NCBI GenBank assembly: GCA_026391455.1
Contig: JAPLEH010000035.1
Location: 186,001 to 250,000, forward strand
DNA length: 64,000 nt
Direction of reading: 5' to 3'
DNA from: Bacteroidota bacterium
GTDB taxonomy: Bacteria; Bacteroidota; Bacteroidia; Chitinophagales; Chitinophagaceae
The notes under the pieces were generated by a model. It was not told the DNA's origin and did no database searches. It saw only the letters and a list, made by a program, of their open reading frames with translations. Of this stretch, positions 1-64,000 are shown piece after piece (the stretch's first letter is position 1; every line of letters starts with the position of its first letter). Made by a program: the position numbers and the translations under genes.

Positions 1-2643
1 CTGACCGGGTTCAATAAACCCGGCAATGCCTTCTGTTGCCGGTGTATTCAGTACATTGATGTTGAGATAAGCAATATTATGGGCGTTCCACCATCCCTGT
101 GTTACGTATAAAGTGGTGCCATTCGGAAAATTAACTTCAATGCCATTTCCTGCTCCGTTTTTGGATATCCGTGTACCGCCACCCAGATCAATATGACCGA
201 GTACATTTATATCGGTTAAATTTCCGTCCACGCGCAAGCGCATTCGCGTTTCTTGTTCCTGTATTGGTCCATCGGGCTGATAGCTGATACGGTGATTACC
301 CACGCGTGCGGCGAGTGCTGTATTAACCCCTACACAACTGCGCAAACCGGTATATCCATTAAGAATGGGCGATGCGGTAGTTACCGGTGTCTGTCGTACT
401 TGTATTTCGAAATCATTACCATCTCTTAGGAGCGTATATTCACCGGCACCATGAAAATCATAGTTAGTGCCATTCACCGTTTTGATATGCGGGTCGCCAT
501 TGGCTGCTGCATCATACACAGCACGGTCATTGGTGAGCATTAGTTCATCGATCACAATACGGCCTGAGGCAGACCCGTTCGCAGGCCCTACATCCAGTCG
601 TATGGCAACGATATCAGAAAGATCGATACCTGATCCATTGTTTAGAAAATCAGTGAGTCGTATACGGATCGTTTCCATTTCATTGTGCCAGCCGCCATCC
701 CGTTGATAAGGTTCTTCTAAACCTCCGCCAAATGCACCAATGCTGATCGAACTGGTTATGGGTATGGCTTGTCCGTCGCGGAGTGTTACTTTGAAGGTAA
801 GATCACCCAGTACAGCTACCGTGTTAGGATGTTGCGTACCCTGAGCACCACGGAATGATAAAAACAGATTGTTGGCGAAATTTCGCTCACTCGCAGGAAT
901 CTGCCATTCGTAAAAGCGATTACTGTTGGTCCAGTCAAATACAACGCCACGGCTATCATCATTGCGCATCGTGATTGCATCGTTATTGCCGCCCTGCGTG
1001 GCACCGTTAAAGGGATCGGCTGCGCTAAAGATGAAATCACCATTCGTATCATTCAGCAACCCTTCCAGTACGTTTTGCACAGTAAAGGAAACGGGAGCTC
1101 CGATGCTGCTCGTGTTCGTGGCTGTCTGTGTTTGGTAATCATCTATGATCACCGTTTTCTGAGGATTGGAAGGTGTATTGGGTGATGCATCAACATATTC
1201 ATGACTCACCACAATGCAGGGGTCGCCTGTAGGCACACCAATAGGGCGGAAGCTTTCATATTGTCGTGTCAAAAAATCAAGGGACGGTATATTATCTTCC
1301 ACATAACGCTTTACCAGTGGTAGTAAATGACCGAGTAATACCAGGTGAGTATTGGCTTTGCCTATTGAACAAGGGCCGGTAAACCAATTGGGTGATGCCG
1401 GGCCATTATGAAACCAGGCATGGCCTGTGCCCTGTACGATAGTGGATTGCCGGTTGCCGGTTGCCCTGCCATGCAAATGAAAAGTGCGGCAGAGCTGATA
1501 AGGATTTCCGGGTTGGCAAAGTGCACAACCTGTTACATCTGCATCGCCAGATGCTGTCCAGAGATGATAGTTGGCATTATGCGGATTCGCTGTACTTGTA
1601 CCGGTAAAATCAGTTGGCAGCATGCTGCTGATGAGTTTGATATCGCTTATATTGTAATTGGTTGGTGTATATGTGCCATCAAATAACCGGTCATAGGCTA
1701 TGGCTACGCCTTCTGCGCCGCGGCTATGGCCGATAAATACAATTCGGCTTACATCAATATTTCCGGTGAGTGCTGCAGCACCCGGAATGGCGCCTGCATT
1801 GAGCTGATCAATCAGTGCGTCGGTATTTGAAAGGGTGGTAGTGGATGCACTGAAGGATCCTGCGCCTGTATTATTGGCGTGGCTCATTACCACATAACCG
1901 TAAGATGCCAGGTGATTGCCAATGTGATCATACCAGATATACTGGTGGGTATTTCCGTGCGATACAATGATCAGGGGCAGGTTTTTACCGGTGGCGGCTT
2001 TTACAGCAGCAACATTTGTAGGGAAGAAAAGATTTTGTGAGGTAAATCCACCCGGAATGCCATATGTAGTTGCTACAGCCCCATTGATATTATAGTCCAG
2101 TTCGGTCACGGCTTCAGGACCAGGTGCCGCCGTATTGTGTACCATATAAAAACCAGATTCATTATTGCGACCGTCAATAAAATCATTGTCATCCAGTACG
2201 CCATTCTGGTTGAAGTCCAGTACCACATCATAGCCCACGCCAAGGCCGAGGCCAGCATCGGCACTCAACTCACCGGCCATGGCCACAGTGATAGTATTAC
2301 CTTGTATATTGGCACCACTGAAGGTTACGGTCATTTTCCCGCCGGTCGTTACATCGGTAAGGGTGTTATTGGCATCCCAACCGAATGTGCCTTTGGCTGC
2401 TACTATATAAATATCACAGGTAAGGCCGGTAATGGCAGGGAATCGGGTGGGGTCTATAGCGATCACCACATTGCTATTGGCATTGATGGCTTTTACATAT
2501 TCAAAAAATGGATAGACCGTGAGTGAGCGGCCTGCGAGCTCGGTTTTGGTGATGGCTGCAGAAGCCTGATAATTCGTAAGCAGGGCACATGATGTTATCA
2601 ATAATACGCCAACTGCTTTAATAGTATGATGGATAAAGTTCAT
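1..2643 (-). CDS. secreted alpha/beta-hydrolase with von Willebrand D-like domain (3' end off window)
   Basis: An open frame of 881 codons begins at an ATG at 2643 and runs off the left edge without a stop. Residues 1-30 look like a signal peptide. Around residue 143 a DxNxNGxLDxxD loop resembles an EF-hand or dockerin calcium loop. A hydrolase fold follows, with the nucleophile elbow GHSRG (Ser about 307) and a later GTGHAWF segment that could hold the catalytic His. From about residue 717 the motif GDPHIKTVNGTNYDFHGAGE is typical of von Willebrand type D domains. The likely role is an extracellular esterase or lipase-like enzyme; the substrate is unknown. A missing C-terminus could carry a T9SS signal. 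It probably forms an operon with the exported gene 30 bp upstream. Confidence 0.8.
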   Translation of the reverse strand, partial: MNFIHHTIKAVGVLLITSCALLTNYQASAAITKTELAGRSLTVYPFFEYVKAINANSNVVIAIDPTRFPAITGLTCDIYIVAAKGTFGWDANNTLTDVTTGGKMTVTFSGANIQGNTITVAMAGELSADAGLGLGVGYDVVLDFNQNGVLDDNDFIDGRNNESGFYMVHNTAAPGPEAVTELDYNINGAVATTYGIPGGFTSQNLFFPTNVAAVKAATGKNLPLIIVSHGNTHQYIWYDHIGNHLASYGYVVMSHANNTGAGSFSASTTTLSNTDALIDQLNAGAIPGAAALTGNIDVSRIVFIGHSRGAEGVAIAYDRLFDGTYTPTNYNISDIKLISSMLPTDFTGTSTANPHNANYHLWTASGDADVTGCALCQPGNPYQLCRTFHLHGRATGNRQSTIVQGTGHAWFHNGPASPNWFTGPCSIGKANTHLVLLGHLLPLVKRYVEDNIPSLDFLTRQYESFRPIGVPTGDPCIVVSHEYVDASPNTPSNPQKTVIIDDYQTQTATNTSSIGAPVSFTVQNVLEGLLNDTNGDFIFSAADPFNGATQGGNNDAITMRNDDSRGVVFDWTNSNRFYEWQIPASERNFANNLFLSFRGAQGTQHPNTVAVLGDLTFKVTLRDGQAIPITSSISIGAFGGGLEEPYQRDGGWHNEMETIRIRLTDFLNNGSGIDLSDIVAIRLDVGPANGSASGRIVIDELMLTNDRAVYDAAANGDPHIKTVNGTNYDFHGAGEYTLLRDGNDFEIQVRQTPVTTASPILNGYTGLRSCVGVNTALAARVGNHRISYQPDGPIQEQETRMRLRVDGNLTDINVLGHIDLGGGTRISKNGAGNGIEVNFPNGTTLYVTQGWWNAHNIAYLNINVLNTPATEGIAGFIEPGQ

Positions 2644-2672
2644 GGTATCGATGCAGAGTTTTGAGTGTTAAA

Positions 2673-3314
2673 TTATTTTCCTGTCTCAGGTAAGCGCCAG
2701 GCTTCTACGAGGTATTTGTCTTGCGGAGCGTATTGGAGTATGAGGTCTGCTGCGTATTTGCGCAACAAAGTAGTAAGATCAACAACTGCCGTTTTCTCCA
2801 TGGTAATACGCCTGATCTCTTCGGCTTTTCTTGGCCTGATGCCGCTGTTGTTGGCTTTGGCTCGTTCAGCCCTGATCATTTTTGCATCTATCTGTTCAGG
2901 CAAACCTACATTGCCAAACCATACCGGTTCTTTAGACAGATCTATTTCTTCGGGAATGATACCAATCACATAGCCGGATTCATAGCCCTGGTTCAGCCGC
3001 TGCACAGTGTGATTGCCGGCATATAATACTGGTTCCAATGCGTTGGTGGGTCTTACCAGACTGGTATCTACTTTAAATACCACCAGCAGCCCATTGCTTA
3101 CATCCGGGCGTTCAAGCCGCCAGTCAAACTTATACGAATTCTGCAACTGGAATGGCTGAATGTGTACGATCTCCACCGCTTTCCGCTGCTGGGCATACAG
3201 TGATGAGACAGGCGTACATGCACAAAAAATATACAAGCCCGTTAGTATAACCAATGACAGGCATTTTCGCCTGCGGATACCCGGGCTGACATGAATGTTT
3301 AATAGTTGGATCAT
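2673..3314 (-). CDS. exported protein of unknown function
   Basis: 213 residues. After a basic N-terminus (PGIRRRKC) there is a hydrophobic segment ending near SSLYAQ, which fits a Sec signal peptide cut after AQ. The mature part is soluble and mixed alpha/beta, with a charged RAERAKANNSGIRPRKAEEI helix near the C-terminus. I do not recognise the family. The gene ends 29 bp before the start of the hydrolase/vWD gene on the same strand, so the two are probably co-transcribed and this may be an accessory of that secreted enzyme. An alternative start within the first 15 codons is possible. Confidence 0.65.
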   Translation of the reverse strand: MIQLLNIHVSPGIRRRKCLSLVILTGLYIFCACTPVSSLYAQQRKAVEIVHIQPFQLQNSYKFDWRLERPDVSNGLLVVFKVDTSLVRPTNALEPVLYAGNHTVQRLNQGYESGYVIGIIPEEIDLSKEPVWFGNVGLPEQIDAKMIRAERAKANNSGIRPRKAEEIRRITMEKTAVVDLTTLLRKYAADLILQYAPQDKYLVEAWRLPETGK

Positions 3315-3683
3315 TTTCCAGGTGATATTTATTGAATGAATAAACTTGTACTAATATAAAGCCAGACGGAACACTTTATCTTTATTTCGATGGGTAGGGA
3401 ATACGACAGATTTTTCAGGCACATTTCTTACTGTAATATGTCGGGAAAAACAGTTGGTCTGCTGCGATACGAATTAGTATGATCAAAATTACGGTATTGA
3501 TCTTAGTGCAGGAATACCACAAACAGGGTATTTCGGATTGGTAACCTTAATATAATGGGAAACGAAAGCTGATTTATGGCGCAGCTTCTATTTTTTAGTC
3601 TTTCAATTTCCTCGATATACATAAATATTTTCGCACGGCCTTTGAAAAAAATAAGAATGGTGGTTCCTGTAATTCTTATCTGT
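3315..3683. other. 369-bp intergenic stretch without visible gene
   Basis: This A+T-rich stretch lies between the exported-protein gene and the HTH gene, both on the minus strand. I see no convincing ORF, tRNA, repeat or strong terminator here. It probably holds the promoter of the leftward operon that starts at 3314. Confidence 0.4.
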
Positions 3684-4070
3684 TTATTTCTTTCTGTTGC
3701 TGCTTGCCGGAAGCTTTCGTACAGGGTTTAATTTATCCGAAGCCGGTCGCTTCAACGGCTTGCTGTATTCATAGTCGGGAAAACTGATCAGTTCCACACC
3801 CAATGCTTTTGATAATTTGTATATCGTCTCCAGCGTAAGGTTTTCCTGGCCACGCAGTATTTTATATACCTGCTGGCGGCTGGTACCCAATAGCTCAGCC
3901 AGACGGGATTGATTGAGTCCGGGCCGCTCTTTTATGATGGCAAGTACCCGCAAGGCTATCTGTGATGAATAAGCGGTCAGCCACGGACTTGCTATGCGTG
4001 TGGTAGCTTTTTCCTTCCAGCCGGAAGGTTTTTTGCTGATCAGTTTTTTCAGTTGTTTAGCTTTCTCCAT
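3684..4070 (-). CDS. XRE-type HTH protein, antitoxin-like
   Basis: 128 residues. A Cro/C1-type helix-turn-helix occupies about residues 40-97, including LNQSRLAELLGTSRQQVYKI and LTLETIYKLSKALGVEL. Both flanks are basic and look unstructured. The gene overlaps the end of the upstream gene (4057-4626) by 14 nt, so translation is coupled. A protein of unknown fold followed by an overlapping XRE gene is the usual layout of HigBA-like toxin-antitoxin pairs in Bacteroidota, so this is probably the antitoxin and autorepressor. It could also be a plain regulator. Confidence 0.75.
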   Translation of the reverse strand: MEKAKQLKKLISKKPSGWKEKATTRIASPWLTAYSSQIALRVLAIIKERPGLNQSRLAELLGTSRQQVYKILRGQENLTLETIYKLSKALGVELISFPDYEYSKPLKRPASDKLNPVRKLPASSNRKK

Positions 4071-4626
4071 AACAATATTTTAGGTCATCAAATGTTGTAT
4101 TGCCAGTTGACTCCAACCAGTTCCGTACGAGCTCCATTTTTCCCAACGCTGCTTTAGTGTCCGGATGTTCGTCCATCTGCCGGGTGATCTTTATCGCTCC
4201 GCCGGTAATGATAAAGGTAGTATCATCCATACGCAGTCCATAAAGGCGAAGCAAGGGCCTCGGAAATAAAGCAGGCTCCTTTATGGAAGCCTTCGCCCGT
4301 TGCAAATGGGTCTGAAGGGAGAATACCTTTTGCTTTGTTTCCAAAGGACGGAAAAGCCTGATGATGCTATTGCCGTTTGTATGCAGCGCCATCTCTCTGA
4401 TCTCGGTAGATTCTCTATGTACTTTGCTTACAAGCGATTCCAGCGAATAATTATCAAAGAATGGATGCTTCAGATACTGTTTATTCAGGAGAAAATAACT
4501 CATGACAAAGCTTGTATCATCCCATTCATCAAACAACCGCTCAAATTCATCTTTCTCTCCTGAATTGTAACGCACAGCATAAAGCCCCTCCGCATGCTCA
4601 TTCACAAATATAGTAACTAATTCCAT
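4057..4626 (-). CDS. toxin-like partner of the HTH gene (function unproven)
   Basis: 189 residues from the ATG at 4626 (MELVTIFV...). The frame is open up to 4752, but the added 42 residues look non-native, and remembered relatives start with a MEIV-like sequence. Features include an acidic region (GEKDEFERLFDEWDD), an IRLFRPLE segment and the C-terminal stretch FIITGGAIKITRQMDEHPDT, which I associate with Bacteroidota proteins encoded just upstream of XRE regulators. No signal peptide or membrane segment is seen. The 14-nt overlap with the HTH gene suggests a two-gene unit. The toxin role is inferred from context; the biochemical activity is unknown. Confidence 0.6.
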   Translation of the reverse strand: MELVTIFVNEHAEGLYAVRYNSGEKDEFERLFDEWDDTSFVMSYFLLNKQYLKHPFFDNYSLESLVSKVHRESTEIREMALHTNGNSIIRLFRPLETKQKVFSLQTHLQRAKASIKEPALFPRPLLRLYGLRMDDTTFIITGGAIKITRQMDEHPDTKAALGKMELVRNWLESTGNTTFDDLKYCYGES

Positions 4627-4855
4627 ATTGTAATCTTTTAAGTTTACATTTTTTACAACTCTTTTATATACAAAATTGGAAAATAAGCCACTGTTCTCTT
4701 CCCTATCAGCTTTTTCGGATAATAACCGTAAAACGTGTAAATATCTATGCATTTATACCTAGTCGGTCAATGTTTGGATATAGTAAATTTGTTCGGATTG
4801 TGTACACAGATCGATTTAATTGCATTTGTATTTTTGATGCAATGAGCAGGGAATA

Positions 4856-4883
4856 CAAAAAGCCCCGGCCAAATGACCGGGGC
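4856..4883 (-). terminator. rho-independent terminator of the hsp20 gene
   Basis: CCCCGG and CCGGGG arms enclose an 8-nt loop. On the minus strand they are followed by a T run. It lies 26 bp past the stop of the small heat-shock gene. Confidence 0.8.
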
Positions 4884-4908
4884 GACACTTTCTTGATCCG
4901 CATCCCTG

Positions 4909-5358
4909 TTAATTAACGGATATATTCTTCACCTTTTTGGGTGCGGCAATTTCCAGTTTGGGAATCATAATTTTCAATTCCCCGTTTACATAGCTGGCAT
5001 CGATCTTAGATGCATCGCAGTTTTCCGGAAGGATAAAACTGCGCACCCAGCTACTGTAATTATATTCACGCCGGTTGTACCGGGCTTTTTCTTCTTTCTC
5101 CTCTTTTACTTTTTCGGCACGGATTGTAAGGAGTTCATCCATGGCTTCTACTTTAAAGTCTTCTTTAGTCATACCGGGAGCCGCTATCAGCAACCTGAAT
5201 TCGTTGTCTGTTTCCGATACGTTTACTGCGGGTACATTCATCACTTTGCCCATGGTGAAGAATTCATCCAGCGGAGCATTGAAGAATTTTTCCATCCAGC
5301 CATTGTCGAACAGGGAAGGCCAGGTGGTCCTCGTTTTTTCTACTTGTTTGTTTTCCAT
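4909..5358 (-). CDS. Hsp20/alpha-crystallin small heat-shock protein
   Basis: 149 residues, usual for the family. The alpha-crystallin domain runs from about residue 43 (PAVNVSETDNEFRLLIAAPG) to the ENCDASKIDASYVNGELKI strand, where the A-x-x-x-NGxL motif is diagnostic. It ends with a short tail carrying the I-x-I/V-type anchor (KNISVN). It acts as an ATP-independent holdase in the cytoplasm. The gene has its own terminator and a 133-bp gap to the upstream PepSY gene, so it is probably a single-gene unit induced by stress. Confidence 0.93.
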   Translation of the reverse strand: MENKQVEKTRTTWPSLFDNGWMEKFFNAPLDEFFTMGKVMNVPAVNVSETDNEFRLLIAAPGMTKEDFKVEAMDELLTIRAEKVKEEKEEKARYNRREYNYSSWVRSFILPENCDASKIDASYVNGELKIMIPKLEIAAPKKVKNISVN

Positions 5359-5491
5359 ATACCTGGTTTTAAGGGTGAATGATGTTGTTTACAGTAGCAA
5401 AGCTATAATGACTCCGTAGGGTAAGCCAATGATGCTGGTAAGGAATAGTATTGATAAAGATCAGTCCGTGATAATACAGGCGAAACCCGGG

Positions 5492-6229
5492 TCAGGTAAG
5501 GGCTCTTTTTCTTTTTCGGCTTACGATATACAGGGCAAAGCCGGAGAAAAGCGTTATTAATCCCAGCATGGAAAAGATTCGGAGCAACCAGTTGTTGATA
5601 TTGTCGCGCCCCTGATAATCCATAGTATGCAGCATCCATAAAAAGTCAAATACCCGCCAACGACTGTTGCGAAAACTTTGCACAGTCCCCATTTCGGCAG
5701 ATACATATACGGTGGTTTGTATTTCACCGGTAAAAGTAATGGCAAAAGCAGGCAATGGTTTTTCCCGATACTCATGATGTCCGCCCGCTGATTCGAGATA
5801 TACTACCGATTTTAAAATACCTTGTTTTTTCATCCGGCTGATGGCCACTTGTATGGCTTCCTTTTCCGTTAATGGTTGCCGCAATAAGCCGGTGTGTGCA
5901 TCTGCCATACGGGTCTTCATACGCGATCCGTTATGATATGTTATCTGGTAAATAGTTTTTCCCAATACATCGGCCAGTTGCACAGACTTGATATGTTTTA
6001 CCTGATCTTGTAACCGGATTTGCTGTATGATATTGGCAGGTGCAACTATCGCACTGTCTATAGCGGGTGCCGGTTCTTCCTTTCGCAAGTCTTCCCCGCG
6101 TACCTGTTTTATATTGGTCCAGCTGAAGTACAGCCCGCCAATTGTCCAGAACAGAAACTGTACACCAAATACCAGACCCAGGTAGCGATGCAGTTTACGA
6201 ATGCTTTTTTGTACACGGGCTTTGTTCAT
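5492..6229 (-). CDS. PepSY-type membrane protein
   Basis: 245 residues. An N-terminal basic segment (KSIRKLHRYLG) precedes the first membrane helix (LVFGVQFLFWTIGGLYFSW). A periplasmic region follows with a PepSY-like part (GLLRQPLTEKEAIQVAISRM). A conserved FLWMLHTMDYQGRDN segment leads into a last membrane helix (SMLGLITLFSGFALYI) and a basic tail. Such proteins occur with siderophore, haem or other metal uptake and reductase systems. It is the last gene of a leftward series of metal-related genes and follows the DJ-1-like gene by 19 bp. The exact function is unknown. Confidence 0.75.
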   Translation of the reverse strand: MNKARVQKSIRKLHRYLGLVFGVQFLFWTIGGLYFSWTNIKQVRGEDLRKEEPAPAIDSAIVAPANIIQQIRLQDQVKHIKSVQLADVLGKTIYQITYHNGSRMKTRMADAHTGLLRQPLTEKEAIQVAISRMKKQGILKSVVYLESAGGHHEYREKPLPAFAITFTGEIQTTVYVSAEMGTVQSFRNSRWRVFDFLWMLHTMDYQGRDNINNWLLRIFSMLGLITLFSGFALYIVSRKRKRALT

Positions 6230-6248
6230 ATTGGCTGTGTTTGATGCA

Positions 6249-7052
6249 TTATTTTTTCAAATATTTTTTAAACAGTGGCTGTAAGCCCATGTCGTACATC
6301 TGTTCCATCATGTCTTTTACGATTGCCGGTGAACGGCTTACAGAGCCGCCTTCTACCGGCGGATGAGGATCATATTCCATATTCAGCATTACGCCCTGTG
6401 TATATTTTTCCCCCATCAACTCATTGATGATCGCCAGACTCATGTCTATTCCAGCGGTAACGCCCGCTGAGGTCCAGTATTTACCATCCTGTACCCACCG
6501 GCTGTCTTTGAACTGCGCTCCATAGTGTTGCAGCATTTCAGCGGCACGATACCAGTTTGTGGTGGCTGTTTTTCCATTTAGCAATCCGGTAGCTCCGAGT
6601 ATCCAGGCTCCTGTACATACACTCGTGGTATATATGGTGGTTTGGTCTATTTTTCGGATCCAGTTCAGTACGGTCGTATCCAGTGAGGTAAGGAATGTTT
6701 CCGCAGCCCCTCCGGGTATTACCAGTATATCCAGTTTGTTTACTTTATCAATGCTGGTATCCACTTGTATTTTCATTCCACGCTGGTTGCTGATGAATCC
6801 TTTTTCTTTGGCAATGAAAAATATTTTTACGCCACTCAGCTGACCCAATGTTTCATAAGGACCCATGGCATCGAGGGTTTGGTATCCATTGTAAAGAAAG
6901 ATACCAATATGTTTTACGGGTAATTTTGGCTTGGTCATGATGATGTCCATCATTTGCTGATGCCGCCGGGCCAGGCTGTCGTTGTTAGTCGTCTGGCTCA
7001 GTCCATTTTGTACAAAGAGCAACAGGCTGAGTAATTGAAAGTAGATTCGCAT
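6249..7052 (-). CDS. exported DJ-1/PfpI-family protein
   Basis: 267 residues. A signal peptide (first 20 residues, ending GLSQ) is followed by a class I glutamine-amidotransferase-like fold. KHIGIFLYNGYQTLDAMGPY resembles the N-terminus of GlxA-type regulators, LDILVIPGG is the central strand, and TTSVCTGAWILGATGLLNG is the nucleophile elbow (Cys146). No AraC DNA-binding domain follows, so this is a stand-alone and probably periplasmic protein. The family includes isonitrile hydratases, chaperones and deglycase-like proteins, and the activity cannot be assigned. It lies downstream of the MbnP/MbnH-like operon after a 78-bp gap, so it may be a separate unit with the PepSY gene. Confidence 0.82.
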   Translation of the reverse strand: MRIYFQLLSLLLFVQNGLSQTTNNDSLARRHQQMMDIIMTKPKLPVKHIGIFLYNGYQTLDAMGPYETLGQLSGVKIFFIAKEKGFISNQRGMKIQVDTSIDKVNKLDILVIPGGAAETFLTSLDTTVLNWIRKIDQTTIYTTSVCTGAWILGATGLLNGKTATTNWYRAAEMLQHYGAQFKDSRWVQDGKYWTSAGVTAGIDMSLAIINELMGEKYTQGVMLNMEYDPHPPVEGGSVSRSPAIVKDMMEQMYDMGLQPLFKKYLKK

Positions 7053-7130
7053 ATCTGTTTGATTTTGATTTTTTGTTTGGGAAGCCAGCTGTTTCAGCTT
7101 CTACCTTACTCACAAACCTGTATTGCTATT

Positions 7131-8051
7131 TTACAACCGGATACTCATGTGAACCATTAGCTTTGCCCGCGCTTTTACCACATCATTGGCGAGGTGTTGC
7201 GAAAAGGGGGTTTGGTAAACAGCACCTACAGATATTTTTTCATAGCTTGCTTCAGTACCTACTGTACCCATCCACATACGGCCTCCTGAGAGATCCACCA
7301 CTACTTTATCATCAATATCTTTTTTGGCATGTTCTGACGCTATCCCGGCATTTGGTGCCAGAGTCAGTTTTTTCTTTATGCGCCATTTATAATAGAACTG
7401 GGCAGAAGTGCTTAGTTTATTGCCATAGTTGTATGCATAGCGGTTGGCGGTATTCATTTTATAACTGGCCGTTATATTCAATCCTGCATCATGCAAACGG
7501 ATATCATACATGCCCTGCATTAAAAAATCAGTACTGCCGGTGCCAAGTTGAAATAAGTTGGTTTGCTGACTCGTGTTTTGTTTATCAGCAGCGGTATATT
7601 TCCCGGCGGGTAATTTGATGCCAGCCCCCAGCCAGAGTGTTTGCATCAGCATCTTTCCACGCCCGGTGGTTTTCATTTTGTTCAGCAATTGGTAATAGCC
7701 CGACAGTGTAACATCTGCCAGTCCATTTTTGGATCGGGTAATGCCCTGGTTGGTTCGTTCATTGATAGCATACGGTATCGAAGCCATCAGCCTGACTTTT
7801 TTTCCAATGGTCCAGCCACCCCAAAATTCGAGAGTTTGATATTTTTCTAAGGAAGTAAGGTAGGTGATACTCCCGCCGGTACCGAGATGAGTTTGAAGTG
7901 CATTGTAGCGGTAGCGAAGCCCGGCCACATGCTTTGCAAAATCTGGTAATATGCCAATATAGTTTCCTCCTACACCACATCCGCAAATGTCACAGGCTGA
8001 TGAAGAACTGGCTGCCGTAAGAAAGGAAATGACGATGGTTAGTTTTTTCAT
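7131..8051 (-). CDS. outer-membrane beta-barrel protein with CDICGCG N-terminus
   Basis: 306 residues. A signal peptide ends near SSSSA. The mature protein starts with ACDICGCGVGGNYIG, a cysteine cluster that suggests metal binding. The rest alternates polar and hydrophobic residues in strand-like blocks (GLRYRYNAL, VRLMASIPYAI, LTLSGYYQLL), with a final strand ending MSIRL, as in outer-membrane barrels. It starts 8 bp after the di-haem peroxidase gene, so it belongs to the MbnP/MbnH-like operon and is likely the outer-membrane part of that metal system. A transporter role is inference. Confidence 0.7.
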   Translation of the reverse strand: MKKLTIVISFLTAASSSSACDICGCGVGGNYIGILPDFAKHVAGLRYRYNALQTHLGTGGSITYLTSLEKYQTLEFWGGWTIGKKVRLMASIPYAINERTNQGITRSKNGLADVTLSGYYQLLNKMKTTGRGKMLMQTLWLGAGIKLPAGKYTAADKQNTSQQTNLFQLGTGSTDFLMQGMYDIRLHDAGLNITASYKMNTANRYAYNYGNKLSTSAQFYYKWRIKKKLTLAPNAGIASEHAKKDIDDKVVVDLSGGRMWMGTVGTEASYEKISVGAVYQTPFSQHLANDVVKARAKLMVHMSIRL

Positions 8052-8059
8052 TTGTTTGT

Positions 8060-9091
8060 TTATTGTTCAGCAAAGCGCCTGTCTAGCAAAAACGATTTGT
8101 CATTCAGCGTATTTAAAAAAGCCTTGATCTTTGTTCGTTCGCTGGCGGTTAGCTGTACACCCATTATTCCGCCTTGCTGCAGTAAAGGATCCAGATTGGG
8201 TGTGGCTTGCACCTGTGACGTGTAATGATCCAGTACGGCATCCAGCGTAAGCAATCTGCCATCGTGCATATAGGGTGCTGTATAAGCCAGGTTGCGAAGG
8301 CTGGGAACGCGGAACTTGTAGCGATCATTATCCAGTTGAGTGATGAGATAACGCCCTTCGTCATTGGTACTACTGGGTACGAGCCCGTTGTTGCGGAAAC
8401 GATTATCGGTAAACAATGGTTCTGTATGGCAGGCGCCACATTTCTGCTGTACCAATACCCTTCCTTCCTGCTCTTCAGCAGTAAAGACTTTACCATTTTC
8501 ATTGCCCATTACACTGTCGTATTTGCTGTTGCTGCTTACACACATAACCATGAACTGGGAGAGTGCTTTCAAAAAGCCGGTGCTTGTGATCTCTTCCGAC
8601 CCCCAGGCTTTTTTAAAAAGGGCAGGATATACGGTAGAGTTGCGCAGTTTATTAAGCACATTGGGCATGGTCTCATCCATTTCCACATGATTGGTAATGG
8701 GAGCAATGGATTGAAGATCGAGGTCAACGATACCGCCGTCCCACATAAAGCTGGTATTCCAGGCCAGATTCATAATAGGGGGTGCATTGCGGGTGCCCAT
8801 GCGATCAAAAATACCGTGGCTCAGTGCATGCCCATGATGTGTAAATGCCGCTGTTTGTATATGACAACTTCCGCAACTGATGGTATTATTGGCAGATAGC
8901 TGTACTTCATAAAATAATTTTCTACCCAACTCAAATCCTTCTTTGGTTATTTTATTCGTAGCAAAATGGTAAGCCGGCTCGGGAAAATTAGTGGGGCGCT
9001 GAAAGCCTGCAAAGGTTTCCATTACTTCTTTCTTACAGGCCAGAAAGCCCGTAAGAAAGAAGAGGGAAACGATCAGATAAGTTCGTTTCAT
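8060..9091 (-). CDS. di-haem cytochrome c peroxidase/MauG family, MbnH-like lipoprotein
   Basis: 343 residues. A lipobox (GFLAC, Cys19) precedes two c-type haem sites, CGSCH (73-77) and CGACH (218-222). The usual family segments are present, including RNAPPIMNLAW, MWDGG and the final LRNLAYTAPYMHDGRLLTLD. It is an anchored periplasmic enzyme of the bacterial cytochrome c peroxidase/MauG class. The MbnP-like gene sits 5 bp upstream. In the described MbnH/MbnP pairs such a di-haem enzyme oxidises a tryptophan of MbnP and creates a copper site. That role is the best reading here; plain peroxide reduction is the alternative. Confidence 0.88.
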   Translation of the reverse strand: MKRTYLIVSLFFLTGFLACKKEVMETFAGFQRPTNFPEPAYHFATNKITKEGFELGRKLFYEVQLSANNTISCGSCHIQTAAFTHHGHALSHGIFDRMGTRNAPPIMNLAWNTSFMWDGGIVDLDLQSIAPITNHVEMDETMPNVLNKLRNSTVYPALFKKAWGSEEITSTGFLKALSQFMVMCVSSNSKYDSVMGNENGKVFTAEEQEGRVLVQQKCGACHTEPLFTDNRFRNNGLVPSSTNDEGRYLITQLDNDRYKFRVPSLRNLAYTAPYMHDGRLLTLDAVLDHYTSQVQATPNLDPLLQQGGIMGVQLTASERTKIKAFLNTLNDKSFLLDRRFAEQ

Positions 9092-9096
9092 TGGAA

Positions 9097-9891
9097 TTAA
9101 TTTTCAGTATGATCGTGACTGATCATTGAAGCATAATTATTTGCCAGGGGTACTCCGCCAGTGGGCGAATGAATCATGGCAGTAGTGGCAAAGCTCATGG
9201 TAGCAGTACCACCCAACACTTTTAATACATCCACCATCAGATGTATATTGGTGTCTTTCCCTGATTTTACCTTCGGGGTACCTCTGGTAGTAAGGTCGAG
9301 CGTGATCGTTTTCAGGTTATTCACAGTCGGAGTGGAGTAACCCCCAAATCCACCCGCATGATACTGAAACACATTGCCACCTGCGGTGCTGGAAGGAGAA
9401 GTGCCGTCCATTTTGAAGAAGATATATCCGCTGTTCCAGCTCCAGTACATGTCTGCCGCAGCGCCGGTTACGTCGAGTACGCCGGTACGCTGACTTACAT
9501 CCATTGTATTACGCAGGCTGTCCACACCTAAAGTAAAAGTGATGGTTTTGTATTCGCCTTCGGGCACACTCAGCAGGGCTTCATGGCTGGCACTATTGCT
9601 CTCATCTACCAGGAAATAACTTTGAGCTTGTGGTACAGTGTAAACGGTACCATCCACATTGGTGAGTTTGAAATTACTCACAAAGTATTTCAGTTTGGTT
9701 ACTTTAAAGCTTTCGCCAGCAGTATTGGTATAGGTGCCGGTGTTCAATTGCAGATCAGATGATCCTGCAATATTGTCAAACTCTACGGAAAGGTCAGCTT
9801 TTACATTCGGGTTATATTCGGGCGTATCATCTTTTTTACAGGATGTAACAAATAAAGCTATAGCGGAAACAGCGATTAATATTTTTTTCAT
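9097..9891 (-). CDS. MbnP-like lipoprotein (probable copper-binding)
   Basis: 264 residues. A lipobox (FVTSC, Cys18) is followed by a beta-rich domain. LSVEFDNIAGSSDLQLNTG opens it, and FKVTKLKYFVSNFKLTN is the characteristic MbnP segment. YWSWNSGYIFFKMDG (Trp150, Trp152) contains the conserved tryptophans, one of which is converted to kynurenine in studied MbnP proteins. It lies directly upstream of the MbnH-like gene. The protein probably binds copper at the cell envelope, possibly as part of copper acquisition. Which tryptophan is modified cannot be seen from sequence. Confidence 0.82.
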   Translation of the reverse strand: MKKILIAVSAIALFVTSCKKDDTPEYNPNVKADLSVEFDNIAGSSDLQLNTGTYTNTAGESFKVTKLKYFVSNFKLTNVDGTVYTVPQAQSYFLVDESNSASHEALLSVPEGEYKTITFTLGVDSLRNTMDVSQRTGVLDVTGAAADMYWSWNSGYIFFKMDGTSPSSTAGGNVFQYHAGGFGGYSTPTVNNLKTITLDLTTRGTPKVKSGKDTNIHLMVDVLKVLGGTATMSFATTAMIHSPTGGVPLANNYASMISHDHTEN

Positions 9892-9952
9892 TTTGTAGTT
9901 GTAGTTTTTTAATTTTTAAATTGATGATCGGATATACAACGGTTGCGTTGAA

Positions 9953-10333
9953 TTATTCCGGTTTTCTGCATTTTTCCATGATCTCATGAAAGGTGTCATG
10001 TGCTTTCGTGATCATGGCTTTCAGTTCACTATCGGGTTTCTTTCTTTTTACAGCCGCTGCAATGGCGGCACATTCTGCTGCCAGGCGTTTTAATATAGGT
10101 TGTGTAATAGCAGCATTGTAGCCTTCTGGTACCACCGACTGTTGCCAAACCTTCGCTTTTGTAAGCAGGGAGTTGGCGCTGTCTTTCAGGGGTTGCAGGT
10201 TATTCTCTTCTGCAGGATGAAAGGTTACGCTCATTATACCATGGAAATCGTGCATTTCCTTCCAGTCTTTTTGTTGGGCATGCACGAATACTACAGCAAC
10301 CATACAGGCTGCCAGCAGGATTGTTTTTTTCAT
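9953..10333 (-). CDS. small exported helical protein of unknown function
   Basis: 126 residues with a signal peptide (first 19 residues, ending VHAQ). The mature part is helical and starts with KEMHDFHGIMSVTFHPAEEN, which has three histidines and acidic residues. It ends in AHDTFHEIMEKC. The spaced histidines could bind a metal or haem, but I do not recognise a family. It lies between the 42-residue membrane protein and the MbnP-like gene on the same strand, with gaps of 10 and 61 bp, so it probably works with that operon. Confidence 0.7.
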   Translation of the reverse strand: MKKTILLAACMVAVVFVHAQQKDWKEMHDFHGIMSVTFHPAEENNLQPLKDSANSLLTKAKVWQQSVVPEGYNAAITQPILKRLAAECAAIAAAVKRKKPDSELKAMITKAHDTFHEIMEKCRKPE

Positions 10334-10343
10334 AAATTACAGT

Positions 10344-10472
10344 TTAAGCAAATAATTGATAGAGTGTATATGCCAGCATAAGCAGCGTGGCATATAGCGT
10401 AACGGATACGTATATGCGTGTTTTTTTGAAAGCAGCTATACGTTCCGCGTCATTATCTATATGACGGGTCAT
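10344..10472 (-). CDS. 42-residue single-pass membrane protein
   Basis: ATG at 10472, TAA at 10344. The sequence begins MTRHIDNDAERIAAFKKTR and continues into one hydrophobic helix of about 20 residues (IYVSVTLYATLLMLAYTLY). A short charged cytoplasmic segment followed by a helix is a normal small membrane protein plan. It fills the gap between two genes of the metal operon and is 10 bp upstream of the next one, which supports it being real. The frame is open further upstream, but no better start is seen. No family is recognised. Confidence 0.55.
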   Translation of the reverse strand: MTRHIDNDAERIAAFKKTRIYVSVTLYATLLMLAYTLYQLFA

Positions 10473-10520
10473 ATCATTCTGTTTGGAATTAATAAATAAA
10501 TCGGACGTGAGTGTAAGGAA

Positions 10521-10904
10521 TCAGGCCCGGGGCGGGTGGAAAAAGCTGAAGGCGCGGTCAACCGGAGATCCGGAATTGGTAAGCGGGAAGAAATAATTAC
10601 AGGAGCGAATAGGTACTTCAGGAGTGGTTGCAAAAAAACTGCGGGAAGAGAGTATCAGGAGAGGCGCGTCCAGCTTAAGAGTGGCCGGTCCGTTTTGTTC
10701 TTCTTGTTCCTGCTGTTTCAACTTTTTCATGAGTACACAGTTGCCATTACATTTTAACTGGGGGCGGTAACGATTTTCGCAGGTGTTTTTGGCAATATAA
10801 GATTGATTGATCTTAAATGCACCAATCACCAGCCATTGGCTGAATGACTGTACTATGATAAGAAGGATTAATATGGGTGCCGCGATCAGTCGCATGAATT
10901 GCAA
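10521..10904 (-). CDS. small membrane-anchored CNGNC-motif protein
   Basis: 127 residues. An N-terminal hydrophobic helix (LIAAPILILLIIVQSFSQW) precedes a conserved segment NQSYIAKNTCENRYRPQLKC with NGNC following (Cys42, 52, 56) and a lysine/glutamate-rich helix. It ends in FSFFHPPRA. I have met this type of protein at the head of Bacteroidota copper or iron operons, always with the C-x-x-x-C motif and a terminal HPP. A metal-binding or sensing role is inference. It is the first gene of the leftward MbnP/MbnH-like operon. Confidence 0.68.
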   Translation of the reverse strand: MQFMRLIAAPILILLIIVQSFSQWLVIGAFKINQSYIAKNTCENRYRPQLKCNGNCVLMKKLKQQEQEEQNGPATLKLDAPLLILSSRSFFATTPEVPIRSCNYFFPLTNSGSPVDRAFSFFHPPRA

Positions 10905-11018
10905 AAGTAATGCAGAAAATTGGTTTTATGAATTTATGTGCAAGTGCGGAATTCACCCGGTCTGGATGAGAAGAATCCTGATTTTATTAAAAGTATAGCA
11001 GCAGTTTCCTGATATGCA

Positions 11019-11513
11019 TTAATCTGAGGGGAATGGGATTCCCTCTCTATTTCTGAACCTTTTAATGGTAACACTGGACATATCACCTGCCATAATAAAA
11101 TAAAACCGGTAATATAAAAATGCCTTTACAGGGCCGGAACCTTGTAATTCAGGTTGCCAGGCAGCAGATTTCTTGAGGAGATCAAGGACAGGCTTTTCAT
11201 AGATGGCCTTGTTGTTGCCTTCCAACCGCGGCTCAGTGATTTCTCCCTTTTTATTTACAATAAAGCATACGAGCACACTGTCACTCCACTCAGTTACTGA
11301 ATCAGGCAATGCTGAAAGAACTGCATTCAGATCGAGCCCCCGCTCTACAAACCTTGACCAGGCCCGTTCACCACCGGGAAAATGTGCCGATAATTCCACC
11401 TTTTGAAAATACTTTACCTCTTCCTCCTCTCGCGCGGTTATTTTTTCATCCTGTGCAACGGCTGTAAAGCATACACAGCAAAGCAGTATAATGAAAAATG
11501 TTTGTTTTATCAT
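11019..11513 (-). CDS. exported TonB C-terminal-domain-like protein
   Basis: 164 residues. The signal peptide ends at TAVAQ. The mature protein contains HFPGGERAWSRFVERGL and SVLVCFIVNKKGEITEPRLE, which match the P-G-G-x-x-A and F-x-V-x-x-x-G-x-I pattern of TonB C-terminal domains common in Bacteroidota. There is no membrane anchor or proline-rich linker, so it is not a complete energy transducer. Its start overlaps the stop of the Hsp15 gene in an ATGA arrangement, so the two are co-translated. Function unknown. Confidence 0.72.
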   Translation of the reverse strand: MIKQTFFIILLCCVCFTAVAQDEKITAREEEEVKYFQKVELSAHFPGGERAWSRFVERGLDLNAVLSALPDSVTEWSDSVLVCFIVNKKGEITEPRLEGNNKAIYEKPVLDLLKKSAAWQPELQGSGPVKAFLYYRFYFIMAGDMSSVTIKRFRNREGIPFPSD

Positions 11514-11839
11514 GGCCTTAATCTCCGATGTTTGCCAGTATGAAAACTGGCTGCCTGGTATTGCAGGCGGAGTTGTTCCTCTTCCGGGGTTATGTCAAGA
11601 TAATACTTCACCGCTTCGGCAGCAGCTACTCTTTTTTCAATAAGTCCGGTTACTTTAATACGCCAGCGTTTATGTTCAGTTTTTACTTCGTACTCATCAC
11701 CCATGCTTACATTCCGTGCTGCTTTGGCCTGCAGTCCGTTGAACTTTACTTTCCCGGAATCACAAGCCGCTACAGCCAGCGTTCTTGTTTTAAAAAGCCG
11801 GATGGACCAGAGGTATTTGTCGAGACGCAATTTCTCCAT
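11510..11839 (-). CDS. S4-domain RNA-binding protein, Hsp15/HslR-like
   Basis: 109 residues from the ATG at 11839 (MEKLRLDKYLWSIRLFKTRT). The S4 domain spans about residues 3-65, with the typical R-L-D-K-x-L-W-x-x-R and K-V-x-x-N-G motifs. The C-terminus is basic (HTGKHRRLRP). Hsp15 binds stalled 50S subunits that still carry peptidyl-tRNA. The frame stays open to 11938, but that part is a translation of a short-repeat sequence (TIHFSLFTIHNSLLTIHY) and is surely not coding. It overlaps the TonB-like gene by 4 nt. Confidence 0.9.
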   Translation of the reverse strand: MEKLRLDKYLWSIRLFKTRTLAVAACDSGKVKFNGLQAKAARNVSMGDEYEVKTEHKRWRIKVTGLIEKRVAAAEAVKYYLDITPEEEQLRLQYQAASFHTGKHRRLRP

Positions 11840-11840
11840 A

Positions 11841-11975
11841 CGATAGTGAATGGTCAATAGTGAATTGTGAATGGTGAAAAGTGAAAAGTGAATAGTGAAT
11901 GGTGAATCGTAGTCTCTTATGCCCGTAATGCCATTCACTATTTACAATTGCCCATTGACCATTCACAATTCACCA
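11841..11975. repeat. degenerate short repeats and inverted arms
   Basis: Variants of GTGAATGGTGAA and GTGAATAGTGAA repeat head to tail for about 65 bp. After a spacer their reverse complement returns (CCATTCACTATTTACAATTG and following). The whole can fold into a long imperfect hairpin between the peptidase and Hsp15 genes. Confidence 0.8.
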
Positions 11976-13343
11976 TTAGGCTTCTGAAAAGTATTTATGG
12001 AAATAGGGTATCGTTTCTATTCCCTTATAATAATTCTCAATATTGTATTTTTCATTCGGGCTGTGCAGATTGTCATTATCCAGACCAAAGCCCATGAAAA
12101 TGATTTTAATGCCGAGTTCTTTTTCCAAAATAGAACAAATTGGAATACTTCCACCTCCGCGTACCGGTATCGGTGCTTTTCCAAAGGTAGTCTCCACGGC
12201 TTTCGCTGCAGCTTTATATCCTTTGCTGTCGATCGGGGTCATATAGGGTTCACCACCATGATGGAGTTCTGCTTTTACTTCCACTGATTTGGGTGCAATG
12301 GATTTGAAGTAATTCAGCAGTATCTCGGTGATCTTATCAGATGATTGATTGGGCACCAGCCTTGCAGATATTTTGGCATACGCTTTCGACGGCAATACCG
12401 TTTTTGCACCTTCGCCGGTATAGCCACCCCAAATGCCATTTACTTCAATAGTGGGGCGAATACCCGTGCGCTCATACGTGCTGTACCCTTTTTCTCCCCA
12501 GAGTTCTTTTACACCCAGTTCATCCATGTATTCTTTTTCATCATAGGGCGCTTTATTGATCAGTTCCCTTTCTTCGGGGCCAGCCACCACTACATCATCA
12601 TAAAAACCGGGAATGGTGATATGATTATTCTCATCATGGCAGGAAGCGATCATTTGTGCAAGGATGGTAATAGGATTAGCCACAGCACCACCATAGGTAC
12701 CACTGTGCAGGTCGCGGTTGGCACCCGTAACTTCCACCTGAATATAACTGAGGCCACGTACACCCGTATCGAGCGATGGATTTTCCATACTCAGCATGGA
12801 ACTGTCGCTGATCAGGATCACATCTGCTTTCAACAGGTCTTTATTAGCGGATACGAATTTTCCCAGGTTGGGAGATCCCACTTCTTCCTCGCCTTCAATC
12901 AGGAATTTGATATTGGTGGTCATGGTATTCGTCTTACTCAATATTTCCAGCGCTTTCACGTGCATATAAAACTGGCCTTTATCATCGGCACTGCCGCGGG
13001 CAAATACTTTTCCATCCACGATAGTGGGTTCAAAGGGCGGGTTGGTCCACAATTCCAGGGGCTCCGGGGGCTGTACATCATAGTGGCCATATACCAATAC
13101 GGTGGGTTTGGCAGGATCAATGATCTTTTCACCATATACGGCGGGGTGACCGTCTGTGGCCATTACTTCAGCTTTATCACATCCGGCTTCAAGCAGGCTT
13201 TTCTTCACCGCTTCCGCACAGCGTTCCATATCTGCTTTATGTTCTGTTTTTGCACTGATAGATGGAATACGAAGAAGATCCAGCATTTCGTTGAGAAAAC
13301 GGTCTTTGTTTTGATCAAGATATTCATTCCAGGGTTGTGACAT
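11976..13343 (-). CDS. M20-family peptidase (dipeptidase type)
   Basis: 455 residues, full length for the family. Metal ligands are visible in VLVYGHYDVQPPEP (His), ARGSADDKGQ (Asp), IEGEEEVGSPN (catalytic Glu and ligand Glu) and, at the C-terminus, GLDNDNLHSPNEKY (His). The middle region contains the dimerisation domain (GVRGLSYIQVEVTGANRDLH). There is no signal peptide, so it is cytoplasmic and probably cleaves dipeptides or N-acyl amino acids using two zinc ions. A repeat block separates it from the Hsp15 gene. Substrate unknown. Confidence 0.93.
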   Translation of the reverse strand: MSQPWNEYLDQNKDRFLNEMLDLLRIPSISAKTEHKADMERCAEAVKKSLLEAGCDKAEVMATDGHPAVYGEKIIDPAKPTVLVYGHYDVQPPEPLELWTNPPFEPTIVDGKVFARGSADDKGQFYMHVKALEILSKTNTMTTNIKFLIEGEEEVGSPNLGKFVSANKDLLKADVILISDSSMLSMENPSLDTGVRGLSYIQVEVTGANRDLHSGTYGGAVANPITILAQMIASCHDENNHITIPGFYDDVVVAGPEERELINKAPYDEKEYMDELGVKELWGEKGYSTYERTGIRPTIEVNGIWGGYTGEGAKTVLPSKAYAKISARLVPNQSSDKITEILLNYFKSIAPKSVEVKAELHHGGEPYMTPIDSKGYKAAAKAVETTFGKAPIPVRGGGSIPICSILEKELGIKIIFMGFGLDNDNLHSPNEKYNIENYYKGIETIPYFHKYFSEA

Positions 13344-13354
13344 GATGTTGTATT

Positions 13355-13419
13355 TAGAAGTTTAAAAAGTTTAATAGGTTACATAAGTTGAATAAGTTAC
13401 AGAAGTTGCATAAGTTTCT
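13355..13419. repeat. short degenerate AAGTT repeats
   Basis: About seven imperfect units of 8-10 bp of the type ATAAGTTAC / AGAAGTTGC lie upstream of the M20 peptidase gene. They occupy the space where its promoter would be expected. No function is known. Confidence 0.6.
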
Positions 13420-13591
13420 TTGGCTGGTTCGCTTATCCATCCTTTGGCGATATACTCCTCTGTACACTATCGCTCGCGAGAGCGAAGATAAGCACTAAGC
13501 GCAAACTCCACACTGACCGGAGGGCTGATTCTGGACTGAAATACCCGCTCAAGGGTATGTTCGTACTGCCCCATTTCGGTATATTTAAGGT

Positions 13592-14155
13592 ATGAAAAGT
13601 AAGATACCGTTATTATTGGTTGCACTGCTGCTGGGGCAGGCCGTCTGGGCCGATGCAGGTTTTTCTATCGGCCGGCGCAAAGCACCTACCCGCGTTACGT
13701 TTGAGGGTACGGCTAATCTTTCCGGATATACCCTGGTAAGGATGTTTTATACCTACAACGATTCAGATTGGAAAAAACTGAACCCCCAGCGTGGCCGTAT
13801 GGATACAATCAATGATACTTATTACGATTATGTACAGGATGGAGGCCGCCGCTGGGAAGAAAGCGACCGGTATCTCCATTACGCGCTGCTGGATACCGCC
13901 GGTAAGATCACCGATTCTTTCACCCTTTTTATGAAGAAATATGATAATCACCTTCGCATCACCGGCGTGAACGGGGGCAAATTGCAATACACCATCAAAA
14001 AGAAAAAGGCAGTATTCCAATATGGGGTTATCGCAGATGATGGCGAAGGAGAAAATCACCGGCTGGCACGCACCATATTTATTCTTTGTTCACTTACCGG
14101 ACTTGCTGCCCTGATCGTGCTGTTTGTAAAGAAAAGAAAAACACAACTAGCTTAA
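13592..14155 (+). CDS. exported protein with C-terminal membrane anchor, first gene of membrane cassette
   Basis: 187 residues. The signal peptide ends near VWADA. A beta-rich extracytoplasmic domain of about 130 residues follows, including RVTFEGTANLSGYTLVRMFY and LHYALLDTAGKITDSFTLFM. It ends with a membrane helix (TIFILCSLTGLAALIVLFV) and a KKRKTQLA stop-transfer tail. The topology is periplasmic domain out, tail in. It starts a rightward five-gene cluster that ends with an MFS carrier; the next gene follows after 10 bp. I do not recognise the family. Confidence 0.75.
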   Translation: MKSKIPLLLVALLLGQAVWADAGFSIGRRKAPTRVTFEGTANLSGYTLVRMFYTYNDSDWKKLNPQRGRMDTINDTYYDYVQDGGRRWEESDRYLHYALLDTAGKITDSFTLFMKKYDNHLRITGVNGGKLQYTIKKKKAVFQYGVIADDGEGENHRLARTIFILCSLTGLAALIVLFVKKRKTQLA

Positions 14156-14165
14156 TACACCTGTT

Positions 14166-14471
14166 ATGACCTTATTGATCGCCTTATTTGGATTTTTTAT
14201 CATCAAAGGATTGCTCTGGCTGCCTTTTTATTTTAAACAGGCCCGTGTTTATCTGCTGGTCAACCTGTTTACCTCCATGCTGGTGGCACCTTTTATCACG
14301 CTGCTTTACCATGAAACCGATTTTGATTTTACCATTGTATATGCAGGTATGATAGTCCTGGATAGCCTGATGTTGTTTTTTCTCGTACAGCGAAATGGCT
14401 GGAAGGCTGTACCCGCCGCATTTCTGGCCAATACCATTGCCATCGTTTTTTTCTTTTTAGGTAACGGATAA
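14166..14471 (+). CDS. small polytopic membrane protein (paralogue A)
   Basis: 101 residues with three to four hydrophobic helices. The segment LVNLFTSMLVAPFITLLYHE, the central AGMIVLDSLMLFFLVQRNGW and the end AAFLANTIAIVFFFLG each have a counterpart in the gene at 14629, so the two are tandem paralogues. Function unknown. The spacing of 10 and 11 bp to the neighbours indicates one transcript. Confidence 0.75.
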   Translation: MTLLIALFGFFIIKGLLWLPFYFKQARVYLLVNLFTSMLVAPFITLLYHETDFDFTIVYAGMIVLDSLMLFFLVQRNGWKAVPAAFLANTIAIVFFFLGNG

Positions 14472-14482
14472 ATTTAAAGAAG

Positions 14483-14632
14483 ATGATACAATACCTGCTT
14501 GACCTTCGGGAAGACCCAAGCTTTTTTGAAAAGCACAGCAGTGCCAAATGGCTGATCATCGTATCCGTGGCAGCATTGGTGGCATTGATAGTCTGGTATG
14601 TGGTAAAGAAGCGAAAACAAAAAGGAGCATGA
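14483..14632 (+). CDS. 49-residue single-pass membrane protein
   Basis: ATG at 14483, TGA at 14630-14632. An acidic N-terminal stretch (LLDLREDPSFFEKHSSAKW) leads into one membrane helix (LIIVSVAALVALIVWYVV) and a basic tail (KKRKQKGA), so the N-terminus should face outward. The stop overlaps the next start (ATGA at 14629-14632), which supports both calls through translational coupling. The helix and tail resemble the C-terminal anchor of the first gene in the cluster. No family is recognised. Confidence 0.65.
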   Translation: MIQYLLDLREDPSFFEKHSSAKWLIIVSVAALVALIVWYVVKKRKQKGA

Positions 14633-14943
14633 TCGCCTGGTCGTTCTTTGTACTCACCCTGCTGCTCGAAGCGCCGGTTGTGTATGCAGGCTACCGCAAT
14701 GTTTGGAAAAGAGCGTTGATGCCCTTTGTGCTGCTCAACCTGTTTACCTGGCCACTTTTGCATTATTTGTTGATCAGTACCACGCTGGATATTAACCTGC
14801 TGGAGGCGGGTGTAACGATTGCCGAAGCCACCGGTTATTATTTACTGGTGGAGCAAAAAGCTGGTAAGGCTATTCTGGTCTCATTACTTGCCAATGGGTT
14901 CAGTTATGGTACCGGAATTATCATCAATCATTTTATGAGGTAG
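14629..14943 (+). CDS. small polytopic membrane protein (paralogue B)
   Basis: 104 residues from the ATG at 14629; a longer in-frame start at 14548 would overlap the 49-residue gene and adds a non-membrane tail. It shares segments with the gene at 14166: VLLNLFTWPLLHYLL, AGVTIAEATGYYLLVEQ and SLLANGFSYGTGII line up with LVNLFT, AGMIVLDSLMLFFLVQ and FLANTIAIVFF. It is therefore a diverged tandem copy. Function unknown. The MFS gene starts 3 bp after its stop. Confidence 0.75.
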   Translation: MIAWSFFVLTLLLEAPVVYAGYRNVWKRALMPFVLLNLFTWPLLHYLLISTTLDINLLEAGVTIAEATGYYLLVEQKAGKAILVSLLANGFSYGTGIIINHFMR

Positions 14944-14946
14944 TTT

Positions 14947-15990
14947 ATGAAAATAAATGGACAACCGCTTTATTGGGGGCTTCTCCACGGGGTGAATGAC
15001 CTGGCTGCGGGTTTTTTGCTGGCCACCTATACACTTACTCATTCTTACCAGCAAAGTTTTTTATTTGCCAGCATCTATGCGGTCATCGGATTTGGCGGTC
15101 AGTTGCCGGTCGGATTCTGGCTCGATAGAACCCGGCATATCGGATTGGCCGCCCGGTTATCGCTACTATTATTGCCCCTGGCCGCCGTAGTATATTTTAT
15201 TTCTCCGGAAGCAGCGATCATTGTGTCTGGATTAGCTTCTGCATTTGTACATGTAACGGGCGGTGCCATCTGCCTGCAGGTACATCAGAATAAAACTGGC
15301 CCGCTCGGATTATTTACGGCTCCCGGTGTATTGGGCTTAACGGCAGGTGGCCTGCTGGGCAATACCGGCATTTTCATTCCGGTATTGGTGATAGTGGCAT
15401 CGCTTTTATTATATTTTATCATTATCCGAAATTCGATTCCAGCTTATCAGCCAATGGTATCCAAAGAAAGCGAATTGGATAATCACGATTGGATCATGCT
15501 CGGAATATTAGTGCTGATGTGTTTTCGTTCCTTTTTATTTGATGTGGTGAACTATGTGGGCGAAAATTATGAAAACGGAATACTATACCTGGGCCTTAGC
15601 GCTTTTGCAGGCAAGATCATCGGTGGCTTTGCTGCCGACCGAATCGGCATCAAACGATACCTCTATGGCTCTATGCTGATGGCCTTATTGCTTTTTCAAT
15701 TTGGGAAAACGGATATCTATGCATTGTGCGGGGGCATCGCCTGTTTGCAAAGCTCTGTACCCCTTACATTGCAAATGATGAGCCGCAGCCTTCCGATGCA
15801 GCCCGCTACTGCCACCGCTTTCAGCCTGGGTGTTTCCATCGTGCTGGCGGGATTGCCCCTTTATTTACTGGCAGATAAGCAACCGCTATTCCAGGCATTT
15901 TCCAATCCATTGATAACAGGACTGCTATTTATTTTATTTCTATTAAGCTGGTGGGCTGCCGGTAAATTTCTGTTGAAGAAAATAATTTAA
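14947..15990 (+). CDS. MFS-type transporter
   Basis: 347 residues with about ten to eleven hydrophobic helices, somewhat short for the major facilitator superfamily. GFGGQLPVGFWLDRTRHIG fits the conserved loop between helices 2 and 3 (G-x-x-x-D-R), and IIGGFAADRIGIKRY is the matching loop of the second half. It closes the five-gene membrane cassette. Substrate unknown. Its stop codon overlaps the stop of the convergent dinB gene (15987-15990), with no terminator between them. Confidence 0.8.
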   Translation: MKINGQPLYWGLLHGVNDLAAGFLLATYTLTHSYQQSFLFASIYAVIGFGGQLPVGFWLDRTRHIGLAARLSLLLLPLAAVVYFISPEAAIIVSGLASAFVHVTGGAICLQVHQNKTGPLGLFTAPGVLGLTAGGLLGNTGIFIPVLVIVASLLLYFIIIRNSIPAYQPMVSKESELDNHDWIMLGILVLMCFRSFLFDVVNYVGENYENGILYLGLSAFAGKIIGGFAADRIGIKRYLYGSMLMALLLFQFGKTDIYALCGGIACLQSSVPLTLQMMSRSLPMQPATATAFSLGVSIVLAGLPLYLLADKQPLFQAFSNPLITGLLFILFLLSWWAAGKFLLKKII

Positions 15991-17147
15991 TCCGCCTTCT
16001 TTGCAGTATTCACGGCCTTCGTTACCAGTTTGCTCCCAAACCGTTCCTTGATATCGTCCACGGCTTTGTAGAGATTCAGTTTTTCCACATTGTTATCAAA
16101 CAAACTCATTTGTGTGGTAATGGGTATCATATGACTGAATCGTACACCCAGTAAACGAACAGGTCTTCCTTTTTGCCAGGCTTTGTTGAACAGGTCTTTC
16201 ACTTTAGCAATCAGTACATCATCCAGTGCAGTATAATCCACGGTTTCCTGTCTGGACATGGTTTCAAAATTAGAATACCGGATCTTCACCGTGATGCAGC
16301 CCGTCATCTTTTCATCTTCCCGAAGGGAGAAAGCTGTTTTTTCTGTAAGCCTCACCAGTTCCTTATATAAAAATTCGGTATCCGTATGGTCTTTATCAAA
16401 TGTATTTTCATGACTCATACTTTTCTGCTCCCAGTCGGTGGTGATCTCGGCACTGCCGCGTCCATGCGCTTTATGCCAGAGTGATTCGCCCCATTTGCCT
16501 GCAATGCGTTCCATTACTTCAATGGGAGTGCGGGCAATATCTGCAATGGTATAGAGTCCGAAACTTTTTAATTGTTGTTCGGTTTGTTTACCCACGCCAT
16601 TGATCTTTTCAATACCCAACGGCCACAAAAAATCAGTTTCCTTTCCGTGCGGAATTTCAAGGAAGCCATTGGGCTTGGCTTCATTAGTGGCCATTTTGCT
16701 GATGAAGCGGGCGGAAGAAAGTCCGCATGAAATGGGTAATCCGGTCTCCGCCATAATATGCTGGCGCAACTCTTTGGCATATTGGCTTACGCCAAAAAAT
16801 TTATCCATTCCGGACAGATCGATATAAAACTCATCAATACTGGCTTTTTCAAACTGCGGTACTTTGGCTGCAATGATATCCGTTACCCAACGGGAAAATT
16901 TACTGTACTGATCCCGGCTCGCATTGGTGATAATGGCATGCGGACACAACTGCATGGCTTTTTTCATAGGCATGGCAGAATGTATACCATATTTGCGCGC
17001 TTCATAATTGCAGGCCGCCACCACGCCTCTTTCATAACCACCCACCAATACAGGTTTGCCTTTCAGTGAAGGATTGTTAAGCACTTCCACCGATACAAAA
17101 AAAGAATCCAGATCAAAGTGGGCAATATGTTTTTTCGCTTCGTTCAT
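15987..17147 (-). CDS. dinB: DNA polymerase IV (Y-family)
   Basis: 386 residues. The catalytic carboxylates lie in HFDLDSFFVSVE near the N-terminus and KASIDEFYIDLSG near residue 105. GVVAACNYEARKYGIHSAMP is the conserved finger motif, and GIEKINGVGKQTEQQLKSFG is the HhH region. The little-finger domain follows. It carries out translesion synthesis past damaged bases. No beta-clamp motif was checked beyond the MSLFDNN segment near the C-terminus, which fits a Q-x-x-L-F-like clamp site. It is divergent from the Crp-type gene, sharing a 75-bp control region. Confidence 0.96.
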   Translation of the reverse strand: MNEAKKHIAHFDLDSFFVSVEVLNNPSLKGKPVLVGGYERGVVAACNYEARKYGIHSAMPMKKAMQLCPHAIITNASRDQYSKFSRWVTDIIAAKVPQFEKASIDEFYIDLSGMDKFFGVSQYAKELRQHIMAETGLPISCGLSSARFISKMATNEAKPNGFLEIPHGKETDFLWPLGIEKINGVGKQTEQQLKSFGLYTIADIARTPIEVMERIAGKWGESLWHKAHGRGSAEITTDWEQKSMSHENTFDKDHTDTEFLYKELVRLTEKTAFSLREDEKMTGCITVKIRYSNFETMSRQETVDYTALDDVLIAKVKDLFNKAWQKGRPVRLLGVRFSHMIPITTQMSLFDNNVEKLNLYKAVDDIKERFGSKLVTKAVNTAKKAD

Positions 17148-17195
17148 GCCGGCATAAAGGTAAATTTCTTTACCCTATTGCCCGTGAATTGGTTT

Positions 17196-17203
17196 TATAT
17201 TTG
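17196..17203 (+). promoter_or_regulatory. Bacteroidota -7 box upstream of the Crp-type gene
   Basis: TATATTTG matches the TAnnTTTG consensus and lies 20 bp before the ATG at 17223. A TTG at 17178-17180 may be the upstream element, though its 15-bp spacing is shorter than usual. Confidence 0.5.
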
Positions 17204-17222
17204 AAAAGCTGAATTGACCAGT

Positions 17223-17804
17223 ATGACAGAAAGCACCCCATTACGGAATTTCATAGCACAGTTATACCCGCTGAAAGACAAAGAGCTGGACGTCTTTTGC
17301 CATAACTGGCAGCCCCTGGAATGTAAACGCAAGACCATACTCACTGCGGCCGGGGAAACAGAGCGTTATCTCTATTTCGTAGTGGAAGGGGTGCAGCGCG
17401 CCTTTTATATCGGGGAAGAAAAACAGGAAGCCACGGTGGTATTCATGTATCCGCCATCTTTCGGGGGTATTGCCGATTCCTTTCTTACACAAACCCCTTC
17501 TTCATTTTTTTATGAAACGCTGACACGCTCCCGGTTGCTGCGCACCAGCTATAAGCAAATAGCGGAACTGATGGAAAGCTATCCCTCCATTCAGCGGATG
17601 ATATTACAGCTTACCGGGTATGTCATCAAAGGATTACTGACAAGACAGGTGGAATTACAATGCTTCAGTGCAGAAGAAAAGTTCCGCACCCTCCTGAAAA
17701 GAAGCCCGCAGGTACTTCAGTTGATCCCCCATAAATACCTGGCTTCTTACCTGGGCCTCGACGCCACCACATTCAGCAAATTGCTGGGCACCGTAAGAAT
17801 ATAA
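17223..17804 (+). CDS. Crp/Fnr-family transcription regulator
   Basis: 193 residues from the ATG at 17223. An in-frame TTG at 17214 is less likely. The N-terminal cupin-like sensor domain includes ERYLYFVVEGVQRAFYIGEE, followed by a long helix and a degenerate C-terminal winged HTH (IPHKYLASYLGLDATTFSKL). The residues that bind cAMP in Crp are absent, as in many Bacteroidota homologues, so the ligand is unknown. The DinB-fold gene lies 79 bp downstream on the same strand and may be its target. Confidence 0.88.
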   Translation: MTESTPLRNFIAQLYPLKDKELDVFCHNWQPLECKRKTILTAAGETERYLYFVVEGVQRAFYIGEEKQEATVVFMYPPSFGGIADSFLTQTPSSFFYETLTRSRLLRTSYKQIAELMESYPSIQRMILQLTGYVIKGLLTRQVELQCFSAEEKFRTLLKRSPQVLQLIPHKYLASYLGLDATTFSKLLGTVRI

Positions 17805-17883
17805 TATTCCGCAGATAAAATCTTGGTATAGGCCAAGATTTTTGGAATTGAGGGAGAATAGGTTTGCATCAAATTATAAACCT

Positions 17884-18498
17884 ATGGCACAAATGAATTG
17901 TCAGACACTAATCCTCGGTTTGCAAAGTGATGTACGCGCGATGATAGCAACGGCCACACTGCTCAACCATGAAGACCCTGGCTGCCTGCTGGATGCTCCC
18001 GCTTCCGGCGAGTGGAGTGTGGCACAGATACTGGAGCACCTCAACAGTTATAACCGGTATTACCTGCCTGCCATTGAAAGGGCCATGCAAGCAGAAAAAC
18101 CGGCTTTTAGTAATTACCGGCCGGGTTGGTTGGGCGATTTTTTCACACGCCTCATGAAAGCAGGTCCGGATGAGCAGATCCGGAAAAAAATGAAATCCCC
18201 GAAAGAACATGTTCCCGGCCCACAGCCGGACTGGCAACCAGTATTGATCTATTTTCTATCGGGGCAACAGCAATTATTGTTATTGCTGGAAGTTGCATCC
18301 GAAAAAAATCTCGGTTCCATTCGGGTACCCATATCCATATCACGATTCATCAAACTCAAACTGGGGGATACGTTCCGTTTCCTGGTGGCACATCAGCAAC
18401 GGCATTTTATTCAACTGAAAAATGCACTGCAGGCCAGAAAGGCATCCGGGCAATGTCTGGGTAATGGAGAATCCGTAAAAATGCCGGCTATTGCATAA
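17884..18498 (+). CDS. DinB-fold (DinB_2-type) protein
   Basis: 204 residues from the ATG at 17884. An earlier in-frame TTG at 17842 only adds an unlikely leader. It is a four-helix bundle with GEWSVAQILEHLNSYNRYYL near residue 45 and LGDTFRFLVAHQQRHFIQLK near the C-terminus. The His residues of these two segments are the usual metal ligands. The family includes thiol transferases (YfiT/BstA-like), with no link to DNA polymerase IV despite the name. It follows the Crp-type regulator, which may control it. Confidence 0.82.
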   Translation: MAQMNCQTLILGLQSDVRAMIATATLLNHEDPGCLLDAPASGEWSVAQILEHLNSYNRYYLPAIERAMQAEKPAFSNYRPGWLGDFFTRLMKAGPDEQIRKKMKSPKEHVPGPQPDWQPVLIYFLSGQQQLLLLLEVASEKNLGSIRVPISISRFIKLKLGDTFRFLVAHQQRHFIQLKNALQARKASGQCLGNGESVKMPAIA

Positions 18499-18528
18499 GG
18501 TTTGGTGCTGAATGATTATTTTTAGTCT

Positions 18529-19002
18529 ATGCAACTCGATTGGCTAAAATCCGGCATAGAACCACTCAAGGAATTGCTTTCTTTTTTAACCAAAGAAAGC
18601 AAGACCAATGATATATTGAAGAAGCAGATCATCCGGGAGCTTCGGAATAATCTGCTGGTGTTTCACAACGCGTATAAGAACAATGTGGCTGCCGATGTGA
18701 TGATCGAAATGCTGAGCAATGAGGCGATAAAGAAAGGGATGGAAAGTAATTTTAAGTTCAGCAAACTGAAACCCGGAAGCATTGAACCCTACCATATTTT
18801 TGATGATCGGAATAAAAAATATATCGGGTGGGATAGTGGTCGCCTTACGGATAAGATCGATGAAAAAATAGAGGAGCTGCGTATCATCAAAAAAATGAAT
18901 GGGAACACCGTGCTGAATGTTAAAAATAATATTCCGGCCATGCTCAGTAACCTGTATTTCCGGATGAAGTTGTTGGCTGATTTTATTAAGGGTCCGAAAT
19001 AG
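18529..19002 (+). CDS. cytoplasmic protein of unknown function
   Basis: 157 residues, mostly helical, lysine-rich, with no signal peptide or membrane segment. It opens with MQLDWLKSGIEPLKELLSFL and has a central NKKYIGWDSGRLTDKIDEKI segment. I do not recognise a family; in outline it resembles small HEPN-like or effector-associated helical proteins, but no catalytic motif is visible. A strong terminator follows 67 bp downstream. Confidence 0.65.
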   Translation: MQLDWLKSGIEPLKELLSFLTKESKTNDILKKQIIRELRNNLLVFHNAYKNNVAADVMIEMLSNEAIKKGMESNFKFSKLKPGSIEPYHIFDDRNKKYIGWDSGRLTDKIDEKIEELRIIKKMNGNTVLNVKNNIPAMLSNLYFRMKLLADFIKGPK

Positions 19003-19068
19003 GGGAGTTGCTTTATTTATCCGGGGAATCGGTATTGTTTGAAAATGATATATGGGTGATAGGACCAT

Positions 19069-19104
19069 AAAAAATCCCGGCACATTTTTGTGCCGGGATT
19101 TTTT
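19069..19104. terminator. bidirectional rho-independent terminator
   Basis: CCCGGCACA and TGTGCCGGG arms enclose a TTTT loop, with A runs on the left and T runs on the right. It can therefore stop transcription both from the + strand gene and from the minus strand T9SS gene. Confidence 0.92.
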
Positions 19105-19120
19105 ATAACTGTGTAAAGGG

Positions 19121-19981
19121 TTATTGTTTTAATAGTTTTAGTGTTGTACCCTTTATCTTAATGAAGTAATAACCGGGGGCCCTTTTGGGGTCCATTTCGA
19201 TGGTGTTGGCGCCAGTAATTTTATAGGGGACAGCCTGGCCTGCTAAATTGGAAATAGAAATGTTTTCATACTTTACTTCACTGGCAGGAATGCCTTTTAA
19301 CTGAATAGCATTTGATCCGGGAGCAATGGGGTTGGGGAATACGGAGTAATTACCACTGGTAGCAGCATTATTCACATAAACAATGTTGGAATAACTTGTT
19401 TTACCGTCGTGATCCACTTGTTTTAACCGGTAATAGCTTATAGCGCCCGAAGAAAATGTTTTGTCTTCATACGAGTATGCTCTTTTTTCTGCACCAAATG
19501 TCCCTCCGGGAAGGCTAGCCAGCCGGGTATAGGAAATACCATCTGCACTACGTTCAATCTCAAATTTCTCGTTGTTTAATTCAAAGGAAGTTTCCCATTT
19601 CAACTGTACTGTATTTTGTACAGACAATTGAGCAGAGAAGGAGGTGAGTTTAATAGGAAGGCTGGTGCCTGCACTAATGGTGAACGTATTGCAAAAACCG
19701 GCGCTTGTAGATGAAATGATATTTGTAACAGGTCCGTCGCTGCAGGGGAACGTGAACAGGGCAACGCCAGAGCTATTGGCAGTAGCAAAAGCGATACTTC
19801 CTGTACTATTAAAAATTTCCACCGTGCTTAAGGAAATAGCCCGCGTAACAATAATATTACAATCTGTGCCTGATGTTGTGGTAAAGGCTGCCATTCCGCT
19901 GGGGACAGGGCATTGTGCATTTGCGTTTTGATCAACTAATAAAGCGAATAAAATAGAAAAAAGGGTAATTTTTTTTTTCAT
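19121..19981 (-). CDS. T9SS type A sorting-domain secreted protein
   Basis: 286 residues. The signal peptide ends at NANAQ. A short cysteine-containing domain (about residues 24-105) is followed by IKLTSFSAQLSVQNTVQLKW, which opens the linker domain often found before the sorting signal in this phylum. The C-terminal part VFPNPIAPGSNAIQ to GYYFIKIKGTTLKLL is a type A T9SS signal. It is therefore exported by Sec and passed across the outer membrane by type IX secretion. The N-terminal domain is not recognised. The gene stands alone between terminators. Confidence 0.85.
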   Translation of the reverse strand: MKKKITLFSILFALLVDQNANAQCPVPSGMAAFTTTSGTDCNIIVTRAISLSTVEIFNSTGSIAFATANSSGVALFTFPCSDGPVTNIISSTSAGFCNTFTISAGTSLPIKLTSFSAQLSVQNTVQLKWETSFELNNEKFEIERSADGISYTRLASLPGGTFGAEKRAYSYEDKTFSSGAISYYRLKQVDHDGKTSYSNIVYVNNAATSGNYSVFPNPIAPGSNAIQLKGIPASEVKYENISISNLAGQAVPYKITGANTIEMDPKRAPGYYFIKIKGTTLKLLKQ

Positions 19982-20218
19982 AACTGGGTTTAATGAAATA
20001 ATAAAATAAAATTGTTGCTGGATATCATAGTCGTCGGATTCATGGCTTATAAGGCTGTCGATTACGTAATCTTACAAGTGAAAATTGGGTCTGCAAGGTA
20101 GGGGAAAACCATTTAACATATTATAAAAAATATGCTAAAAAATTGAATTTCAGTATATATACGTAGTTGTTATTTCTTATATTTTAATAAGAAAAGCATA
20201 GGATGGGTGAAGAGGTTA

Positions 20219-20737
20219 TTATCCGAGGTATACATCCAATAAGCCATCCGGCAGTTCTACCAGTACTTCTTTTTTCCGGTGATCTATTTTCTGCAGGGAG
20301 TCTTCATGCAGGGGAATCAATACTTCTTTGCCTTTAATTTCCAGGCGGCAAAGTAACTGATGGGGTTGTTCAATGAGTTCAAGTATTTCGCCGAGTTTTT
20401 CACCGTTGTCAATGATAGTATAGCCAAGCATGCCTGCAGGTACGGATTTGGCGGCAAATTTTTTAAAGTCAGGTTCCGGCAGCCATACTTCTTTTTGGAT
20501 AATTTGAATTGCGCTTTCACGGGTATCGATCCCTTCTAATTTGATATAGAGTTCCTGTTCGGATTTTATTTTGGTGGTTTCAATGAACCAGGGGAGGAAT
20601 GCATTTTTCTTTTCTTCCACAAAAATGGCTTGCAGACCTTTAAGCGATGTTTTTTTTCCGAGTTCATGCTTGAGCAGCACTTCACCTTTGAGCCCGTGTA
20701 CGGCCACGATTTTCCCGATCTTTAAATATTCTGCCAT
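20219..20737 (-). CDS. rimM: 16S rRNA processing protein RimM
   Basis: 172 residues, normal length. The N-terminal domain starts LKIGKIVAVHGLKGEVLLKH, the signature of RimM. The PRC-barrel-like second half carries LLGYTIID-type and EVLIPLHEDSLQKIDHRKKE motifs, ending in LPDGLLDVYLG, close to the usual PEGLLD-type end. It binds S19 and helps 30S head maturation. It lies downstream of rpsP on the same strand but is separated by 353 bp of repeats and a terminator, unlike the tight rpsP-rimM operons of many bacteria. Confidence 0.96.
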   Translation of the reverse strand: MAEYLKIGKIVAVHGLKGEVLLKHELGKKTSLKGLQAIFVEEKKNAFLPWFIETTKIKSEQELYIKLEGIDTRESAIQIIQKEVWLPEPDFKKFAAKSVPAGMLGYTIIDNGEKLGEILELIEQPHQLLCRLEIKGKEVLIPLHEDSLQKIDHRKKEVLVELPDGLLDVYLG

Positions 20738-20853
20738 GGAGTATATATTCTGCGCCGTAAAATTAATATCTATTCACATGCCATCCCTGATTATTAGGGG
20801 GAGTTGGTTGGTGGCACGCTGAGGTTTGGAGTTTTGGGAGAAATACAAGTTGT

Positions 20854-20999
20854 ATTCATCTGTGTCCATCTGTGTTCATCTGAGGCCAGCCTAAACACCG
20901 AAGGTGTTCTGTATTATTTGTGTCCATTTGTGTTCATTTGTGGCTAACTTAAACGCCGCAGGCGTAGTTTTCATTCGTGTCCTTCGTGCCATTAGTGGC
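20854..20999. repeat. tandem 59-bp repeat of the TCTGTGTCCATCTGTGTTC type
   Basis: Two full units (20854 and 20913) and a partial third (about 20972) share the pattern TGTGTCCAT-TGTGTTCAT-TG followed by AAAC(A/G)CCG-AGG-GT. Variants of this sequence are widespread between genes in Bacteroidota genomes. The third unit runs into the terminator. Confidence 0.75.
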
Positions 21000-21029
21000 A
21001 AAAAAAATCCCGGCTCTAAAGCCGGGATT
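21000..21029 (-). terminator. rho-independent terminator of rpsP
   Basis: AATCCCGGC and GCCGGGATT arms enclose a short TCTAAA loop. A seven-base T run follows on the minus strand, 60 bp past the rpsP stop. It probably separates rpsP from rimM. Confidence 0.85.
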
Positions 21030-21090
21030 CAGAACTTTCAGGATCTGGATCTTCCCCGCAAACGCGGTTCATATATCCGTACATAAGCAC

Positions 21091-21534
21091 TTAGCTGGCA
21101 GAAGAATCACCTTCTGTCCTTCTTTCAGGCCTGCGGCCCGGCATAGGACGTCTGGCCCTTCTGTTGCGCAGTGCGTCTTCCTGGCGTTTTTTGATCTGAG
21201 CTTCATGTTCTGCACTCCACTTGGTGAACTTTTCCATTGCGGCAGCATCATCAAACAGACCCAGGCCCACACCACGGAGCAGGTGCTTCAGGTACAATAC
21301 ACCTTTAAAGCTGAGGATACGGCGAACGGTGTCAGTTGGTGTAGCACCTTTGTTCAGCCACTCCAAAGCCTTCTGGCGGTCCAACTGGATAGTAGCCGGA
21401 ACGGTCAGGGGATTGTAAGTACCTAATTTCTGAATGAATTTACCATCGCGGGGAGCCCTAGCGTCGGCTACAACGATGAAGTAGAAGGGTCTTTTCTTAG
21501 ACCCGTGTCTTTGAAGACGGATTTTTGCTGACAT
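21091..21534 (-). CDS. rpsP: 30S ribosomal protein bS16
   Basis: 147 residues from the ATG at 21534 ([20 protein letters not shown]). In-frame codons up to 21561 are open but the family starts here. The first 80 residues are the S16 core, including GTYNP and the GATPTDTVR motif. The remaining 60 are a charged tail ([20 protein letters not shown]) of the kind common in Bacteroidota. It is a structural protein of the small subunit. ffh lies upstream behind a repeat block. Confidence 0.96.
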
Positions 21535-21650
21535 AAATAGAAATTTAACAGCGTTAAACAATAATTGTTATCCCGACTTTCATCGGGGCCGGTGGAAACC
21601 GGAGGGCAAATATAGTAAGGGAATTGGAAATGGCAAAGAGAGAGAGAATA

Positions 21651-21820
21651 CAAGTCCGGAAGTCCGAAAGTCCGGAAGACCGTGAGTCCGTGAGTCTGTA
21701 AGTCCGTAGTCCGTAGTCCGGAAGACCGAGAGTCCGAAAGACCGTAAGTCTGTAAGTCCGTAGTCCGGAAGTCAGAGAGACTGTCTTTCGGTCTTATGGT
21801 CTTTCCGTCTTCCCGACTTT
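21651..21820. repeat. short tandem AGTCCG-type repeat with inverted end
   Basis: About twenty imperfect units of 7-9 bp (AGTCCGGA, AGTCCGTA, AGACCGTG) run from 21651 to about 21775. The complement (GTCTTTCGGTCTTATGGTCT) follows, so the transcript can fold back. It fills the space between rpsP and ffh. Confidence 0.85.
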
Positions 21821-21821
21821 C

Positions 21822-23147
21822 TTACTTCTTCATCCCCGGCATCATCCGCCCAAATGCCCCCATTTTATTCATATTCTTCATCATGGAGCGCATTTGTTCA
21901 AATTGCTTCATGAAATTGTTCACTTCCTGAATGTCTTTTCCGGCACCTTTGGCGATCCTTTTTTTCCGGTTGCCATCGATCAGGTCAGGATCGGCCCGCT
22001 CTGCGGGTGTCATAGAATTGATCATGGCCTCAATGCCTTTGAAGGAATCGTCGTTGATATCGAGGTCTTTTACCTTGCTGCCCACACCGGGAATCATACT
22101 CAGCATATCTTTCATATTCCCCATCTTCTTGATCTGCTCGAGCTGCATTTTAAAATCAGCAAAGTCAAATTTATTCTTACGGATTTTGGCTTCCAGTTTT
22201 TTGGCGGCCACTTCATCAAACTGCTCCTGTGCTTTTTCCACGAGTGAGGTAATATCACCCATGCCAAGGATACGTTGTGCCATCCTTTCGGGATAGAAGA
22301 TATCCAGGGTATCCATCTTTTCACCACTGCTGGTAAATTTGATGGGTTTATTTACCGTGTATTTAATGGAAATGGCCGCACCACCGCGGGTATCACCATC
22401 CAGTTTGGTCAGTACCACACCGGTAAAATCCAGTCGTTCATTGAATGCTTTGGCGGTATTTACTGCATCCTGGCCGGTCATGCTATCCACCACAAAGAGG
22501 ATCTCCTGCGGATTCACAGCCGCTTTGATATTGGCCACTTCATTCATCATGGCCTCATCTACGGCCAGTCGGCCGGCGGTATCCACGATCACCACATTTT
22601 TATTTTTGCTGCGGGCTTCTTTAATAGCATTGCGGGCAATGTCCACCGGGTCTTTACTTTCTGCTTCGATATGTACATCCACGCCGATCTGTTCACCCAA
22701 TACCCGCAATTGTTCCATCGCCGCGGGGCGGTATACGTCGGCGGCCACCAGCATGGGGGACAAGCCTTTTTTGGTTTTGAGAAAATGGGCGAGTTTACCG
22801 CTGAATGTGGTTTTACCACTACCCTGTAAGCCCGCGATCAGTATTACAGCCGGATTGCCTTTTGCATTGAAAACGGCTTCGGTACCACCCATCAGTTCGG
22901 CCAGTTCATCCTTCACGATCTTGATCATCAGTTGACCCGGAGAAATGGCATTGATAACTTTTTCACCAACGGCCTTATCCTTTACTTTATCGGTAAATTC
23001 TTTGGCGATTTTATAGTTTACGTCCGCATCCACCAGGGCGCGACGGATATCTTTCACGGTGGTGGCCACGTTCAGTTCGGTGATCCTACCCTGGCCTTTG
23101 AGGTTCTTAAACGCGGATTCCAGTTTCTCCTGCAATGAATTAAACAT
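21822..23147 (-). CDS. ffh: signal recognition particle GTPase Ffh
   Basis: 441 residues. The N domain is followed by the G domain, with GLQGSGKTTFSGKLA (G1), DTAGRL (G3) and TKLDGDTRGGAA (G4 and following). The methionine-rich M domain at the C-terminus (MKQFEQMRSMMKNMNKMGAF) binds signal sequences and 4.5S RNA. It targets nascent membrane and exported proteins. The 4.5S RNA gene is not in view. The gene begins at 23147 after a repeat-rich gap. Confidence 0.98.
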   Translation of the reverse strand: MFNSLQEKLESAFKNLKGQGRITELNVATTVKDIRRALVDADVNYKIAKEFTDKVKDKAVGEKVINAISPGQLMIKIVKDELAELMGGTEAVFNAKGNPAVILIAGLQGSGKTTFSGKLAHFLKTKKGLSPMLVAADVYRPAAMEQLRVLGEQIGVDVHIEAESKDPVDIARNAIKEARSKNKNVVIVDTAGRLAVDEAMMNEVANIKAAVNPQEILFVVDSMTGQDAVNTAKAFNERLDFTGVVLTKLDGDTRGGAAISIKYTVNKPIKFTSSGEKMDTLDIFYPERMAQRILGMGDITSLVEKAQEQFDEVAAKKLEAKIRKNKFDFADFKMQLEQIKKMGNMKDMLSMIPGVGSKVKDLDINDDSFKGIEAMINSMTPAERADPDLIDGNRKKRIAKGAGKDIQEVNNFMKQFEQMRSMMKNMNKMGAFGRMMPGMKK

Positions 23148-23400
23148 AGTCTTCGTATTTCACGATGTAAAAATTAAAAGTGAACAGATGATGTTCACTT
23201 TTTTAAGAATGGCAAAGGTAAAGAAAATGAATGTATTTTCATTGCGGGATATATCGGGCAGGGTGCTGATTATTAACGACTTGGGCTTTTATTGGCTAGG
23301 GCATCTGCATATACCGGATTTTTGCCGTCCGAATGGTGAAATCGGTGTTAATACCATCCAGCCTTCTTTTTTTTGATGTAATATTCATTTCGGTCTGGTG

Positions 23401-23531
23401 TCTGGCCAACCGGCAGCGATAAAAGGGCCGATGCCGGGAGTGCCGCGGAGATGAAAGCTTAAAGAGAAAGTTGACTTTGTATTTGCCTGGCGTACCACCA
23501 GTGCACAAGGCTGGGCGGGGTAAGAAGAGCG
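23401..23531. repeat. interspersed repeat, copy 1 (about 130 bp)
   Basis: It shares the core AAAAGGGCCGATGCCGGG and CGGAGATGAAAG with two other copies nearby. The 3' part matches copy 2 (TTGCCTGGCGTACCACC; GCTGGGCGGGG). No ORF with convincing start or composition covers it. It lies in the 586-bp gap between ffh and the next gene. Confidence 0.8.
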
Positions 23532-23549
23532 AAAAAAAATCTCTCACGT

Positions 23550-23702
23550 TTTACCATTTCCTTCAGGCGTCTGGCCACCAGGCAGCGTCAAAAGGGCCGA
23601 CGCCGGGCTTGCAACGGAGATGAAAGTAAAATGAGGAAAGTTAACTTCGTATTCGCCCGGCGTCCCGCCTGTGTACAGGGCTGGGTGGGGAGACGACGGG
23701 CG
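23550..23702. repeat. interspersed repeat, copy 2 (about 150 bp)
   Basis: The longest copy. It starts with TTTTACCATTTCC, which copy 3 shares, and continues through GGCCACCAGGCAGCG, AAAAGGGCCGACGCCGGG and GGCTGGGTGGGG. It ends 31 bp before the start of the exported-protein gene, so it must sit in or next to that gene's promoter region. Confidence 0.8.
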
Positions 23703-23733
23703 AGACAGTATAATAAATGAAATACTATTCTGA

Positions 23734-24366
23734 ATGATTTGCAAAAAAAATGTACTTACCTTTTTTTTCTTCTTGTGTTCGCTTAGCCTTTTTTCACAAT
23801 GTGACACTTCTTTTTACTTCTTCAAAAGGGCCATCATTGATAAGTTATCGGAGAAACTGGATTCAGATTTGGGATTTAAAATACCGGCTAAGACAATCAA
23901 GCTTGCGTTCAGCGACTACCAGCGTTTTACTTATACAATCGCTGACCCCAAAAGCACATTAGGGTTTGTATGTATTCGAAATAAAGCATGTAATACCTTT
24001 TCTGATAGTTTTTGTATTACAAATAAAAATAAGGATACGTATGATATTGAAAAGACTCTATTTGAAAATTTTATGTCTACGGATGACTCCAAAATATGTG
24101 ACTCCGTCAACTATTTACATACGCTTGCCAAATTAATTGAGAATCCAATAGGTGGTTGGAAGAGCCTGGAAGAATATTATTTTCGTTTTCTGGGTAATAA
24201 TGATTTGGATACCTATTATAAGGGTAGGGTTGTTTTATTGACTATCCCGGTCTATTTTTTTTTAGATAAAAGGTTATTGCTTACTTATTTTTTCAAAGTA
24301 AGGATAAGCGGTACGGAGCAAAAAGATATGCTGATTGAAGAGAAACAGAAAGTGATAAATAAGTAA
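23734..24366 (+). CDS. exported protein of unknown function, flanked by repeats
   Basis: 210 residues. The signal peptide includes VLTFFFFLCSLSLFSQ. The mature part is helical with scattered cysteines (CIRNKACNTFSDSFC) and no known motif. It is more A+T-rich than the housekeeping genes to its left. Repeat copies 1 and 2 lie upstream and copy 3 lies downstream, so the gene sits inside a repeat-bounded segment that could have moved as a unit. Function unknown. Confidence 0.6.
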   Translation: MICKKNVLTFFFFLCSLSLFSQCDTSFYFFKRAIIDKLSEKLDSDLGFKIPAKTIKLAFSDYQRFTYTIADPKSTLGFVCIRNKACNTFSDSFCITNKNKDTYDIEKTLFENFMSTDDSKICDSVNYLHTLAKLIENPIGGWKSLEEYYFRFLGNNDLDTYYKGRVVLLTIPVYFFLDKRLLLTYFFKVRISGTEQKDMLIEEKQKVINK

Positions 24367-24430
24367 GAACTCGATAGCGGTTGTTTTTCGCCAATACATT
24401 TTTTCCCGCCACCGTCTCCTTTTTTTTAAC

Positions 24431-24535
24431 CATTTCCGCAATTCGCCTAGCCACCAGGCATCGTTAAAAGGGCCGATGCCGGGCGTGCTACGGAGATGAA
24501 GCATAAATAGTTATTGATATGGGCTGGGCATAAGT
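24431..24535. repeat. interspersed repeat, copy 3 (internally shortened)
   Basis: It shares CCATTTCC, GCCACCAGGCATCG, AAAAGGGCCGATGCCGGGCG and CGGAGATGAA with copy 2, then loses most of the middle and keeps only GGGCTGGGC. Same orientation as the other two copies. Confidence 0.7.
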
Positions 24536-24624
24536 GATAATACTTATCTGAAAATAATTTCATTATCGCCCAGTGTTTCTGCAACGCATAAGTTTCTGAA
24601 CGAAAGTATTTGGGTATAAAAATG

Positions 24625-24677
24625 AATCAGCCATGAGAAAAAAACATTTTTTAAACGTTTTTTTCTCATGGCTGATT
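24625..24677. terminator. long perfect hairpin, possible bidirectional terminator
   Basis: A perfect 21-bp inverted repeat (left arm AATCAGCCATGAGAAAAAAA plus C) flanks an 11-nt loop. The stem contains long A and T runs. It lies about 260 bp past the end of the exported-protein gene, so it could also be a mobile-element remnant. Confidence 0.6.
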
Positions 24678-25399
24678 GAAAGAATTGCACAAGTTTTATC
24701 ATTACATAACTAAGTAGTAGCGGGCCAGGTATGAAATGTATGGGGCGATAATAACTTTTCTTAGGAGTTAATGTAATTAATAAAATAATTGATACGGGTT
24801 AAAAAAATAAAAAAATAGTTGGTGGGAATATAAAAAAAATTGTAGCATTGTATATTGTTTTATCAGTAGGAGAGTAAGCCATGAAATAGTATAGCGATTT
24901 TTATTTTACTTTCTCCTGATAGATTTTCTGGACACATACTTACACACACTTCCCTTCGAGCATGAAACCATAGCACTTTTTGTAAAGTGAACCTGTTGTT
25001 GTATTCACAATAATGAGTTTACGTACCAATTTACAGATACACCTGTGAAGTATGCAATTAATTGCATATACTTTTCTTGCATCAGGAAAGTGTCATTGAT
25101 TGATTGAAACTATAAGCTGTTGTGTGTTAGTATAATAAAGTGAAAATGAAAAACTCAGATGCACAGTTATGTAGAGAATGTGTACAGTTATTCTAAATAT
25201 TGCACAGTTACGGGATTTAACTTGGAAGTAATGTGCTATGCATGCAGATTTGTATAGCAATAAAAAAAATTATAAGGATTTACTCTTAGTTAAAAATTAA
25301 AACAACCGGGTTAAAAATAATTTTTTAAAAATTCAACATAAAAGAAGCAGCCTATCGTTAAGTTGTTTGTCTATTATTAACTGAACCAATACCAGCACC
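24678..25399. other. gene-poor A+T-rich leader region of the RHS island
   Basis: No ORF with coding character is seen in about 720 bp. It holds an imperfect inverted repeat at 24861-24921 (TATCAGTAGGAGAGTAA against TTACTTTCTCCTGATA) and a set of three phased direct repeats near 25161-25210. The promoter of the rightward RHS operon should lie in the last 200 bp. Confidence 0.55.
25161..25210 (+). promoter_or_regulatory. three phased direct repeats, GYACAGTTA
   Basis: GCACAGTTA at 25161, GTACAGTTA at 25182 and GCACAGTTA at 25202 are spaced 21 and 20 bp apart, about two helical turns. They lie some 190 bp before the first gene of the RHS operon. This is the layout of a binding array for a regulator acting on one face of the DNA. 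Confidence 0.4.
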
Positions 25400-26866
25400 A
25401 TGAAATGCAAAACTCTCTTTACGGGGTTCATGACATTGCTATGCCTTTCCTTATCTGCGCAGCAGGTAGTGGAAAAGGCAGACAGTTCGCTGGCACAGTT
25501 GTCGAAGCTTTCCACTAAGTATGTTCAGGCTATTTCTTCCAAAACAGATAAGTATTATCATGCCGTAACCGCGAAAACAGAAAAGACCCTGGAGCGGCTG
25601 GCCAAATGGGAGGCAAAAATCAAAACAATATTGGAGAAAGCAAGCCCGGAGACGGCGCAGCGCTTGTTTGCCAATGACCAACTTACATTCGCATCACTCT
25701 TGGAAAAATACAAGCAGGGCAAAGTGGCGGCGGATAATTACAGGGGGCCGTATAATGAATACCGGGATAAACTCACCACCACCATCAATTACCTGGAACA
25801 TAAAAAAGACCAGCTTAATCAGACAGTGCTGAAGCCTCTACAGGAGGCAAAAGATAAAACGGCCAAACTGAATGAACGGATGAAGCAAACAGATGCCTTA
25901 CAGCAATTCATAAAGGAACGCAAGAAGCAACTGATGGAGCATGCACTTCAATACCTCGGAAAATCTAAGTATCTGCAGAAAATAACGAAGGAGAATTGGT
26001 ATTACGTAGAAACCATTAAGAATTTAAAGCAGACCCTATCCGATCCGCGCAAGACAGAAGAGTTGGCCATGAAGCTACTGGAAAAAGTGCCTGGCTTTAC
26101 GGGTTTCCTTCAACGTAATTCCATGCTCGCATCCTTATTCCGCACGCCCGATGCCGGAGGTGGCGCAGCCTCGCTCGCAGGACTACAGACTCGCGCGCAG
26201 GTGAATAGCCTTATACAGAATCAGTTGGCAGCGGGTGGCCCGAATGCCCGGGAAACCTTTCAACAAAATCTGAGCGCGGCGCAAAGCCAGTTGAGTGAAC
26301 TGAAGAATAAGATAATCAAGGCGGGTGGTAGTTCATCAGAAGATGAGTCGCCGCAAGGGTTTAGGCCAAATAATCTGCGCACAAAATCCTTCCTCCAACG
26401 GATAGAAATCGGCACTACGCTACAGTCACAAAAAGGCAATAGCTATTGGCCCAATAGTACCGATATCGGATTGTCGCTTGGGTACAAACTCAATGATCGT
26501 TCCGTGATCGGAGTGGGAGGCGCATTCAAACTGGGCCTTGGCCGTGGTATAAATGCAATCAAATTCACCAGTGAAGGGGCGGGCATCCGCAGCTTTATTG
26601 ATTGGAAGATCAAAGGCAGCTTTTGGATCAGTGGAGGCTATGAGCAAAATTACCGTCCTCGCTTAACCGAGCAATTGGCTGCTTACCCTTTGACAGGAAA
26701 CTTGTCCGAAATGCAACAGTCTGGCCTTATCGGTTTCAGTAAAAAGATTTCATTAAAAACAAAATTCCTTAAACAAACCAGTGTGCGATTGTACTGGGAC
26801 TTTCTGAGTTATCAGCAGGTGCCTAAAACTCAGGCAATAGTTTTCCGATTAGGATATTGTTTTTAA
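25400..26866 (+). CDS. exported coiled-coil protein with C-terminal barrel-like domain, RHS-associated
   Basis: 488 residues. The signal peptide ends at LSAQ. Residues about 25-320 are almost entirely helical and lysine/glutamate/glutamine-rich (KTEKTLERLAKWEAKIKTIL; AAQSQLSELKNKIIKAGG), so a long coiled coil is likely. The last 150 residues (from RIEIGTTLQSQKGNSYWPNS) alternate as beta-strands and end in IVFRLGYCF, like an outer-membrane barrel or its last strands. It precedes the first RHS-type gene by 31 bp and is probably a membrane anchor or export partner for the RHS proteins. That role is inference from context. Confidence 0.7.
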   Translation: MKCKTLFTGFMTLLCLSLSAQQVVEKADSSLAQLSKLSTKYVQAISSKTDKYYHAVTAKTEKTLERLAKWEAKIKTILEKASPETAQRLFANDQLTFASLLEKYKQGKVAADNYRGPYNEYRDKLTTTINYLEHKKDQLNQTVLKPLQEAKDKTAKLNERMKQTDALQQFIKERKKQLMEHALQYLGKSKYLQKITKENWYYVETIKNLKQTLSDPRKTEELAMKLLEKVPGFTGFLQRNSMLASLFRTPDAGGGAASLAGLQTRAQVNSLIQNQLAAGGPNARETFQQNLSAAQSQLSELKNKIIKAGGSSSEDESPQGFRPNNLRTKSFLQRIEIGTTLQSQKGNSYWPNSTDIGLSLGYKLNDRSVIGVGGAFKLGLGRGINAIKFTSEGAGIRSFIDWKIKGSFWISGGYEQNYRPRLTEQLAAYPLTGNLSEMQQSGLIGFSKKISLKTKFLKQTSVRLYWDFLSYQQVPKTQAIVFRLGYCF

Positions 26867-26897
26867 CAGACTTTATATTCACGAAGTAAAATTAACT

Positions 26898-29800
26898 ATG
26901 ATGTTAAAGAAACTAATTTTTGTTTTCGTATTTTATTTCCCGTTCACAGGTTTTTGCCAAAGTAATAAACCTGCAGGTCCGGTAATTCAAACTCCTAATA
27001 CAAATTCTATCGGATTGTACGGTGAGGTGCCTGTTACATATTTTACAGGACTACCATCTGTTAATATCCCGGTTTATACTATTCAGGAAAGAGGTTTGAA
27101 TTTTCCTATCAGCCTCAGTTATCATGCACAGGGCTTTCGACCTGAAGCCCACCCCTCATGGGTCGGTTCAAACTGGGCGCTTAATTTTGGTGGAGTTATA
27201 ACCCGAAAGATGAATAAATTTCCTGATGAATGGAATAGTCCTGATTACAACATTTTCGGATATTATTATACCTATAACAGATTAAATACCTTTAATTGGA
27301 GCTCAACTGACACATTACTTGACCTGAGCACAAGTAACCCGAATTACAATCAGGATCTTGATCGTTTGGATAGAGAACCTGATGAATTTACTTTCAATTT
27401 TCTTGGATATTCGGGGAAGTTTTTCCTGGATCATTTGGGTAATTGGCGGGTACAATGTAATAAGAATATAAAAGTCATTTTCAATCCGACCGATATAGTG
27501 CATCCCTTTTTTAATAGCAGTATGCCGGGTTCTTCAAACTTCCCATATTTCCGGCCGAAAGTATTTTCAAAGTTTACATTGGTCGATGATCAGGGTATAC
27601 AATATGTTTTTGGAGATAATGGTTCTAATGATGGTATTGAGTATTCTTCCAGTATTACACCTCCAGGGTTTAATTACAGGGTTTGGATGATTGCTTCAAG
27701 TTGGAATCTTGTTGAAATAAAATGGCCGGATAATACCGGATCGCTGAGTATAAATTATGAGAGAGGGCCGTTTCAAAGCAGCTTTCAGTATTTTGAAAGT
27801 AAGAACGGATTTTATGTAAAGCAATGTGATCAGCCAAAGTCTTTTGAATCTAAAGGAATATCAGGTAATATCACATGGCCTGTGTATGCGAAGTCAATTT
27901 CAACATCCAGCGGTGTTGTTGTAGATTTTAAGTTTTCTAAAAGCAATGAACTTAGCTACCCTACCAGTACTTATTTTGAAGTTTTCAGGGATGAATTGGG
28001 GCGTCTGCCTTCACAACAAAGTCCGCAACAAGGGATACCCCTTGAGTATTTTAATTTCATGCAATCTGCTGGTTCAGTACCTTATTATTCTGCTAATGGT
28101 ATTTATGCTGATGGAGTAATCAGCAGTAACAAATTTGTTTGGTTTAAGCTGGACAGTCTCACAATTTCGAATTGGGATTACAGTAATAATATGGCAAAAA
28201 CCGCCTTTAAACGTGTTGTATTGAGCTATAAGGAATCGCCCTATGAAAGGCTTAAATTACTGTCAGTTAAATTCAAAGGAAGTGCCCCGGGAAACGAATC
28301 GCAAGATTATGGACTGACTTACAATGATTATGGCAGTGCAGCTCCGGGGTACGTCACTGATTTAACAGATCATTGGGGCTTTGCAAACAACCGGCTTTTG
28401 AAAAGAGAGCCAACTTACGGTGGGTATGATTGGTATGGTGGTAATATGTTACTGAATAGAGAACCTAGCTTGATAGCTACAAAAATTGATATACTTACAT
28501 CTATTACTTATCCAACAGGTGGCACATCATCATTTGAATATGAAGGGAATGAGTATGGTAAATATCTGATGCCCAGTACAAGAGCATATGCGCCGGGCGG
28601 GTATGGAAAAGCCGGAGGATTGCGGTTAAAAAAATTGACTAATAGCGATGGCTTTGGAAATACAGATGTAAGGGATTTTTTTTATGTCTATGGATATACT
28701 CCTTCTGCTGATATAAACACTCTTACATCAAGCGGGATTTTAGACGGAAAACCTGCTTCAAATCACTATAATTATTCAGTTACAACATCTTCAGGACAGT
28801 ATCTTACAATGTATACCTCAAATGGGATTGCACCTCTTAGTGGTAATTCAGGAGCGCTATGCGGATATAGTGAGGTGGTTGAGAAATACAAAGATGGTTC
28901 ATATAAAATCTTTAAGTATACAAATCACGATAATGGGTTTACCGATCATGACCCAATTACTAATATAACACCTCCGGAGATGGGCATACCTTACAGGAGT
29001 CGTGCATTTGAAAGGGGTGAGCCGCTGGGTGAAGAATGGTATAATGCATCTGGACAACTTGTTAAGAAAACCGATTATACATATACAAGAATAGGGGCCG
29101 GAGCTGATTCAAATTTTGTCCGTAGTCTGAGGAAGGCTTTTGGGGGGTACTGTACAACAGCTACTCTATTAAATCCCTATATTGGTTCCCTGGCTGCGGG
29201 GTTTCAGCTACCGAATATGCCCGGATTTATTATACTTCCATCATCGTATATTCCGAACTATACAACAGGTACTGCCTTCGGATATTATACCTATAAATTT
29301 CTGAATTATAAAATCACTGTTAAAACTTATGGTACTGGCGTAGCATCCGGGCAATTTGTGCAAACAGAAAAGATTTTATCGTATGATGCTGTGGGTAATC
29401 TGATTGAATCGTCAGACAATGATAGTAAAGGCAATACGATTGTTAACAAAATCAAATATCCGTATCATTTTGCAGGTCAAACGGTTTATGATGAAATGGG
29501 GGCAAGAAACATGATTGGTGTGCCGGTGGAAACTGAGACAATTCTGGCTGGGGTAACAATCGGAAAGGATAAGACTAATTATGACTTTTTTAATTCTAAT
29601 GTGTTAATTAAGCCGAAGACAGTTACCCGGCAAAATGGTAGTAGCACCCCTTACACTATTATTCAGTTTAACAGGTATGATGAAAAAGGTAACATTTTAG
29701 AATTCGAGAATAATGACGGAATAAAGAATTCATTCTTATGGAGCTATTTCAAAACAAGACCTGTAGCAAAAATTGCTGGTGCTGAATATTCTACAGTGGA

Positions 29801-30569
29801 ACCTTTAGTAAGTCAACAGGTTCTTACTTATCCCTCTGGTGGTGATGCGCAATTGTTAGGTGCTGTTGATCAGGTACGCACGCAATTAGGTAACGCATTT
29901 GTAGGAACTTATTTGTATGACAGTAAGTCGGATTGGGGAATGAAGCAGTCTAAAGATCAAAATGGAGTCAGCACATTTTATGAATACGATCTCATGGGCC
30001 GCCTTATAAGGGTAAGAGACAACGATAATCGCATCATTAGCCAAAACGAGTATAAATATAAAGATATCATCACTTATCCATACCGGAATATTCAGAAATC
30101 GCAAATAGTTTATGGGACAAACTGCCCTTACGGTTATGAAAACCGAATTTGGTATAATGTTCCTGCAGATAAGTATGGTTCTTTTATAAGCCAGGCCGAC
30201 GCCGACCAGAAAGCACAGCACGAAATTGATGTTAATGGCATTGTATATGCTAACGCTAATGCACCATGTATGCCCATTTGGTCATATAATGCATGTTGCA
30301 GCTACAGTTGTGTGTATTCCAATTTTTCGCTTGATGCGGGAGTGGCTAGTTTTTCTTTAGTTATAACCAGGACAAGTCCTGGCGGAGGTTCCGGAATCAA
30401 AATCGGAACATTAACTGGCCCCCTGTTTTTGCCATCTGTCAATAAGAATTTCAGTTACAACTCAGGTGGGGTAACAGGTATGATCACTATAACTCAATCC
30501 GGAGACGTATTACTTTCAGGAAGTATTGGCGCAAACCCAGTACAGATTACCGGTACATATACACCTTAA
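26898..30569 (+). CDS. large exported RHS/YD-repeat-type protein without RHS core
   Basis: 1223 residues. The signal peptide ends at TGFCQ. The N-terminal part has the TGLPSVNIPVYTIQERGL and LSYHAQGFRPEAHPSWVGSN motifs typical of Bacteroidota RHS-family starts. YD-like repeats run through the rest, for example YDAVGNLIESSDNDSKGN, YDEKGNILEFENNDG and YEYDLMGRLIRVRDND. A segment with SQADADQKAQHEIDVNG and YANANAPC resembles DUF5977, and a beta-rich tail ends at GTYTP. The canonical RHS core is absent. It could be a shell or surface partner for the RHS toxin two genes downstream. Composition is visibly A+T-rich. Confidence 0.8.
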   Translation: MMLKKLIFVFVFYFPFTGFCQSNKPAGPVIQTPNTNSIGLYGEVPVTYFTGLPSVNIPVYTIQERGLNFPISLSYHAQGFRPEAHPSWVGSNWALNFGGVITRKMNKFPDEWNSPDYNIFGYYYTYNRLNTFNWSSTDTLLDLSTSNPNYNQDLDRLDREPDEFTFNFLGYSGKFFLDHLGNWRVQCNKNIKVIFNPTDIVHPFFNSSMPGSSNFPYFRPKVFSKFTLVDDQGIQYVFGDNGSNDGIEYSSSITPPGFNYRVWMIASSWNLVEIKWPDNTGSLSINYERGPFQSSFQYFESKNGFYVKQCDQPKSFESKGISGNITWPVYAKSISTSSGVVVDFKFSKSNELSYPTSTYFEVFRDELGRLPSQQSPQQGIPLEYFNFMQSAGSVPYYSANGIYADGVISSNKFVWFKLDSLTISNWDYSNNMAKTAFKRVVLSYKESPYERLKLLSVKFKGSAPGNESQDYGLTYNDYGSAAPGYVTDLTDHWGFANNRLLKREPTYGGYDWYGGNMLLNREPSLIATKIDILTSITYPTGGTSSFEYEGNEYGKYLMPSTRAYAPGGYGKAGGLRLKKLTNSDGFGNTDVRDFFYVYGYTPSADINTLTSSGILDGKPASNHYNYSVTTSSGQYLTMYTSNGIAPLSGNSGALCGYSEVVEKYKDGSYKIFKYTNHDNGFTDHDPITNITPPEMGIPYRSRAFERGEPLGEEWYNASGQLVKKTDYTYTRIGAGADSNFVRSLRKAFGGYCTTATLLNPYIGSLAAGFQLPNMPGFIILPSSYIPNYTTGTAFGYYTYKFLNYKITVKTYGTGVASGQFVQTEKILSYDAVGNLIESSDNDSKGNTIVNKIKYPYHFAGQTVYDEMGARNMIGVPVETETILAGVTIGKDKTNYDFFNSNVLIKPKTVTRQNGSSTPYTIIQFNRYDEKGNILEFENNDGIKNSFLWSYFKTRPVAKIAGAEYSTVEPLVSQQVLTYPSGGDAQLLGAVDQVRTQLGNAFVGTYLYDSKSDWGMKQSKDQNGVSTFYEYDLMGRLIRVRDNDNRIISQNEYKYKDIITYPYRNIQKSQIVYGTNCPYGYENRIWYNVPADKYGSFISQADADQKAQHEIDVNGIVYANANAPCMPIWSYNACCSYSCVYSNFSLDAGVASFSLVITRTSPGGGSGIKIGTLTGPLFLPSVNKNFSYNSGGVTGMITITQSGDVLLSGSIGANPVQITGTYTP

Positions 30570-30580
30570 AACAATATAAC

Positions 30581-31054
30581 ATGCATAGATTGTTATTAGT
30601 GAAAAAAATGATTATAAGAAATGAATTTCTGCTACGGGCTGCGATGGTCGTTATGATTATAACATTCGCTTCAGTAGATGGAATGTCTGCAGTCATGCAG
30701 GAAAACAGAAATCTTAATGAACCAACTGATACGAGCCGTTTTATACCAAATCAATTTGAAGGTTGGAGTTTAGTCGGTTCTTATTTCAAAATTGAAGGGG
30801 ATAGTATAACGGCAGAATTGACAGTTCTTCGCAATCTACCCGGAGGAATGAGTTGGGGAACAGTAACATTTTTGGGCGTTATGGATGTATTATATACGCC
30901 GGGTTATGAACAAATTGTAACATTTAATGAACCCAATAGGATTTGGCAGGCGATTATCAAAAGTGACGGCAAGTGTTTTATCCAACTTATTTCTGGGCCT
31001 TTCCCAACTGGAAATATATTCACACTTCCGGTAAAATTAATATTCAAAAAATAA
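30581..31054 (+). CDS. small exported beta-sandwich-like protein in RHS operon
   Basis: 157 residues from 30581; an ATG at 30608 is an equal candidate. The hydrophobic leader (LRAAMVVMIITFASVDGMSA) is a signal peptide. The rest is beta-rich, with FEGWSLVGSYFKIEGDSITA and a closing FIQLISGPFPTGNIFTLPVK. The end pattern (bulky strand, then a dGk-type turn, then strands) resembles the last 100 residues of the preceding RHS-like protein. It lies between two RHS-type genes with gaps of 11 and 10 bp. Function unknown; an adhesive or tail-fibre-like domain is possible. Confidence 0.6.
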   Translation: MHRLLLVKKMIIRNEFLLRAAMVVMIITFASVDGMSAVMQENRNLNEPTDTSRFIPNQFEGWSLVGSYFKIEGDSITAELTVLRNLPGGMSWGTVTFLGVMDVLYTPGYEQIVTFNEPNRIWQAIIKSDGKCFIQLISGPFPTGNIFTLPVKLIFKK

Positions 31055-31064
31055 TCGAATAAAG

Positions 31065-34000
31065 ATGAATCGAATTATATCAACCCAGTATTCAAGAAAG
31101 CTGATAGTGTTCAGTATGTTTTTGATGGTGTCGGCATTTACTCATGCCCAACCTGTTACACCACCAGCTGAGTATCCTGGACTTGTTACAGTAAGCTACG
31201 TCAGGAGTTGGTCATTAAAGTCACCAGTTACCAACCCTTTAAGTGTAAGCATAATGCCTGTCAGAGATGCAATGCAATCAACGACGTATATCGATGGGTT
31301 AGGGCGGCCACTGCAAACTGTCATCAAACAGGGATCCCTGGAAACAAAGACGGGCATCTCTGCTGACCTTGTATCACCAGTGGTTTTAGATAACATGGGC
31401 AAGGAGTCTTTAAAATACCTGCCTTTTTCAGCAAATACTACTAGCGGCAATAGCTCACTTAGTGACGGTAACTTCAAACTTAATCCTTTTCAACAGCAGG
31501 TTAGTTTTTACAACACCCAGCTCAATGGTCAGGTTGGTGAAACAAATGTAGGTGCTTCACAACTTAACTGGGCTTACAGTAAAACCAATTTTGAAGCTTC
31601 ACCATTAAACCGCGTCAACGAGTCATTTGCTCCCGGGGTTAGTTGGGTGGGTTCCGAAGCTTATCCAGAGGCATATAACAGACATCCTGTCACGAATAAA
31701 CATCTCAGCAATACTGATCTTGATCTTGTGAAGATCTGGGATGTTACAAATATTCCGGGAGATTTTGGAAATTATGCTGTTGCGGTTTCAAGCAACGGAG
31801 GCAACTATCCAGCAGGTAAATTATTTAAGCTAATCACTGCTAATGAACATGGCGTTCAAACAATTGAGCTTAAAGATCTTTCCGGAAACGTAATACTTAA
31901 AAAAACGCAGTTTTCTACTAACACTGCCGGTACAGCGGATAATGGTTCTGGTATTGGGTATACAAACTGGCTCTGCACTTATTATTTATATGATAATATG
32001 GGGAACCTACGGTGTGTGATTCAACCGGAAGGAGTAAAAACGCTTGTTAGTAACGGATGGGTATTAACTACTGAAATACTTAACGAGCAGTGCTTTCGTT
32101 ATGAGTATGATGAAAGAAACCGGATGATTATGAAAAAAGTACCGGGTGCCGGCGAGGTATATATGGTTTATGATAATAAGGACAGATTGATAATGACGCA
32201 GGATGCCAATATGAGGGTTCAGGATAAATGGTTGGTTACAAAATATGATTTTATGAATCGTCCGTCGGAAACAGGTCTTTGGAATAATGATGGGTCTTCG
32301 TTTTCTCAACATCAGCAGAATGCGGGTAGCAGTCCCCTTATATATCCAAATACTACTATTGGTTATGAAATGCTGACAAGGACAAAATATGATAATTATT
32401 CCGGAATACCGGCAGGAATGTCGTTTAATACAACATGGAATACGTACCTGCTTGCAACTGATCTGACGCAGTGGCCTTATCCGCAAATGCCGGAACCCAG
32501 CTATGCAGTGAAGGGATTGGTAACATGGACCCAGACAAAGATTCTTGGCACTACTACATTTATCAACACAGTAACATATTATGACAGTAAAGGTAAGCCA
32601 ATACAGGTTCAAAGCACCAATATGAATGGCGGGACAGATGTTTTAACAACTGAATACAGTTGGGCTGGTCAGCCACTGGTAATGGTACATCAACAGCAGA
32701 TCAGTAACGCTAACCCGCAGGAGCATATTCTAGTAACAAAGAACCAATATGATGACTTGGGCCGATTGCTGAGCATTAAAAAGGCCATTTACAGTACGAT
32801 AGGCGGGATAGCTATAAATAAGCCGGAACAACAAATCGTAAAGCACGAATATGATAAAATAGGACAATTAAAGAAAAAGGTGTTGGCCCCTGTTTATAAC
32901 GGTAATAACGGTCTTGAGACACTCAATTATGATTATAACATCCGTGGTTGGCTATTGGGAATGAATCGGGATTACGTACGTGATGCCGCTCCTGCATCTG
33001 GTGAAGGTGGGATGTATTTTGGCTTTGACCTTGGATATGATAAAACTAATAATAACCTGATTGGAGGACAACTATACATTTCTCCGCAATTCAATGGCAA
33101 TATTGAAGGGATGGTTTGGAAAAGCAAGGGAAATGGAGAAAAGCGAAAATACGATTTTACCTATGACGCTGCCAATCGACTTATGGTAGCAGCATTTAAC
33201 CAATATACTGCTGGTTCCTTTAATCAAACAGCCGGAGTTAATTTTACCTTTCGCGTTGGGTCAGGTCCCTTACCACAAAATGCATATGATTATAACGGGA
33301 ATATTAAGCGGTTGCAGATAATTGGATTGAAGCTCACTGGAAGTATGCAGCTTGATATTACTCGCTATACTTATTACTCAGGTAGTAACCGGCTCAAGAG
33401 TGTGACAGATTTCGCTAACGATCCCCAAACCGTGATGGGGGATTTCCGAACGGCAACTACACATCCTCAGGCAGCTGCGAAAGCTACTTTGATGACTTTA
33501 AGCCCACAACCATCCTTTGATGCCATTACGGATTATACTTATGATGCAAATGGCAATATGGTCATGGATAATAATAAAGGCATCAGCAGCATTACATATA
33601 ACCATCTTAACCTTCCTTCTGTAATTACAGTATTGGGTAAAGGCACAATTATCTATAACTACGATGCCGGAGGAAATAAAATTCAGAAGCAAACAGTGGA
33701 GAACAATGCTTCGGTGGTTTTCAATGGTGTAAGCTATACCGGTGTTACAATTACAAGTACAACAAAATATACACTTGGTAGTGTATATGAAACGAAAGAA
33801 TATAATCAGCCTGCTTTACAGGCAGGTTTAGGCTATGAGAATAAATTACAGTTTATCGGCCATGAAGAAGGGCGCATCCGTTATTTGCCTCCTGTTGGTA
33901 GTAGTCCCGGAACATTTATTTATGATTATATGCTGAAAGACCACCTGGGTAATGTGAGGATGGTTCTAACCGAAGAGCAGAAGCTGGATGTTTATCAGGC

Positions 34001-35690
34001 GACAATTGAAGATGGCAACCGTGCTACTGAGAACCAGTTGTTTTCTCAGATCCCGCAAACGGAGAGCCCCAAACCATCCGGGTTTGATAACATAAGTGGC
34101 AACTCTAAAGTGGTTAAACTCTTTAATGCCAGCGGGGCTGATAAACGTACCGGGCCGGGGGTGGTGTTGAAAGTTATGTCGGGTGATAAGTTTAAAGCAT
34201 TGGTAACCGGCTGGTACCAGCCTGGTGCCACCAATAACGAAACATTACCCAATGCCACCAGTATATTACAGAGTCTGATAAGTGTTTTTACTGGTAGCGT
34301 CCCTGCTGGTACAACACATACCGGCACCGCAATACTCAACAGTGGTGTTACCAATACCCCTATAAACAGCTTTTTGACCTATCAGAATGGTCTGTATAAT
34401 AACAACCGGCCCAAAGCGTTCTTAAATTGGGTAATTTTGGACGAAGAACAACTTAAATTAGTGGATGGGAATTACGGAGTAGTGCAGATTCCCGAAATAA
34501 CCGGCACTATGGAAAAACAAGTAATGCAGGCCAATAATGGTGCAGATATTGAAGTAAAAAAGAACGGGTATCTTTATGTCTATGTAAGTAATGAAAGTCA
34601 GGGAAATGTATATTTTGATGATTTAAGGGTGGAACATACGAGAGGAGCGATTTTGGAAGAGACGCATTATTATCCGTTCGGTCTTGTAATGAGTGGCATA
34701 AGCTCAAAAGCACTAAACGGTGTTGCAGAAAATAAACTTAAGTATAACGGTAAGGAGGAACAAAGAAAAGAGTTCAGTGATGGTAGTGGATTAGAATGGC
34801 TGGACTTCGGTTTTAGAATGTATGACGCTCAGGTAGGTCGTTGGTTCAATAGTGACCCATTAAGCGAACTTTCACCTGGCTGGACTCCATATAGATATTG
34901 TTTTAATAACCCAATCAGATTCATAGACCCAAAAGGGCTTTGGGAGTTTGGGACTGTTGATGGGAAAGATGGGACAAAGATACTTCAGCTTAAAAAGTCA
35001 AATGATAAAGATAATCTGGAGTCTTTTAAAAAGGAAAGTGGCTTATCAGAAGGCCAGATTAAGCGAAAACTTTTTGGTGGAGGTAAAAGCGGGGAAACTG
35101 CAATGAAAGCATTCTTTAACAGCGATAGATCTTCAATAAATGTTTCTGAGTTTAGCGGAAGTACAGGAAAAATGTTACAAGGCATGGAGAAGGCGCTAAA
35201 TGAAGGAAATGCTCAATTAGCAAAATCAAAATCTAACGACCAAAGTGATGCTATAAATAACTGCTGGAATTCAACAGATAACCTAACAACTGATGGCCGA
35301 GTTGATTCCAAACCATTAGAAAAGCTTAGCACACCGGAGAGCTTTTCTACTTCAATGCTTTTAGGAGCAAATTTTGATAAAGCATTAATAATAAGGTATA
35401 CTAATACTTCAAATCCGGAAACAGGTGATGCTATAAGGTATAGTAATGACGGGGGTGAAGCGACAACACACGCAGCCATTTTTCTACTAAAAAACTCCAC
35501 AGGGACTCAGGTGTTTACAAAAAATGGCTACGCAAATAGTAGTCCATTTCAAATTATGTATGAGAAAGATATGTTGAATCAAAATCCAGACTATGGCTCA
35601 GCTGTGGGTATAAAAAACTATACAGTAACAGATGCAAATACTAAACAGCCTGTTACCAAAACAGACACTTCACCTTATTACAGAAATTAA
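31065..35690 (+). CDS. RHS polymorphic toxin with C-terminal cysteine-hydrolase-like domain
   Basis: 1541 residues. The signal peptide ends at FTHAQ. The DUF6443-like start contains STTYIDGLGRPLQTVIKQGS. YD repeats follow through the middle. The RHS-associated core has GAILEETHYYPFGLVMSGIS, LKYNGKEEQRKEF and WFNSDPLSE, and ends at IDPKGL (1287-1292). The variable tip (about 1293-1541) carries NNCWNS (Cys1400), GDAIRYSNDGGEATTHAAIF (His1469) and KNGY. That Cys/GD/His order resembles NlpC/P60 or other papain-like hydrolases, so the tip may cut peptidoglycan or an amide bond. The activity is inferred from motifs. The presumed immunity gene starts on its stop codon. Confidence 0.82.
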   Translation: MNRIISTQYSRKLIVFSMFLMVSAFTHAQPVTPPAEYPGLVTVSYVRSWSLKSPVTNPLSVSIMPVRDAMQSTTYIDGLGRPLQTVIKQGSLETKTGISADLVSPVVLDNMGKESLKYLPFSANTTSGNSSLSDGNFKLNPFQQQVSFYNTQLNGQVGETNVGASQLNWAYSKTNFEASPLNRVNESFAPGVSWVGSEAYPEAYNRHPVTNKHLSNTDLDLVKIWDVTNIPGDFGNYAVAVSSNGGNYPAGKLFKLITANEHGVQTIELKDLSGNVILKKTQFSTNTAGTADNGSGIGYTNWLCTYYLYDNMGNLRCVIQPEGVKTLVSNGWVLTTEILNEQCFRYEYDERNRMIMKKVPGAGEVYMVYDNKDRLIMTQDANMRVQDKWLVTKYDFMNRPSETGLWNNDGSSFSQHQQNAGSSPLIYPNTTIGYEMLTRTKYDNYSGIPAGMSFNTTWNTYLLATDLTQWPYPQMPEPSYAVKGLVTWTQTKILGTTTFINTVTYYDSKGKPIQVQSTNMNGGTDVLTTEYSWAGQPLVMVHQQQISNANPQEHILVTKNQYDDLGRLLSIKKAIYSTIGGIAINKPEQQIVKHEYDKIGQLKKKVLAPVYNGNNGLETLNYDYNIRGWLLGMNRDYVRDAAPASGEGGMYFGFDLGYDKTNNNLIGGQLYISPQFNGNIEGMVWKSKGNGEKRKYDFTYDAANRLMVAAFNQYTAGSFNQTAGVNFTFRVGSGPLPQNAYDYNGNIKRLQIIGLKLTGSMQLDITRYTYYSGSNRLKSVTDFANDPQTVMGDFRTATTHPQAAAKATLMTLSPQPSFDAITDYTYDANGNMVMDNNKGISSITYNHLNLPSVITVLGKGTIIYNYDAGGNKIQKQTVENNASVVFNGVSYTGVTITSTTKYTLGSVYETKEYNQPALQAGLGYENKLQFIGHEEGRIRYLPPVGSSPGTFIYDYMLKDHLGNVRMVLTEEQKLDVYQATIEDGNRATENQLFSQIPQTESPKPSGFDNISGNSKVVKLFNASGADKRTGPGVVLKVMSGDKFKALVTGWYQPGATNNETLPNATSILQSLISVFTGSVPAGTTHTGTAILNSGVTNTPINSFLTYQNGLYNNNRPKAFLNWVILDEEQLKLVDGNYGVVQIPEITGTMEKQVMQANNGADIEVKKNGYLYVYVSNESQGNVYFDDLRVEHTRGAILEETHYYPFGLVMSGISSKALNGVAENKLKYNGKEEQRKEFSDGSGLEWLDFGFRMYDAQVGRWFNSDPLSELSPGWTPYRYCFNNPIRFIDPKGLWEFGTVDGKDGTKILQLKKSNDKDNLESFKKESGLSEGQIKRKLFGGGKSGETAMKAFFNSDRSSINVSEFSGSTGKMLQGMEKALNEGNAQLAKSKSNDQSDAINNCWNSTDNLTTDGRVDSKPLEKLSTPESFSTSMLLGANFDKALIIRYTNTSNPETGDAIRYSNDGGEATTHAAIFLLKNSTGTQVFTKNGYANSSPFQIMYEKDMLNQNPDYGSAVGIKNYTVTDANTKQPVTKTDTSPYYRN

Positions 35691-36286
35691 TGTTTATGAA
35701 AAAGGTTGTAATAGTAAGTTGTATTTTTCTTTACTCTTGTTTTGTCGCAAGTAAGAAGACAGACAAAATTAATTTTGATAAGCGGAAAAATCTTGTTTTT
35801 TTATATAATTATCAGACTAAAGTAGATTCAATTGGTAATATAAAAACTATCTATTACGATAATCTATACTTGCGGGAAGAGAGAGTCGGAGCATTGTTCA
35901 AATTTTTTCTTAAGGACAATTTGGTTTTTGAAGGAGATAGGAATATATATCAGTATTTGTTTGAAGTTTTTGATGAGTCTTCTCTGTTAATTTCTTGTGT
36001 CTATGGCAAATCTGGGGCTGCGGGCCCCGACTTATTTGAACGGGATTCAGTAATAATATTCAGTTTATCTACAGCAACAATTGCCAAAGTAAGCCTCCCA
36101 AAGATTTATTTAACAAGGTCAAGTGATTATTTAGTCAAATCCTATAAATGTCCCACGGATACATTAAGATTTAGAAACGAATACAACAGATATTGTGCAA
36201 TTGACAGTATAGATGTAGTAAATCGGAAGCTGATATTGCTTAACCAATGTCATCAAACAGAAAAATTTACTTTGATTAACCTGTAA
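35690..36286 (+). CDS. putative immunity lipoprotein for the RHS toxin
   Basis: 198 residues from the ATG at 35690, which shares its A with the RHS stop codon. A second ATG at 35696 (MKKVVIVSCIFLYSC) gives a cleaner lipoprotein signal with lipobox LYSC. The mature part is beta-rich with NLVFLYNYQTKVDSIGNIKT and GKSGAAGPDLFERDSVIIF. It has low G+C and no known motif. A gene fused to the 3' end of an RHS toxin gene is usually its immunity gene. A periplasmic lipoprotein would suit a toxin acting on the cell wall. Function is inferred from context only. Confidence 0.65.
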   Translation: MFMKKVVIVSCIFLYSCFVASKKTDKINFDKRKNLVFLYNYQTKVDSIGNIKTIYYDNLYLREERVGALFKFFLKDNLVFEGDRNIYQYLFEVFDESSLLISCVYGKSGAAGPDLFERDSVIIFSLSTATIAKVSLPKIYLTRSSDYLVKSYKCPTDTLRFRNEYNRYCAIDSIDVVNRKLILLNQCHQTEKFTLINL

Positions 36287-36436
36287 TGAGCCCTTTCTTC
36301 GTATCATGTCTGTAAAATTAGACTCATAAAATTCATCTTTCCACAAAAGAACAATTTTAAGGCGGAGAGATGATTAGAAATTGAATCTGCCCTAATTTGG
36401 AACAGCTTCAATTAAAATTTACTGTTATTTCATTCC

Positions 36437-36480
36437 TATTTTAATAAAAGTAGAAAGGCGGCTTTTCTTTTATTAAAATA
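36437..36480. terminator. bidirectional terminator between RHS island and rpoD
   Basis: A perfect 14-bp inverted repeat (TATTTTAATAAAAG and its complement) flanks a 16-nt loop that itself contains AAAGGCGGCTTT. It lies 3 bp past the rpoD stop on one side and 150 bp past the immunity gene on the other. Confidence 0.7.
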
Positions 36481-36482
36481 AA

Positions 36483-37352
36483 TCAAGATCCCAAATACGT
36501 CCTCAATAACTTACACCGGTTAGACGCCTTCAGCTTGGTAATCGCTTTATCCTTGATCTGGCGTACCCGTTCGCGGGTAAGGCTGAAGCGCTCGCCGATA
36601 TCTTCCAGGCTCATAGGATGGTCCACCCCGATGCCGAAGAAGAAGCAGATCACTTCCTTTTGGCGGTCGGTAAGGGTCTTCAGGGAGCGGTCGATCTCGG
36701 TTTTCAGCGATTCTTTATGGGCCAGGGCATCGTCCGTTTTTTCAGCATTGGAATTTTCCAATACATCCATCAGGGTACTGTCTTCCCCATCGGAGAGTGG
36801 TGAATCCATACTAACGTGGCGGGCATTGATACCGAGGGTGGACGACACTTCTTCGATATCCATTTCCAGCAATTCAGCCAGCTCTTCGGGTGAGGGCTCG
36901 CGTTCAAATTGCTGTTCCAGTTGGGAATAGGCTTTTTGAATACGGTTGGTGAGGCCCACTTTATTGAGCGGTAATCGCACAATACGGGATTGCTCGGCCA
37001 ATGCCTGCAAAATACTTTGGCGGATCCACCATACCGCGTAGGAAATGAATTTGAAGCCACGGGTTTCATCAAACCGCTGGGCAGCTTTGATGAGGCCGAG
37101 ATTTCCTTCATTAATAAGGTCCGGAAGCGATAAGCCCTGGTTTTGGTACTGCTTCGCTACGGATACCACAAAACGCAAATTGGCCTTGGTAAGCCGGTCG
37201 AGTGATTTTTGGCAGCCTTGTTTAATGAGAATAGCGAGTTTTACCTCTTCCTGGGGACTTATTAGTTCTACCTTGCCGATCTCCTGCAGGTATTTCTCCA
37301 GGCTTTGGGATTCCCGGTTGGTGATAGATTTTGAGATCTTTAATTGTCTCAT
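36483..37352 (-). CDS. rpoD: primary sigma factor RpoD/SigA
   Basis: 289 residues from the ATG at 37352 ([20 protein letters not shown]); an ATG two codons earlier at 37358 is also possible. Region 1.2 includes [16 protein letters not shown]. Region 2 has [20 protein letters not shown] and [15 protein letters not shown], and region 4 has the [23 protein letters not shown]. Region 1.1 is missing, as is normal for the short principal sigma of Bacteroidota, which reads TTTG/TAnnTTTG promoters. It is the housekeeping sigma factor. It marks the right border of the A+T-rich RHS island. Confidence 0.96.
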
Positions 37353-37662
37353 GCTCATAGGTATGATTTTATAAATGGTGCATTTAAAGGGTTAAAGAAT
37401 TATTCGTTGGTTCGACTTTATACTCTTAAAATACCCACCACAGTGTCCAGGCGTTCAGAAAGCATTGAATTTCAAAGCAATTTAACCAAACAACCTGTTG
37501 TTGCCAAATAAATTTTGACAAGATATTAACGATTTTATATGCTATTTATTTTGCAAGCATCCAAATCATTTAAAATATGACGAAAAATAACCAACAAAAT
37601 ATTTTGCGGCAGTCATTTATTTTCTATTATTGCATATATCGCAATGAATTATAGAGAGAAAG
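37353..37662. other. 310-bp divergent control region
   Basis: It separates the divergent rpoD and START-like genes. It is A+T-rich, with no ORF, repeat or clear operator that I can see. Promoters for both genes must lie here. Confidence 0.4.
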
Positions 37663-38040
37663 ATGAGTAAACAATTATACACCTTAGAATTTCCGGTACG
37701 CTGTTCACCGCCAATATTATATGAATTCCTGTCCACCCCGGCTGGTCTGGGAGAGTGGTTTGCGGATAAAGTAGACGAGCGCGACAATATATTTTATTTC
37801 GGCTGGAGTGGCTCTTTTGAGAAAGCTGACCTTCTGGAAAGCGAACAGGATAAATTTATCCGTTTCCGGTGGCAGACCGCTCCCAAGGAAGAGTATTTTG
37901 AGTTCCGTATCGAAAAATCGGAGATCACAAACCAGACAATTTTGGTGATCAAAGATTTTGCCGAAAAGAAAGATATTAAAGACCAGAGCCAGTTATGGGA
38001 TTACCAGGTAAAAGAACTATTTCATCGTCTGGGAAACTGA
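37663..38040 (+). CDS. START-like (SRPBCC-fold) domain protein
   Basis: 125 residues. YTLEFPVRCSPPILYEFLST at the start and PAGLGEWFADKVDERDNIFY match the START-like domain proteins conserved in Bacteroidota. The C-terminal helix is QLWDYQVKELFHRLGN. The fold forms a hydrophobic cavity, but no ligand is known. Its last 19 bp overlap the convergent gene on the minus strand. There is no signal peptide. Confidence 0.85.
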   Translation: MSKQLYTLEFPVRCSPPILYEFLSTPAGLGEWFADKVDERDNIFYFGWSGSFEKADLLESEQDKFIRFRWQTAPKEEYFEFRIEKSEITNQTILVIKDFAEKKDIKDQSQLWDYQVKELFHRLGN

Positions 38041-38645
38041 TCTGTTGCCTGAATAAATAATTCAAATGTCGCTTGCAGTAGTTCCACTGCATGATCCCAT
38101 TCCTGCAATGGGATTTTTTTTGCCAATTTAATAAAGGGCCTTCTTTCATTTTCTGCTTCAAAAGCCGATGCATCCATTTCCTCCATGGGAAGATAGTTGT
38201 CTGCTTCAAAATGATGATGCCAGGGGTCGCTGTTCACTCCATAATAGATACCGGCTCCCTGGAACGTGTCGAATGAACGGGCCAATCCCGGTATGCATTG
38301 CTGCTGATAAGTTCCGGAGAGCAACAACGTGCAACTGAAAAAATGCCCCCACCAAAAAATACTACGTATCGCAAAATATCCTTCTGTGCTGAAGCACCGC
38401 GGATGATCGAGTACCCGGTAGGGAAGGCCCCTGTAATTATCGCCCCTGGAAAGCTTAGCACCATTCGCCCATACAAGCGATGGAAGCAGGGATTCTTGCT
38501 GTTGAAGATATTGTTGTTGTGCCTGCAATAACTCACCCAACAATGCATCTGTTTTTTCCAATATGCGGTTCTTTGTTAAAATCCATTCGGTATGGATCAA
38601 CAATTCCATCTCGGACGGTGAAAGCCTTATTTTTGCTGCGCTCAT
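38022..38645 (-). CDS. conserved cytoplasmic protein of unknown function
   Basis: 207 residues. It starts MSAAKIRLSPSEMELLIHTE, has a helical first third, then GAKLSRGDNYRGLPYRVLDH and a His-rich DPWHHHFEADNYLP segment near the C-terminus. Two acidic ends and no membrane helix suggest a soluble enzyme or binding protein; the HHH motif may bind metal. I remember similar genes beside START-like and LptF/G genes in Bacteroidota but no function. Its start is only 14 bp from the divergent LptF/G start. Confidence 0.7.
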   Translation of the reverse strand: MSAAKIRLSPSEMELLIHTEWILTKNRILEKTDALLGELLQAQQQYLQQQESLLPSLVWANGAKLSRGDNYRGLPYRVLDHPRCFSTEGYFAIRSIFWWGHFFSCTLLLSGTYQQQCIPGLARSFDTFQGAGIYYGVNSDPWHHHFEADNYLPMEEMDASAFEAENERRPFIKLAKKIPLQEWDHAVELLQATFELFIQATDQFPRR

Positions 38646-38659
38646 AACCGTAAAGATAA

Positions 38660-40096
38660 GTGATCAAAAAACTGGACATACTCATTATCAAAGCCTTCAT
38701 CGGGCCATTCATTGCCACGTTCTTCATTACGTTGCTGGTATTGGTGATGCAGTTCTTCTGGCTATATATTGACGACTTTGTGGGAAAGGGACTCGGTACC
38801 AAACTGATTTTTGAATTCATCCTGTACCAAAGTGCGGTACTGGTACCCCTTGCACTTCCCTTATCGGTATTATTATCTTCACTGATGACCTTTGGCAACC
38901 TCGGAGAAAGTTTTGAACTGGTGGCCATCAAATCTGCCGGCATATCGCTTCTTCGGTTCATGCGCCCCCTGCTTATTGTGAGTTTACTTATCAGTGGGGT
39001 GGCATTTGTATTTGCCAATTATGTAATACCGGTGGCCAACCTGAAATCACGTACCCTGCTGGGCGATATCGTATACGCCAAACCCGCTTTCGATCTAAAG
39101 GAAGGGGTTTTCTATGATAAGATCCCCAATTATTCGATCAAGATTGGCAAGAAAGAAGAAAACGATAGTGTGATCCGGGATGTGATCGTCTATGAGCAGG
39201 GAAATACCCTGCAGGATAATTTTATCATCGCCAGAAGCGGGATCATGCGCGTAACCGGAAATAAGCGTTTTCTGGAATTTAACCTGAAAGACGGGTGGCG
39301 TTATCAGGAAAGAGGCAGCCCTTATTCTGAGGGGAAAACAGAATATATCCGGATCGGGTTCAAAGAATATAAAAAGCAATTCGACCTCAGTACACTGGGA
39401 TTTACCAACCGAACAGCAGACAGTGTAAACCGGACCAATGAAAAAATGCTGAGCATGCGCCAATTGAAAGTGGCCATTGATTCATTGCAAAAAGAACTGA
39501 CACAGGTAAAGGAGGTCACCCTCAATAATATTTTTCAGCAATACCGGTTTGCCCGACTGGCCGACTCAAACTGGGCGCTCGTGCCTCCCCCTGATACCCC
39601 CGGAAGCCGGAAGATCAAAAGCTTCGATGAATTGCTGCCCGACTCTGCAAGGGCAAATGTGAACCAGAGCGTGCAGAATATTGCCGGTTCACTCCGTATC
39701 AGTGCCGAATCCCTCAATGTGACTATCAGCGAAAAGGCCCGGACCATCCGAAAACATAAGATCGAATGGCACCGTAAAATCGTACTGTCGCTGGCCTGTT
39801 TGGTACTCTTCCTGATCGGGGCACCCCTCGGTTCCATCATCCGTAAGGGTGGATTGGGTACCCCACTGGTCATAGCCATCGTCTTTTTTATGGTCTTTTA
39901 TTTCTCCAGTACCACCGGCGAAAAATTTGCCAAAGAGAATTCGCTGACTCCTTTTACTGGAATGTGGCTGGCTACCTTCGTACTACTTCCCATTGGTATC
40001 TTTCTAACCTACAAGGCTATGCGCGATTCCCAACTCTTCAATAAGGATAAATATTCCGGTTGGTGGCGCAGTATTCGCAGGCGGTTTCCCAGATAA
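38660..40096 (+). CDS. LptF/LptG-family permease
   Basis: 478 residues with a GTG start at 38660; a TAA codon lies directly before it in frame. Three helices near the N-terminus include LIIKAFIGPFIATFFITLLV. SLMTFGNLGESFELVAIKSA is the coupling-helix region typical of LptF/G. A long periplasmic beta-jellyroll segment follows, then three helices at the C-terminus (SLACLVLFLIGAPLGSIIRK). It works with LptB as the inner-membrane pump that moves lipopolysaccharide to the outer membrane. The partner permease is not in the window. Confidence 0.9.
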   Translation: MIKKLDILIIKAFIGPFIATFFITLLVLVMQFFWLYIDDFVGKGLGTKLIFEFILYQSAVLVPLALPLSVLLSSLMTFGNLGESFELVAIKSAGISLLRFMRPLLIVSLLISGVAFVFANYVIPVANLKSRTLLGDIVYAKPAFDLKEGVFYDKIPNYSIKIGKKEENDSVIRDVIVYEQGNTLQDNFIIARSGIMRVTGNKRFLEFNLKDGWRYQERGSPYSEGKTEYIRIGFKEYKKQFDLSTLGFTNRTADSVNRTNEKMLSMRQLKVAIDSLQKELTQVKEVTLNNIFQQYRFARLADSNWALVPPPDTPGSRKIKSFDELLPDSARANVNQSVQNIAGSLRISAESLNVTISEKARTIRKHKIEWHRKIVLSLACLVLFLIGAPLGSIIRKGGLGTPLVIAIVFFMVFYFSSTTGEKFAKENSLTPFTGMWLATFVLLPIGIFLTYKAMRDSQLFNKDKYSGWWRSIRRRFPR

Positions 40097-40318
40097 ATTA
40101 AATATTTTATTTATACGTAAGTAAAATTTCTTAAAAAATCACACTTTCGGGGGATAGGTGCTAAAGAAAAAACCCCGAACTTTAGGTCTCTTCCGTTCAC
40201 TCAGTGGAAACTTCCGTTTACTAAATGAAAAGAAATGCTGCAGTTTAGGTAAGTATTTTGCACTACCTTAAATGCGGGAAAAAAAATTCGGGGAAGTACA
40301 ATCAAAACCTTGATTATT

Positions 40319-41902
40319 ATGAAAAGACTAATTGCTTTTTGTGCGCTGCTGACAGGTGGAACCATCGCCTGCTCTGGTCAGCTTTTTGTGGACAACGCCA
40401 CGTTATTTATTCAAACCGGTGCTACCGTTACGGTGCAGGGTGATGTAACCAGTAATGTGGACATTCAGGGACCTGGTAAGGTTTTGCTGAAAGGTTCTTC
40501 CAACCAGAACGTAAACATGAACGGTTTTACCATTCCCAACCTGGAAATGGACAACACCGCCAACGCCACCCTTACCGGCAATGCCCGTATCGGCAGCAGT
40601 ATGTTATTTACCAATGGTAAGATCACACAGGGGAATTTCAATATGCGTATTGCAGATGTAGCTACTGTTACCGGTGGCGGTGCATCCAAGTTTTTTGAAA
40701 CCTCCGGTACAGGTCAATTACTGAAAGAAGTAAGTTCGAATTTGACGAACTACGTTTTACCGCTGGGTATTGGTTCTACCTATTACCCCGCTACAGTAAG
40801 TACAACGGGTACGTATGCTTCGGCTTCCGTTGGTGTACAAGCCAAAAACGGAGCAGAACCCAATAAACACCCACGCAGTACGGACTACCTGAATTTATAC
40901 TGGCCCATTACCCGTACTGGTGTAACCGGTACTGTAAATGCGTCTGGTAATTATAATGCCAACTTTACCGGTGTTGAAACTGATATGAGAGGTATCTTCT
41001 GGAATGGTACCAACTGGGTACTGGCCGGTGGTGCCATCAACACTGCATCGGATGATGCATCAGCGCCTGTAACAGGTAATGGTAATTTATATGCGATGAA
41101 CCGTTTCCTGCTTTCCCGCCTGAAAGTATTCCTGCAGGGTGCCTTTAACGGTACAGATATGAATGATAACCTCCGCGCAGGTACCAACCTCATTCCGCTT
41201 TCTGATCCTTACAGAAGCGCACCATACAGTACTACCTTTACGCATGTAAACAACCCTGTAGTTGAAACAGCGAACGCAACTGTGTTTAATAATGCCGCAC
41301 TAACTGCAGATAATATTGTTGACTGGGTTTACCTCGAATTGCGTGACAATAGCGGCTTGAATCCCGGTGCTACCGTTGTACAAACCCGTGCTGCCCTCGT
41401 ACAGCGCGATGGCGATATCGTGGATATAGACGGTATTAGCCCCGTATATTTTAAAAACCTGGATGCAGGTGCTACCTATACAGTAGCCATCCGCCATCGT
41501 AACCACCTGGGTATAGCAACTGATCCCGTTGCCAACCTGCAATCACTGAGTGAAGCCAATCCCGGTGCCATTACAGATTTCACTGTAATGACCGACCCGC
41601 AAATATTTGGAACATCTGCTGCGTATACAACTAGTGCAGGTAAAGTACTGATGTGGGGTGGTAATGCTAATAGTAACGCCAATACCAGGTATTCAGGTTT
41701 GAGCAATGATAGGGATTATTTATTGGTTACAACATTAGGAAATAACCCTGCTGCTTCTATTGCAAACACCTATAATGCAGCAGACCTTAATATGAACAGA
41801 ACTGTAAGATATTCAGGTTTGAGCAATGACAGAGATTTCTTATTGATCACCGTGTTAGGAAATAATCCTGCTGCGAGCAGAACACAATCATTACCCTTAT
41901 AA
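40319..41902 (+). CDS. secreted surface protein with duplicated dockerin-like C-terminal repeats
   Basis: 527 residues from the ATG at 40319; an in-frame TTG upstream at 40310 is weaker. A signal peptide is followed by a beta-rich, glycine/threonine-rich body (QTGATVTVQGDVTSNVDIQG). The C-terminus has two copies of RYSGLSNDRDYLLVTTLGNN, the second preceded by ADLNMNRTV. The D-x-N-x-N-x-x-V pattern resembles dockerin-type calcium loops common at the ends of such proteins. There is no ordinary T9SS type A signal. The next gene, 24 bp downstream, has a cohesin-like domain, so the two proteins may bind each other. Confidence 0.75.
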   Translation: MKRLIAFCALLTGGTIACSGQLFVDNATLFIQTGATVTVQGDVTSNVDIQGPGKVLLKGSSNQNVNMNGFTIPNLEMDNTANATLTGNARIGSSMLFTNGKITQGNFNMRIADVATVTGGGASKFFETSGTGQLLKEVSSNLTNYVLPLGIGSTYYPATVSTTGTYASASVGVQAKNGAEPNKHPRSTDYLNLYWPITRTGVTGTVNASGNYNANFTGVETDMRGIFWNGTNWVLAGGAINTASDDASAPVTGNGNLYAMNRFLLSRLKVFLQGAFNGTDMNDNLRAGTNLIPLSDPYRSAPYSTTFTHVNNPVVETANATVFNNAALTADNIVDWVYLELRDNSGLNPGATVVQTRAALVQRDGDIVDIDGISPVYFKNLDAGATYTVAIRHRNHLGIATDPVANLQSLSEANPGAITDFTVMTDPQIFGTSAAYTTSAGKVLMWGGNANSNANTRYSGLSNDRDYLLVTTLGNNPAASIANTYNAADLNMNRTVRYSGLSNDRDFLLITVLGNNPAASRTQSLPL

Positions 41903-41926
41903 TTATACCCAGATAAAATACTAAAA

Positions 41927-43048
41927 ATGAAAAAAATATTTCTTATACTGCTTAGTGTTGTATCAATGCACTTCAATGCCTTTTCACAAACTGTGATGCA
42001 GGCTAGTTTGGGTGCGGGTACCACCTCCACGAGAGTTAAAATATATGTTAGGCCTCAGGCGCCAGGTATGACCGGTGGGAACATTTCCACTTTCCAGTTT
42101 AATATTGCCATACCTTCATCAGTGTCCCCTGCCCCAACACTTGCATTTGTGGCCCCACCTGTTTTTGGTTCTGGTTGGGTGATAACTCCCTCTTATGTTG
42201 AAGATGGTTTTCGACATTACGAAATCGTTTCTGCGACAGCAGGTCCTTTGGTATTGGCTACAAATACAGAATTGGAAGTAATGGAGGTTGAGTTTACCGG
42301 TGGCCCAGGAGGATTTAATAATGTGGGGGTTTCTCTCTACACATTACCAGCCGGAGGTGCTACAGGTAATGCTGTATTTCTTTGTACAGGCTTGGGTCAG
42401 TCATTTGAAGGTCAATTGTATTATGCAAGACCTGGTGTTACAGTAGTAAATAATAATAGCTATACCGGCGGATTACCTTCTTCAGCAACACTTAGTGGAG
42501 TATTGCCCGTAACCTTCTCTGGTTATGATGTTAAATGTAACGACAAAGGTGTAAGCCTCACATGGTCAACTGCTACTGAACAAAACAGTGATAAATTCGA
42601 AATACAGCGCAGCGATAATGGTACGGATTGGTATGTGGTTGGTTCTGTACCCGCAGCCGGAAACAGCAATTTTACCAGAAACTACAATTACCTTGACCTC
42701 AAGGGTGGCAGTGGTTTATACAGAATTCGTCAGGTAGATATCGATGGTCAATACATTTATACCGGCATTAAACGCACAACCTGTAGCACTGGACAGATTG
42801 ATGTTGTACTCTACCCCGTTCCTGCCAAAGACAACCTGACTGTGGTGATCAAATCCGATAAATCAATCCGCACGGATCTCCGCATCCTGGATATGACAGG
42901 TAAAGTGGTTCGGATCATCCCCACACAGATCAACAATGGTAACAATACCGTTAACCTGAACGTAAGCAATCTTGCTTCTGGTCAGTATATACTCGGAAGC
43001 AGTGATCCTGCACTCGAACTGAACAACAAATTCACTATTCTCCGTTAA
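41927..43048 (+). CDS. T9SS-secreted protein with cohesin-like N-terminal domain
   Basis: 373 residues. The signal peptide ends at AFSQ. Residues about 20-165 are beta-rich (RVKIYVRPQAPGMTGGNIST; FQFNIAIPSS; ELEVMEVEFTGG) in a pattern similar to cohesin domains. VTFSGYDVKCNDKGVSLTWS then opens the common linker domain. The end, VLYPVPAKDNLTVVIKS through LASGQYILG, is a type A T9SS sorting signal. It would sit on the cell surface and could hold the dockerin-like neighbour. A terminator follows. Confidence 0.78.
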   Translation: MKKIFLILLSVVSMHFNAFSQTVMQASLGAGTTSTRVKIYVRPQAPGMTGGNISTFQFNIAIPSSVSPAPTLAFVAPPVFGSGWVITPSYVEDGFRHYEIVSATAGPLVLATNTELEVMEVEFTGGPGGFNNVGVSLYTLPAGGATGNAVFLCTGLGQSFEGQLYYARPGVTVVNNNSYTGGLPSSATLSGVLPVTFSGYDVKCNDKGVSLTWSTATEQNSDKFEIQRSDNGTDWYVVGSVPAAGNSNFTRNYNYLDLKGGSGLYRIRQVDIDGQYIYTGIKRTTCSTGQIDVVLYPVPAKDNLTVVIKSDKSIRTDLRILDMTGKVVRIIPTQINNGNNTVNLNVSNLASGQYILGSSDPALELNNKFTILR

Positions 43049-43070
43049 TAGCGAATAGACCCATACTGAA

Positions 43071-43108
43071 ATTGCCTTTACCTGTATCAGGGTAAAGGCA
43101 ATTTTATT
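43071..43108 (+). terminator. rho-independent terminator
   Basis: TTGCCTTTACC and GGTAAAGGCAA arms, loop TGTATCAG, followed by TTTTATTT. It lies 23 bp after the T9SS gene and ends the two-gene surface unit. Confidence 0.9.
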
Positions 43109-43146
43109 TCTGTATATTGCCCCGCTTAAGGGATAAATTTCTTTCT

Positions 43147-44169
43147 ATGACCTCCAAAGCACAGCAAAACCTGGCGATACAAAAATGGGTAGCCGCTATT
43201 TCGTTTGTGCTGTTGTTTGTAAAATTCACTGCGTATTATTTCACTCATTCTGTAGCCATATTAACCGATGCACTCGAAAGCATTGTGAATGTGGTAGCTG
43301 GACTCATCGGCCTTTATAGCCTGTATGTAGCGGCCAAACCACGGGATAGGGATCATCCTTATGGCCATGGTAAAGCAGAGTTTCTCTCCGCAGCCGTTGA
43401 GGGCACCCTGATAGGGGCTGCAGGAACCATCATTTTATATAAAGCGATTCTCAATCTTATTCATCCGGTTGCTATTCACAGCATCGACACCGGTATCTGG
43501 CTGGTTGCATCTACTGCTGTCGTGAATTTTTTAGTAGGTTACTACTGCCTCCGTATCGGCAGAAGAAATAACTCCCTGGCACTCGAAGCCAGTGGAAAGC
43601 ACCTGCAGACCGATACCTGGTCTACATTGGGAATCATTGCCGGACTGGTGTTGATCCGGATAACCGGTTACTCCTGGCTCGACAGTGCCGTGGCCATCGG
43701 GTTTGGCGTATTCATAGTATATACCGGATATAGTATTATCCGGCATTCCATTGCCGGTATTATGGATGAGGCCGATCAAAAACTGCTAACCCGGCTGGTA
43801 CAGGTACTCAATACAAACCGGCACCCCAACTGGATCGACCTGCACAACCTGCGGGTGATCAAATACGGCAGCGTATTGCATGTGGACTGCCACCTTACAG
43901 TGCCCTGGTACCTCAATGTGCATGAGGCCCACCGGGAAATTGACCTGCTTTCTGAACTCATCCGCAAGGAATTTGGCGAATCATTTGAACTCTTTGTCCA
44001 TTCAGATGGCTGCCTTCCGTTTTCCTGCCGCATCTGCAACAAGCAGGAATGTAACGTACGAAAACATAATTTTGAGCAACAGATTACCTGGACATTGGAA
44101 AATATTCAATCGAATCAAAAACATCAGTTGAAAAATGAAAACGATCACCACGTGGAAACAACAACATGA
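43147..44169 (+). CDS. cation diffusion facilitator (CDF) family transporter
   Basis: 340 residues from the ATG at 43147; a TTG-started extension at 43117 overlaps the terminator region and is unlikely. SVAILTDALESIVNVVAGLI carries the metal-site Asp of helix 2, DHPYGHGKAEFLSAAVEG is the family signature, and helix 5 holds LQTDTWSTLGIIAGL. The cytoplasmic C-terminus ends with a cysteine/histidine-rich part (CLPFSCRICNKQECNVRKHN), which may sense metal. It exports divalent metals such as Zn or Fe using protons. The OsmC gene overlaps its end by 35 nt. Confidence 0.92.
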   Translation: MTSKAQQNLAIQKWVAAISFVLLFVKFTAYYFTHSVAILTDALESIVNVVAGLIGLYSLYVAAKPRDRDHPYGHGKAEFLSAAVEGTLIGAAGTIILYKAILNLIHPVAIHSIDTGIWLVASTAVVNFLVGYYCLRIGRRNNSLALEASGKHLQTDTWSTLGIIAGLVLIRITGYSWLDSAVAIGFGVFIVYTGYSIIRHSIAGIMDEADQKLLTRLVQVLNTNRHPNWIDLHNLRVIKYGSVLHVDCHLTVPWYLNVHEAHREIDLLSELIRKEFGESFELFVHSDGCLPFSCRICNKQECNVRKHNFEQQITWTLENIQSNQKHQLKNENDHHVETTT

Positions 44170-44530
44170 ATTTGAAGCCGATCATGACGGCAATACCATT
44201 CATATTGACGGAGAAAAAAAGAACGGGCATGGTCCCAAAGCCCTGCTGCTCAGCGGGCTGGCCGGATGCAGCGGCATTGATGTAGTGGACATACTGGGTA
44301 AAATGAAGATTGAATTCAGCAATCTCCGTATGGAAGCTGAAGCCACCCTGGCCGATGATCATCCGAAAGTGTTCACCAATGTACATATTACCTATTTTAT
44401 AAAAACAGCACCGGAGCATGAAGACCGGATTAAAAAGGCGATTGAACTATCCCTCGATAAATACTGCGGAGTAGCGGCCATGCTGAAGAAAAATTCACCC
44501 CTGCAATACACCCTTGTAATAGAATCCTGA
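44135..44530 (+). CDS. OsmC-family protein
   Basis: 131 residues. It contains GHGPKALLLSGLAGCSGIDV with the conserved cysteine near residue 48, and ends with DKYCGVAAMLKKNSPLQYTL, which holds the second conserved cysteine. OsmC proteins reduce organic hydroperoxides through these two cysteines. It overlaps the CDF gene and is 2 bp from the Rrf2 gene, so the three are one transcript. This suggests a thiol and oxidant theme at the head of the sulfur region. Confidence 0.9.
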   Translation: MKTITTWKQQHEFEADHDGNTIHIDGEKKNGHGPKALLLSGLAGCSGIDVVDILGKMKIEFSNLRMEAEATLADDHPKVFTNVHITYFIKTAPEHEDRIKKAIELSLDKYCGVAAMLKKNSPLQYTLVIES

Positions 44531-44532
44531 CT

Positions 44533-44940
44533 ATGCTGTCCAAAAAAACACAATATGCGTTCCGGGCACTGGAAGTACTCGTCAAAAAATACGAGCAGGG
44601 TCCGGTATTGATTTCAGAAATAGCCAAAAAGAAAAAAATACCGCTCAAGTTTCTGGAAAATATTCTTTTGCAGTTAAAGAAAGACGGTGTGCTCGACAGC
44701 AAAAAAGGAAAAGGCGGTGGCTACTTCCTGGTCCATAAGCCCTCTAAAGTGCCGGTAGCGCGCATCATACGGGTAGTGGATGGCCCTATTGCCATGCTGC
44801 CTTGTGTAAGCCTCTATTTTTACCAGAAATGTAAGAATTGCGACGAAAAACACTGTGGTCTTCACGACATTATGATCGATGTGCGTGATGCGCAACTCGC
44901 TATACTTGAGAAAAAAACACTGGCCGATCTGATGGTTTGA
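44533..44940 (+). CDS. Rrf2-family transcription regulator
   Basis: 135 residues. The N-terminal winged helix contains VLISEIAKKKKIPLKFLENI and the wing KKGKGGGYFLVHKP. Four cysteines at 91, 100, 103 and 108 lie in the region where IscR-type members bind an iron-sulfur cluster, though the spacing differs from IscR. Members such as CymR and IscR answer to cysteine supply or cluster state. The gene precedes peroxiredoxin-cysH-cysD-cysN, and a palindrome repeated four times in the sulfur region begins 38 bp downstream. It is the obvious candidate for that regulon's regulator. Confidence 0.9.
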   Translation: MLSKKTQYAFRALEVLVKKYEQGPVLISEIAKKKKIPLKFLENILLQLKKDGVLDSKKGKGGGYFLVHKPSKVPVARIIRVVDGPIAMLPCVSLYFYQKCKNCDEKHCGLHDIMIDVRDAQLAILEKKTLADLMV

Positions 44941-44978
44941 TCTGACTCTAACAAGTGTTTGCAAATAAAACCCTTTTT

Positions 44979-45002
44979 TATCCTACTTATTTTGTAGGGT
45001 AA
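44979..45002 (+). promoter_or_regulatory. putative Rrf2-type operator, site 1 (before peroxiredoxin)
   Basis: The inverted repeat CCTACTTATTTTGTAGG (44982-44998) is followed by GTAA. The same 24-bp element recurs at 50055, 50142 and 54216. It contains the -33 TTTG of the promoter below, so a bound protein would block RNA polymerase. Confidence 0.6.
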
Positions 45003-45021
45003 TGGTCAGGGGTTATCTTTG
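44991..45021 (+). promoter_or_regulatory. promoter of peroxiredoxin-cys operon
   Basis: TTTG at 44991-44994 and TATCTTTG at 45014-45021, 19 bp apart, match the Bacteroidota -33/-7 consensus exactly. The start codon is 21 bp downstream. Confidence 0.7.
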
Positions 45022-45042
45022 CCCCATTTAAATCAATATATT

Positions 45043-45681
45043 ATGGCATTACGATTAGGCGATACCGCCCCAAATTTCAGGGCGCAAACCACCGAAGGAG
45101 AAATTGATTTTTATGAGTACCTGGGAACCGGATGGGGTATCCTATTCTCCCATCCTGCCGATTTTACACCGGTATGTACCACCGAGTTGGGCAAAACCGC
45201 TTTGTTGCAGGAAGAATTTGCCAAACGCAATGTGAAAGTGCTGGCAGTAAGCATTGACCCGCTGGATAAACATTTTGAATGGCGTAAAGACATCAATGAA
45301 ACACAGCATTGCAGTGTGGGATTTCCCATCATTGCTGACGAGAACAGGGTAGTGGCAGGCCTGTATGATATGATACACCCTAATGCATCTGCGACAGCCA
45401 CCGTACGCTCTCTGTTTGTGATCGGACCCGATAAACTGGTGAAACTGATGATCGTGTATCCGGCATCCACAGGTCGTAATTTTTACGAAGTACTCCGTGT
45501 GGTGGATTCATTGCAGCTTACAGCTAATTACAGTGTGGCAACCCCGGCCGATTGGAAACAAGGAGAAGATGTAATTGTGGTACCTGCTGTATCTACTGAA
45601 GATGCAATTAAAAAATTTGCAAAAGGCGTAACGGTGGTAAAACCATACCTGCGCTATACTCCACAGCCGGATGTTGAGTAA
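45043..45681 (+). CDS. 1-Cys peroxiredoxin (Prx6 type)
   Basis: 212 residues from the ATG at 45043; an in-frame TTG at 45019 lies inside the promoter. SHPADFTPVCTTELG holds the peroxidatic Cys. The length and the C-terminal end GVTVVKPYLRYTPQPD are those of the Prx6 group. It reduces hydroperoxides with thiols. Its last 11 nt overlap cysH, so peroxide defence and sulfate reduction are translated together. It is the first gene of the operon behind operator site 1. Confidence 0.95.
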   Translation: MALRLGDTAPNFRAQTTEGEIDFYEYLGTGWGILFSHPADFTPVCTTELGKTALLQEEFAKRNVKVLAVSIDPLDKHFEWRKDINETQHCSVGFPIIADENRVVAGLYDMIHPNASATATVRSLFVIGPDKLVKLMIVYPASTGRNFYEVLRVVDSLQLTANYSVATPADWKQGEDVIVVPAVSTEDAIKKFAKGVTVVKPYLRYTPQPDVE

Positions 45682-46363
45682 AGATACCATAGCACAATTG
45701 CAGGAGGCTTCTTTACCAGACGGTTTATCTTTACTGGCAAAACTATACCCGGGTGAAATCGCTTTCTCCTGTTCTCTTGGCCAGGAAGACCAGGTGATTA
45801 CCGATGCTATTTGCCGCCAGCAATTGAATATCCGGATATTTACACTTGATACAGGCCGTTTATTCAGTGAGACCTATGAACTGATCGAACGCACCACAGC
45901 GAGGTATAAACGAAAAATGGAGATCTATTTTCCTGCCCCGGAAGATGTGGAACCCTTTGTGAAAGAAAATGGCATTAACAGCTTTTATGAATCCGTTGAA
46001 AATCGCAAAGCCTGTTGCCATATCCGGAAAGTAAAACCGCTCAACCGGGCCCTTGCTGGCGCAAAGATTTGGATAACCGGATTACGTGCCGGCCAATCCG
46101 ATAACCGGAAAGACATGCCGGTAATCGAATGGGATGAAGTAAGACAATTATATAAATACAACCCGTTGATCAGTTGGACTGGTGAGGAAGTAAACGAATA
46201 TATTCATCAGCATCATGTACCATACAATCCGTTACACGATAAAGGGTTTCTCAGTATTGGTTGTGCCCCTTGTACCCGAGCTGTGGAACCGGGCGAAGAC
46301 GAAAGGGCAGGTCGGTGGTGGTGGGAGCAGTCACAAAAAGAATGTGGCCTGCACCAATCCTGA
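45671..46363 (+). CDS. cysH: APS/PAPS reductase, probably APS type
   Basis: 230 residues. FSCSLGQEDQVITDAICRQQ is the nucleotide-binding start and FTLDTGRLFSETYE the PAPS-reductase signature. KACCHIRKVKPL and GCAPCTRAVEPG give the CC...CxxC set that binds a 4Fe-4S cluster in APS-using enzymes. ERAGRWWWEQSQKECGLHQS carries the catalytic Cys. It reduces adenylyl sulfate to sulfite. No cysC-like kinase is present in the window, which fits direct use of APS. No sulfite reductase is seen here. Confidence 0.95.
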   Translation: MLSKDTIAQLQEASLPDGLSLLAKLYPGEIAFSCSLGQEDQVITDAICRQQLNIRIFTLDTGRLFSETYELIERTTARYKRKMEIYFPAPEDVEPFVKENGINSFYESVENRKACCHIRKVKPLNRALAGAKIWITGLRAGQSDNRKDMPVIEWDEVRQLYKYNPLISWTGEEVNEYIHQHHVPYNPLHDKGFLSIGCAPCTRAVEPGEDERAGRWWWEQSQKECGLHQS

Positions 46364-46415
46364 ATATTATTACAGTTGACGGTATGAACGCCCAACTGAA
46401 AAATGAATAAAAGAA

Positions 46416-47315
46416 ATGCAATCAGATTATCTCGAACAACTGGAAGCGGAAAGCATTTATATTTTTCGCGAAGTAGCTGCACAATTTGAGCGGCCCGCGC
46501 TATTATTCAGCGGCGGCAAGGATTCCATTACACTGGTACACCTGGCAGTAAAAGCTTTTGCGCCGGGTAAGATCCCGTTTCCGTTGGTACATATTGATAC
46601 CGGACATAATTTCCCCGAAGCATTGGCATTTCGCGACTGGCTGGCTCAGGAAGTAGGGGCCACGCTTATTGTACGTAAGGTAGAGGATACCATTAAAGCG
46701 AAAGGACTCACCGAACCCAAGGGAAAATTTCCCAGCCGCAATTGGTTACAAACTTATACTCTGTTGGATACCATTGAAGAGTTTGCATTCGATTGCTGTA
46801 TCGGTGGTGCAAGACGCGATGAAGAAAAAGCCAGGGCCAAAGAACGGATTTTTTCGGTGCGCGATGAGTTTGGCCAATGGGATCCCAAACTGCAACGCCC
46901 AGAACTCTGGAATATCTTCAATGGCCGTATACACAAAGGCGAAAACGTAAGAGTGTTTCCAATCAGCAACTGGACGGAGCTGGACATCTGGAATTATATC
47001 CGAAAAGAAAATATCGCATTGCCTTCTATCTATTTTGCCCACGAACGAAAAGTCATCGCACACGAAGGGCAATTGGTAGCATTGAGTGATTTTATTCAGC
47101 CCGGCCCCGAAGATGAGGTGATCACCAGGATGGTTCGCTATCGTACGGTGGGTGATATGACTTGTACCGCTGCGGTGGAGTCTACGGCTGCCACACTCGA
47201 CGAAGTGATCAATGAAATTATTGCCACCCGTATCAGTGAACGCGGTGAAACGAGAATCGATGACCGGGTAACGGAAGCAGCGATGGAGGACAGGAAGAAG
47301 AATGGATACTTTTAA
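46416..47315 (+). CDS. cysD: sulfate adenylyltransferase subunit 2
   Basis: 299 residues, normal length. RPALLFSGGKDSITLVHLAV is the PP-loop, and FPLVHIDTGHNFPEALAFRD and CCIGGARRDEEKARAKERIF are family signatures. With CysN it makes adenylyl sulfate from sulfate and ATP. It follows cysH after 52 bp. It is unusually separated from cysN by a 494-bp repeat block. Confidence 0.97.
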   Translation: MQSDYLEQLEAESIYIFREVAAQFERPALLFSGGKDSITLVHLAVKAFAPGKIPFPLVHIDTGHNFPEALAFRDWLAQEVGATLIVRKVEDTIKAKGLTEPKGKFPSRNWLQTYTLLDTIEEFAFDCCIGGARRDEEKARAKERIFSVRDEFGQWDPKLQRPELWNIFNGRIHKGENVRVFPISNWTELDIWNYIRKENIALPSIYFAHERKVIAHEGQLVALSDFIQPGPEDEVITRMVRYRTVGDMTCTAAVESTAATLDEVINEIIATRISERGETRIDDRVTEAAMEDRKKNGYF

Positions 47316-47809
47316 TTAGCTAATGTGCTAATCTGCTAATGTGATAATGAAAGAACGGGATTTCGTATCAATAAAGTTATTCTTTGTGCTCTTTCATGCC
47401 TGTCGGCAGATAAATGTGGGAGAGGAAATGTGAGAATGTGAAAATGTGGAAATGAGACAACGGAATCTCGTTTGAGTATTGTTGTTCTTTGTGTACTTAG
47501 TGGGAGAAAAAAATGTGCTAAATTATAAAACGGAATTTCGTTTCAATATTATTTTTCTTTGTGCTCTTTGTGGGATAAAATGTGCTGATGTGTAAATGAG
47601 GTAATGTGGAAATGTGCTAATGATAAAACGGAATTTCGTATCAATAAAGTTATTCTTTGTGCGCTTTCATGCCTGTCGGCAGATAAATGTGGGAGAGAAA
47701 ATGTGAGAATGTAGAAATGTGGAAATGAGAGAATGGAATTTGGTTTTATTAATATAATTCTTTGTGCTCTTTGATGCCAGACGGCAGATAAAGGCGGAAA
47801 AAATAGAAT
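47316..47809. repeat. five degenerate direct repeats between cysD and cysN
   Basis: Units of 60-107 bp start near 47354, 47459, 47528, 47623 and 47730. Each opens with a variant of ACGGAATTTCGTATCAATAA, continues TTCTTTGTGCTCTTTCATGC and ends in runs of AATGTGGAAATGTGAGAA. Units 1 and 4 are almost identical over about 100 bp. No ORF or promoter is obvious. Confidence 0.9.
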
Positions 47810-49051
47810 ATGGATTTACTGAGATTTATAACAGCAGGTAGTGTGGATGATGGGAAGAGTACGCTCATCGGACGATTGCTTTATGATAGTAAAAGTATTC
47901 TCGCCGATCAGCTGGAGGCATTGGAGCGCTCTACCAAAAACCGCACCGACGGATCTGTGGATCTTGCTTTGCTCACCGACGGATTAAGAGCCGAAAGAGA
48001 GCAGGGTATCACCATCGACGTAGCCTACCGGTATTTCACAACACCAAAACGGAAGTTTATTATCGCGGATGCCCCCGGGCATGTACAATACACCCGCAAT
48101 ATGATCACGGGCGCATCCAACGCCTCGCTGATCATTATTCTCATTGATGCAAGACAAGGTGTGGTGGAACAGACCCGCCGCCATTCGATCATTGCTTCCC
48201 TGCTCAACATACCCGAAGTGGTTGTGGCCATTAATAAAATGGACCTTGTGGATCATTCTGAAAATGTCTTCAATAACATCGTGATTGATTATGCTGAAGT
48301 GGCACGTCAATTAGGACTCACTAATGTAACGTATATTCCGATCAGCGCATTGAATGGAGACAATATCGTGGATCGTTCGGAGAGTAATAAATGGTACAAG
48401 GGTAAAACATTGCTGCAGCACCTGGAAGAAACAACAGTAACGAAATCCGTAGAAGCAACGGTCTCCCGTTTTCAGGTACAGTTGGTGATCCGTCCACAAA
48501 CGGAAGCCCTGCACGATTACCGGGGATATGCCGGAACGGTAATCAGTGGCGTATATCGCAAAGGGGATAAAGTAAAAGTATTACCACAGGGAATAGAGAC
48601 CACCATTACCCAACTCGAAACGGGAGGGGTGCAGGTGGATGAAGTTTCAGCCCAGCAGCCAGCTATCATCCACCTGGCCGATGATATTGATATCAGCCGG
48701 GGTGATTCGATCGTTCCGATTGATCAGTTGCCCCTTGTGTCGAACGAAATTGAGGCGCTTGTATGCTGGATGGATGAAAAGCCACTCCGTGCCGGAAACA
48801 AATACCTGCTACAGCATAATCACCGATTGGTGAAAGTAATGGTAAAACGGATCGACTATAAACTGGATGTAAATACATTACAACAACAGGCAGTGGAAGG
48901 GGAGGTGAAACTAAATGAAGTGATTAAAGTAACCCTGAAGACGGCCTCACCCCTGGTATATGATCCATATATGTCGATCAGGGCAAATGGCAGCGCGATA
49001 TTGATCGATGAAACGAGCAACAGTACTGCAGCCGCGGTATTATTTCAATAA
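47810..49051 (+). CDS. cysN: sulfate adenylyltransferase subunit 1 (GTPase)
   Basis: 413 residues. The G1 motif AGSVDDGKSTLIGRLL, REQGITIDVAYRYF (switch I region), G3 DAPGHVQYTRNM and G4 NKMD are intact. EF-Tu-like beta-barrels follow. It lacks a fused APS kinase domain. GTP hydrolysis drives sulfate activation by CysD. The start lies just after the repeat block, so it needs either read-through from cysD or a promoter inside the repeats. TauE follows 74 bp downstream. Confidence 0.97.
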   Translation: MDLLRFITAGSVDDGKSTLIGRLLYDSKSILADQLEALERSTKNRTDGSVDLALLTDGLRAEREQGITIDVAYRYFTTPKRKFIIADAPGHVQYTRNMITGASNASLIIILIDARQGVVEQTRRHSIIASLLNIPEVVVAINKMDLVDHSENVFNNIVIDYAEVARQLGLTNVTYIPISALNGDNIVDRSESNKWYKGKTLLQHLEETTVTKSVEATVSRFQVQLVIRPQTEALHDYRGYAGTVISGVYRKGDKVKVLPQGIETTITQLETGGVQVDEVSAQQPAIIHLADDIDISRGDSIVPIDQLPLVSNEIEALVCWMDEKPLRAGNKYLLQHNHRLVKVMVKRIDYKLDVNTLQQQAVEGEVKLNEVIKVTLKTASPLVYDPYMSIRANGSAILIDETSNSTAAAVLFQ

Positions 49052-49125
49052 GAAAAAGAAAAAGTTGCTCCTTACTGTCTGAATTTCAATTTATACATAT
49101 AAGTCTATTTCACGAAATATACATC

Positions 49126-50049
49126 ATGTTAACTGCACCCAAAAAACGGGTTGAGCCTAAAACGGATTCCGGCGCTGTTCAATGGTACCGTGTAGTTAGC
49201 TGGTGCTTACTGGCATTTGGCGTGTTAATACTGGGATATTTTATTTTCCGGTATGTACCGGTACAGAAAATGGTGGATGAAAGTTACCGTTGGTACAAGA
49301 CACTCGACCGATCTTTTCTTATCATGTTGCTGGCCGGTTTTGTCGCACAAATGGTGGATGGGGCGTTGGGTATGGGCTATGGGGTTACCAGTGCCACCAT
49401 CTTATTATCTGCGGGTGTAAATCCTGCCGCGATCAGTGGCAGTATTCACACCGCAGAGATGTTTGCCAGTGGAGCATCGGGTTACAGCCATTATAAATTT
49501 GGCAACGTCAATAAGAAATTATTCAAAGCGCTATTGATACCCGGCGTACTGGGTGCCGTGGCCGGAGCATTGTTGCTGGTACTGGCCGGTGAGAAATATG
49601 GTAAGATCATTCGCCCGGTTATTGCTTTTTATACTTTGCTATTGGGTATCAAGTTTATCCTCAATGCATTCCGGGAAATAAAGCCACAAAAGAAATTCAG
49701 GCATTATCGCTTACTCGCGGGTATCGGCGGATTCTTTGATTCTTTCGGCGGTGGGGGATGGGGCCCCATTGTAACCAGTACGCTTATTAACAACGGACGA
49801 AGCCATAAATATGTAGTAGGTTCGGTAAGCCTCACCGAGTTTTTCGTTACCCTTGCCAGCGCCTTTACGTTTTTTACCCTGATCGGATTGAGCCATTGGC
49901 AAACGATACTCGGGCTGATTCTGGGTGGATTGGTGGCGGCTCCTATCGCAGCTAAACTCGCCGGAAAGCTTCCCCGCAAAACAGCGTTTCTCCTGCTCGG
50001 TACGCTGGTGATCATCTGGAGTATACGGATCCTGGTAAAAATTATCTGA
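49126..50049 (+). CDS. TauE/SafE-family anion transporter
   Basis: 307 residues. After one N-terminal helix, the family motif FVAQMVDGALGMGYGVTSAT opens the first half, and GGFFDSFGGGGWGPIVTSTL is the matching motif of the second half. About eight helices in total. Members move sulfite, sulfonates or sulfate. Its place directly after cysN suggests sulfate or sulfite as substrate; uptake or export cannot be told from sequence. Confidence 0.92.
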   Translation: MLTAPKKRVEPKTDSGAVQWYRVVSWCLLAFGVLILGYFIFRYVPVQKMVDESYRWYKTLDRSFLIMLLAGFVAQMVDGALGMGYGVTSATILLSAGVNPAAISGSIHTAEMFASGASGYSHYKFGNVNKKLFKALLIPGVLGAVAGALLLVLAGEKYGKIIRPVIAFYTLLLGIKFILNAFREIKPQKKFRHYRLLAGIGGFFDSFGGGGWGPIVTSTLINNGRSHKYVVGSVSLTEFFVTLASAFTFFTLIGLSHWQTILGLILGGLVAAPIAAKLAGKLPRKTAFLLLGTLVIIWSIRILVKII

Positions 50050-50054
50050 GAAAA

Positions 50055-50078
50055 TTGTCTATTAATTTGGTAGGGTAA
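50055..50078 (+). promoter_or_regulatory. putative Rrf2-type operator, site 2 (before TonB receptor)
   Basis: TCTATTAATTTGGTAGGGTA matches site 1, with a weaker left arm. It overlaps the TTTG (50066-50069) of the promoter that follows. Confidence 0.5.
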
Positions 50079-50097
50079 TACTTAGCCATTATTTTTG
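50066..50097 (+). promoter_or_regulatory. promoter of TonB receptor gene
   Basis: TTTG at 50066-50069 and TATTTTTG at 50090-50097, 20 bp apart, fit the Bacteroidota consensus. The transcript would carry a leader of about 75 nt that includes a small hairpin and operator site 3. Confidence 0.55.
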
Positions 50098-50110
50098 CTG
50101 CTGAATAATT

Positions 50111-50130
50111 AAAGCCTGAAAGGGCTTTTT
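50111..50130 (+). terminator. small hairpin with T run, possible terminator or attenuator
   Basis: AAAGCC and GGCTTT arms, loop TGAAAG, followed by T. It is short. It lies after TauE but also inside the presumed leader of the TonB receptor mRNA, so it could act as either. Confidence 0.4.
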
Positions 50131-50141
50131 AAATACTTTTA

Positions 50142-50165
50142 TATCCTACTAAATTAGTAGACTAA
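50142..50165 (+). promoter_or_regulatory. putative Rrf2-type operator, site 3 (best palindrome)
   Basis: CTACTAAATTAGTAG (50147-50161) is symmetric except for the central base and is flanked by the same TATC and CTAA as the other sites. It lies 15 bp before the TonB receptor start and lacks the TTTG box, so it would act as a roadblock or second site. Confidence 0.6.
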
Positions 50166-50180
50166 TAAAATAACAACTGC

Positions 50181-53108
50181 ATGAAACATTTGATTCTTCT
50201 TGTTGGCTTACTGGTTCCGCTGGGATTGCTGGCTCAGTTGAATGGCTCCTTTATTTTGAGTGGCCGCGTGGTGAGTGAGGAGCAAGGGGGCATTGCTGCT
50301 GCCAGTATTTCGGTAAAGGGTACTACAGCTGGTACCATCGCCGATTCAACGGGCCGTTTTTCATTGGTGGTCAATCAGAAACTGCCCTTTACGCTGGTCG
50401 TGTCTTCCGTAGGTTTTGCACCCCAGGAGATCGAGATAAAAAACACAAATACGAAACCCACCATTCAGCTTACCACACAAACATTTCTGGCCAATGCCGT
50501 GGTGGTTACGGCCAGCCGCACATCCGAAAAAATTCTGAAGTCGCCGGTAAGTATTGAAAAATTGAATATTACCGCATTAAAAGAAACGCCGGCTGCTTCT
50601 TTTTACGATGCATTGGGAAATGTAAAAGGAGTACAGCTTACCACTTCCTCTATCACGTTTAAAGTACCCAATACCCGGGGCTTCAATATCCCTAATAATT
50701 TTCGCTTCATGCAATTGGTGGACGGTATTGATATGCAGGCCGCCACATTGGGTGTACCATTGGGAAATGCCATTGGCCCCACCGAACTGGATGTACAGAG
50801 CATTGAAATCACACCCGGTGCTGCATCCGCCTTGTACGGTATGAATGCGATCAACGGATTGGCGAACCTGCTTACAAAAAATCCCTTTAAAAGTCAGGGC
50901 CTTAGTTTTTTTCAACGTACCGGTATCAACCATGTGGATGGCTCCGATCATGAACCTGCTTTACTAACGGAGACGGCTATACGCTATGCCAAAGCATTTA
51001 AAGATAAATTCGCTTTTAAGATAAACCTTGGCTACCTCCATGCTACCGATTGGATATCCGATACACGGCAGGATCAGAATCCCAACACGAAGAACACAGC
51101 CAATCCTGCCTATCCTTCGCTCAATGGGGCCAATAATATTGCATTTGATGGATGGAATAAATACGGCGATGATGCATTGCAACTCAGCAATACTGTATCA
51201 GTGACGGGGCTTACCATCGATGGGGTAAATAACCGAACGCTCACGGTGGCCCGTACCGGCTATTGGGAAAAAGACCTCGTTAAACCAGAAGTGGATAATC
51301 TGAAACTCGATCTCGCTCTTCATTTTAAGCCCAATAGCCGCAATGAGATTGCTTATACCTATCGTGTTGGAAAAATGGATGGTGTATTTCAACGTGGCAA
51401 TAAGGTAAAACTGGACAATGTGGTGGTACAGAACCACCAGGTGGAATGGAAAGGTTCGCACCTGGTGCTGAAAGGATATGTATCAATAGAAAATACGGGC
51501 GATTCTTATAATGTAAAACCATTGGCCGACAACCTCGACTTATATACCGGTGGCAGTGCCAGTGTATGGGGAGCAAAATTTAAAAGCGCACTCAATGCCT
51601 ATGCGGCTGCAAACGGGGGAGCTTTAACGGCGCAAAACCTCGCTGCTGCTACGGCATTTGCCCGCCAGCAAGCTGATGCGGGCAGGGCAATACCCGGCAC
51701 GGAACGTTTCAACCGCCTGGTGGATACGATCCGCCATATCAACAACTGGGATATCCGCTCCTCCACGATACCTGATGCCCCCATTACCGGAGGTGCCGCA
51801 TTGATTCAAAAAAGTAATATTTATCACCTGGAAGGACAGTGGGATCTTACCCACCGGGTGAAATGGTTCAACCTGCTGGTAGGTGCTGATGCAAGAATAA
51901 ATGAGCTGATACCCGATGGCAATAACTTTGTTGATTTCTCCCGCCCTATAGCCGAACGTAATACGTCCTTGAAAGATGGCAGTTTTGGTAAGAATATTTA
52001 TTATAAAAAATTCGGTGCCTTCTTTCAGGCTACCAAAACATTTTTTGAAGAGAAATTAAAAATATGGGGATCCCTGCGTGCAGATTATAACCCCGAGTTT
52101 CAGATCAGGTTCACGCCACGCATTGCCGCTGTATATACCGCAGCCGAGCGTCACAATATCCGCTTAACGTTTCAGCAAGGCTATCGTTTTCCGGCCTTGT
52201 TTGAAGCCCTCTCCTATGTAAATAATGGCCGGGTAAAAAGGGTGGGCATACTTCCCATTATTAATGAAGGATTAGGATTTCGGGAGAACAGTTATACACA
52301 ACCTTCTGTAGCAGCTTTCAATGCTGCCGTTCGGGCGGCTGGTAATACGGATGCAGCCGCATTGGCCAACCGCAATCTCCTGCAGGTAGCCAATCTGCCG
52401 GATGGTCGTCCAGAAGGAATTAACTCATTCGAAGCGGGATACAAAAGCAGCCTGCTCAACAATAAATTATTTATCGATTTTGATATCTATGCCAATATTT
52501 ATGATGGCTTTCTCGGACAGGTACAAGTGTATGTACCCCGCGGCGAAAAAGTGGGCTCCGATGCAGCCGTAATTGCCATGATCGACCGCAACAGGGATGC
52601 CACCGTTGCCAGTGGCGGTAATGCAGCGAGCAAAGGACAGGACCGTTACCGGGTATATACCAATGCTAAAAATAAATACACTACGTACGGGTCTTCGCTC
52701 GGGGTGACATGGAATTTTTATAAAACATTTACCGTATCCGGCAATGTGAATTATAATAAAATAAAGGGCAGCAGCATTCCAGATCTTTTTGTAACTGGGT
52801 TCAATACACCCGAATGGACCACCAACCTGTCTTTTGGTAACCGGGCCATAACAAAAAACCTTGGCTTTAATATCGTTTGGAAATGGCAGGACAGTTTTTT
52901 ATGGGAAAGTCCTCTGGTGACCGGTAATGTAGGAGCTATCAATAATATTGATGCACAGATCACCTGGCGGGTCCCGGCAGCGAAATCAACGTTCAAATTT
53001 GGCGGGTCGAATGTGCTGAACAACCGGTATATCCAGTACGCGGGCGGGCCAACCATCGGAGCGCTCTATTATGTGTCCTATACACTGGAGGGATTGTTCA
53101 ATAAATAA
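50181..53108 (+). CDS. TonB-dependent receptor, probably for a sulfur compound
   Basis: 975 residues. The signal peptide ends at GLLAQ. A carboxypeptidase-regulatory-like domain (about residues 25-110: LSGRVVSEEQGGIAAASISV) is followed by a plug domain (NTRGFNIPNNFRFMQLVDGI; ALYGMNAINGLANLLTKNPF) and a 22-strand-type barrel. It imports large or scarce solutes through the outer membrane with TonB energy. No SusD partner is present. Location after cysHDN/TauE and two shared operators point to a sulfur-containing substrate. That substrate is inference. Confidence 0.93.
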   Translation: MKHLILLVGLLVPLGLLAQLNGSFILSGRVVSEEQGGIAAASISVKGTTAGTIADSTGRFSLVVNQKLPFTLVVSSVGFAPQEIEIKNTNTKPTIQLTTQTFLANAVVVTASRTSEKILKSPVSIEKLNITALKETPAASFYDALGNVKGVQLTTSSITFKVPNTRGFNIPNNFRFMQLVDGIDMQAATLGVPLGNAIGPTELDVQSIEITPGAASALYGMNAINGLANLLTKNPFKSQGLSFFQRTGINHVDGSDHEPALLTETAIRYAKAFKDKFAFKINLGYLHATDWISDTRQDQNPNTKNTANPAYPSLNGANNIAFDGWNKYGDDALQLSNTVSVTGLTIDGVNNRTLTVARTGYWEKDLVKPEVDNLKLDLALHFKPNSRNEIAYTYRVGKMDGVFQRGNKVKLDNVVVQNHQVEWKGSHLVLKGYVSIENTGDSYNVKPLADNLDLYTGGSASVWGAKFKSALNAYAAANGGALTAQNLAAATAFARQQADAGRAIPGTERFNRLVDTIRHINNWDIRSSTIPDAPITGGAALIQKSNIYHLEGQWDLTHRVKWFNLLVGADARINELIPDGNNFVDFSRPIAERNTSLKDGSFGKNIYYKKFGAFFQATKTFFEEKLKIWGSLRADYNPEFQIRFTPRIAAVYTAAERHNIRLTFQQGYRFPALFEALSYVNNGRVKRVGILPIINEGLGFRENSYTQPSVAAFNAAVRAAGNTDAAALANRNLLQVANLPDGRPEGINSFEAGYKSSLLNNKLFIDFDIYANIYDGFLGQVQVYVPRGEKVGSDAAVIAMIDRNRDATVASGGNAASKGQDRYRVYTNAKNKYTTYGSSLGVTWNFYKTFTVSGNVNYNKIKGSSIPDLFVTGFNTPEWTTNLSFGNRAITKNLGFNIVWKWQDSFLWESPLVTGNVGAINNIDAQITWRVPAAKSTFKFGGSNVLNNRYIQYAGGPTIGALYYVSYTLEGLFNK

Positions 53109-53145
53109 TATTCATCTTAGTTCTTTATACATAGGCAATCGTTAG

Positions 53146-53177
53146 AAAAAGGCGTCCGTCGACGGACGGATGCCTTT
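53146..53177 (+). terminator. hairpin terminator after TonB receptor
   Basis: AAAGGCGTCCGTC and GACGGACGGATGCCTTT arms form a long stem with very little loop. It lies 37 bp past the receptor stop and 8 bp before the tRNA. Confidence 0.7.
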
Positions 53178-53184
53178 ACACATC

Positions 53185-53255
53185 AACCCCGTGGCTGAGT
53201 GGACAGGCAGAGGGCTGCAAATCCTTTTACGTTGGTTCGAATCCAACCGGGGAGT
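53185..53255 (+). tRNA. tRNA-Cys (GCA) with mispaired acceptor end
   Basis: The D arm (GGCTGAGTGGACAGGC), anticodon arm with GCA at 53217-53219, and T arm (GTTGG TTCGAAT CCAAC) are all standard, and the base after the acceptor strand is T, as in tRNA-Cys. The 5' strand AACCCCG pairs with CGGGGAG at only five of seven positions; the two outermost pairs are A-A and A-G. No CCA is encoded. It is either a real tRNA with an unusual acceptor stem or a decaying copy. Confidence 0.75.
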
Positions 53256-53285
53256 CTTATTTTTAAGGGCATTAATAGCAAGCAT

Positions 53286-54050
53286 TTGAAAAAGAAACTT
53301 TTGATCGGCATTTTCATAGCAGGTATGTACAGTCATTCCGCTCTGGCGCAGGTGAAGCAGACGGAACATATACAGCAAGTATGGCTGGCCTATTTTAACC
53401 AAACGCGATTTTCCCAAAAATGGGGTGGCTGGGCCGATCTGCACCTCCGTACTAAAGAAGATTTCTTTACCAATTTTTCCCAGTCGATCATCCGGCTCGG
53501 ACTTACGTATTATCTGACGGATGATGCAAAACTGACTGCCGGCTATGCCTATATCAATCATTTTCCGGGCGATAATCATAAAAATATCTCACAACCCGAA
53601 CACCGACCCTGGCAACAACTGCAGTGGCATACAAAATACCCGAAACTAAAATTGATGCAATGGTTTCGGCTGGAAGAACGGTATCGCAGGAAAATAAAAG
53701 ACGATAATACACTGGCGGAAGGATATAATTTCAATTTCAGAATCCGGTACAATTTCTTCTCCCAGTTTGGCCTCGGCAAAAAGAAATTTCAACCCGGTTC
53801 GTTTTCGGTTGTGCTGAATGATGAACTGCATGTGAACTTCGGTAAACAGGTCGTTAATAATTATTTTGATCAAAACCGTTTTTTTGCCGGCTTCAATTAT
53901 CATGTAAATAAGCACGATAACCTGCAGTTCGGCTACATGAATGTATTTCAGCAACTCGCAGCCGGTAATCGGTATCGCAGCAATTCGACCGCACGCATAT
54001 TCTATTTTCATAATCTGGATTTGAGAAAATCCATTGCCCCCGGCAAATAG
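53286..54050 (+). CDS. DUF2490-type outer-membrane protein
   Basis: 254 residues from a TTG at 53286, which gives a clean signal peptide (KKKLLIGIFIAGMYSHSALA). The open frame reaches back into the tRNA, which cannot be coding. The body is strand-rich: EHIQQVWLAYFNQTRFSQKW, GLTYYLTDDAKLTAGYAYIN and FRLEERYRRKI are typical of DUF2490 barrels. It ends in strands near RIFYFHNLDLRK. It may be a small outer-membrane channel. Function is unknown; it follows the TonB receptor and tRNA-Cys. Confidence 0.75.
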   Translation: MKKKLLIGIFIAGMYSHSALAQVKQTEHIQQVWLAYFNQTRFSQKWGGWADLHLRTKEDFFTNFSQSIIRLGLTYYLTDDAKLTAGYAYINHFPGDNHKNISQPEHRPWQQLQWHTKYPKLKLMQWFRLEERYRRKIKDDNTLAEGYNFNFRIRYNFFSQFGLGKKKFQPGSFSVVLNDELHVNFGKQVVNNYFDQNRFFAGFNYHVNKHDNLQFGYMNVFQQLAAGNRYRSNSTARIFYFHNLDLRKSIAPGK

Positions 54051-54060
54051 CATTTGTTAG

Positions 54061-54210
54061 CTACCCCCTCCCGGGTGTTAAGGTATACTTAAAGGAAATG
54101 TAATAGAGGAACTGATCTTTCGTACTGACGGCGCGTGTATCCAATCGGTATTCACAAAGTACGGTTAAATCAGCCGTTTTTGAAAATAAAGGCAGGGGAC
54201 TTGTTGTTAT
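54061..54210 (-). pseudogene. possible 3' remnant of a beta-barrel gene
   Basis: A 50-codon open frame ending at a TAG at 54061 reads SKTADLTVLCEYRLDTRAVS and then TKDQFLYYISFKYTL, which looks like the last two strands of an outer-membrane barrel. There is no start codon or upstream domain, and a stop lies in frame before it. It lies opposite to the neighbours. It may be a gene remnant, or chance. Confidence 0.35.
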
Positions 54211-54215
54211 CCGAT

Positions 54216-54239
54216 TAGTCTACTAAATTTGTAGGGTAA
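54216..54239 (+). promoter_or_regulatory. putative Rrf2-type operator, site 4 (before AhpD-like gene)
   Basis: GTCTACTAAATTTGTAGGGT matches sites 1 and 3. It contains TTTG at 54228-54231. TATATTAG at 54255-54262, 23 bp on, is a near match to the -7 box. The start codon is 30 bp past the site. Confidence 0.6.
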
Positions 54240-54268
54240 AATAACCATTCATCATATATTAGATAATT

Positions 54269-54808
54269 ATGGCTCGTATTGCTCCCCTTTCGGAGACTGA
54301 GTTGCCACCTTCGGTACAGGTGGCTTTCGAAAGACATATTAAGGAATATAATGCCCGTATTACGAATATGAAGGCAACCTTGGGACACGCCCTTCCTGCC
54401 TTTGATGCCTATATGCAATGGTATCCGCTATTCCGGGAAGTAGAACGTATTTTAGGGAAGCGCCTGGCTTGTCTCTACGCTTTTGCTATCTCCACGGCTT
54501 CGGATTGTCCGCTTTGTTCAACCTATTTCCGAAAATTGATCATTGAGTCCGGGGAAAACCCGGAACAACCCGCACTAACGAATGTGCAGAAATATGTGCT
54601 GGAATTCGGGGCGAGTATTGCCAAACACCAGGGCCATATCGCGGATCATATTTATAACCCGGTAAGTCATTTGTATAATAAGTCTGATATAATTATACTG
54701 ATTGCATTTGCAGGACAGATGATCGCTACCAATGTACTGAATAATGTACTTGAAACGGAAGTGGATGATTACCTGGTTGAGTATTTGCCTAATCTGAAGT
54801 ATTGCTGA
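54269..54808 (+). CDS. carboxymuconolactone decarboxylase/AhpD-fold protein
   Basis: 179 residues, all-helical. MARIAPLSETELPPSVQVAF is a typical start. The CxxC motif lies in STASDCPLCSTYFRKL, where the last Cys is followed by a Thr rather than the SxxHxx seen in AhpD. QKYVLEFGASIAKHQGHIAD and FAGQMIATNVLNNVL form the second helical pair. The family includes thiol peroxidase partners and decarboxylases. A redox role is likely from the CxxC and from the sulfur-region operator in front of it, but the reaction is unknown. Confidence 0.8.
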   Translation: MARIAPLSETELPPSVQVAFERHIKEYNARITNMKATLGHALPAFDAYMQWYPLFREVERILGKRLACLYAFAISTASDCPLCSTYFRKLIIESGENPEQPALTNVQKYVLEFGASIAKHQGHIADHIYNPVSHLYNKSDIIILIAFAGQMIATNVLNNVLETEVDDYLVEYLPNLKYC

Positions 54809-54932
54809 TCTGCGGAACCCATTCAAAATTAAAACCTACATGAAAGAATGCAACCTATTTATCATCCCCAAATCAGATGCCTCAACTTTTGGCGGTGAAG
54901 GCTGATCATCTTTAAATTGATAAAAAATCACT

Positions 54933-56147
54933 ATGCATTTCAATTACCTGGCATTCGCCGTTCCTTTATTTACCGGATTGATGTACCTCGAGTATTATAT
55001 CAGCGTAAAACGTAACAAAGCCGGTAATTTCAATTTTAATGAAGCGATCGCGAATATTAATGTGGGAATTGCAGAACGCTTGTCTGATCTGTTTACCACA
55101 GGCGTATTCTATTTTTTCTTTGTTTGGATCTATCAGCATTTTTCTTTATTTACCATCAAGCCGGGCCCGATAACCTGGTTGTTGCTTTTTTTGGCAACTG
55201 ACTTTGCCTGGTACTGGTACCACCGTTTCGGGCACGAAGTGAATCTGTTTTGGAGCGTACATGTTGTCCATCACCAAAGTGATGATTATAATTTTACCGT
55301 GTCAGCCCGCATTACGGTATTACAGGCTGCAGCCAGATGTTTATTCTGGTCTGTTTTACCCCTGCTGGGTTTCCCGCCTGCTATGATCACTGTTTTGCTG
55401 TTGATCCATGGCACTTATCCCTTTTTTACGCATACCCAATTGGTGGGTAAACTGGGCTGGCTGGAGTATATATTTGTAACTCCATCTCACCATCGTGTAC
55501 ACCATAGTTGCAACGAAAAATATCTTGATAAAAATTATGGCGATGTATTGATTATCTGGGATAAACTCTTTGGCACTTTTGCAAAAGAAACAGAAACACC
55601 CCGGTATGGTCTTACAAAGCCACTCAACAGCTATAGTTTTTTATGGCAGCATTTTCACTTTTGGTTAGAAATGGTTATCAGCTTCCGCCGTGCTAATGGA
55701 TGGAGAGCAAAATGGAAGGCTATTTTCGGTCGTCCGGATGATATTGATCCGCGTATCCGGACAAGCCTGGAGCGGAAACTTTCTTTCCGTCAACAGGAAT
55801 TAACCCATTCTACCCTGTTGCTGAATTATATACGGGTACAGACACTTATCAATCTGACATTGCTTTTTGGCGTTATTTTCTTTGAGCATTATATAAGCGG
55901 GAGTAAGATTTTTGTATTGTCGTTGTTGATCATTGTCAGCGTAATTACAACCGGGGCAATGCTGGAACAACGACGATGGATCTTTCACCTGGAGTTTGTG
56001 AAGCTGGCACTGTTCGGAATTTTTACCAGCCTCTCATATCCTAATTTTAATCTGGGCGTTTTTTTACTAACCGTCGGAATCTTGGTCTTATTGTTTTACA
56101 GAAGCATAGGTAACCGTTATTATCACTATTTGTATAAAGAAAGCTAG
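54933..56147 (+). CDS. sterol desaturase/fatty acid hydroxylase family membrane protein
   Basis: 404 residues. The di-iron histidine boxes are present as HRFGHEVNLFW, HVVHHQSDDYNF and SHHRVHHSCNEKYLDKNYGD, within the first 210 residues. Two to four helices lie before and between them. The last 150 residues hold further helices, which makes it longer than the minimal enzyme. Members hydroxylate lipids, and some cleave ether lipids. It lies 124 bp after the AhpD-like gene, possibly in the same transcript, so the sulfur-responsive promoter may reach it. Confidence 0.9.
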   Translation: MHFNYLAFAVPLFTGLMYLEYYISVKRNKAGNFNFNEAIANINVGIAERLSDLFTTGVFYFFFVWIYQHFSLFTIKPGPITWLLLFLATDFAWYWYHRFGHEVNLFWSVHVVHHQSDDYNFTVSARITVLQAAARCLFWSVLPLLGFPPAMITVLLLIHGTYPFFTHTQLVGKLGWLEYIFVTPSHHRVHHSCNEKYLDKNYGDVLIIWDKLFGTFAKETETPRYGLTKPLNSYSFLWQHFHFWLEMVISFRRANGWRAKWKAIFGRPDDIDPRIRTSLERKLSFRQQELTHSTLLLNYIRVQTLINLTLLFGVIFFEHYISGSKIFVLSLLIIVSVITTGAMLEQRRWIFHLEFVKLALFGIFTSLSYPNFNLGVFLLTVGILVLLFYRSIGNRYYHYLYKES

Positions 56148-56248
56148 TACCTGTTTCTCTTTAGCAAAAACATACCAGTCTTGTAGCTGAAAACTTCATA
56201 TTGTAATTGTATCTTCGCTGCGATTTCTCCATTGATAAATTGCAGTAT

Positions 56249-57421
56249 ATGTCACACAAACCCGAAACAAAGGCCATCCGCATTCAAACCACGCAGACGT
56301 CACAAAAGGAACATGCCACTCCTTTGTTTCTGACAAGCAGCTTTACGTATGACTCCGCTGAGGATATGGCGGCAGCATTTGCCGATGATACACTGGATGT
56401 AAATATATACTCGCGGTTTTCCAATCCTTCCGTCGATGAGTTTGTCAATAAGATCGCAGCACTCGAGGGTGCAGAAGACGGAGTAGCTACCGGTACCGGA
56501 ATGGCAGCCGTATTTGCCACCTTTATGACCTTTCTTTCCAAAGGCGATCATATCATTTCTGCATCGGCCGTTTTTGGATCCACACATACGATCCTTACCA
56601 AGTATCTTCCCAAATGGGGGATAGAATATTCTTATTTTGATATGGATGAACCCGCTTCCATTGAGCCCCTGATTCGATCCAATACCCGGATGCTGTATGT
56701 GGAAACTCCTTCCAACCCGGGGCTTAATATCATCGATCTGGAAAGGGTCGCCTCGCTCTGCCGTGTACATAATATTCTACTGGTGGTTGATAATTGTTTT
56801 GCCACACCGGCTGTACAACAACCCATTCAGTTTGGTGCGGATCTGGTATTACATTCTGCCACTAAATTCATTGACGGACAAGGCCGTGTACTCGGTGGGG
56901 TGGTAGTGGGAAAAAAAGAACTCATTCAGCAATTGTATTTATTTATCCGCAATACCGGACCGTCTATGAGCCCCTTCAATGCCTGGGTATTGTCAAAAAG
57001 CCTCGAAACATTATTCATTCGTATGGACCGCCATGCCGCGAGTGCATTGTATATTGCTCAACAAGTGCAGGAACATCCACAAGTGAGTCTCGTACGGTAT
57101 CCCTTTCTACCCACCCATCCCCAATATCATATTGCCAAAAAGCAAATGAGCAATGGTGGCGGTATCGTAACATTTGAACTGAAAGGAGGAGTGGAAAGCG
57201 GACGTGCATTTCTCAATGCCTTACAAATGATCTCCCGCACCAACAACCTGGGCGACAGCCGCACCATCGCCTCTCATCCCGCATCTACCACACATTCCAA
57301 GCTTACGGAAGAAGAACGACAGGCGGTGGGTATTACGCCCGGATTGATTCGGGTGTCTGTAGGTTTGGAGAATGTACAGGATATTCTCGATGATATTAAA
57401 CAGGCGCTAAGTAAATGCTGA
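56249..57421 (+). CDS. metZ: O-succinylhomoserine sulfhydrylase type PLP enzyme
   Basis: 390 residues from the ATG at 56249 (MSHKPETKAIRIQTTQTSQK); 14 more in-frame codons upstream are not family-like. YSRFSNPSVDEFVNKIAALE, the PLP-phosphate segment and LHSATKFIDGQGRVLGG with the PLP lysine are clear. The FIDGQGR continuation is typical of MetZ rather than of cystathionine gamma-lyase. It joins sulfide to an activated homoserine to give homocysteine, the exit of the sulfate pathway encoded upstream. No operator copy is seen in front of it. Confidence 0.92.
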   Translation: MSHKPETKAIRIQTTQTSQKEHATPLFLTSSFTYDSAEDMAAAFADDTLDVNIYSRFSNPSVDEFVNKIAALEGAEDGVATGTGMAAVFATFMTFLSKGDHIISASAVFGSTHTILTKYLPKWGIEYSYFDMDEPASIEPLIRSNTRMLYVETPSNPGLNIIDLERVASLCRVHNILLVVDNCFATPAVQQPIQFGADLVLHSATKFIDGQGRVLGGVVVGKKELIQQLYLFIRNTGPSMSPFNAWVLSKSLETLFIRMDRHAASALYIAQQVQEHPQVSLVRYPFLPTHPQYHIAKKQMSNGGGIVTFELKGGVESGRAFLNALQMISRTNNLGDSRTIASHPASTTHSKLTEEERQAVGITPGLIRVSVGLENVQDILDDIKQALSKC

Positions 57422-57459
57422 AATTGTTTGTATCTTATGGCGGTAACAACTGATCTGTC

Positions 57460-58953
57460 ATGCGCCTATATATACTACTCTTTGCGGTTTTGATCCTGCA
57501 AAAAGCCAACGCACAAAACGCTCCATTCTATCAGGAAACCTTCCGTCCTCAATTTCATTTTACACCTCCCATTCACTGGATGAATGATCCCAATGGGTTG
57601 GTGTATCATAAAGGAGAGTATCATCTTTTTTACCAGTTCAACCCATTCGGCAACCGCTGGGGCCATATGAGCTGGGGACATGCAGTGAGCAAAGACCTCG
57701 TCTATTGGCAACACCTGCCCTTGGCTATACCAGAAGAAAAGGATACGATGATCTTTTCAGGAAGTTGTGTGGTGGACGCACAAAACACAACCGGTTTTGC
57801 CACTAAACCGGGAGAAGTGCCGATGGTGGCTATCTATACCGGTCATATCGAAGGGAAATCACAGTCACAACATATAGCTTACAGTCTCGATGACGGACGC
57901 ACCTGGACAAAATACAATGCCAATCCTGTATTGGATCTCGGCAAAAAGGATTTCAGGGATCCCAGTGTGTTTTGGTATGCTCCGCAAAAAAAATGGGTGA
58001 TGTCGGTGGTATGGCCATTTGAACGGCAGGTAAAATTTTATAGCTCTCCCAATTTGAAGGATTGGCAACTTACCGGTTCTTTTGGCCCGGCAGGTGATAC
58101 TTCAGGTATATGGGAATGTCCGACCTTGTTTGAAGTTCCGGTGAAAGATCAGCCGGGAAAATCGAAATGGGTGCTGATGTTGTCTCCGGCTCCGTATATG
58201 CAATATTTTGTGGGTGAATTCGACGGCACTGCTTTCCGGAATGATAATACAGGCACAAAAGTTTACCGGCCTGATTATGGCCCCGATTATTACGCTGCCA
58301 TTGTTTTCAATAATCTGCCCGCCGCACACAAGCCTGTTAGCATTGGTTGGGTCAACAACTGGAACTATGCCAATGATATTCCCACCACTCCGTGGAAAAG
58401 CGCTATGTCATTGCCCAGAGAATTAACCGTAAAGAAAATGAATAACGAATGGACCATGTTGCAGGAGCCGGTTGATCGTATCGAATCCTTGCTGGCAAAA
58501 CCGGTCTATTCCGGTAAAGCGGTGGTAACGGGTACAAAGCCGCTCAGCTATTCCGGCCAGCAATGGGATATGGAATGTGAATTCACGGTCGCTTCATTGA
58601 CAAAAGCAGGTGTGAAGTTTGCCATGGCAAAGGATAAATATGCAGAGATCGGTTACGATGCAGCCCGCAAGATTCTGTATATCGATCGTACCAAAGCAGG
58701 TGAACAGGATTTCAATCCCGCATTTGCCAAACAGAACCGCTATGAAACGGCTCTCAATCCCATCAATGGAAAGATCAGGTTACATATCCTGTACGATAAT
58801 AGTATTGTGGAAGTGTATGCCAACGAAGGCGAAACGGTGATGACGGCTCAATTATTTCCACACTGGAATGAATCCGGGATCGCCCTCTTCTCTGATGGAA
58901 GTACCACATCGTTTAATAAAATTATTATACGGCCCATGCGGTCCATCTGGTAG
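57460..58953 (+). CDS. glycoside hydrolase family 32 (fructan hydrolase)
   Basis: 497 residues. The signal peptide ends at NAQ. The five-blade propeller contains HWMNDPNGLVYH (nucleophile Asp43), FRDPSVFWY (Asp167, transition-state stabiliser) and IWECPTLF (acid/base Glu219). The C-terminal beta-sandwich runs from about residue 355. It hydrolyses beta-fructans such as levan, inulin or sucrose outside the cytoplasm. No SusCD or fructokinase is adjacent. It begins 38 bp after metZ. Confidence 0.95.
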   Translation: MRLYILLFAVLILQKANAQNAPFYQETFRPQFHFTPPIHWMNDPNGLVYHKGEYHLFYQFNPFGNRWGHMSWGHAVSKDLVYWQHLPLAIPEEKDTMIFSGSCVVDAQNTTGFATKPGEVPMVAIYTGHIEGKSQSQHIAYSLDDGRTWTKYNANPVLDLGKKDFRDPSVFWYAPQKKWVMSVVWPFERQVKFYSSPNLKDWQLTGSFGPAGDTSGIWECPTLFEVPVKDQPGKSKWVLMLSPAPYMQYFVGEFDGTAFRNDNTGTKVYRPDYGPDYYAAIVFNNLPAAHKPVSIGWVNNWNYANDIPTTPWKSAMSLPRELTVKKMNNEWTMLQEPVDRIESLLAKPVYSGKAVVTGTKPLSYSGQQWDMECEFTVASLTKAGVKFAMAKDKYAEIGYDAARKILYIDRTKAGEQDFNPAFAKQNRYETALNPINGKIRLHILYDNSIVEVYANEGETVMTAQLFPHWNESGIALFSDGSTTSFNKIIIRPMRSIW

Positions 58954-58976
58954 GGAATGATGCAGGGGTAAACTGG

Positions 58977-59690
58977 TCATTTTTTAGTGGCCATTCTTTT
59001 CTCCAGTTGCTGCAAAGTAGCACGCATATCTTTATGCAAGGGCGCTTCCAGTTCTACCAAAGTTCCATCCAGATCGGTGAAGGAAAGCTGAAAAGCGTGT
59101 AATGCGAGCCTGTTTAAAATCGGTTTTTCTTCCAGTTCATTTTTCGACAGGTTGTATTTTTTCTTGAGGGCAGAAATAAACACAGGCTTCCCATCTCCGT
59201 ACAGCGGATCACATACCAGCGGATGCCCGATCTCTTTCATATGTACCCGTATCTGGTGCGTACGACCTGTGTGTATGCGAAAGTTCATGTAAGCATAGAT
59301 GCCAAAATCCTGCACTACTTCATAATCGGTGATGGATTCTTTCCCTTTGCGGTGAATGATCATGGTACCGTTTTGTGCCGGATGCTCCGCAATGGACGCA
59401 TTAACTGTTCCTGATGCGGGTGAAGGAGAGCCGATTACCAGCCCGGTATATATCTTTTTAGTCTGACGGTCTTCAAACTGCCGGGATAAATGTTTGTGCG
59501 TTGCTTCATTCCGTGCAAATACTATAAGGCCACTCGTGTCGCGGTCAATACGATGGACTGTAAAGATGTCGCCGTATTTTTCACGAAGCATTATTTTAAG
59601 TGAAGGCTCTTTCCCTTCCCGGTCAGGGATGGATAGCATTCCTGAAGGTTTGTTTACGGCAATGAAATTTTCTGTTTCAAGAAGGATCAT
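58977..59690 (-). CDS. RluA-family pseudouridine synthase
   Basis: 237 residues. The catalytic segment VHRIDRDTSGLIVFARNEAT holds the Asp of the HRLD-type motif. NFRIHTGRTHQIRVHMKEIG and DPLYGDG are also typical. There is no S4 domain, so it resembles TruC or RluA itself. The target RNA cannot be told. Its start overlaps the end of the YhcG-like gene by 14 nt. Confidence 0.93.
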   Translation of the reverse strand: MILLETENFIAVNKPSGMLSIPDREGKEPSLKIMLREKYGDIFTVHRIDRDTSGLIVFARNEATHKHLSRQFEDRQTKKIYTGLVIGSPSPASGTVNASIAEHPAQNGTMIIHRKGKESITDYEVVQDFGIYAYMNFRIHTGRTHQIRVHMKEIGHPLVCDPLYGDGKPVFISALKKKYNLSKNELEEKPILNRLALHAFQLSFTDLDGTLVELEAPLHKDMRATLQQLEKRMATKK

Positions 59691-60768
59691 TTTTTCCTTT
59701 TTTAAGCAATTTTCTTAATGTATCGGCATCCGGTAACACTTTTTTATAGCGTTGGGGCAGCAATTTACTTGTTTTATATGTTGCTACTCCCATTGCTTTC
59801 CCAATACTTCTGAATGCATATTCAATGATTGCATTATTTTTTTCCTTACATAGTATAATTCCAATGGAATTATTTTCATGTGGTAATTTTACTTTATCAT
59901 CAAGCAGGTTCAGGTAAAAATTTAGTTTGCCTGCATGCTCCGGCTTAAATTTCCCTGATTTTAATTCTATCACAACCAGGCATTGTAAGATCCGGTTATA
60001 AAACAACAAATCCGAAAAAAACTCTTCCTCCCCCACCAAGACTCTGTATTGATTTCCAATAAAGGTAAATCCCTTACCCAGTGATAATATGAATTGTTTA
60101 ATATTCGCAATTACGTGACTCTCCAGCTCGCGTTCATTATCTTCTTCTCTTACATTTATAAAATCCAGCAGGTACTCATCTTTAAAAGTATTCATCGCTT
60201 CCTTTGCAGCTCTTCCAGGCAATGTTTTCCTGAAATTATTTACCAATTTTCCTTTTCTGCGATACAAGTTACTTTCTATGTGATGCTGCAGTAATGATAC
60301 GCTCCATTGATGGGATACCACTTGTTCCATATAAAATTCTCTTTCCTGCAGATCTCTGCATTTATTAAGCAGCATCATATGATGCGTGAAGCTGATCGAA
60401 GAGAAAATATTGTCAATGAATTTTTTACTGAACTGTTCTTTTTTTCCCTTTTTAATAATTTTGGCAGTTGGTAACTGCCAAATTACTTCATGCGCATACG
60501 CTTCATAAAACTGACGCATGTTACGAAGGTTTTTGGGCGAAAAACCTCTCAGGCCGGGTATACTTTTCTGCAAATCCGCAGACAACGTATCGATCACGGC
60601 ATTACCCCAATTCTCCGTTTGTAGTTTTTCAGTAATCGCTTTGCCAGTGGAAAAATACAATGACAGCAACTCTTTGTTTACCAACGATGTGGCCACATGC
60701 CGACGATGCTGTATATTCTTTTTTAACTCTTGTACAAAACGTAAATAGCTTTTTTTATTTATTCCCAT
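59677..60768 (-). CDS. YhcG-type (DUF1016) PDDEXK nuclease-fold protein
   Basis: 363 residues. The N-terminal domain (about 1-170) has the typical GNAVIDTLSADLQKSIPGLR and FSPKNLRNMRQFYEAYA motifs. The C-terminal PDDEXK-like part contains GNQYRVLVGEEEFFSDLLFY and NRILQCLVVIELKSGKFKPE, where the D and the ELK form the presumed active site. It may be a DNA-binding or restriction-related protein; the cellular role of the family is unclear. It overlaps the RluA-type gene, and a 24-bp gap separates it from the RsuA-type gene, so all three may be co-transcribed. Confidence 0.9.
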   Translation of the reverse strand: MGINKKSYLRFVQELKKNIQHRRHVATSLVNKELLSLYFSTGKAITEKLQTENWGNAVIDTLSADLQKSIPGLRGFSPKNLRNMRQFYEAYAHEVIWQLPTAKIIKKGKKEQFSKKFIDNIFSSISFTHHMMLLNKCRDLQEREFYMEQVVSHQWSVSLLQHHIESNLYRRKGKLVNNFRKTLPGRAAKEAMNTFKDEYLLDFINVREEDNERELESHVIANIKQFILSLGKGFTFIGNQYRVLVGEEEFFSDLLFYNRILQCLVVIELKSGKFKPEHAGKLNFYLNLLDDKVKLPHENNSIGIILCKEKNNAIIEYAFRSIGKAMGVATYKTSKLLPQRYKKVLPDADTLRKLLKKGKNDPS

Positions 60769-60792
60769 AAAGTAAGTTTCGTTAAGCAGGGA

Positions 60793-61737
60793 TTATTTCC
60801 CTTTACGGAAGTGCTTAAGGTCTCTTACTTCTTTCTCATTGAGAAAACGAAATTTGCCACGTTCAATATTTTTCTTCGTAAGCCCGGCAAAAATTACCCG
60901 GTCCAGGTTTTTTACATCATAACCCAGTGCTTCAAATATCCGGCGTACAATGCGGTTGCGGCCGCTGTGAATTTCCACACCTATTTGTGTTTTATCCTTA
61001 TTGTCTGCATAAGCCAGCACATCCACACTGGCGGGCCCGTCTTCAAGCACCACGCCACCGAGTATCTTTTCAAAATCTTTTTTCTCCAATGGCTTATTCA
61101 GGGTTACGTGGTATACTTTCTTGATCTCATTGCTGGGATGGGTCAGTTTCTGAGCCAGTTCTCCATCATTGGTGAGCAATAACACACCGGAGGTATTTCT
61201 GTCCAGCCGGCCAACCGGGTATACTCGTTCCGTAGTGGCTTTTCCAATAATATCGAGTACCGTTTTCCGGCCCTGCGGATCATCTGTGGTGGTGATATAA
61301 TCTTTGGGCTTGTTGAGTAAAATATATACCAGGTTTTTTGCCGGAAATATCTTTTTCCCGCTCACGCGTACATCGTCATTCGGCAATACTTTATATCCCG
61401 GCTCGGTCACCACGTTGCCATTCACTTTCACCAGTCCTTTCTTTACAATTTCAGCGGCTTCCCTGCGGGCAGCCACTCCGGCATGGGCAATGTATTTATT
61501 GAGGGGCATTTGCTCCGTAACCGGTTTACGTGCAAATACTGCGGGTGCCTGTGGAACGGCCCCTTCTGCATTTTTTCCCACGGGACGTTGAGCTTTTACT
61601 TCCGCTCTTTTCTTATCGAAATACTCGGCACGTTCCTTTTTTACTTTTCTTTTTTCCTGTTTGAATTGCTCCTTTATGGCAGCATTACTTTTTTTTGGGG
61701 CGAATTTTTGGAAATTATTTCCGGGTTTCTTTTGCAT
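60793..61737 (-). CDS. RsuA/RluB-family pseudouridine synthase with basic N-terminal extension
   Basis: 314 residues from the ATG at 61737 (MQKKPGNNFQKFAPKK). Fifteen upstream in-frame codons are less likely. The first 75 residues are lysine-rich and probably unstructured. An S4 domain follows (LNKYIAHAGVAARREAAEIV), then the catalytic domain with YPVGRLDRNTSGVLLLTNDG (Asp), and the end GRNRIVRRIFEALGYDV. It modifies rRNA, most likely 23S in the RluB manner. Confidence 0.92.
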   Translation of the reverse strand: MQKKPGNNFQKFAPKKSNAAIKEQFKQEKRKVKKERAEYFDKKRAEVKAQRPVGKNAEGAVPQAPAVFARKPVTEQMPLNKYIAHAGVAARREAAEIVKKGLVKVNGNVVTEPGYKVLPNDDVRVSGKKIFPAKNLVYILLNKPKDYITTTDDPQGRKTVLDIIGKATTERVYPVGRLDRNTSGVLLLTNDGELAQKLTHPSNEIKKVYHVTLNKPLEKKDFEKILGGVVLEDGPASVDVLAYADNKDKTQIGVEIHSGRNRIVRRIFEALGYDVKNLDRVIFAGLTKKNIERGKFRFLNEKEVRDLKHFRKGK

Positions 61738-61796
61738 GTGCAGATTATTTTGCTGTTTTACAACAGTATGAAGAATGAGCAAAGATAGGTAAAAGA

Positions 61797-61829
61797 AAAA
61801 ACCCCGGAGGAATTAACCTGCGGGGCTTT
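61797..61829 (-). terminator. terminator after the Spy-like gene
   Basis: CCCCGCAGG and CCTCCGGGG arms enclose TTAATT on the minus strand, followed by a six-base T run. One mismatch in the stem. Confidence 0.85.
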
Positions 61830-61851
61830 CGTTTCATGGGTTGCTAATCAG

Positions 61852-62544
61852 TTATATTTCGTTTGTTTGCTCGGGTTTTCTTTCATGTCGTCCGCCATGT
61901 TGTTTACGCTGCTGTGCTTCTTTATGTATTTCTTTCATCTTTTTTTTCTGTTCTTCGGTAAGCACTGATTTGAGGTTTTCCTTGCGTTGTTTCATCAATG
62001 TTTTCATTTGCTCCCGGCGTTGTTCTTCGCTCAGGCTTTTATTCTCGCGAATGGCTTTCATTTGCTGATCCATTTCAGCTTTTTGTTTTTCCAGTTTGGC
62101 AGCCTGTTCGTTGCTCAGGTTCAGATCGGTTTTCATTTTTTCAAAACGCTGTTTCATAGCAGCTTCCCGCTTTTGCTGCATTTCTTGTTTCAACTGATCC
62201 CTTTTTGTTTTTTGTTCGGGAGTAAGAATGCTCTCCATTTTGCCATGCTGTTCTTTACGCAGCGATTCCATTTTCGCTTTCCATTCTTTCACAGTGATAT
62301 TATCCTGCTTTTTGAGGGTTTCCATTTTCTGACGGAATTCTTCCCGGCTGGCTTTCATTTTTTGTTTTTGCTCATCGGTAAGATTAAGCTGTTTCATCAT
62401 TTCATGTCCACCATGCTGTTTTCTTTTACCGGCTTCGCCACCCTGGTGCATACGGGGATGATCACCTTTTCTTTCGGGGATTTCCTGGGCCTGTACACCG
62501 TATGCCAGCGATACAAGTAATGCTGTTGCAATTATTTTTTTCAT
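61852..62544 (-). CDS. Spy/CpxP-like periplasmic protein
   Basis: 230 residues. The signal peptide ends at VQAQ. The mature protein is entirely helical and charged, rich in Met, Lys, Gln and Glu, with repeated L-T-x-E-Q-K-x-K motifs (LNLTDEQKQKMKASREEF, SILTPEQKTKRDQLKQEM, SVLTEEQKKKMKEIHKEA). LTxxQ repeats mark the Spy/CpxP chaperone and metal-stress family. His-rich ends (HPRMHQGG, KQHGGRHERK) may bind metal. It stands as a single gene with its own terminator. Confidence 0.8.
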   Translation of the reverse strand: MKKIIATALLVSLAYGVQAQEIPERKGDHPRMHQGGEAGKRKQHGGHEMMKQLNLTDEQKQKMKASREEFRQKMETLKKQDNITVKEWKAKMESLRKEQHGKMESILTPEQKTKRDQLKQEMQQKREAAMKQRFEKMKTDLNLSNEQAAKLEKQKAEMDQQMKAIRENKSLSEEQRREQMKTLMKQRKENLKSVLTEEQKKKMKEIHKEAQQRKQHGGRHERKPEQTNEI

Positions 62545-62709
62545 ATTCCTGATTTTTTAAGTTAGACGGCGGGTGATAGGCGAACCCTTCGTCCGGGCTT
62601 GTAATAAAAAGTTAACGAACCTCAGACCTTTCAAATACGGCCAGGTTTAACCAGTTGTAGGAAAAAATTCGTAGATAGGGAACAGCGGTAAAAACAGGTG
62701 GCCAATGGC

Positions 62710-63753
62710 TTATTTATTGGCCAACTGACCGCAGGCGGCATCTATGTCTTTGCCCCGGCTTTTTCGCAGCCGCACATTTACCCGGTGTTTGCTCAAATAA
62801 TCCATAAAGGCCATTACCTTTTGTTCCTCGGGTTTTTCAAAACGGGCAAAATCAATGGGGTTATATTCAATGATATTCACCAGATCGGCCGGTACCTGGC
62901 GGTATACCTTGATCAGGGCATCTGCATCTTCCAGCGAGTCGTTGAAATTTTTGAAAAGGATATATTCAAAAGTGATCTCATTGCCTGTTTTTTTATAAAA
63001 ATAATTCAGGGCATCTACCAGTGCTTTAATATTGTTGCTGTCGTTGATGGGCATGATCTCGTGCCGTTTCGCATCGGTGGCCGCATGCAGCGAAAGCGCC
63101 AGTTTGAATTTTACCATATCATCGCCCAATTGGCGTATGCCTTTGGCCACTCCGGCTGTAGATACCGTAATTCGTTTGGGACTCATCGCCATACCATCTG
63201 CTGCCGTAATGCGCTCAATGGCTTTCAGCACATTTTTGTAATTCAGGAGGGGTTCACCCATACCCATGAAAACAATATTGCTGAGTTTTTTACCATTTTC
63301 CTGCTCGCTTTGTTTATTGATGATCGCTACCTGGTCATAGATTTCATCGTAATCCAGGTTGCGTTTGCGTTCAATATAACCGGTGGCACAAAACTTACAA
63401 CTCAGTGAACAACCTATTTGTGACGATACACAGGCGGTAAACCGGGCGGTGGTTGGAATCAGTACGCCCTCTATCAGGTGACCATCATGGGTTTTAAACC
63501 GCGATTTAATAGTACCATCTTCTGAATGCTGCACGGTATCCACCGTAAGGGCAGGTAATACAAATTGTTCGCCCAGCATCTGGCGAAGGTCTTTGCTGAG
63601 ATTGGTCATATCCGCAAAACTCATGGCATTTTTTTGCCATATCCATTCATGTACCTGGCGGGCCCGGAATTTTTTTTCGTTCATTCCTTCAAAAAATTCT
63701 TCCAGATCCGTCAATGTAAGATGCCTGATATTCCTGACCGTTTTCTTGTGCAT
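62710..63753 (-). CDS. rlmN: 23S rRNA (adenine-2503 C2)-methyltransferase
   Basis: 347 residues. The radical-SAM cluster motif lies in GCSLSCKFCATGY, and the family segments FMGMGEPLLNYKNVLKAIER, LSLHAATDAKRHEIMPIN and the C-terminal RKSRGKDIDAACGQLANK (with the methyl-carrying Cys) are all present. It methylates A2503 of 23S rRNA and probably A37 of some tRNAs. Full length. Confidence 0.97.
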   Translation of the reverse strand: MHKKTVRNIRHLTLTDLEEFFEGMNEKKFRARQVHEWIWQKNAMSFADMTNLSKDLRQMLGEQFVLPALTVDTVQHSEDGTIKSRFKTHDGHLIEGVLIPTTARFTACVSSQIGCSLSCKFCATGYIERKRNLDYDEIYDQVAIINKQSEQENGKKLSNIVFMGMGEPLLNYKNVLKAIERITAADGMAMSPKRITVSTAGVAKGIRQLGDDMVKFKLALSLHAATDAKRHEIMPINDSNNIKALVDALNYFYKKTGNEITFEYILFKNFNDSLEDADALIKVYRQVPADLVNIIEYNPIDFARFEKPEEQKVMAFMDYLSKHRVNVRLRKSRGKDIDAACGQLANK

Positions 63754-63770
63754 GGCGCAAAGGTAACCAC

Positions 63771-64000
63771 TTACGCAGGAAATGAATTTGCAGAATAGTA
63801 TTTTTCAATAAATGAGCGGGCATTCTCATATAAAAGCCCGTTGATCAGCTTTTCCGGGGTATCCGGCAGCGTAACGTCGGCCTCTGCAGCCAGTGCCGGT
63901 AGTTTTTCTTCCAGATATACAGCGATATTCCTGTACTGGCACCCGTTGATACAGAAATCAACGGCGTCAATAAGCCCGTCGAAATCGCTGCCAATTACTA
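63771..64000 (-). CDS. probable M19 dipeptidase/amidohydrolase, C-terminal end only
   Basis: The last 75 codons of a gene that enters from the right edge and ends at a TAA at 63771. VIGSDFDGLIDAVDFCINGC resembles the GSDFDG motif near the C-terminus of renal-dipeptidase-like M19 enzymes, where the Asp helps bind zinc. The tail LINGLLYENARSFIEKYY fits the last helix of that family. The rest is outside the window. Stop lies 17 bp before the rlmN start. Confidence 0.65.
   Translation of the reverse strand, partial: VIGSDFDGLIDAVDFCINGCQYRNIAVYLEEKLPALAAEADVTLPDTPEKLINGLLYENARSFIEKYYSANSFPA

Follow-up and report, generated by a model that had tools for sequence, protein, structure and literature searches.

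Sulfate assimilation genes of enterobacteria are controlled by CysB, an activator of the LysR family. Among Rrf2-family proteins, IscR carries its cysteines in the stretch preceding a long C-terminal helix and works as repressor or as activator at different promoters. CymR of Bacillus and Staphylococcus controls cysteine and sulfur genes, and the operator of NsrR is 23 bp long (PMC9338935). A full-text search, within the portion of the literature that it covers, listed no description of sulfur genes under Rrf2 control in Bacteroidota. Here we analyse a palindrome found in front of sulfur genes and close to an Rrf2-family gene in a stretch of 64,000 nucleotides from a Bacteroidota bacterium (the window).

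The regulator compared with described Rrf2 proteins

The protein encoded at 44533-44940 scores above the curated cut-offs of two Rrf2 superfamily models (TIGR00738, 115.3 versus 73.3; PF02082, 113.1 versus 30) and below those of the equivalog models for CymR (NF047409, 63.7 versus 195) and IscR (TIGR02010, 75.5 versus 207.55; NF008110, 56.6 versus 275) and of the NsrR model (NF008240, 31.8 versus 182). Its AlphaFold2 model (pLDDT 84.9) has a winged-helix fold and a long C-terminal helix (residues 109-127), and Foldseek placed CymR, IscR of T. potens and RsrR nearest to it (E down to 3.5e-9). With CymR it shares the Rrf2 fold (best PDB match 2y75, TM 0.80, 28% identity), whereas it differs by its low score in the CymR model, by the phylum and by a four-cysteine loop that CymR lacks. 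In common with IscR, NsrR, RsrR and RirA, its cysteines precede the long C-terminal helix of the model; it is distinguished from them by four differently spaced cysteines instead of three, by its score in the IscR model and by targets that belong to sulfate assimilation and not to isc/suf or NO genes. Its neighbours within the window are CDF, OsmC, peroxiredoxin and cys genes, not isc or suf. The present regulon resembles that of CysB in its sulfate assimilation genes, although the LysR family is unrelated to Rrf2 and CysB is an activator.

The four cysteines (Cys91, Cys100, Cys103 and Cys108) form a CX8CX2CX4-5C pattern that is conserved in 60/60 and 46/46 aligned rows, and in the 46-row alignment they are among the few invariant residues beyond the DNA-binding half. 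This site is likely an Fe-S or metal sensor. Alternatively, Rrf2 would bind the operator while cysteine is sensed via a partner, in the manner of CymR in its complex with CysK (O-acetylserine thiol-lyase), the four cysteines being a structural zinc site or a thiol switch rather than Fe-S. We give this scheme somewhat less than an even chance: the kinds of targets match those of CymR and the best fold match is CymR of B. subtilis, but the loop is gapped in CymR in the alignment and the cysteines count among the few residues kept invariant outside the DNA-binding half. We regard the protein as an uncharacterised member of the Rrf2 family which very probably controls the palindrome-marked gene set.

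The locus and its palindrome

A preliminary description of this DNA had proposed four copies of a 24-bp element, a local sulfur/oxidant regulon and an AhpD-like target gene. The features of the locus are as follows.

44135-44530, + strand: OsmC-family gene (Pfam OsmC, 1.3e-19), directly before rrf2, likewise in many clade A relatives
44533-44940, + strand: Rrf2-family regulator, proposed repressor (TIGR00738, 115 bits; conservation; predicted fold)
44979-45001, no strand: putative operator 1, 23-bp palindrome over the -33 TTTG (44991-44994) of the peroxiredoxin-cys promoter; position kept in relatives
45014-45021, + strand: -7 box TATCTTTG, 35 bp after the start of operator 1
45043-45681, + strand: 1-Cys peroxiredoxin (Prx6 type), with AhpC-TSA and 1-cysPrx_C domains
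45671-46363, + strand: cysH, (P)APS reductase
46416-47315, + strand: cysD, sulfate adenylyltransferase small subunit
47810-49051, + strand: cysN, sulfate adenylyltransferase large subunit
49126-50049, + strand: TauE/SafE-family transporter
50055-50077, no strand: putative operator 2, over the -33 TTTG (50066-50069) of the TonB-receptor promoter
50090-50097, + strand: -7 box TATTTTTG, 35 bp after the start of operator 2; not conserved at relatives' receptors
50142-50164, no strand: putative operator 3, in the receptor leader, ending 16 bp before the receptor ATG
50181-53108, + strand: TonB-dependent receptor with a carboxypeptidase-regulatory-like domain
54216-54238, no strand: putative operator 4
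54269-54808, + strand: weakly AhpD/CMD-like protein with CxxC; the earlier label is weak, the CMD match having E = 0.073, below the Pfam cut-off
54933-56147, + strand: fatty-acid-hydroxylase-family protein (PF04116; OlsE-like match below cut-off)

A window scan recovered the four copies where they had been described (starts 44979, 50055, 50142 and 54216; consensus TASYCYACNAANTTNGTRGRSTA), but the symmetric unit measures 23 bp, not 24, with 6 to 9 of its 11 dyad pairs formed. At up to three mismatches, TCTACTAAATTTGTAGGGTA matches the window four times versus 0.02 expected, and 0/100 shuffled sequences gave four matches. The further details of the preliminary description were borne out: the Rrf2 gene ends 38 bp before the first copy, three copies contain TTTG (the third at 54228-54231), and in two of them TAnnTTTG follows (45014 and 50090) after spacers of 19 and 20 bp, in both cases exactly 35 bp past the site start.

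Across the full genome of 5.5 Mb, CCTACTAAATTTGTAGGGTA occurs at three places when three mismatches or fewer are allowed, all within the sulfur cluster, and its reversed control at none. A looser 23-mer found cluster sites only at 0-1 mismatch, and these sites plus one place elsewhere at two; allowing up to three mismatches gave 19 strand hits versus 24 for the reversed control, so this last level is noise. The motif is therefore rare rather than common genome-wide, its close matches being confined to the four cluster sites, all before genes. These four copies led us to reject the reading of the palindrome as a dispersed repeat or RNA hairpin with no operator function, which we consider hardly credible; its recurrent spacing to promoter boxes and the few matches in coding sequence also speak against it. 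What could be said for a repeat comes from a distant genome (G264) with 29 similar palindromes, of which the six copies read share longer flanks and resemble a dispersed repeat; this genome was not counted as support.

Co-occurrence of palindrome and regulator in relatives

A matrix built from the window's four sites alone was applied within 220 bp of relatives' Rrf2 genes, in regions fetched from 60 of the remaining 92 genomes with an ortholog; Rrf2 hits of 44-50% identity (G007, G020, G043, G101, G107 and G112) were left out of the ortholog counts. A site lies at most 220 bp from Rrf2 in 19/22 clade A orthologs (permuted-matrix rate 0.039), so the motif does accompany close orthologs of the regulator. 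The same matrix gave 2/38 for the Rrf2 genes of sister clade B, the same as background. These 38 genes were at one time taken as a sulfur-unrelated contrast group, an idea which was dropped as cysD regions fetched from many of their genomes show the motif before cysH there too. In the 60 Rrf2 regions the refined matrix recovered 41 sites between genes, the ones on which it had been trained, and matched coding sequence 4 times; ten permuted matrices gave 0-2 intergenic matches in the same regions.

Over 147 family genomes, the motif at one mismatch or less is present in 63/93 genomes with an Rrf2 ortholog versus 2/54 without (Fisher 1e-15), leaving 30/93 ortholog genomes with no motif at this level. 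The reversed motif gave 10/93 versus 3/54, which is not significant, and the total number of places at this level was 151 for the motif versus 15 for the control. The association extends to a second family (f4), where 7/7 genomes with a 68-72% identical Rrf2 hold 1-4 motif copies and the one genome where the Rrf2 hit reaches just 45% identity holds no copy. Sites adjoin Rrf2 in 4/4 regions of f4, 3/3 of f8 and 7/9 of f5 (permuted rate at most 0.006), in 1/2 of f10 and in 0/2 of f3. The f8 and f5 Rrf2 genes are more distant, and their matrix matches are still adjacent. The reading of the preliminary description is supported, the motif being neither common genome-wide nor absent beside close Rrf2 orthologs, but it was too narrow in making the regulon a local one only: the pair recurs in other genera of the family and in f4.

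Some genomes depart from this pattern. G023 and G037 have the motif before cysH and no Rrf2 detectable even by profile search; the gene is present in genomes of the same genus, G120 and G128, and assembly gaps are a possible cause of its absence. In G089, where no Rrf2 was found, the single motif copy lies inside a long ORF (L129). In G101, a divergent Rrf2 stands directly before cysH, and two variant palindromes were seen by eye.

Probable target genes

In cysD-centred regions away from Rrf2, the motif precedes cysH in 34/45 cases from ortholog genomes versus 0/7 from genomes without ortholog (permuted-matrix rate 0.002), which supports the proposed sulfur regulon under Rrf2 where the regulator gene sits elsewhere. 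Regions L187 (G037) and L189 (G023), having the motif and no Rrf2 found, were left out of this test, and both have the site; L190 and L191 overlap training regions, and neither is among the 34. Of the 11/45 cysH genes in ortholog genomes with no site at threshold, 3 have a site before the adjoining upstream Prx6 gene, 3 score 11.0-12.6, and the remaining 5 are either straightforward misses or differ in layout.

That another, unlinked factor binds the palindrome, the Rrf2 gene being merely adjacent, appears improbable: it would fit the two genomes which keep the cysH motif with no detectable Rrf2, but the association survives without adjacency, both at cysH and in the genome counts, and the operator of NsrR (PMC9338935) is as long as this odd palindrome of 23 bp.

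Further targets in relatives are 1-Cys peroxiredoxin, TonB receptors, some of them preceded by paired sites like operators 2 and 3, tetrapyrrole methyltransferase and sulfite reductase. The motif also lies upstream of fatty-acid-hydroxylase relatives in three other genomes (L116, L124, L199), with an ORF between or overlapping. Own sites are absent for CysJ (0/31), CysN (0/46) and TauE (0/14), and few for CysD (4/47). At 12 of 30 new motif loci, none of the genes directed away from the site could be recognised as belonging to the sulfur, receptor or hydroxylase groups, and the receptors found at the remaining ones are generic (27-33% identical). Porphobilinogen synthase was dropped as a target, the L200 site being at its 3' end with a TonB receptor reading away from the site.

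Promoter geometry and direction of control

TAnnTTTG starts at +35 in 11/18 Prx6 sites but in 1/46 cysH sites; at cysH it is found at -5 in 17/46 sites and at +50 in 6/46. None of these three positions is occupied in the 18 receptor, 16 TPmet and 10 CysD sites examined, so that relatives do not share the +35 spacing seen at the receptor of the window (0/18). A single fixed promoter geometry was therefore rejected, and promoter-box overlap is claimed for Prx6 and many cysH genes only. With the -7 box at +35, the -33 box falls inside the Prx6 site, and in the 17/46 cases at cysH the edge of the site lies within the -7 box. As the sites overlap the -33 or -7 box at many Prx6 and cysH genes, repression is favoured. 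At several of the TPmet and CysD genes listed, an interval of 0-13 bp separates the end of the site from the called start codon, which favours blocking as well. In view of the two-way, promoter-dependent action of IscR, Rrf2 might instead be an activator or a mixed regulator at these sites; the box overlaps and the sites close to start codons argue against it, and we judge it unlikely.

Proposed mechanism and significance

We are confident, short of certainty, in the following reading: the Rrf2 protein encoded at 44533-44940 has the palindrome as its operator and would bind it directly and repress sulfate-assimilation, peroxidase and receptor genes until released at sulfur shortage or oxidation. 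With an ample supply of sulfur (cysteine and hence Fe-S clusters), an Rrf2 dimer would sit on the operator and block the promoter, covering the -33 box both in front of peroxiredoxin-cysHDN and in front of the receptor, the second receptor copy being occupied in the leader. In a sulfur-short or oxidised cell, Rrf2 would leave the operator, allowing joint expression of sulfate activation and reduction, thiol peroxidase, the outer-membrane receptor and the lipid-hydroxylase-like gene. The substrate of the TonB receptor is probably a sulfur source.

More tentatively, and with rather less than even confidence, we propose that a widespread Bacteroidota branch of Rrf2 proteins, defined by CX8CX2CX4-5C and a 23-bp CTAC-N7-GTAG operator, does the job of CymR with IscR-like chemistry. 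Its Fe-S or other metal site would read cysteine and cluster supply directly, coupling sulfate assimilation, sulfite reductase and its tetrapyrrole methyltransferase, thiol peroxidase and TonB-dependent uptake of sulfur sources.

With the regulator, operator, targets and likely sensor site now named, a single protein and a single DNA fragment suffice to put the question to the test. The gene set offers a lead on the way in which these bacteria gauge the sulfur available to them, and co-regulation would hint at the cargo of the TonB receptors.

Results

The palindrome is confined to the sulfur cluster

Judged by its content, the source genome would belong to a Chitinophagaceae-like bacterium in the phylum Bacteroidota. 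The + strand at 44.1-56.1 kb carries, in order, OsmC, Rrf2, 1-Cys peroxiredoxin (Prx6), cysH, cysD, cysN, TauE/SafE transporter and TonB-dependent receptor genes, followed by tRNA-Cys, DUF2490, weakly AhpD/CMD-like and fatty-acid-hydroxylase-family genes. The proposed operator of the Rrf2-family protein (encoded at 44533-44940) occurs at four places upstream of these + strand genes:

44979, 23-bp palindrome upstream of the peroxiredoxin gene
50055 and 50142, two 23-bp palindromes upstream of the TonB receptor gene
54216, 23-bp palindrome upstream of the AhpD-like gene

The tRNA-Cys gene (anticodon GCA, 53185-53256) lies within the sulfur region, flanked by the TonB receptor and DUF2490 genes. 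Within the cysD-cysN gap (47322-47771) lie a direct repeat of 177 nt (86% alike) and a 61-nt unit present five times. Just downstream of the cluster, an O-succinylhomoserine sulfhydrylase-like gene (56207-57421; 513 bits with the best model, against a cut-off of 522) has no palindrome upstream.

These four matches compare with 0.02 expected in the window. The preliminary description required that the motif not be common genome-wide, and this is what we find: close matches in the 5.5-Mb genome are restricted to the sulfur cluster and the reversed control gives none, so that within this genome the motif is specific to the 44-56 kb region. With a looser pattern, matches at 3 mismatches are noise.

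The palindromes at 44979 and 50055 include TTTG, and in each case a TAnnTTTG box starts at exactly 35 bp from the first base of the site, the distance known for the -33/-7 promoter of Bacteroidota. Among relatives, TAnnTTTG occupies +35 in 11/18 Prx6 sites; for the cysH sites it is found at -5 in 17/46 and at +50 in 6/46; the receptor, tetrapyrrole methyltransferase (TPmet) and CysD sites have it at none of these three positions. Once bound at the site, a protein would mask a promoter element or, at 50142, the leader directly 5′ of the start codon. Judging from the site positions, repression by Rrf2 would be the simplest outcome.

The motif co-occurs with the regulator's orthologs

The Rrf2 of the window is matched in 121 of 147 family genomes. 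Orthologs, defined by at least 53% identity, are counted in 93 of them, the window's own genome included, and Rrf2 regions were fetched for 60 of the 92 others. The tree of these 60 relatives and the window has two groups, both well supported. Clade A (98/93) comprises the window and 22 relatives, and most of its members have a CDF-OsmC-Rrf2-cys locus. Clade B comprises 38 relatives, and in most of them dapB and parB-parA genes adjoin Rrf2. The expected adjacency of motif and orthologous regulator genes was borne out in clade A, with a site at no more than 220 bp from the gene in 19/22 regions using the matrix built from the window's four sites. The same search gave 2/38 in clade B, and permuted matrices about 4% in both clades alike. 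With the refined matrix, the 60 regions yielded 41 intergenic sites, which are its own training sites, and 4 coding matches; ten permuted matrices gave 0-2 intergenic matches.

Binding by Rrf2 would predict that genomes of clade B carry the motif at their distant cys genes. We fetched 60 cysD-centred regions, 48 from ortholog genomes, 10 from genomes without ortholog and two from unclear ones (G023, G037). The motif is upstream of cysH in 34/45 cases with ortholog versus 0/7 without (Fisher p = 2.4e-4; permuted-matrix rate 0.002), and of TPmet in 15/36 versus 0/6. In three of the 11 cysH misses, the site precedes a Prx6 gene directly upstream of cysH. In the ortholog regions it also precedes Prx6 in 3/3 (one a training site), TonB receptors in 5/6 and cysD in 4/47. 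All five large-type sulfite reductase genes found have a site upstream, two of them in G023 and G037. These two genomes also carry the site at cysH; no Rrf2 was found in their assemblies, profile search included, and it is present in G120 and G128 of the same genus.

Over the 147 family genomes, the motif (at most one mismatch) occurs in 63/93 ortholog genomes versus 2/54 without (p = 1e-15), and the reversed control in 10/93 versus 3/54 (not significant); the motif has 151 places in all, the control 15.

The association extends beyond the family

A related Rrf2 (E <= 1e-25) is found in 74 of 345 sampled phylum genomes, and 20 Rrf2 regions from outside the family were examined. Rrf2 has a matrix match of at least 13 no more than 300 bp away in 4/4 regions of family f4, 3/3 of f8, 7/9 of f5, 1/2 of f10 and 0/2 of f3, with permuted matrices reaching at most 1%. 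All 7 f4 genomes with Rrf2 at 68-72% identity carry the motif, and it is absent from the eighth, whose Rrf2 match is at 45%. In f5, where sites tend toward CTAT-N7-ATAG, cysD, cysN, cysH, sulfite reductase or methyltransferase genes lie near Rrf2 in 8/9 regions.

In genome G101 (L181, 6290-7255), cysH is directly preceded by a divergent Rrf2 (44% identity), and two variant palindromes sit in the space between the genes, a hint that operator and regulator may change together. The distant genome G264 (L240-L245) has 29 palindromes near this motif; the six examined have extended flanks in common, which read GGTTAGTCC...GGACTAACC or nearly so, and are probably a dispersed repeat.

Discussion

The motif-bearing genes have in common sulfate activation and reduction, TPmet, sulfite reductase, thiol peroxidase and TonB receptors. 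Site-bearing Prx6 genes are seen again in f1, f4, f5 and f8. Family f4 adds a small NIL-domain protein; this sulfur-linked domain was found in both 103-aa proteins tested (L210, L252). Proteins of this length are read away from strong sites at f4 loci L208, L210, L211, L250 and L252. At L062 and L189, sites occupy the region from which sulfite reductase and ALA-synthase-like genes diverge (family tested on the L057 copy), and a hydroxylase-family gene is downstream of a site in three further genomes (L116, L124, L199). No sulfur link is visible at 12 of 30 new motif-bearing loci.

Rrf2 sulfur regulators are known in Firmicutes (CymR). Among the matches listed by full-text literature searches, with most subscription journals outside their coverage, none dealt with a sulfur regulon of an Rrf2 protein in Bacteroidota.

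Cys91, Cys100, Cys103 and Cys108 are invariant in 60/60 family orthologs and in 46/46 rows drawn from several families; they are spaced as CX8CX2CX4 or CX8CX2CX5. The loop bearing them is the lowest-confidence part of the Rrf2 model (pLDDT 53 to 75 in blocks of ten), which in our reading is no surprise for a metal loop when the metal is absent from the model. Going by sequence, the site could hold an Fe-S cluster or zinc, or act as a thiol switch. CymR has a gap in place of the four-cysteine loop. In IscR, the Fe-S cluster is held by three cysteines. The same is described for NsrR and RirA. The Rrf2 described here thus resembles a sensor of the IscR type, and its targets resemble those of CymR.
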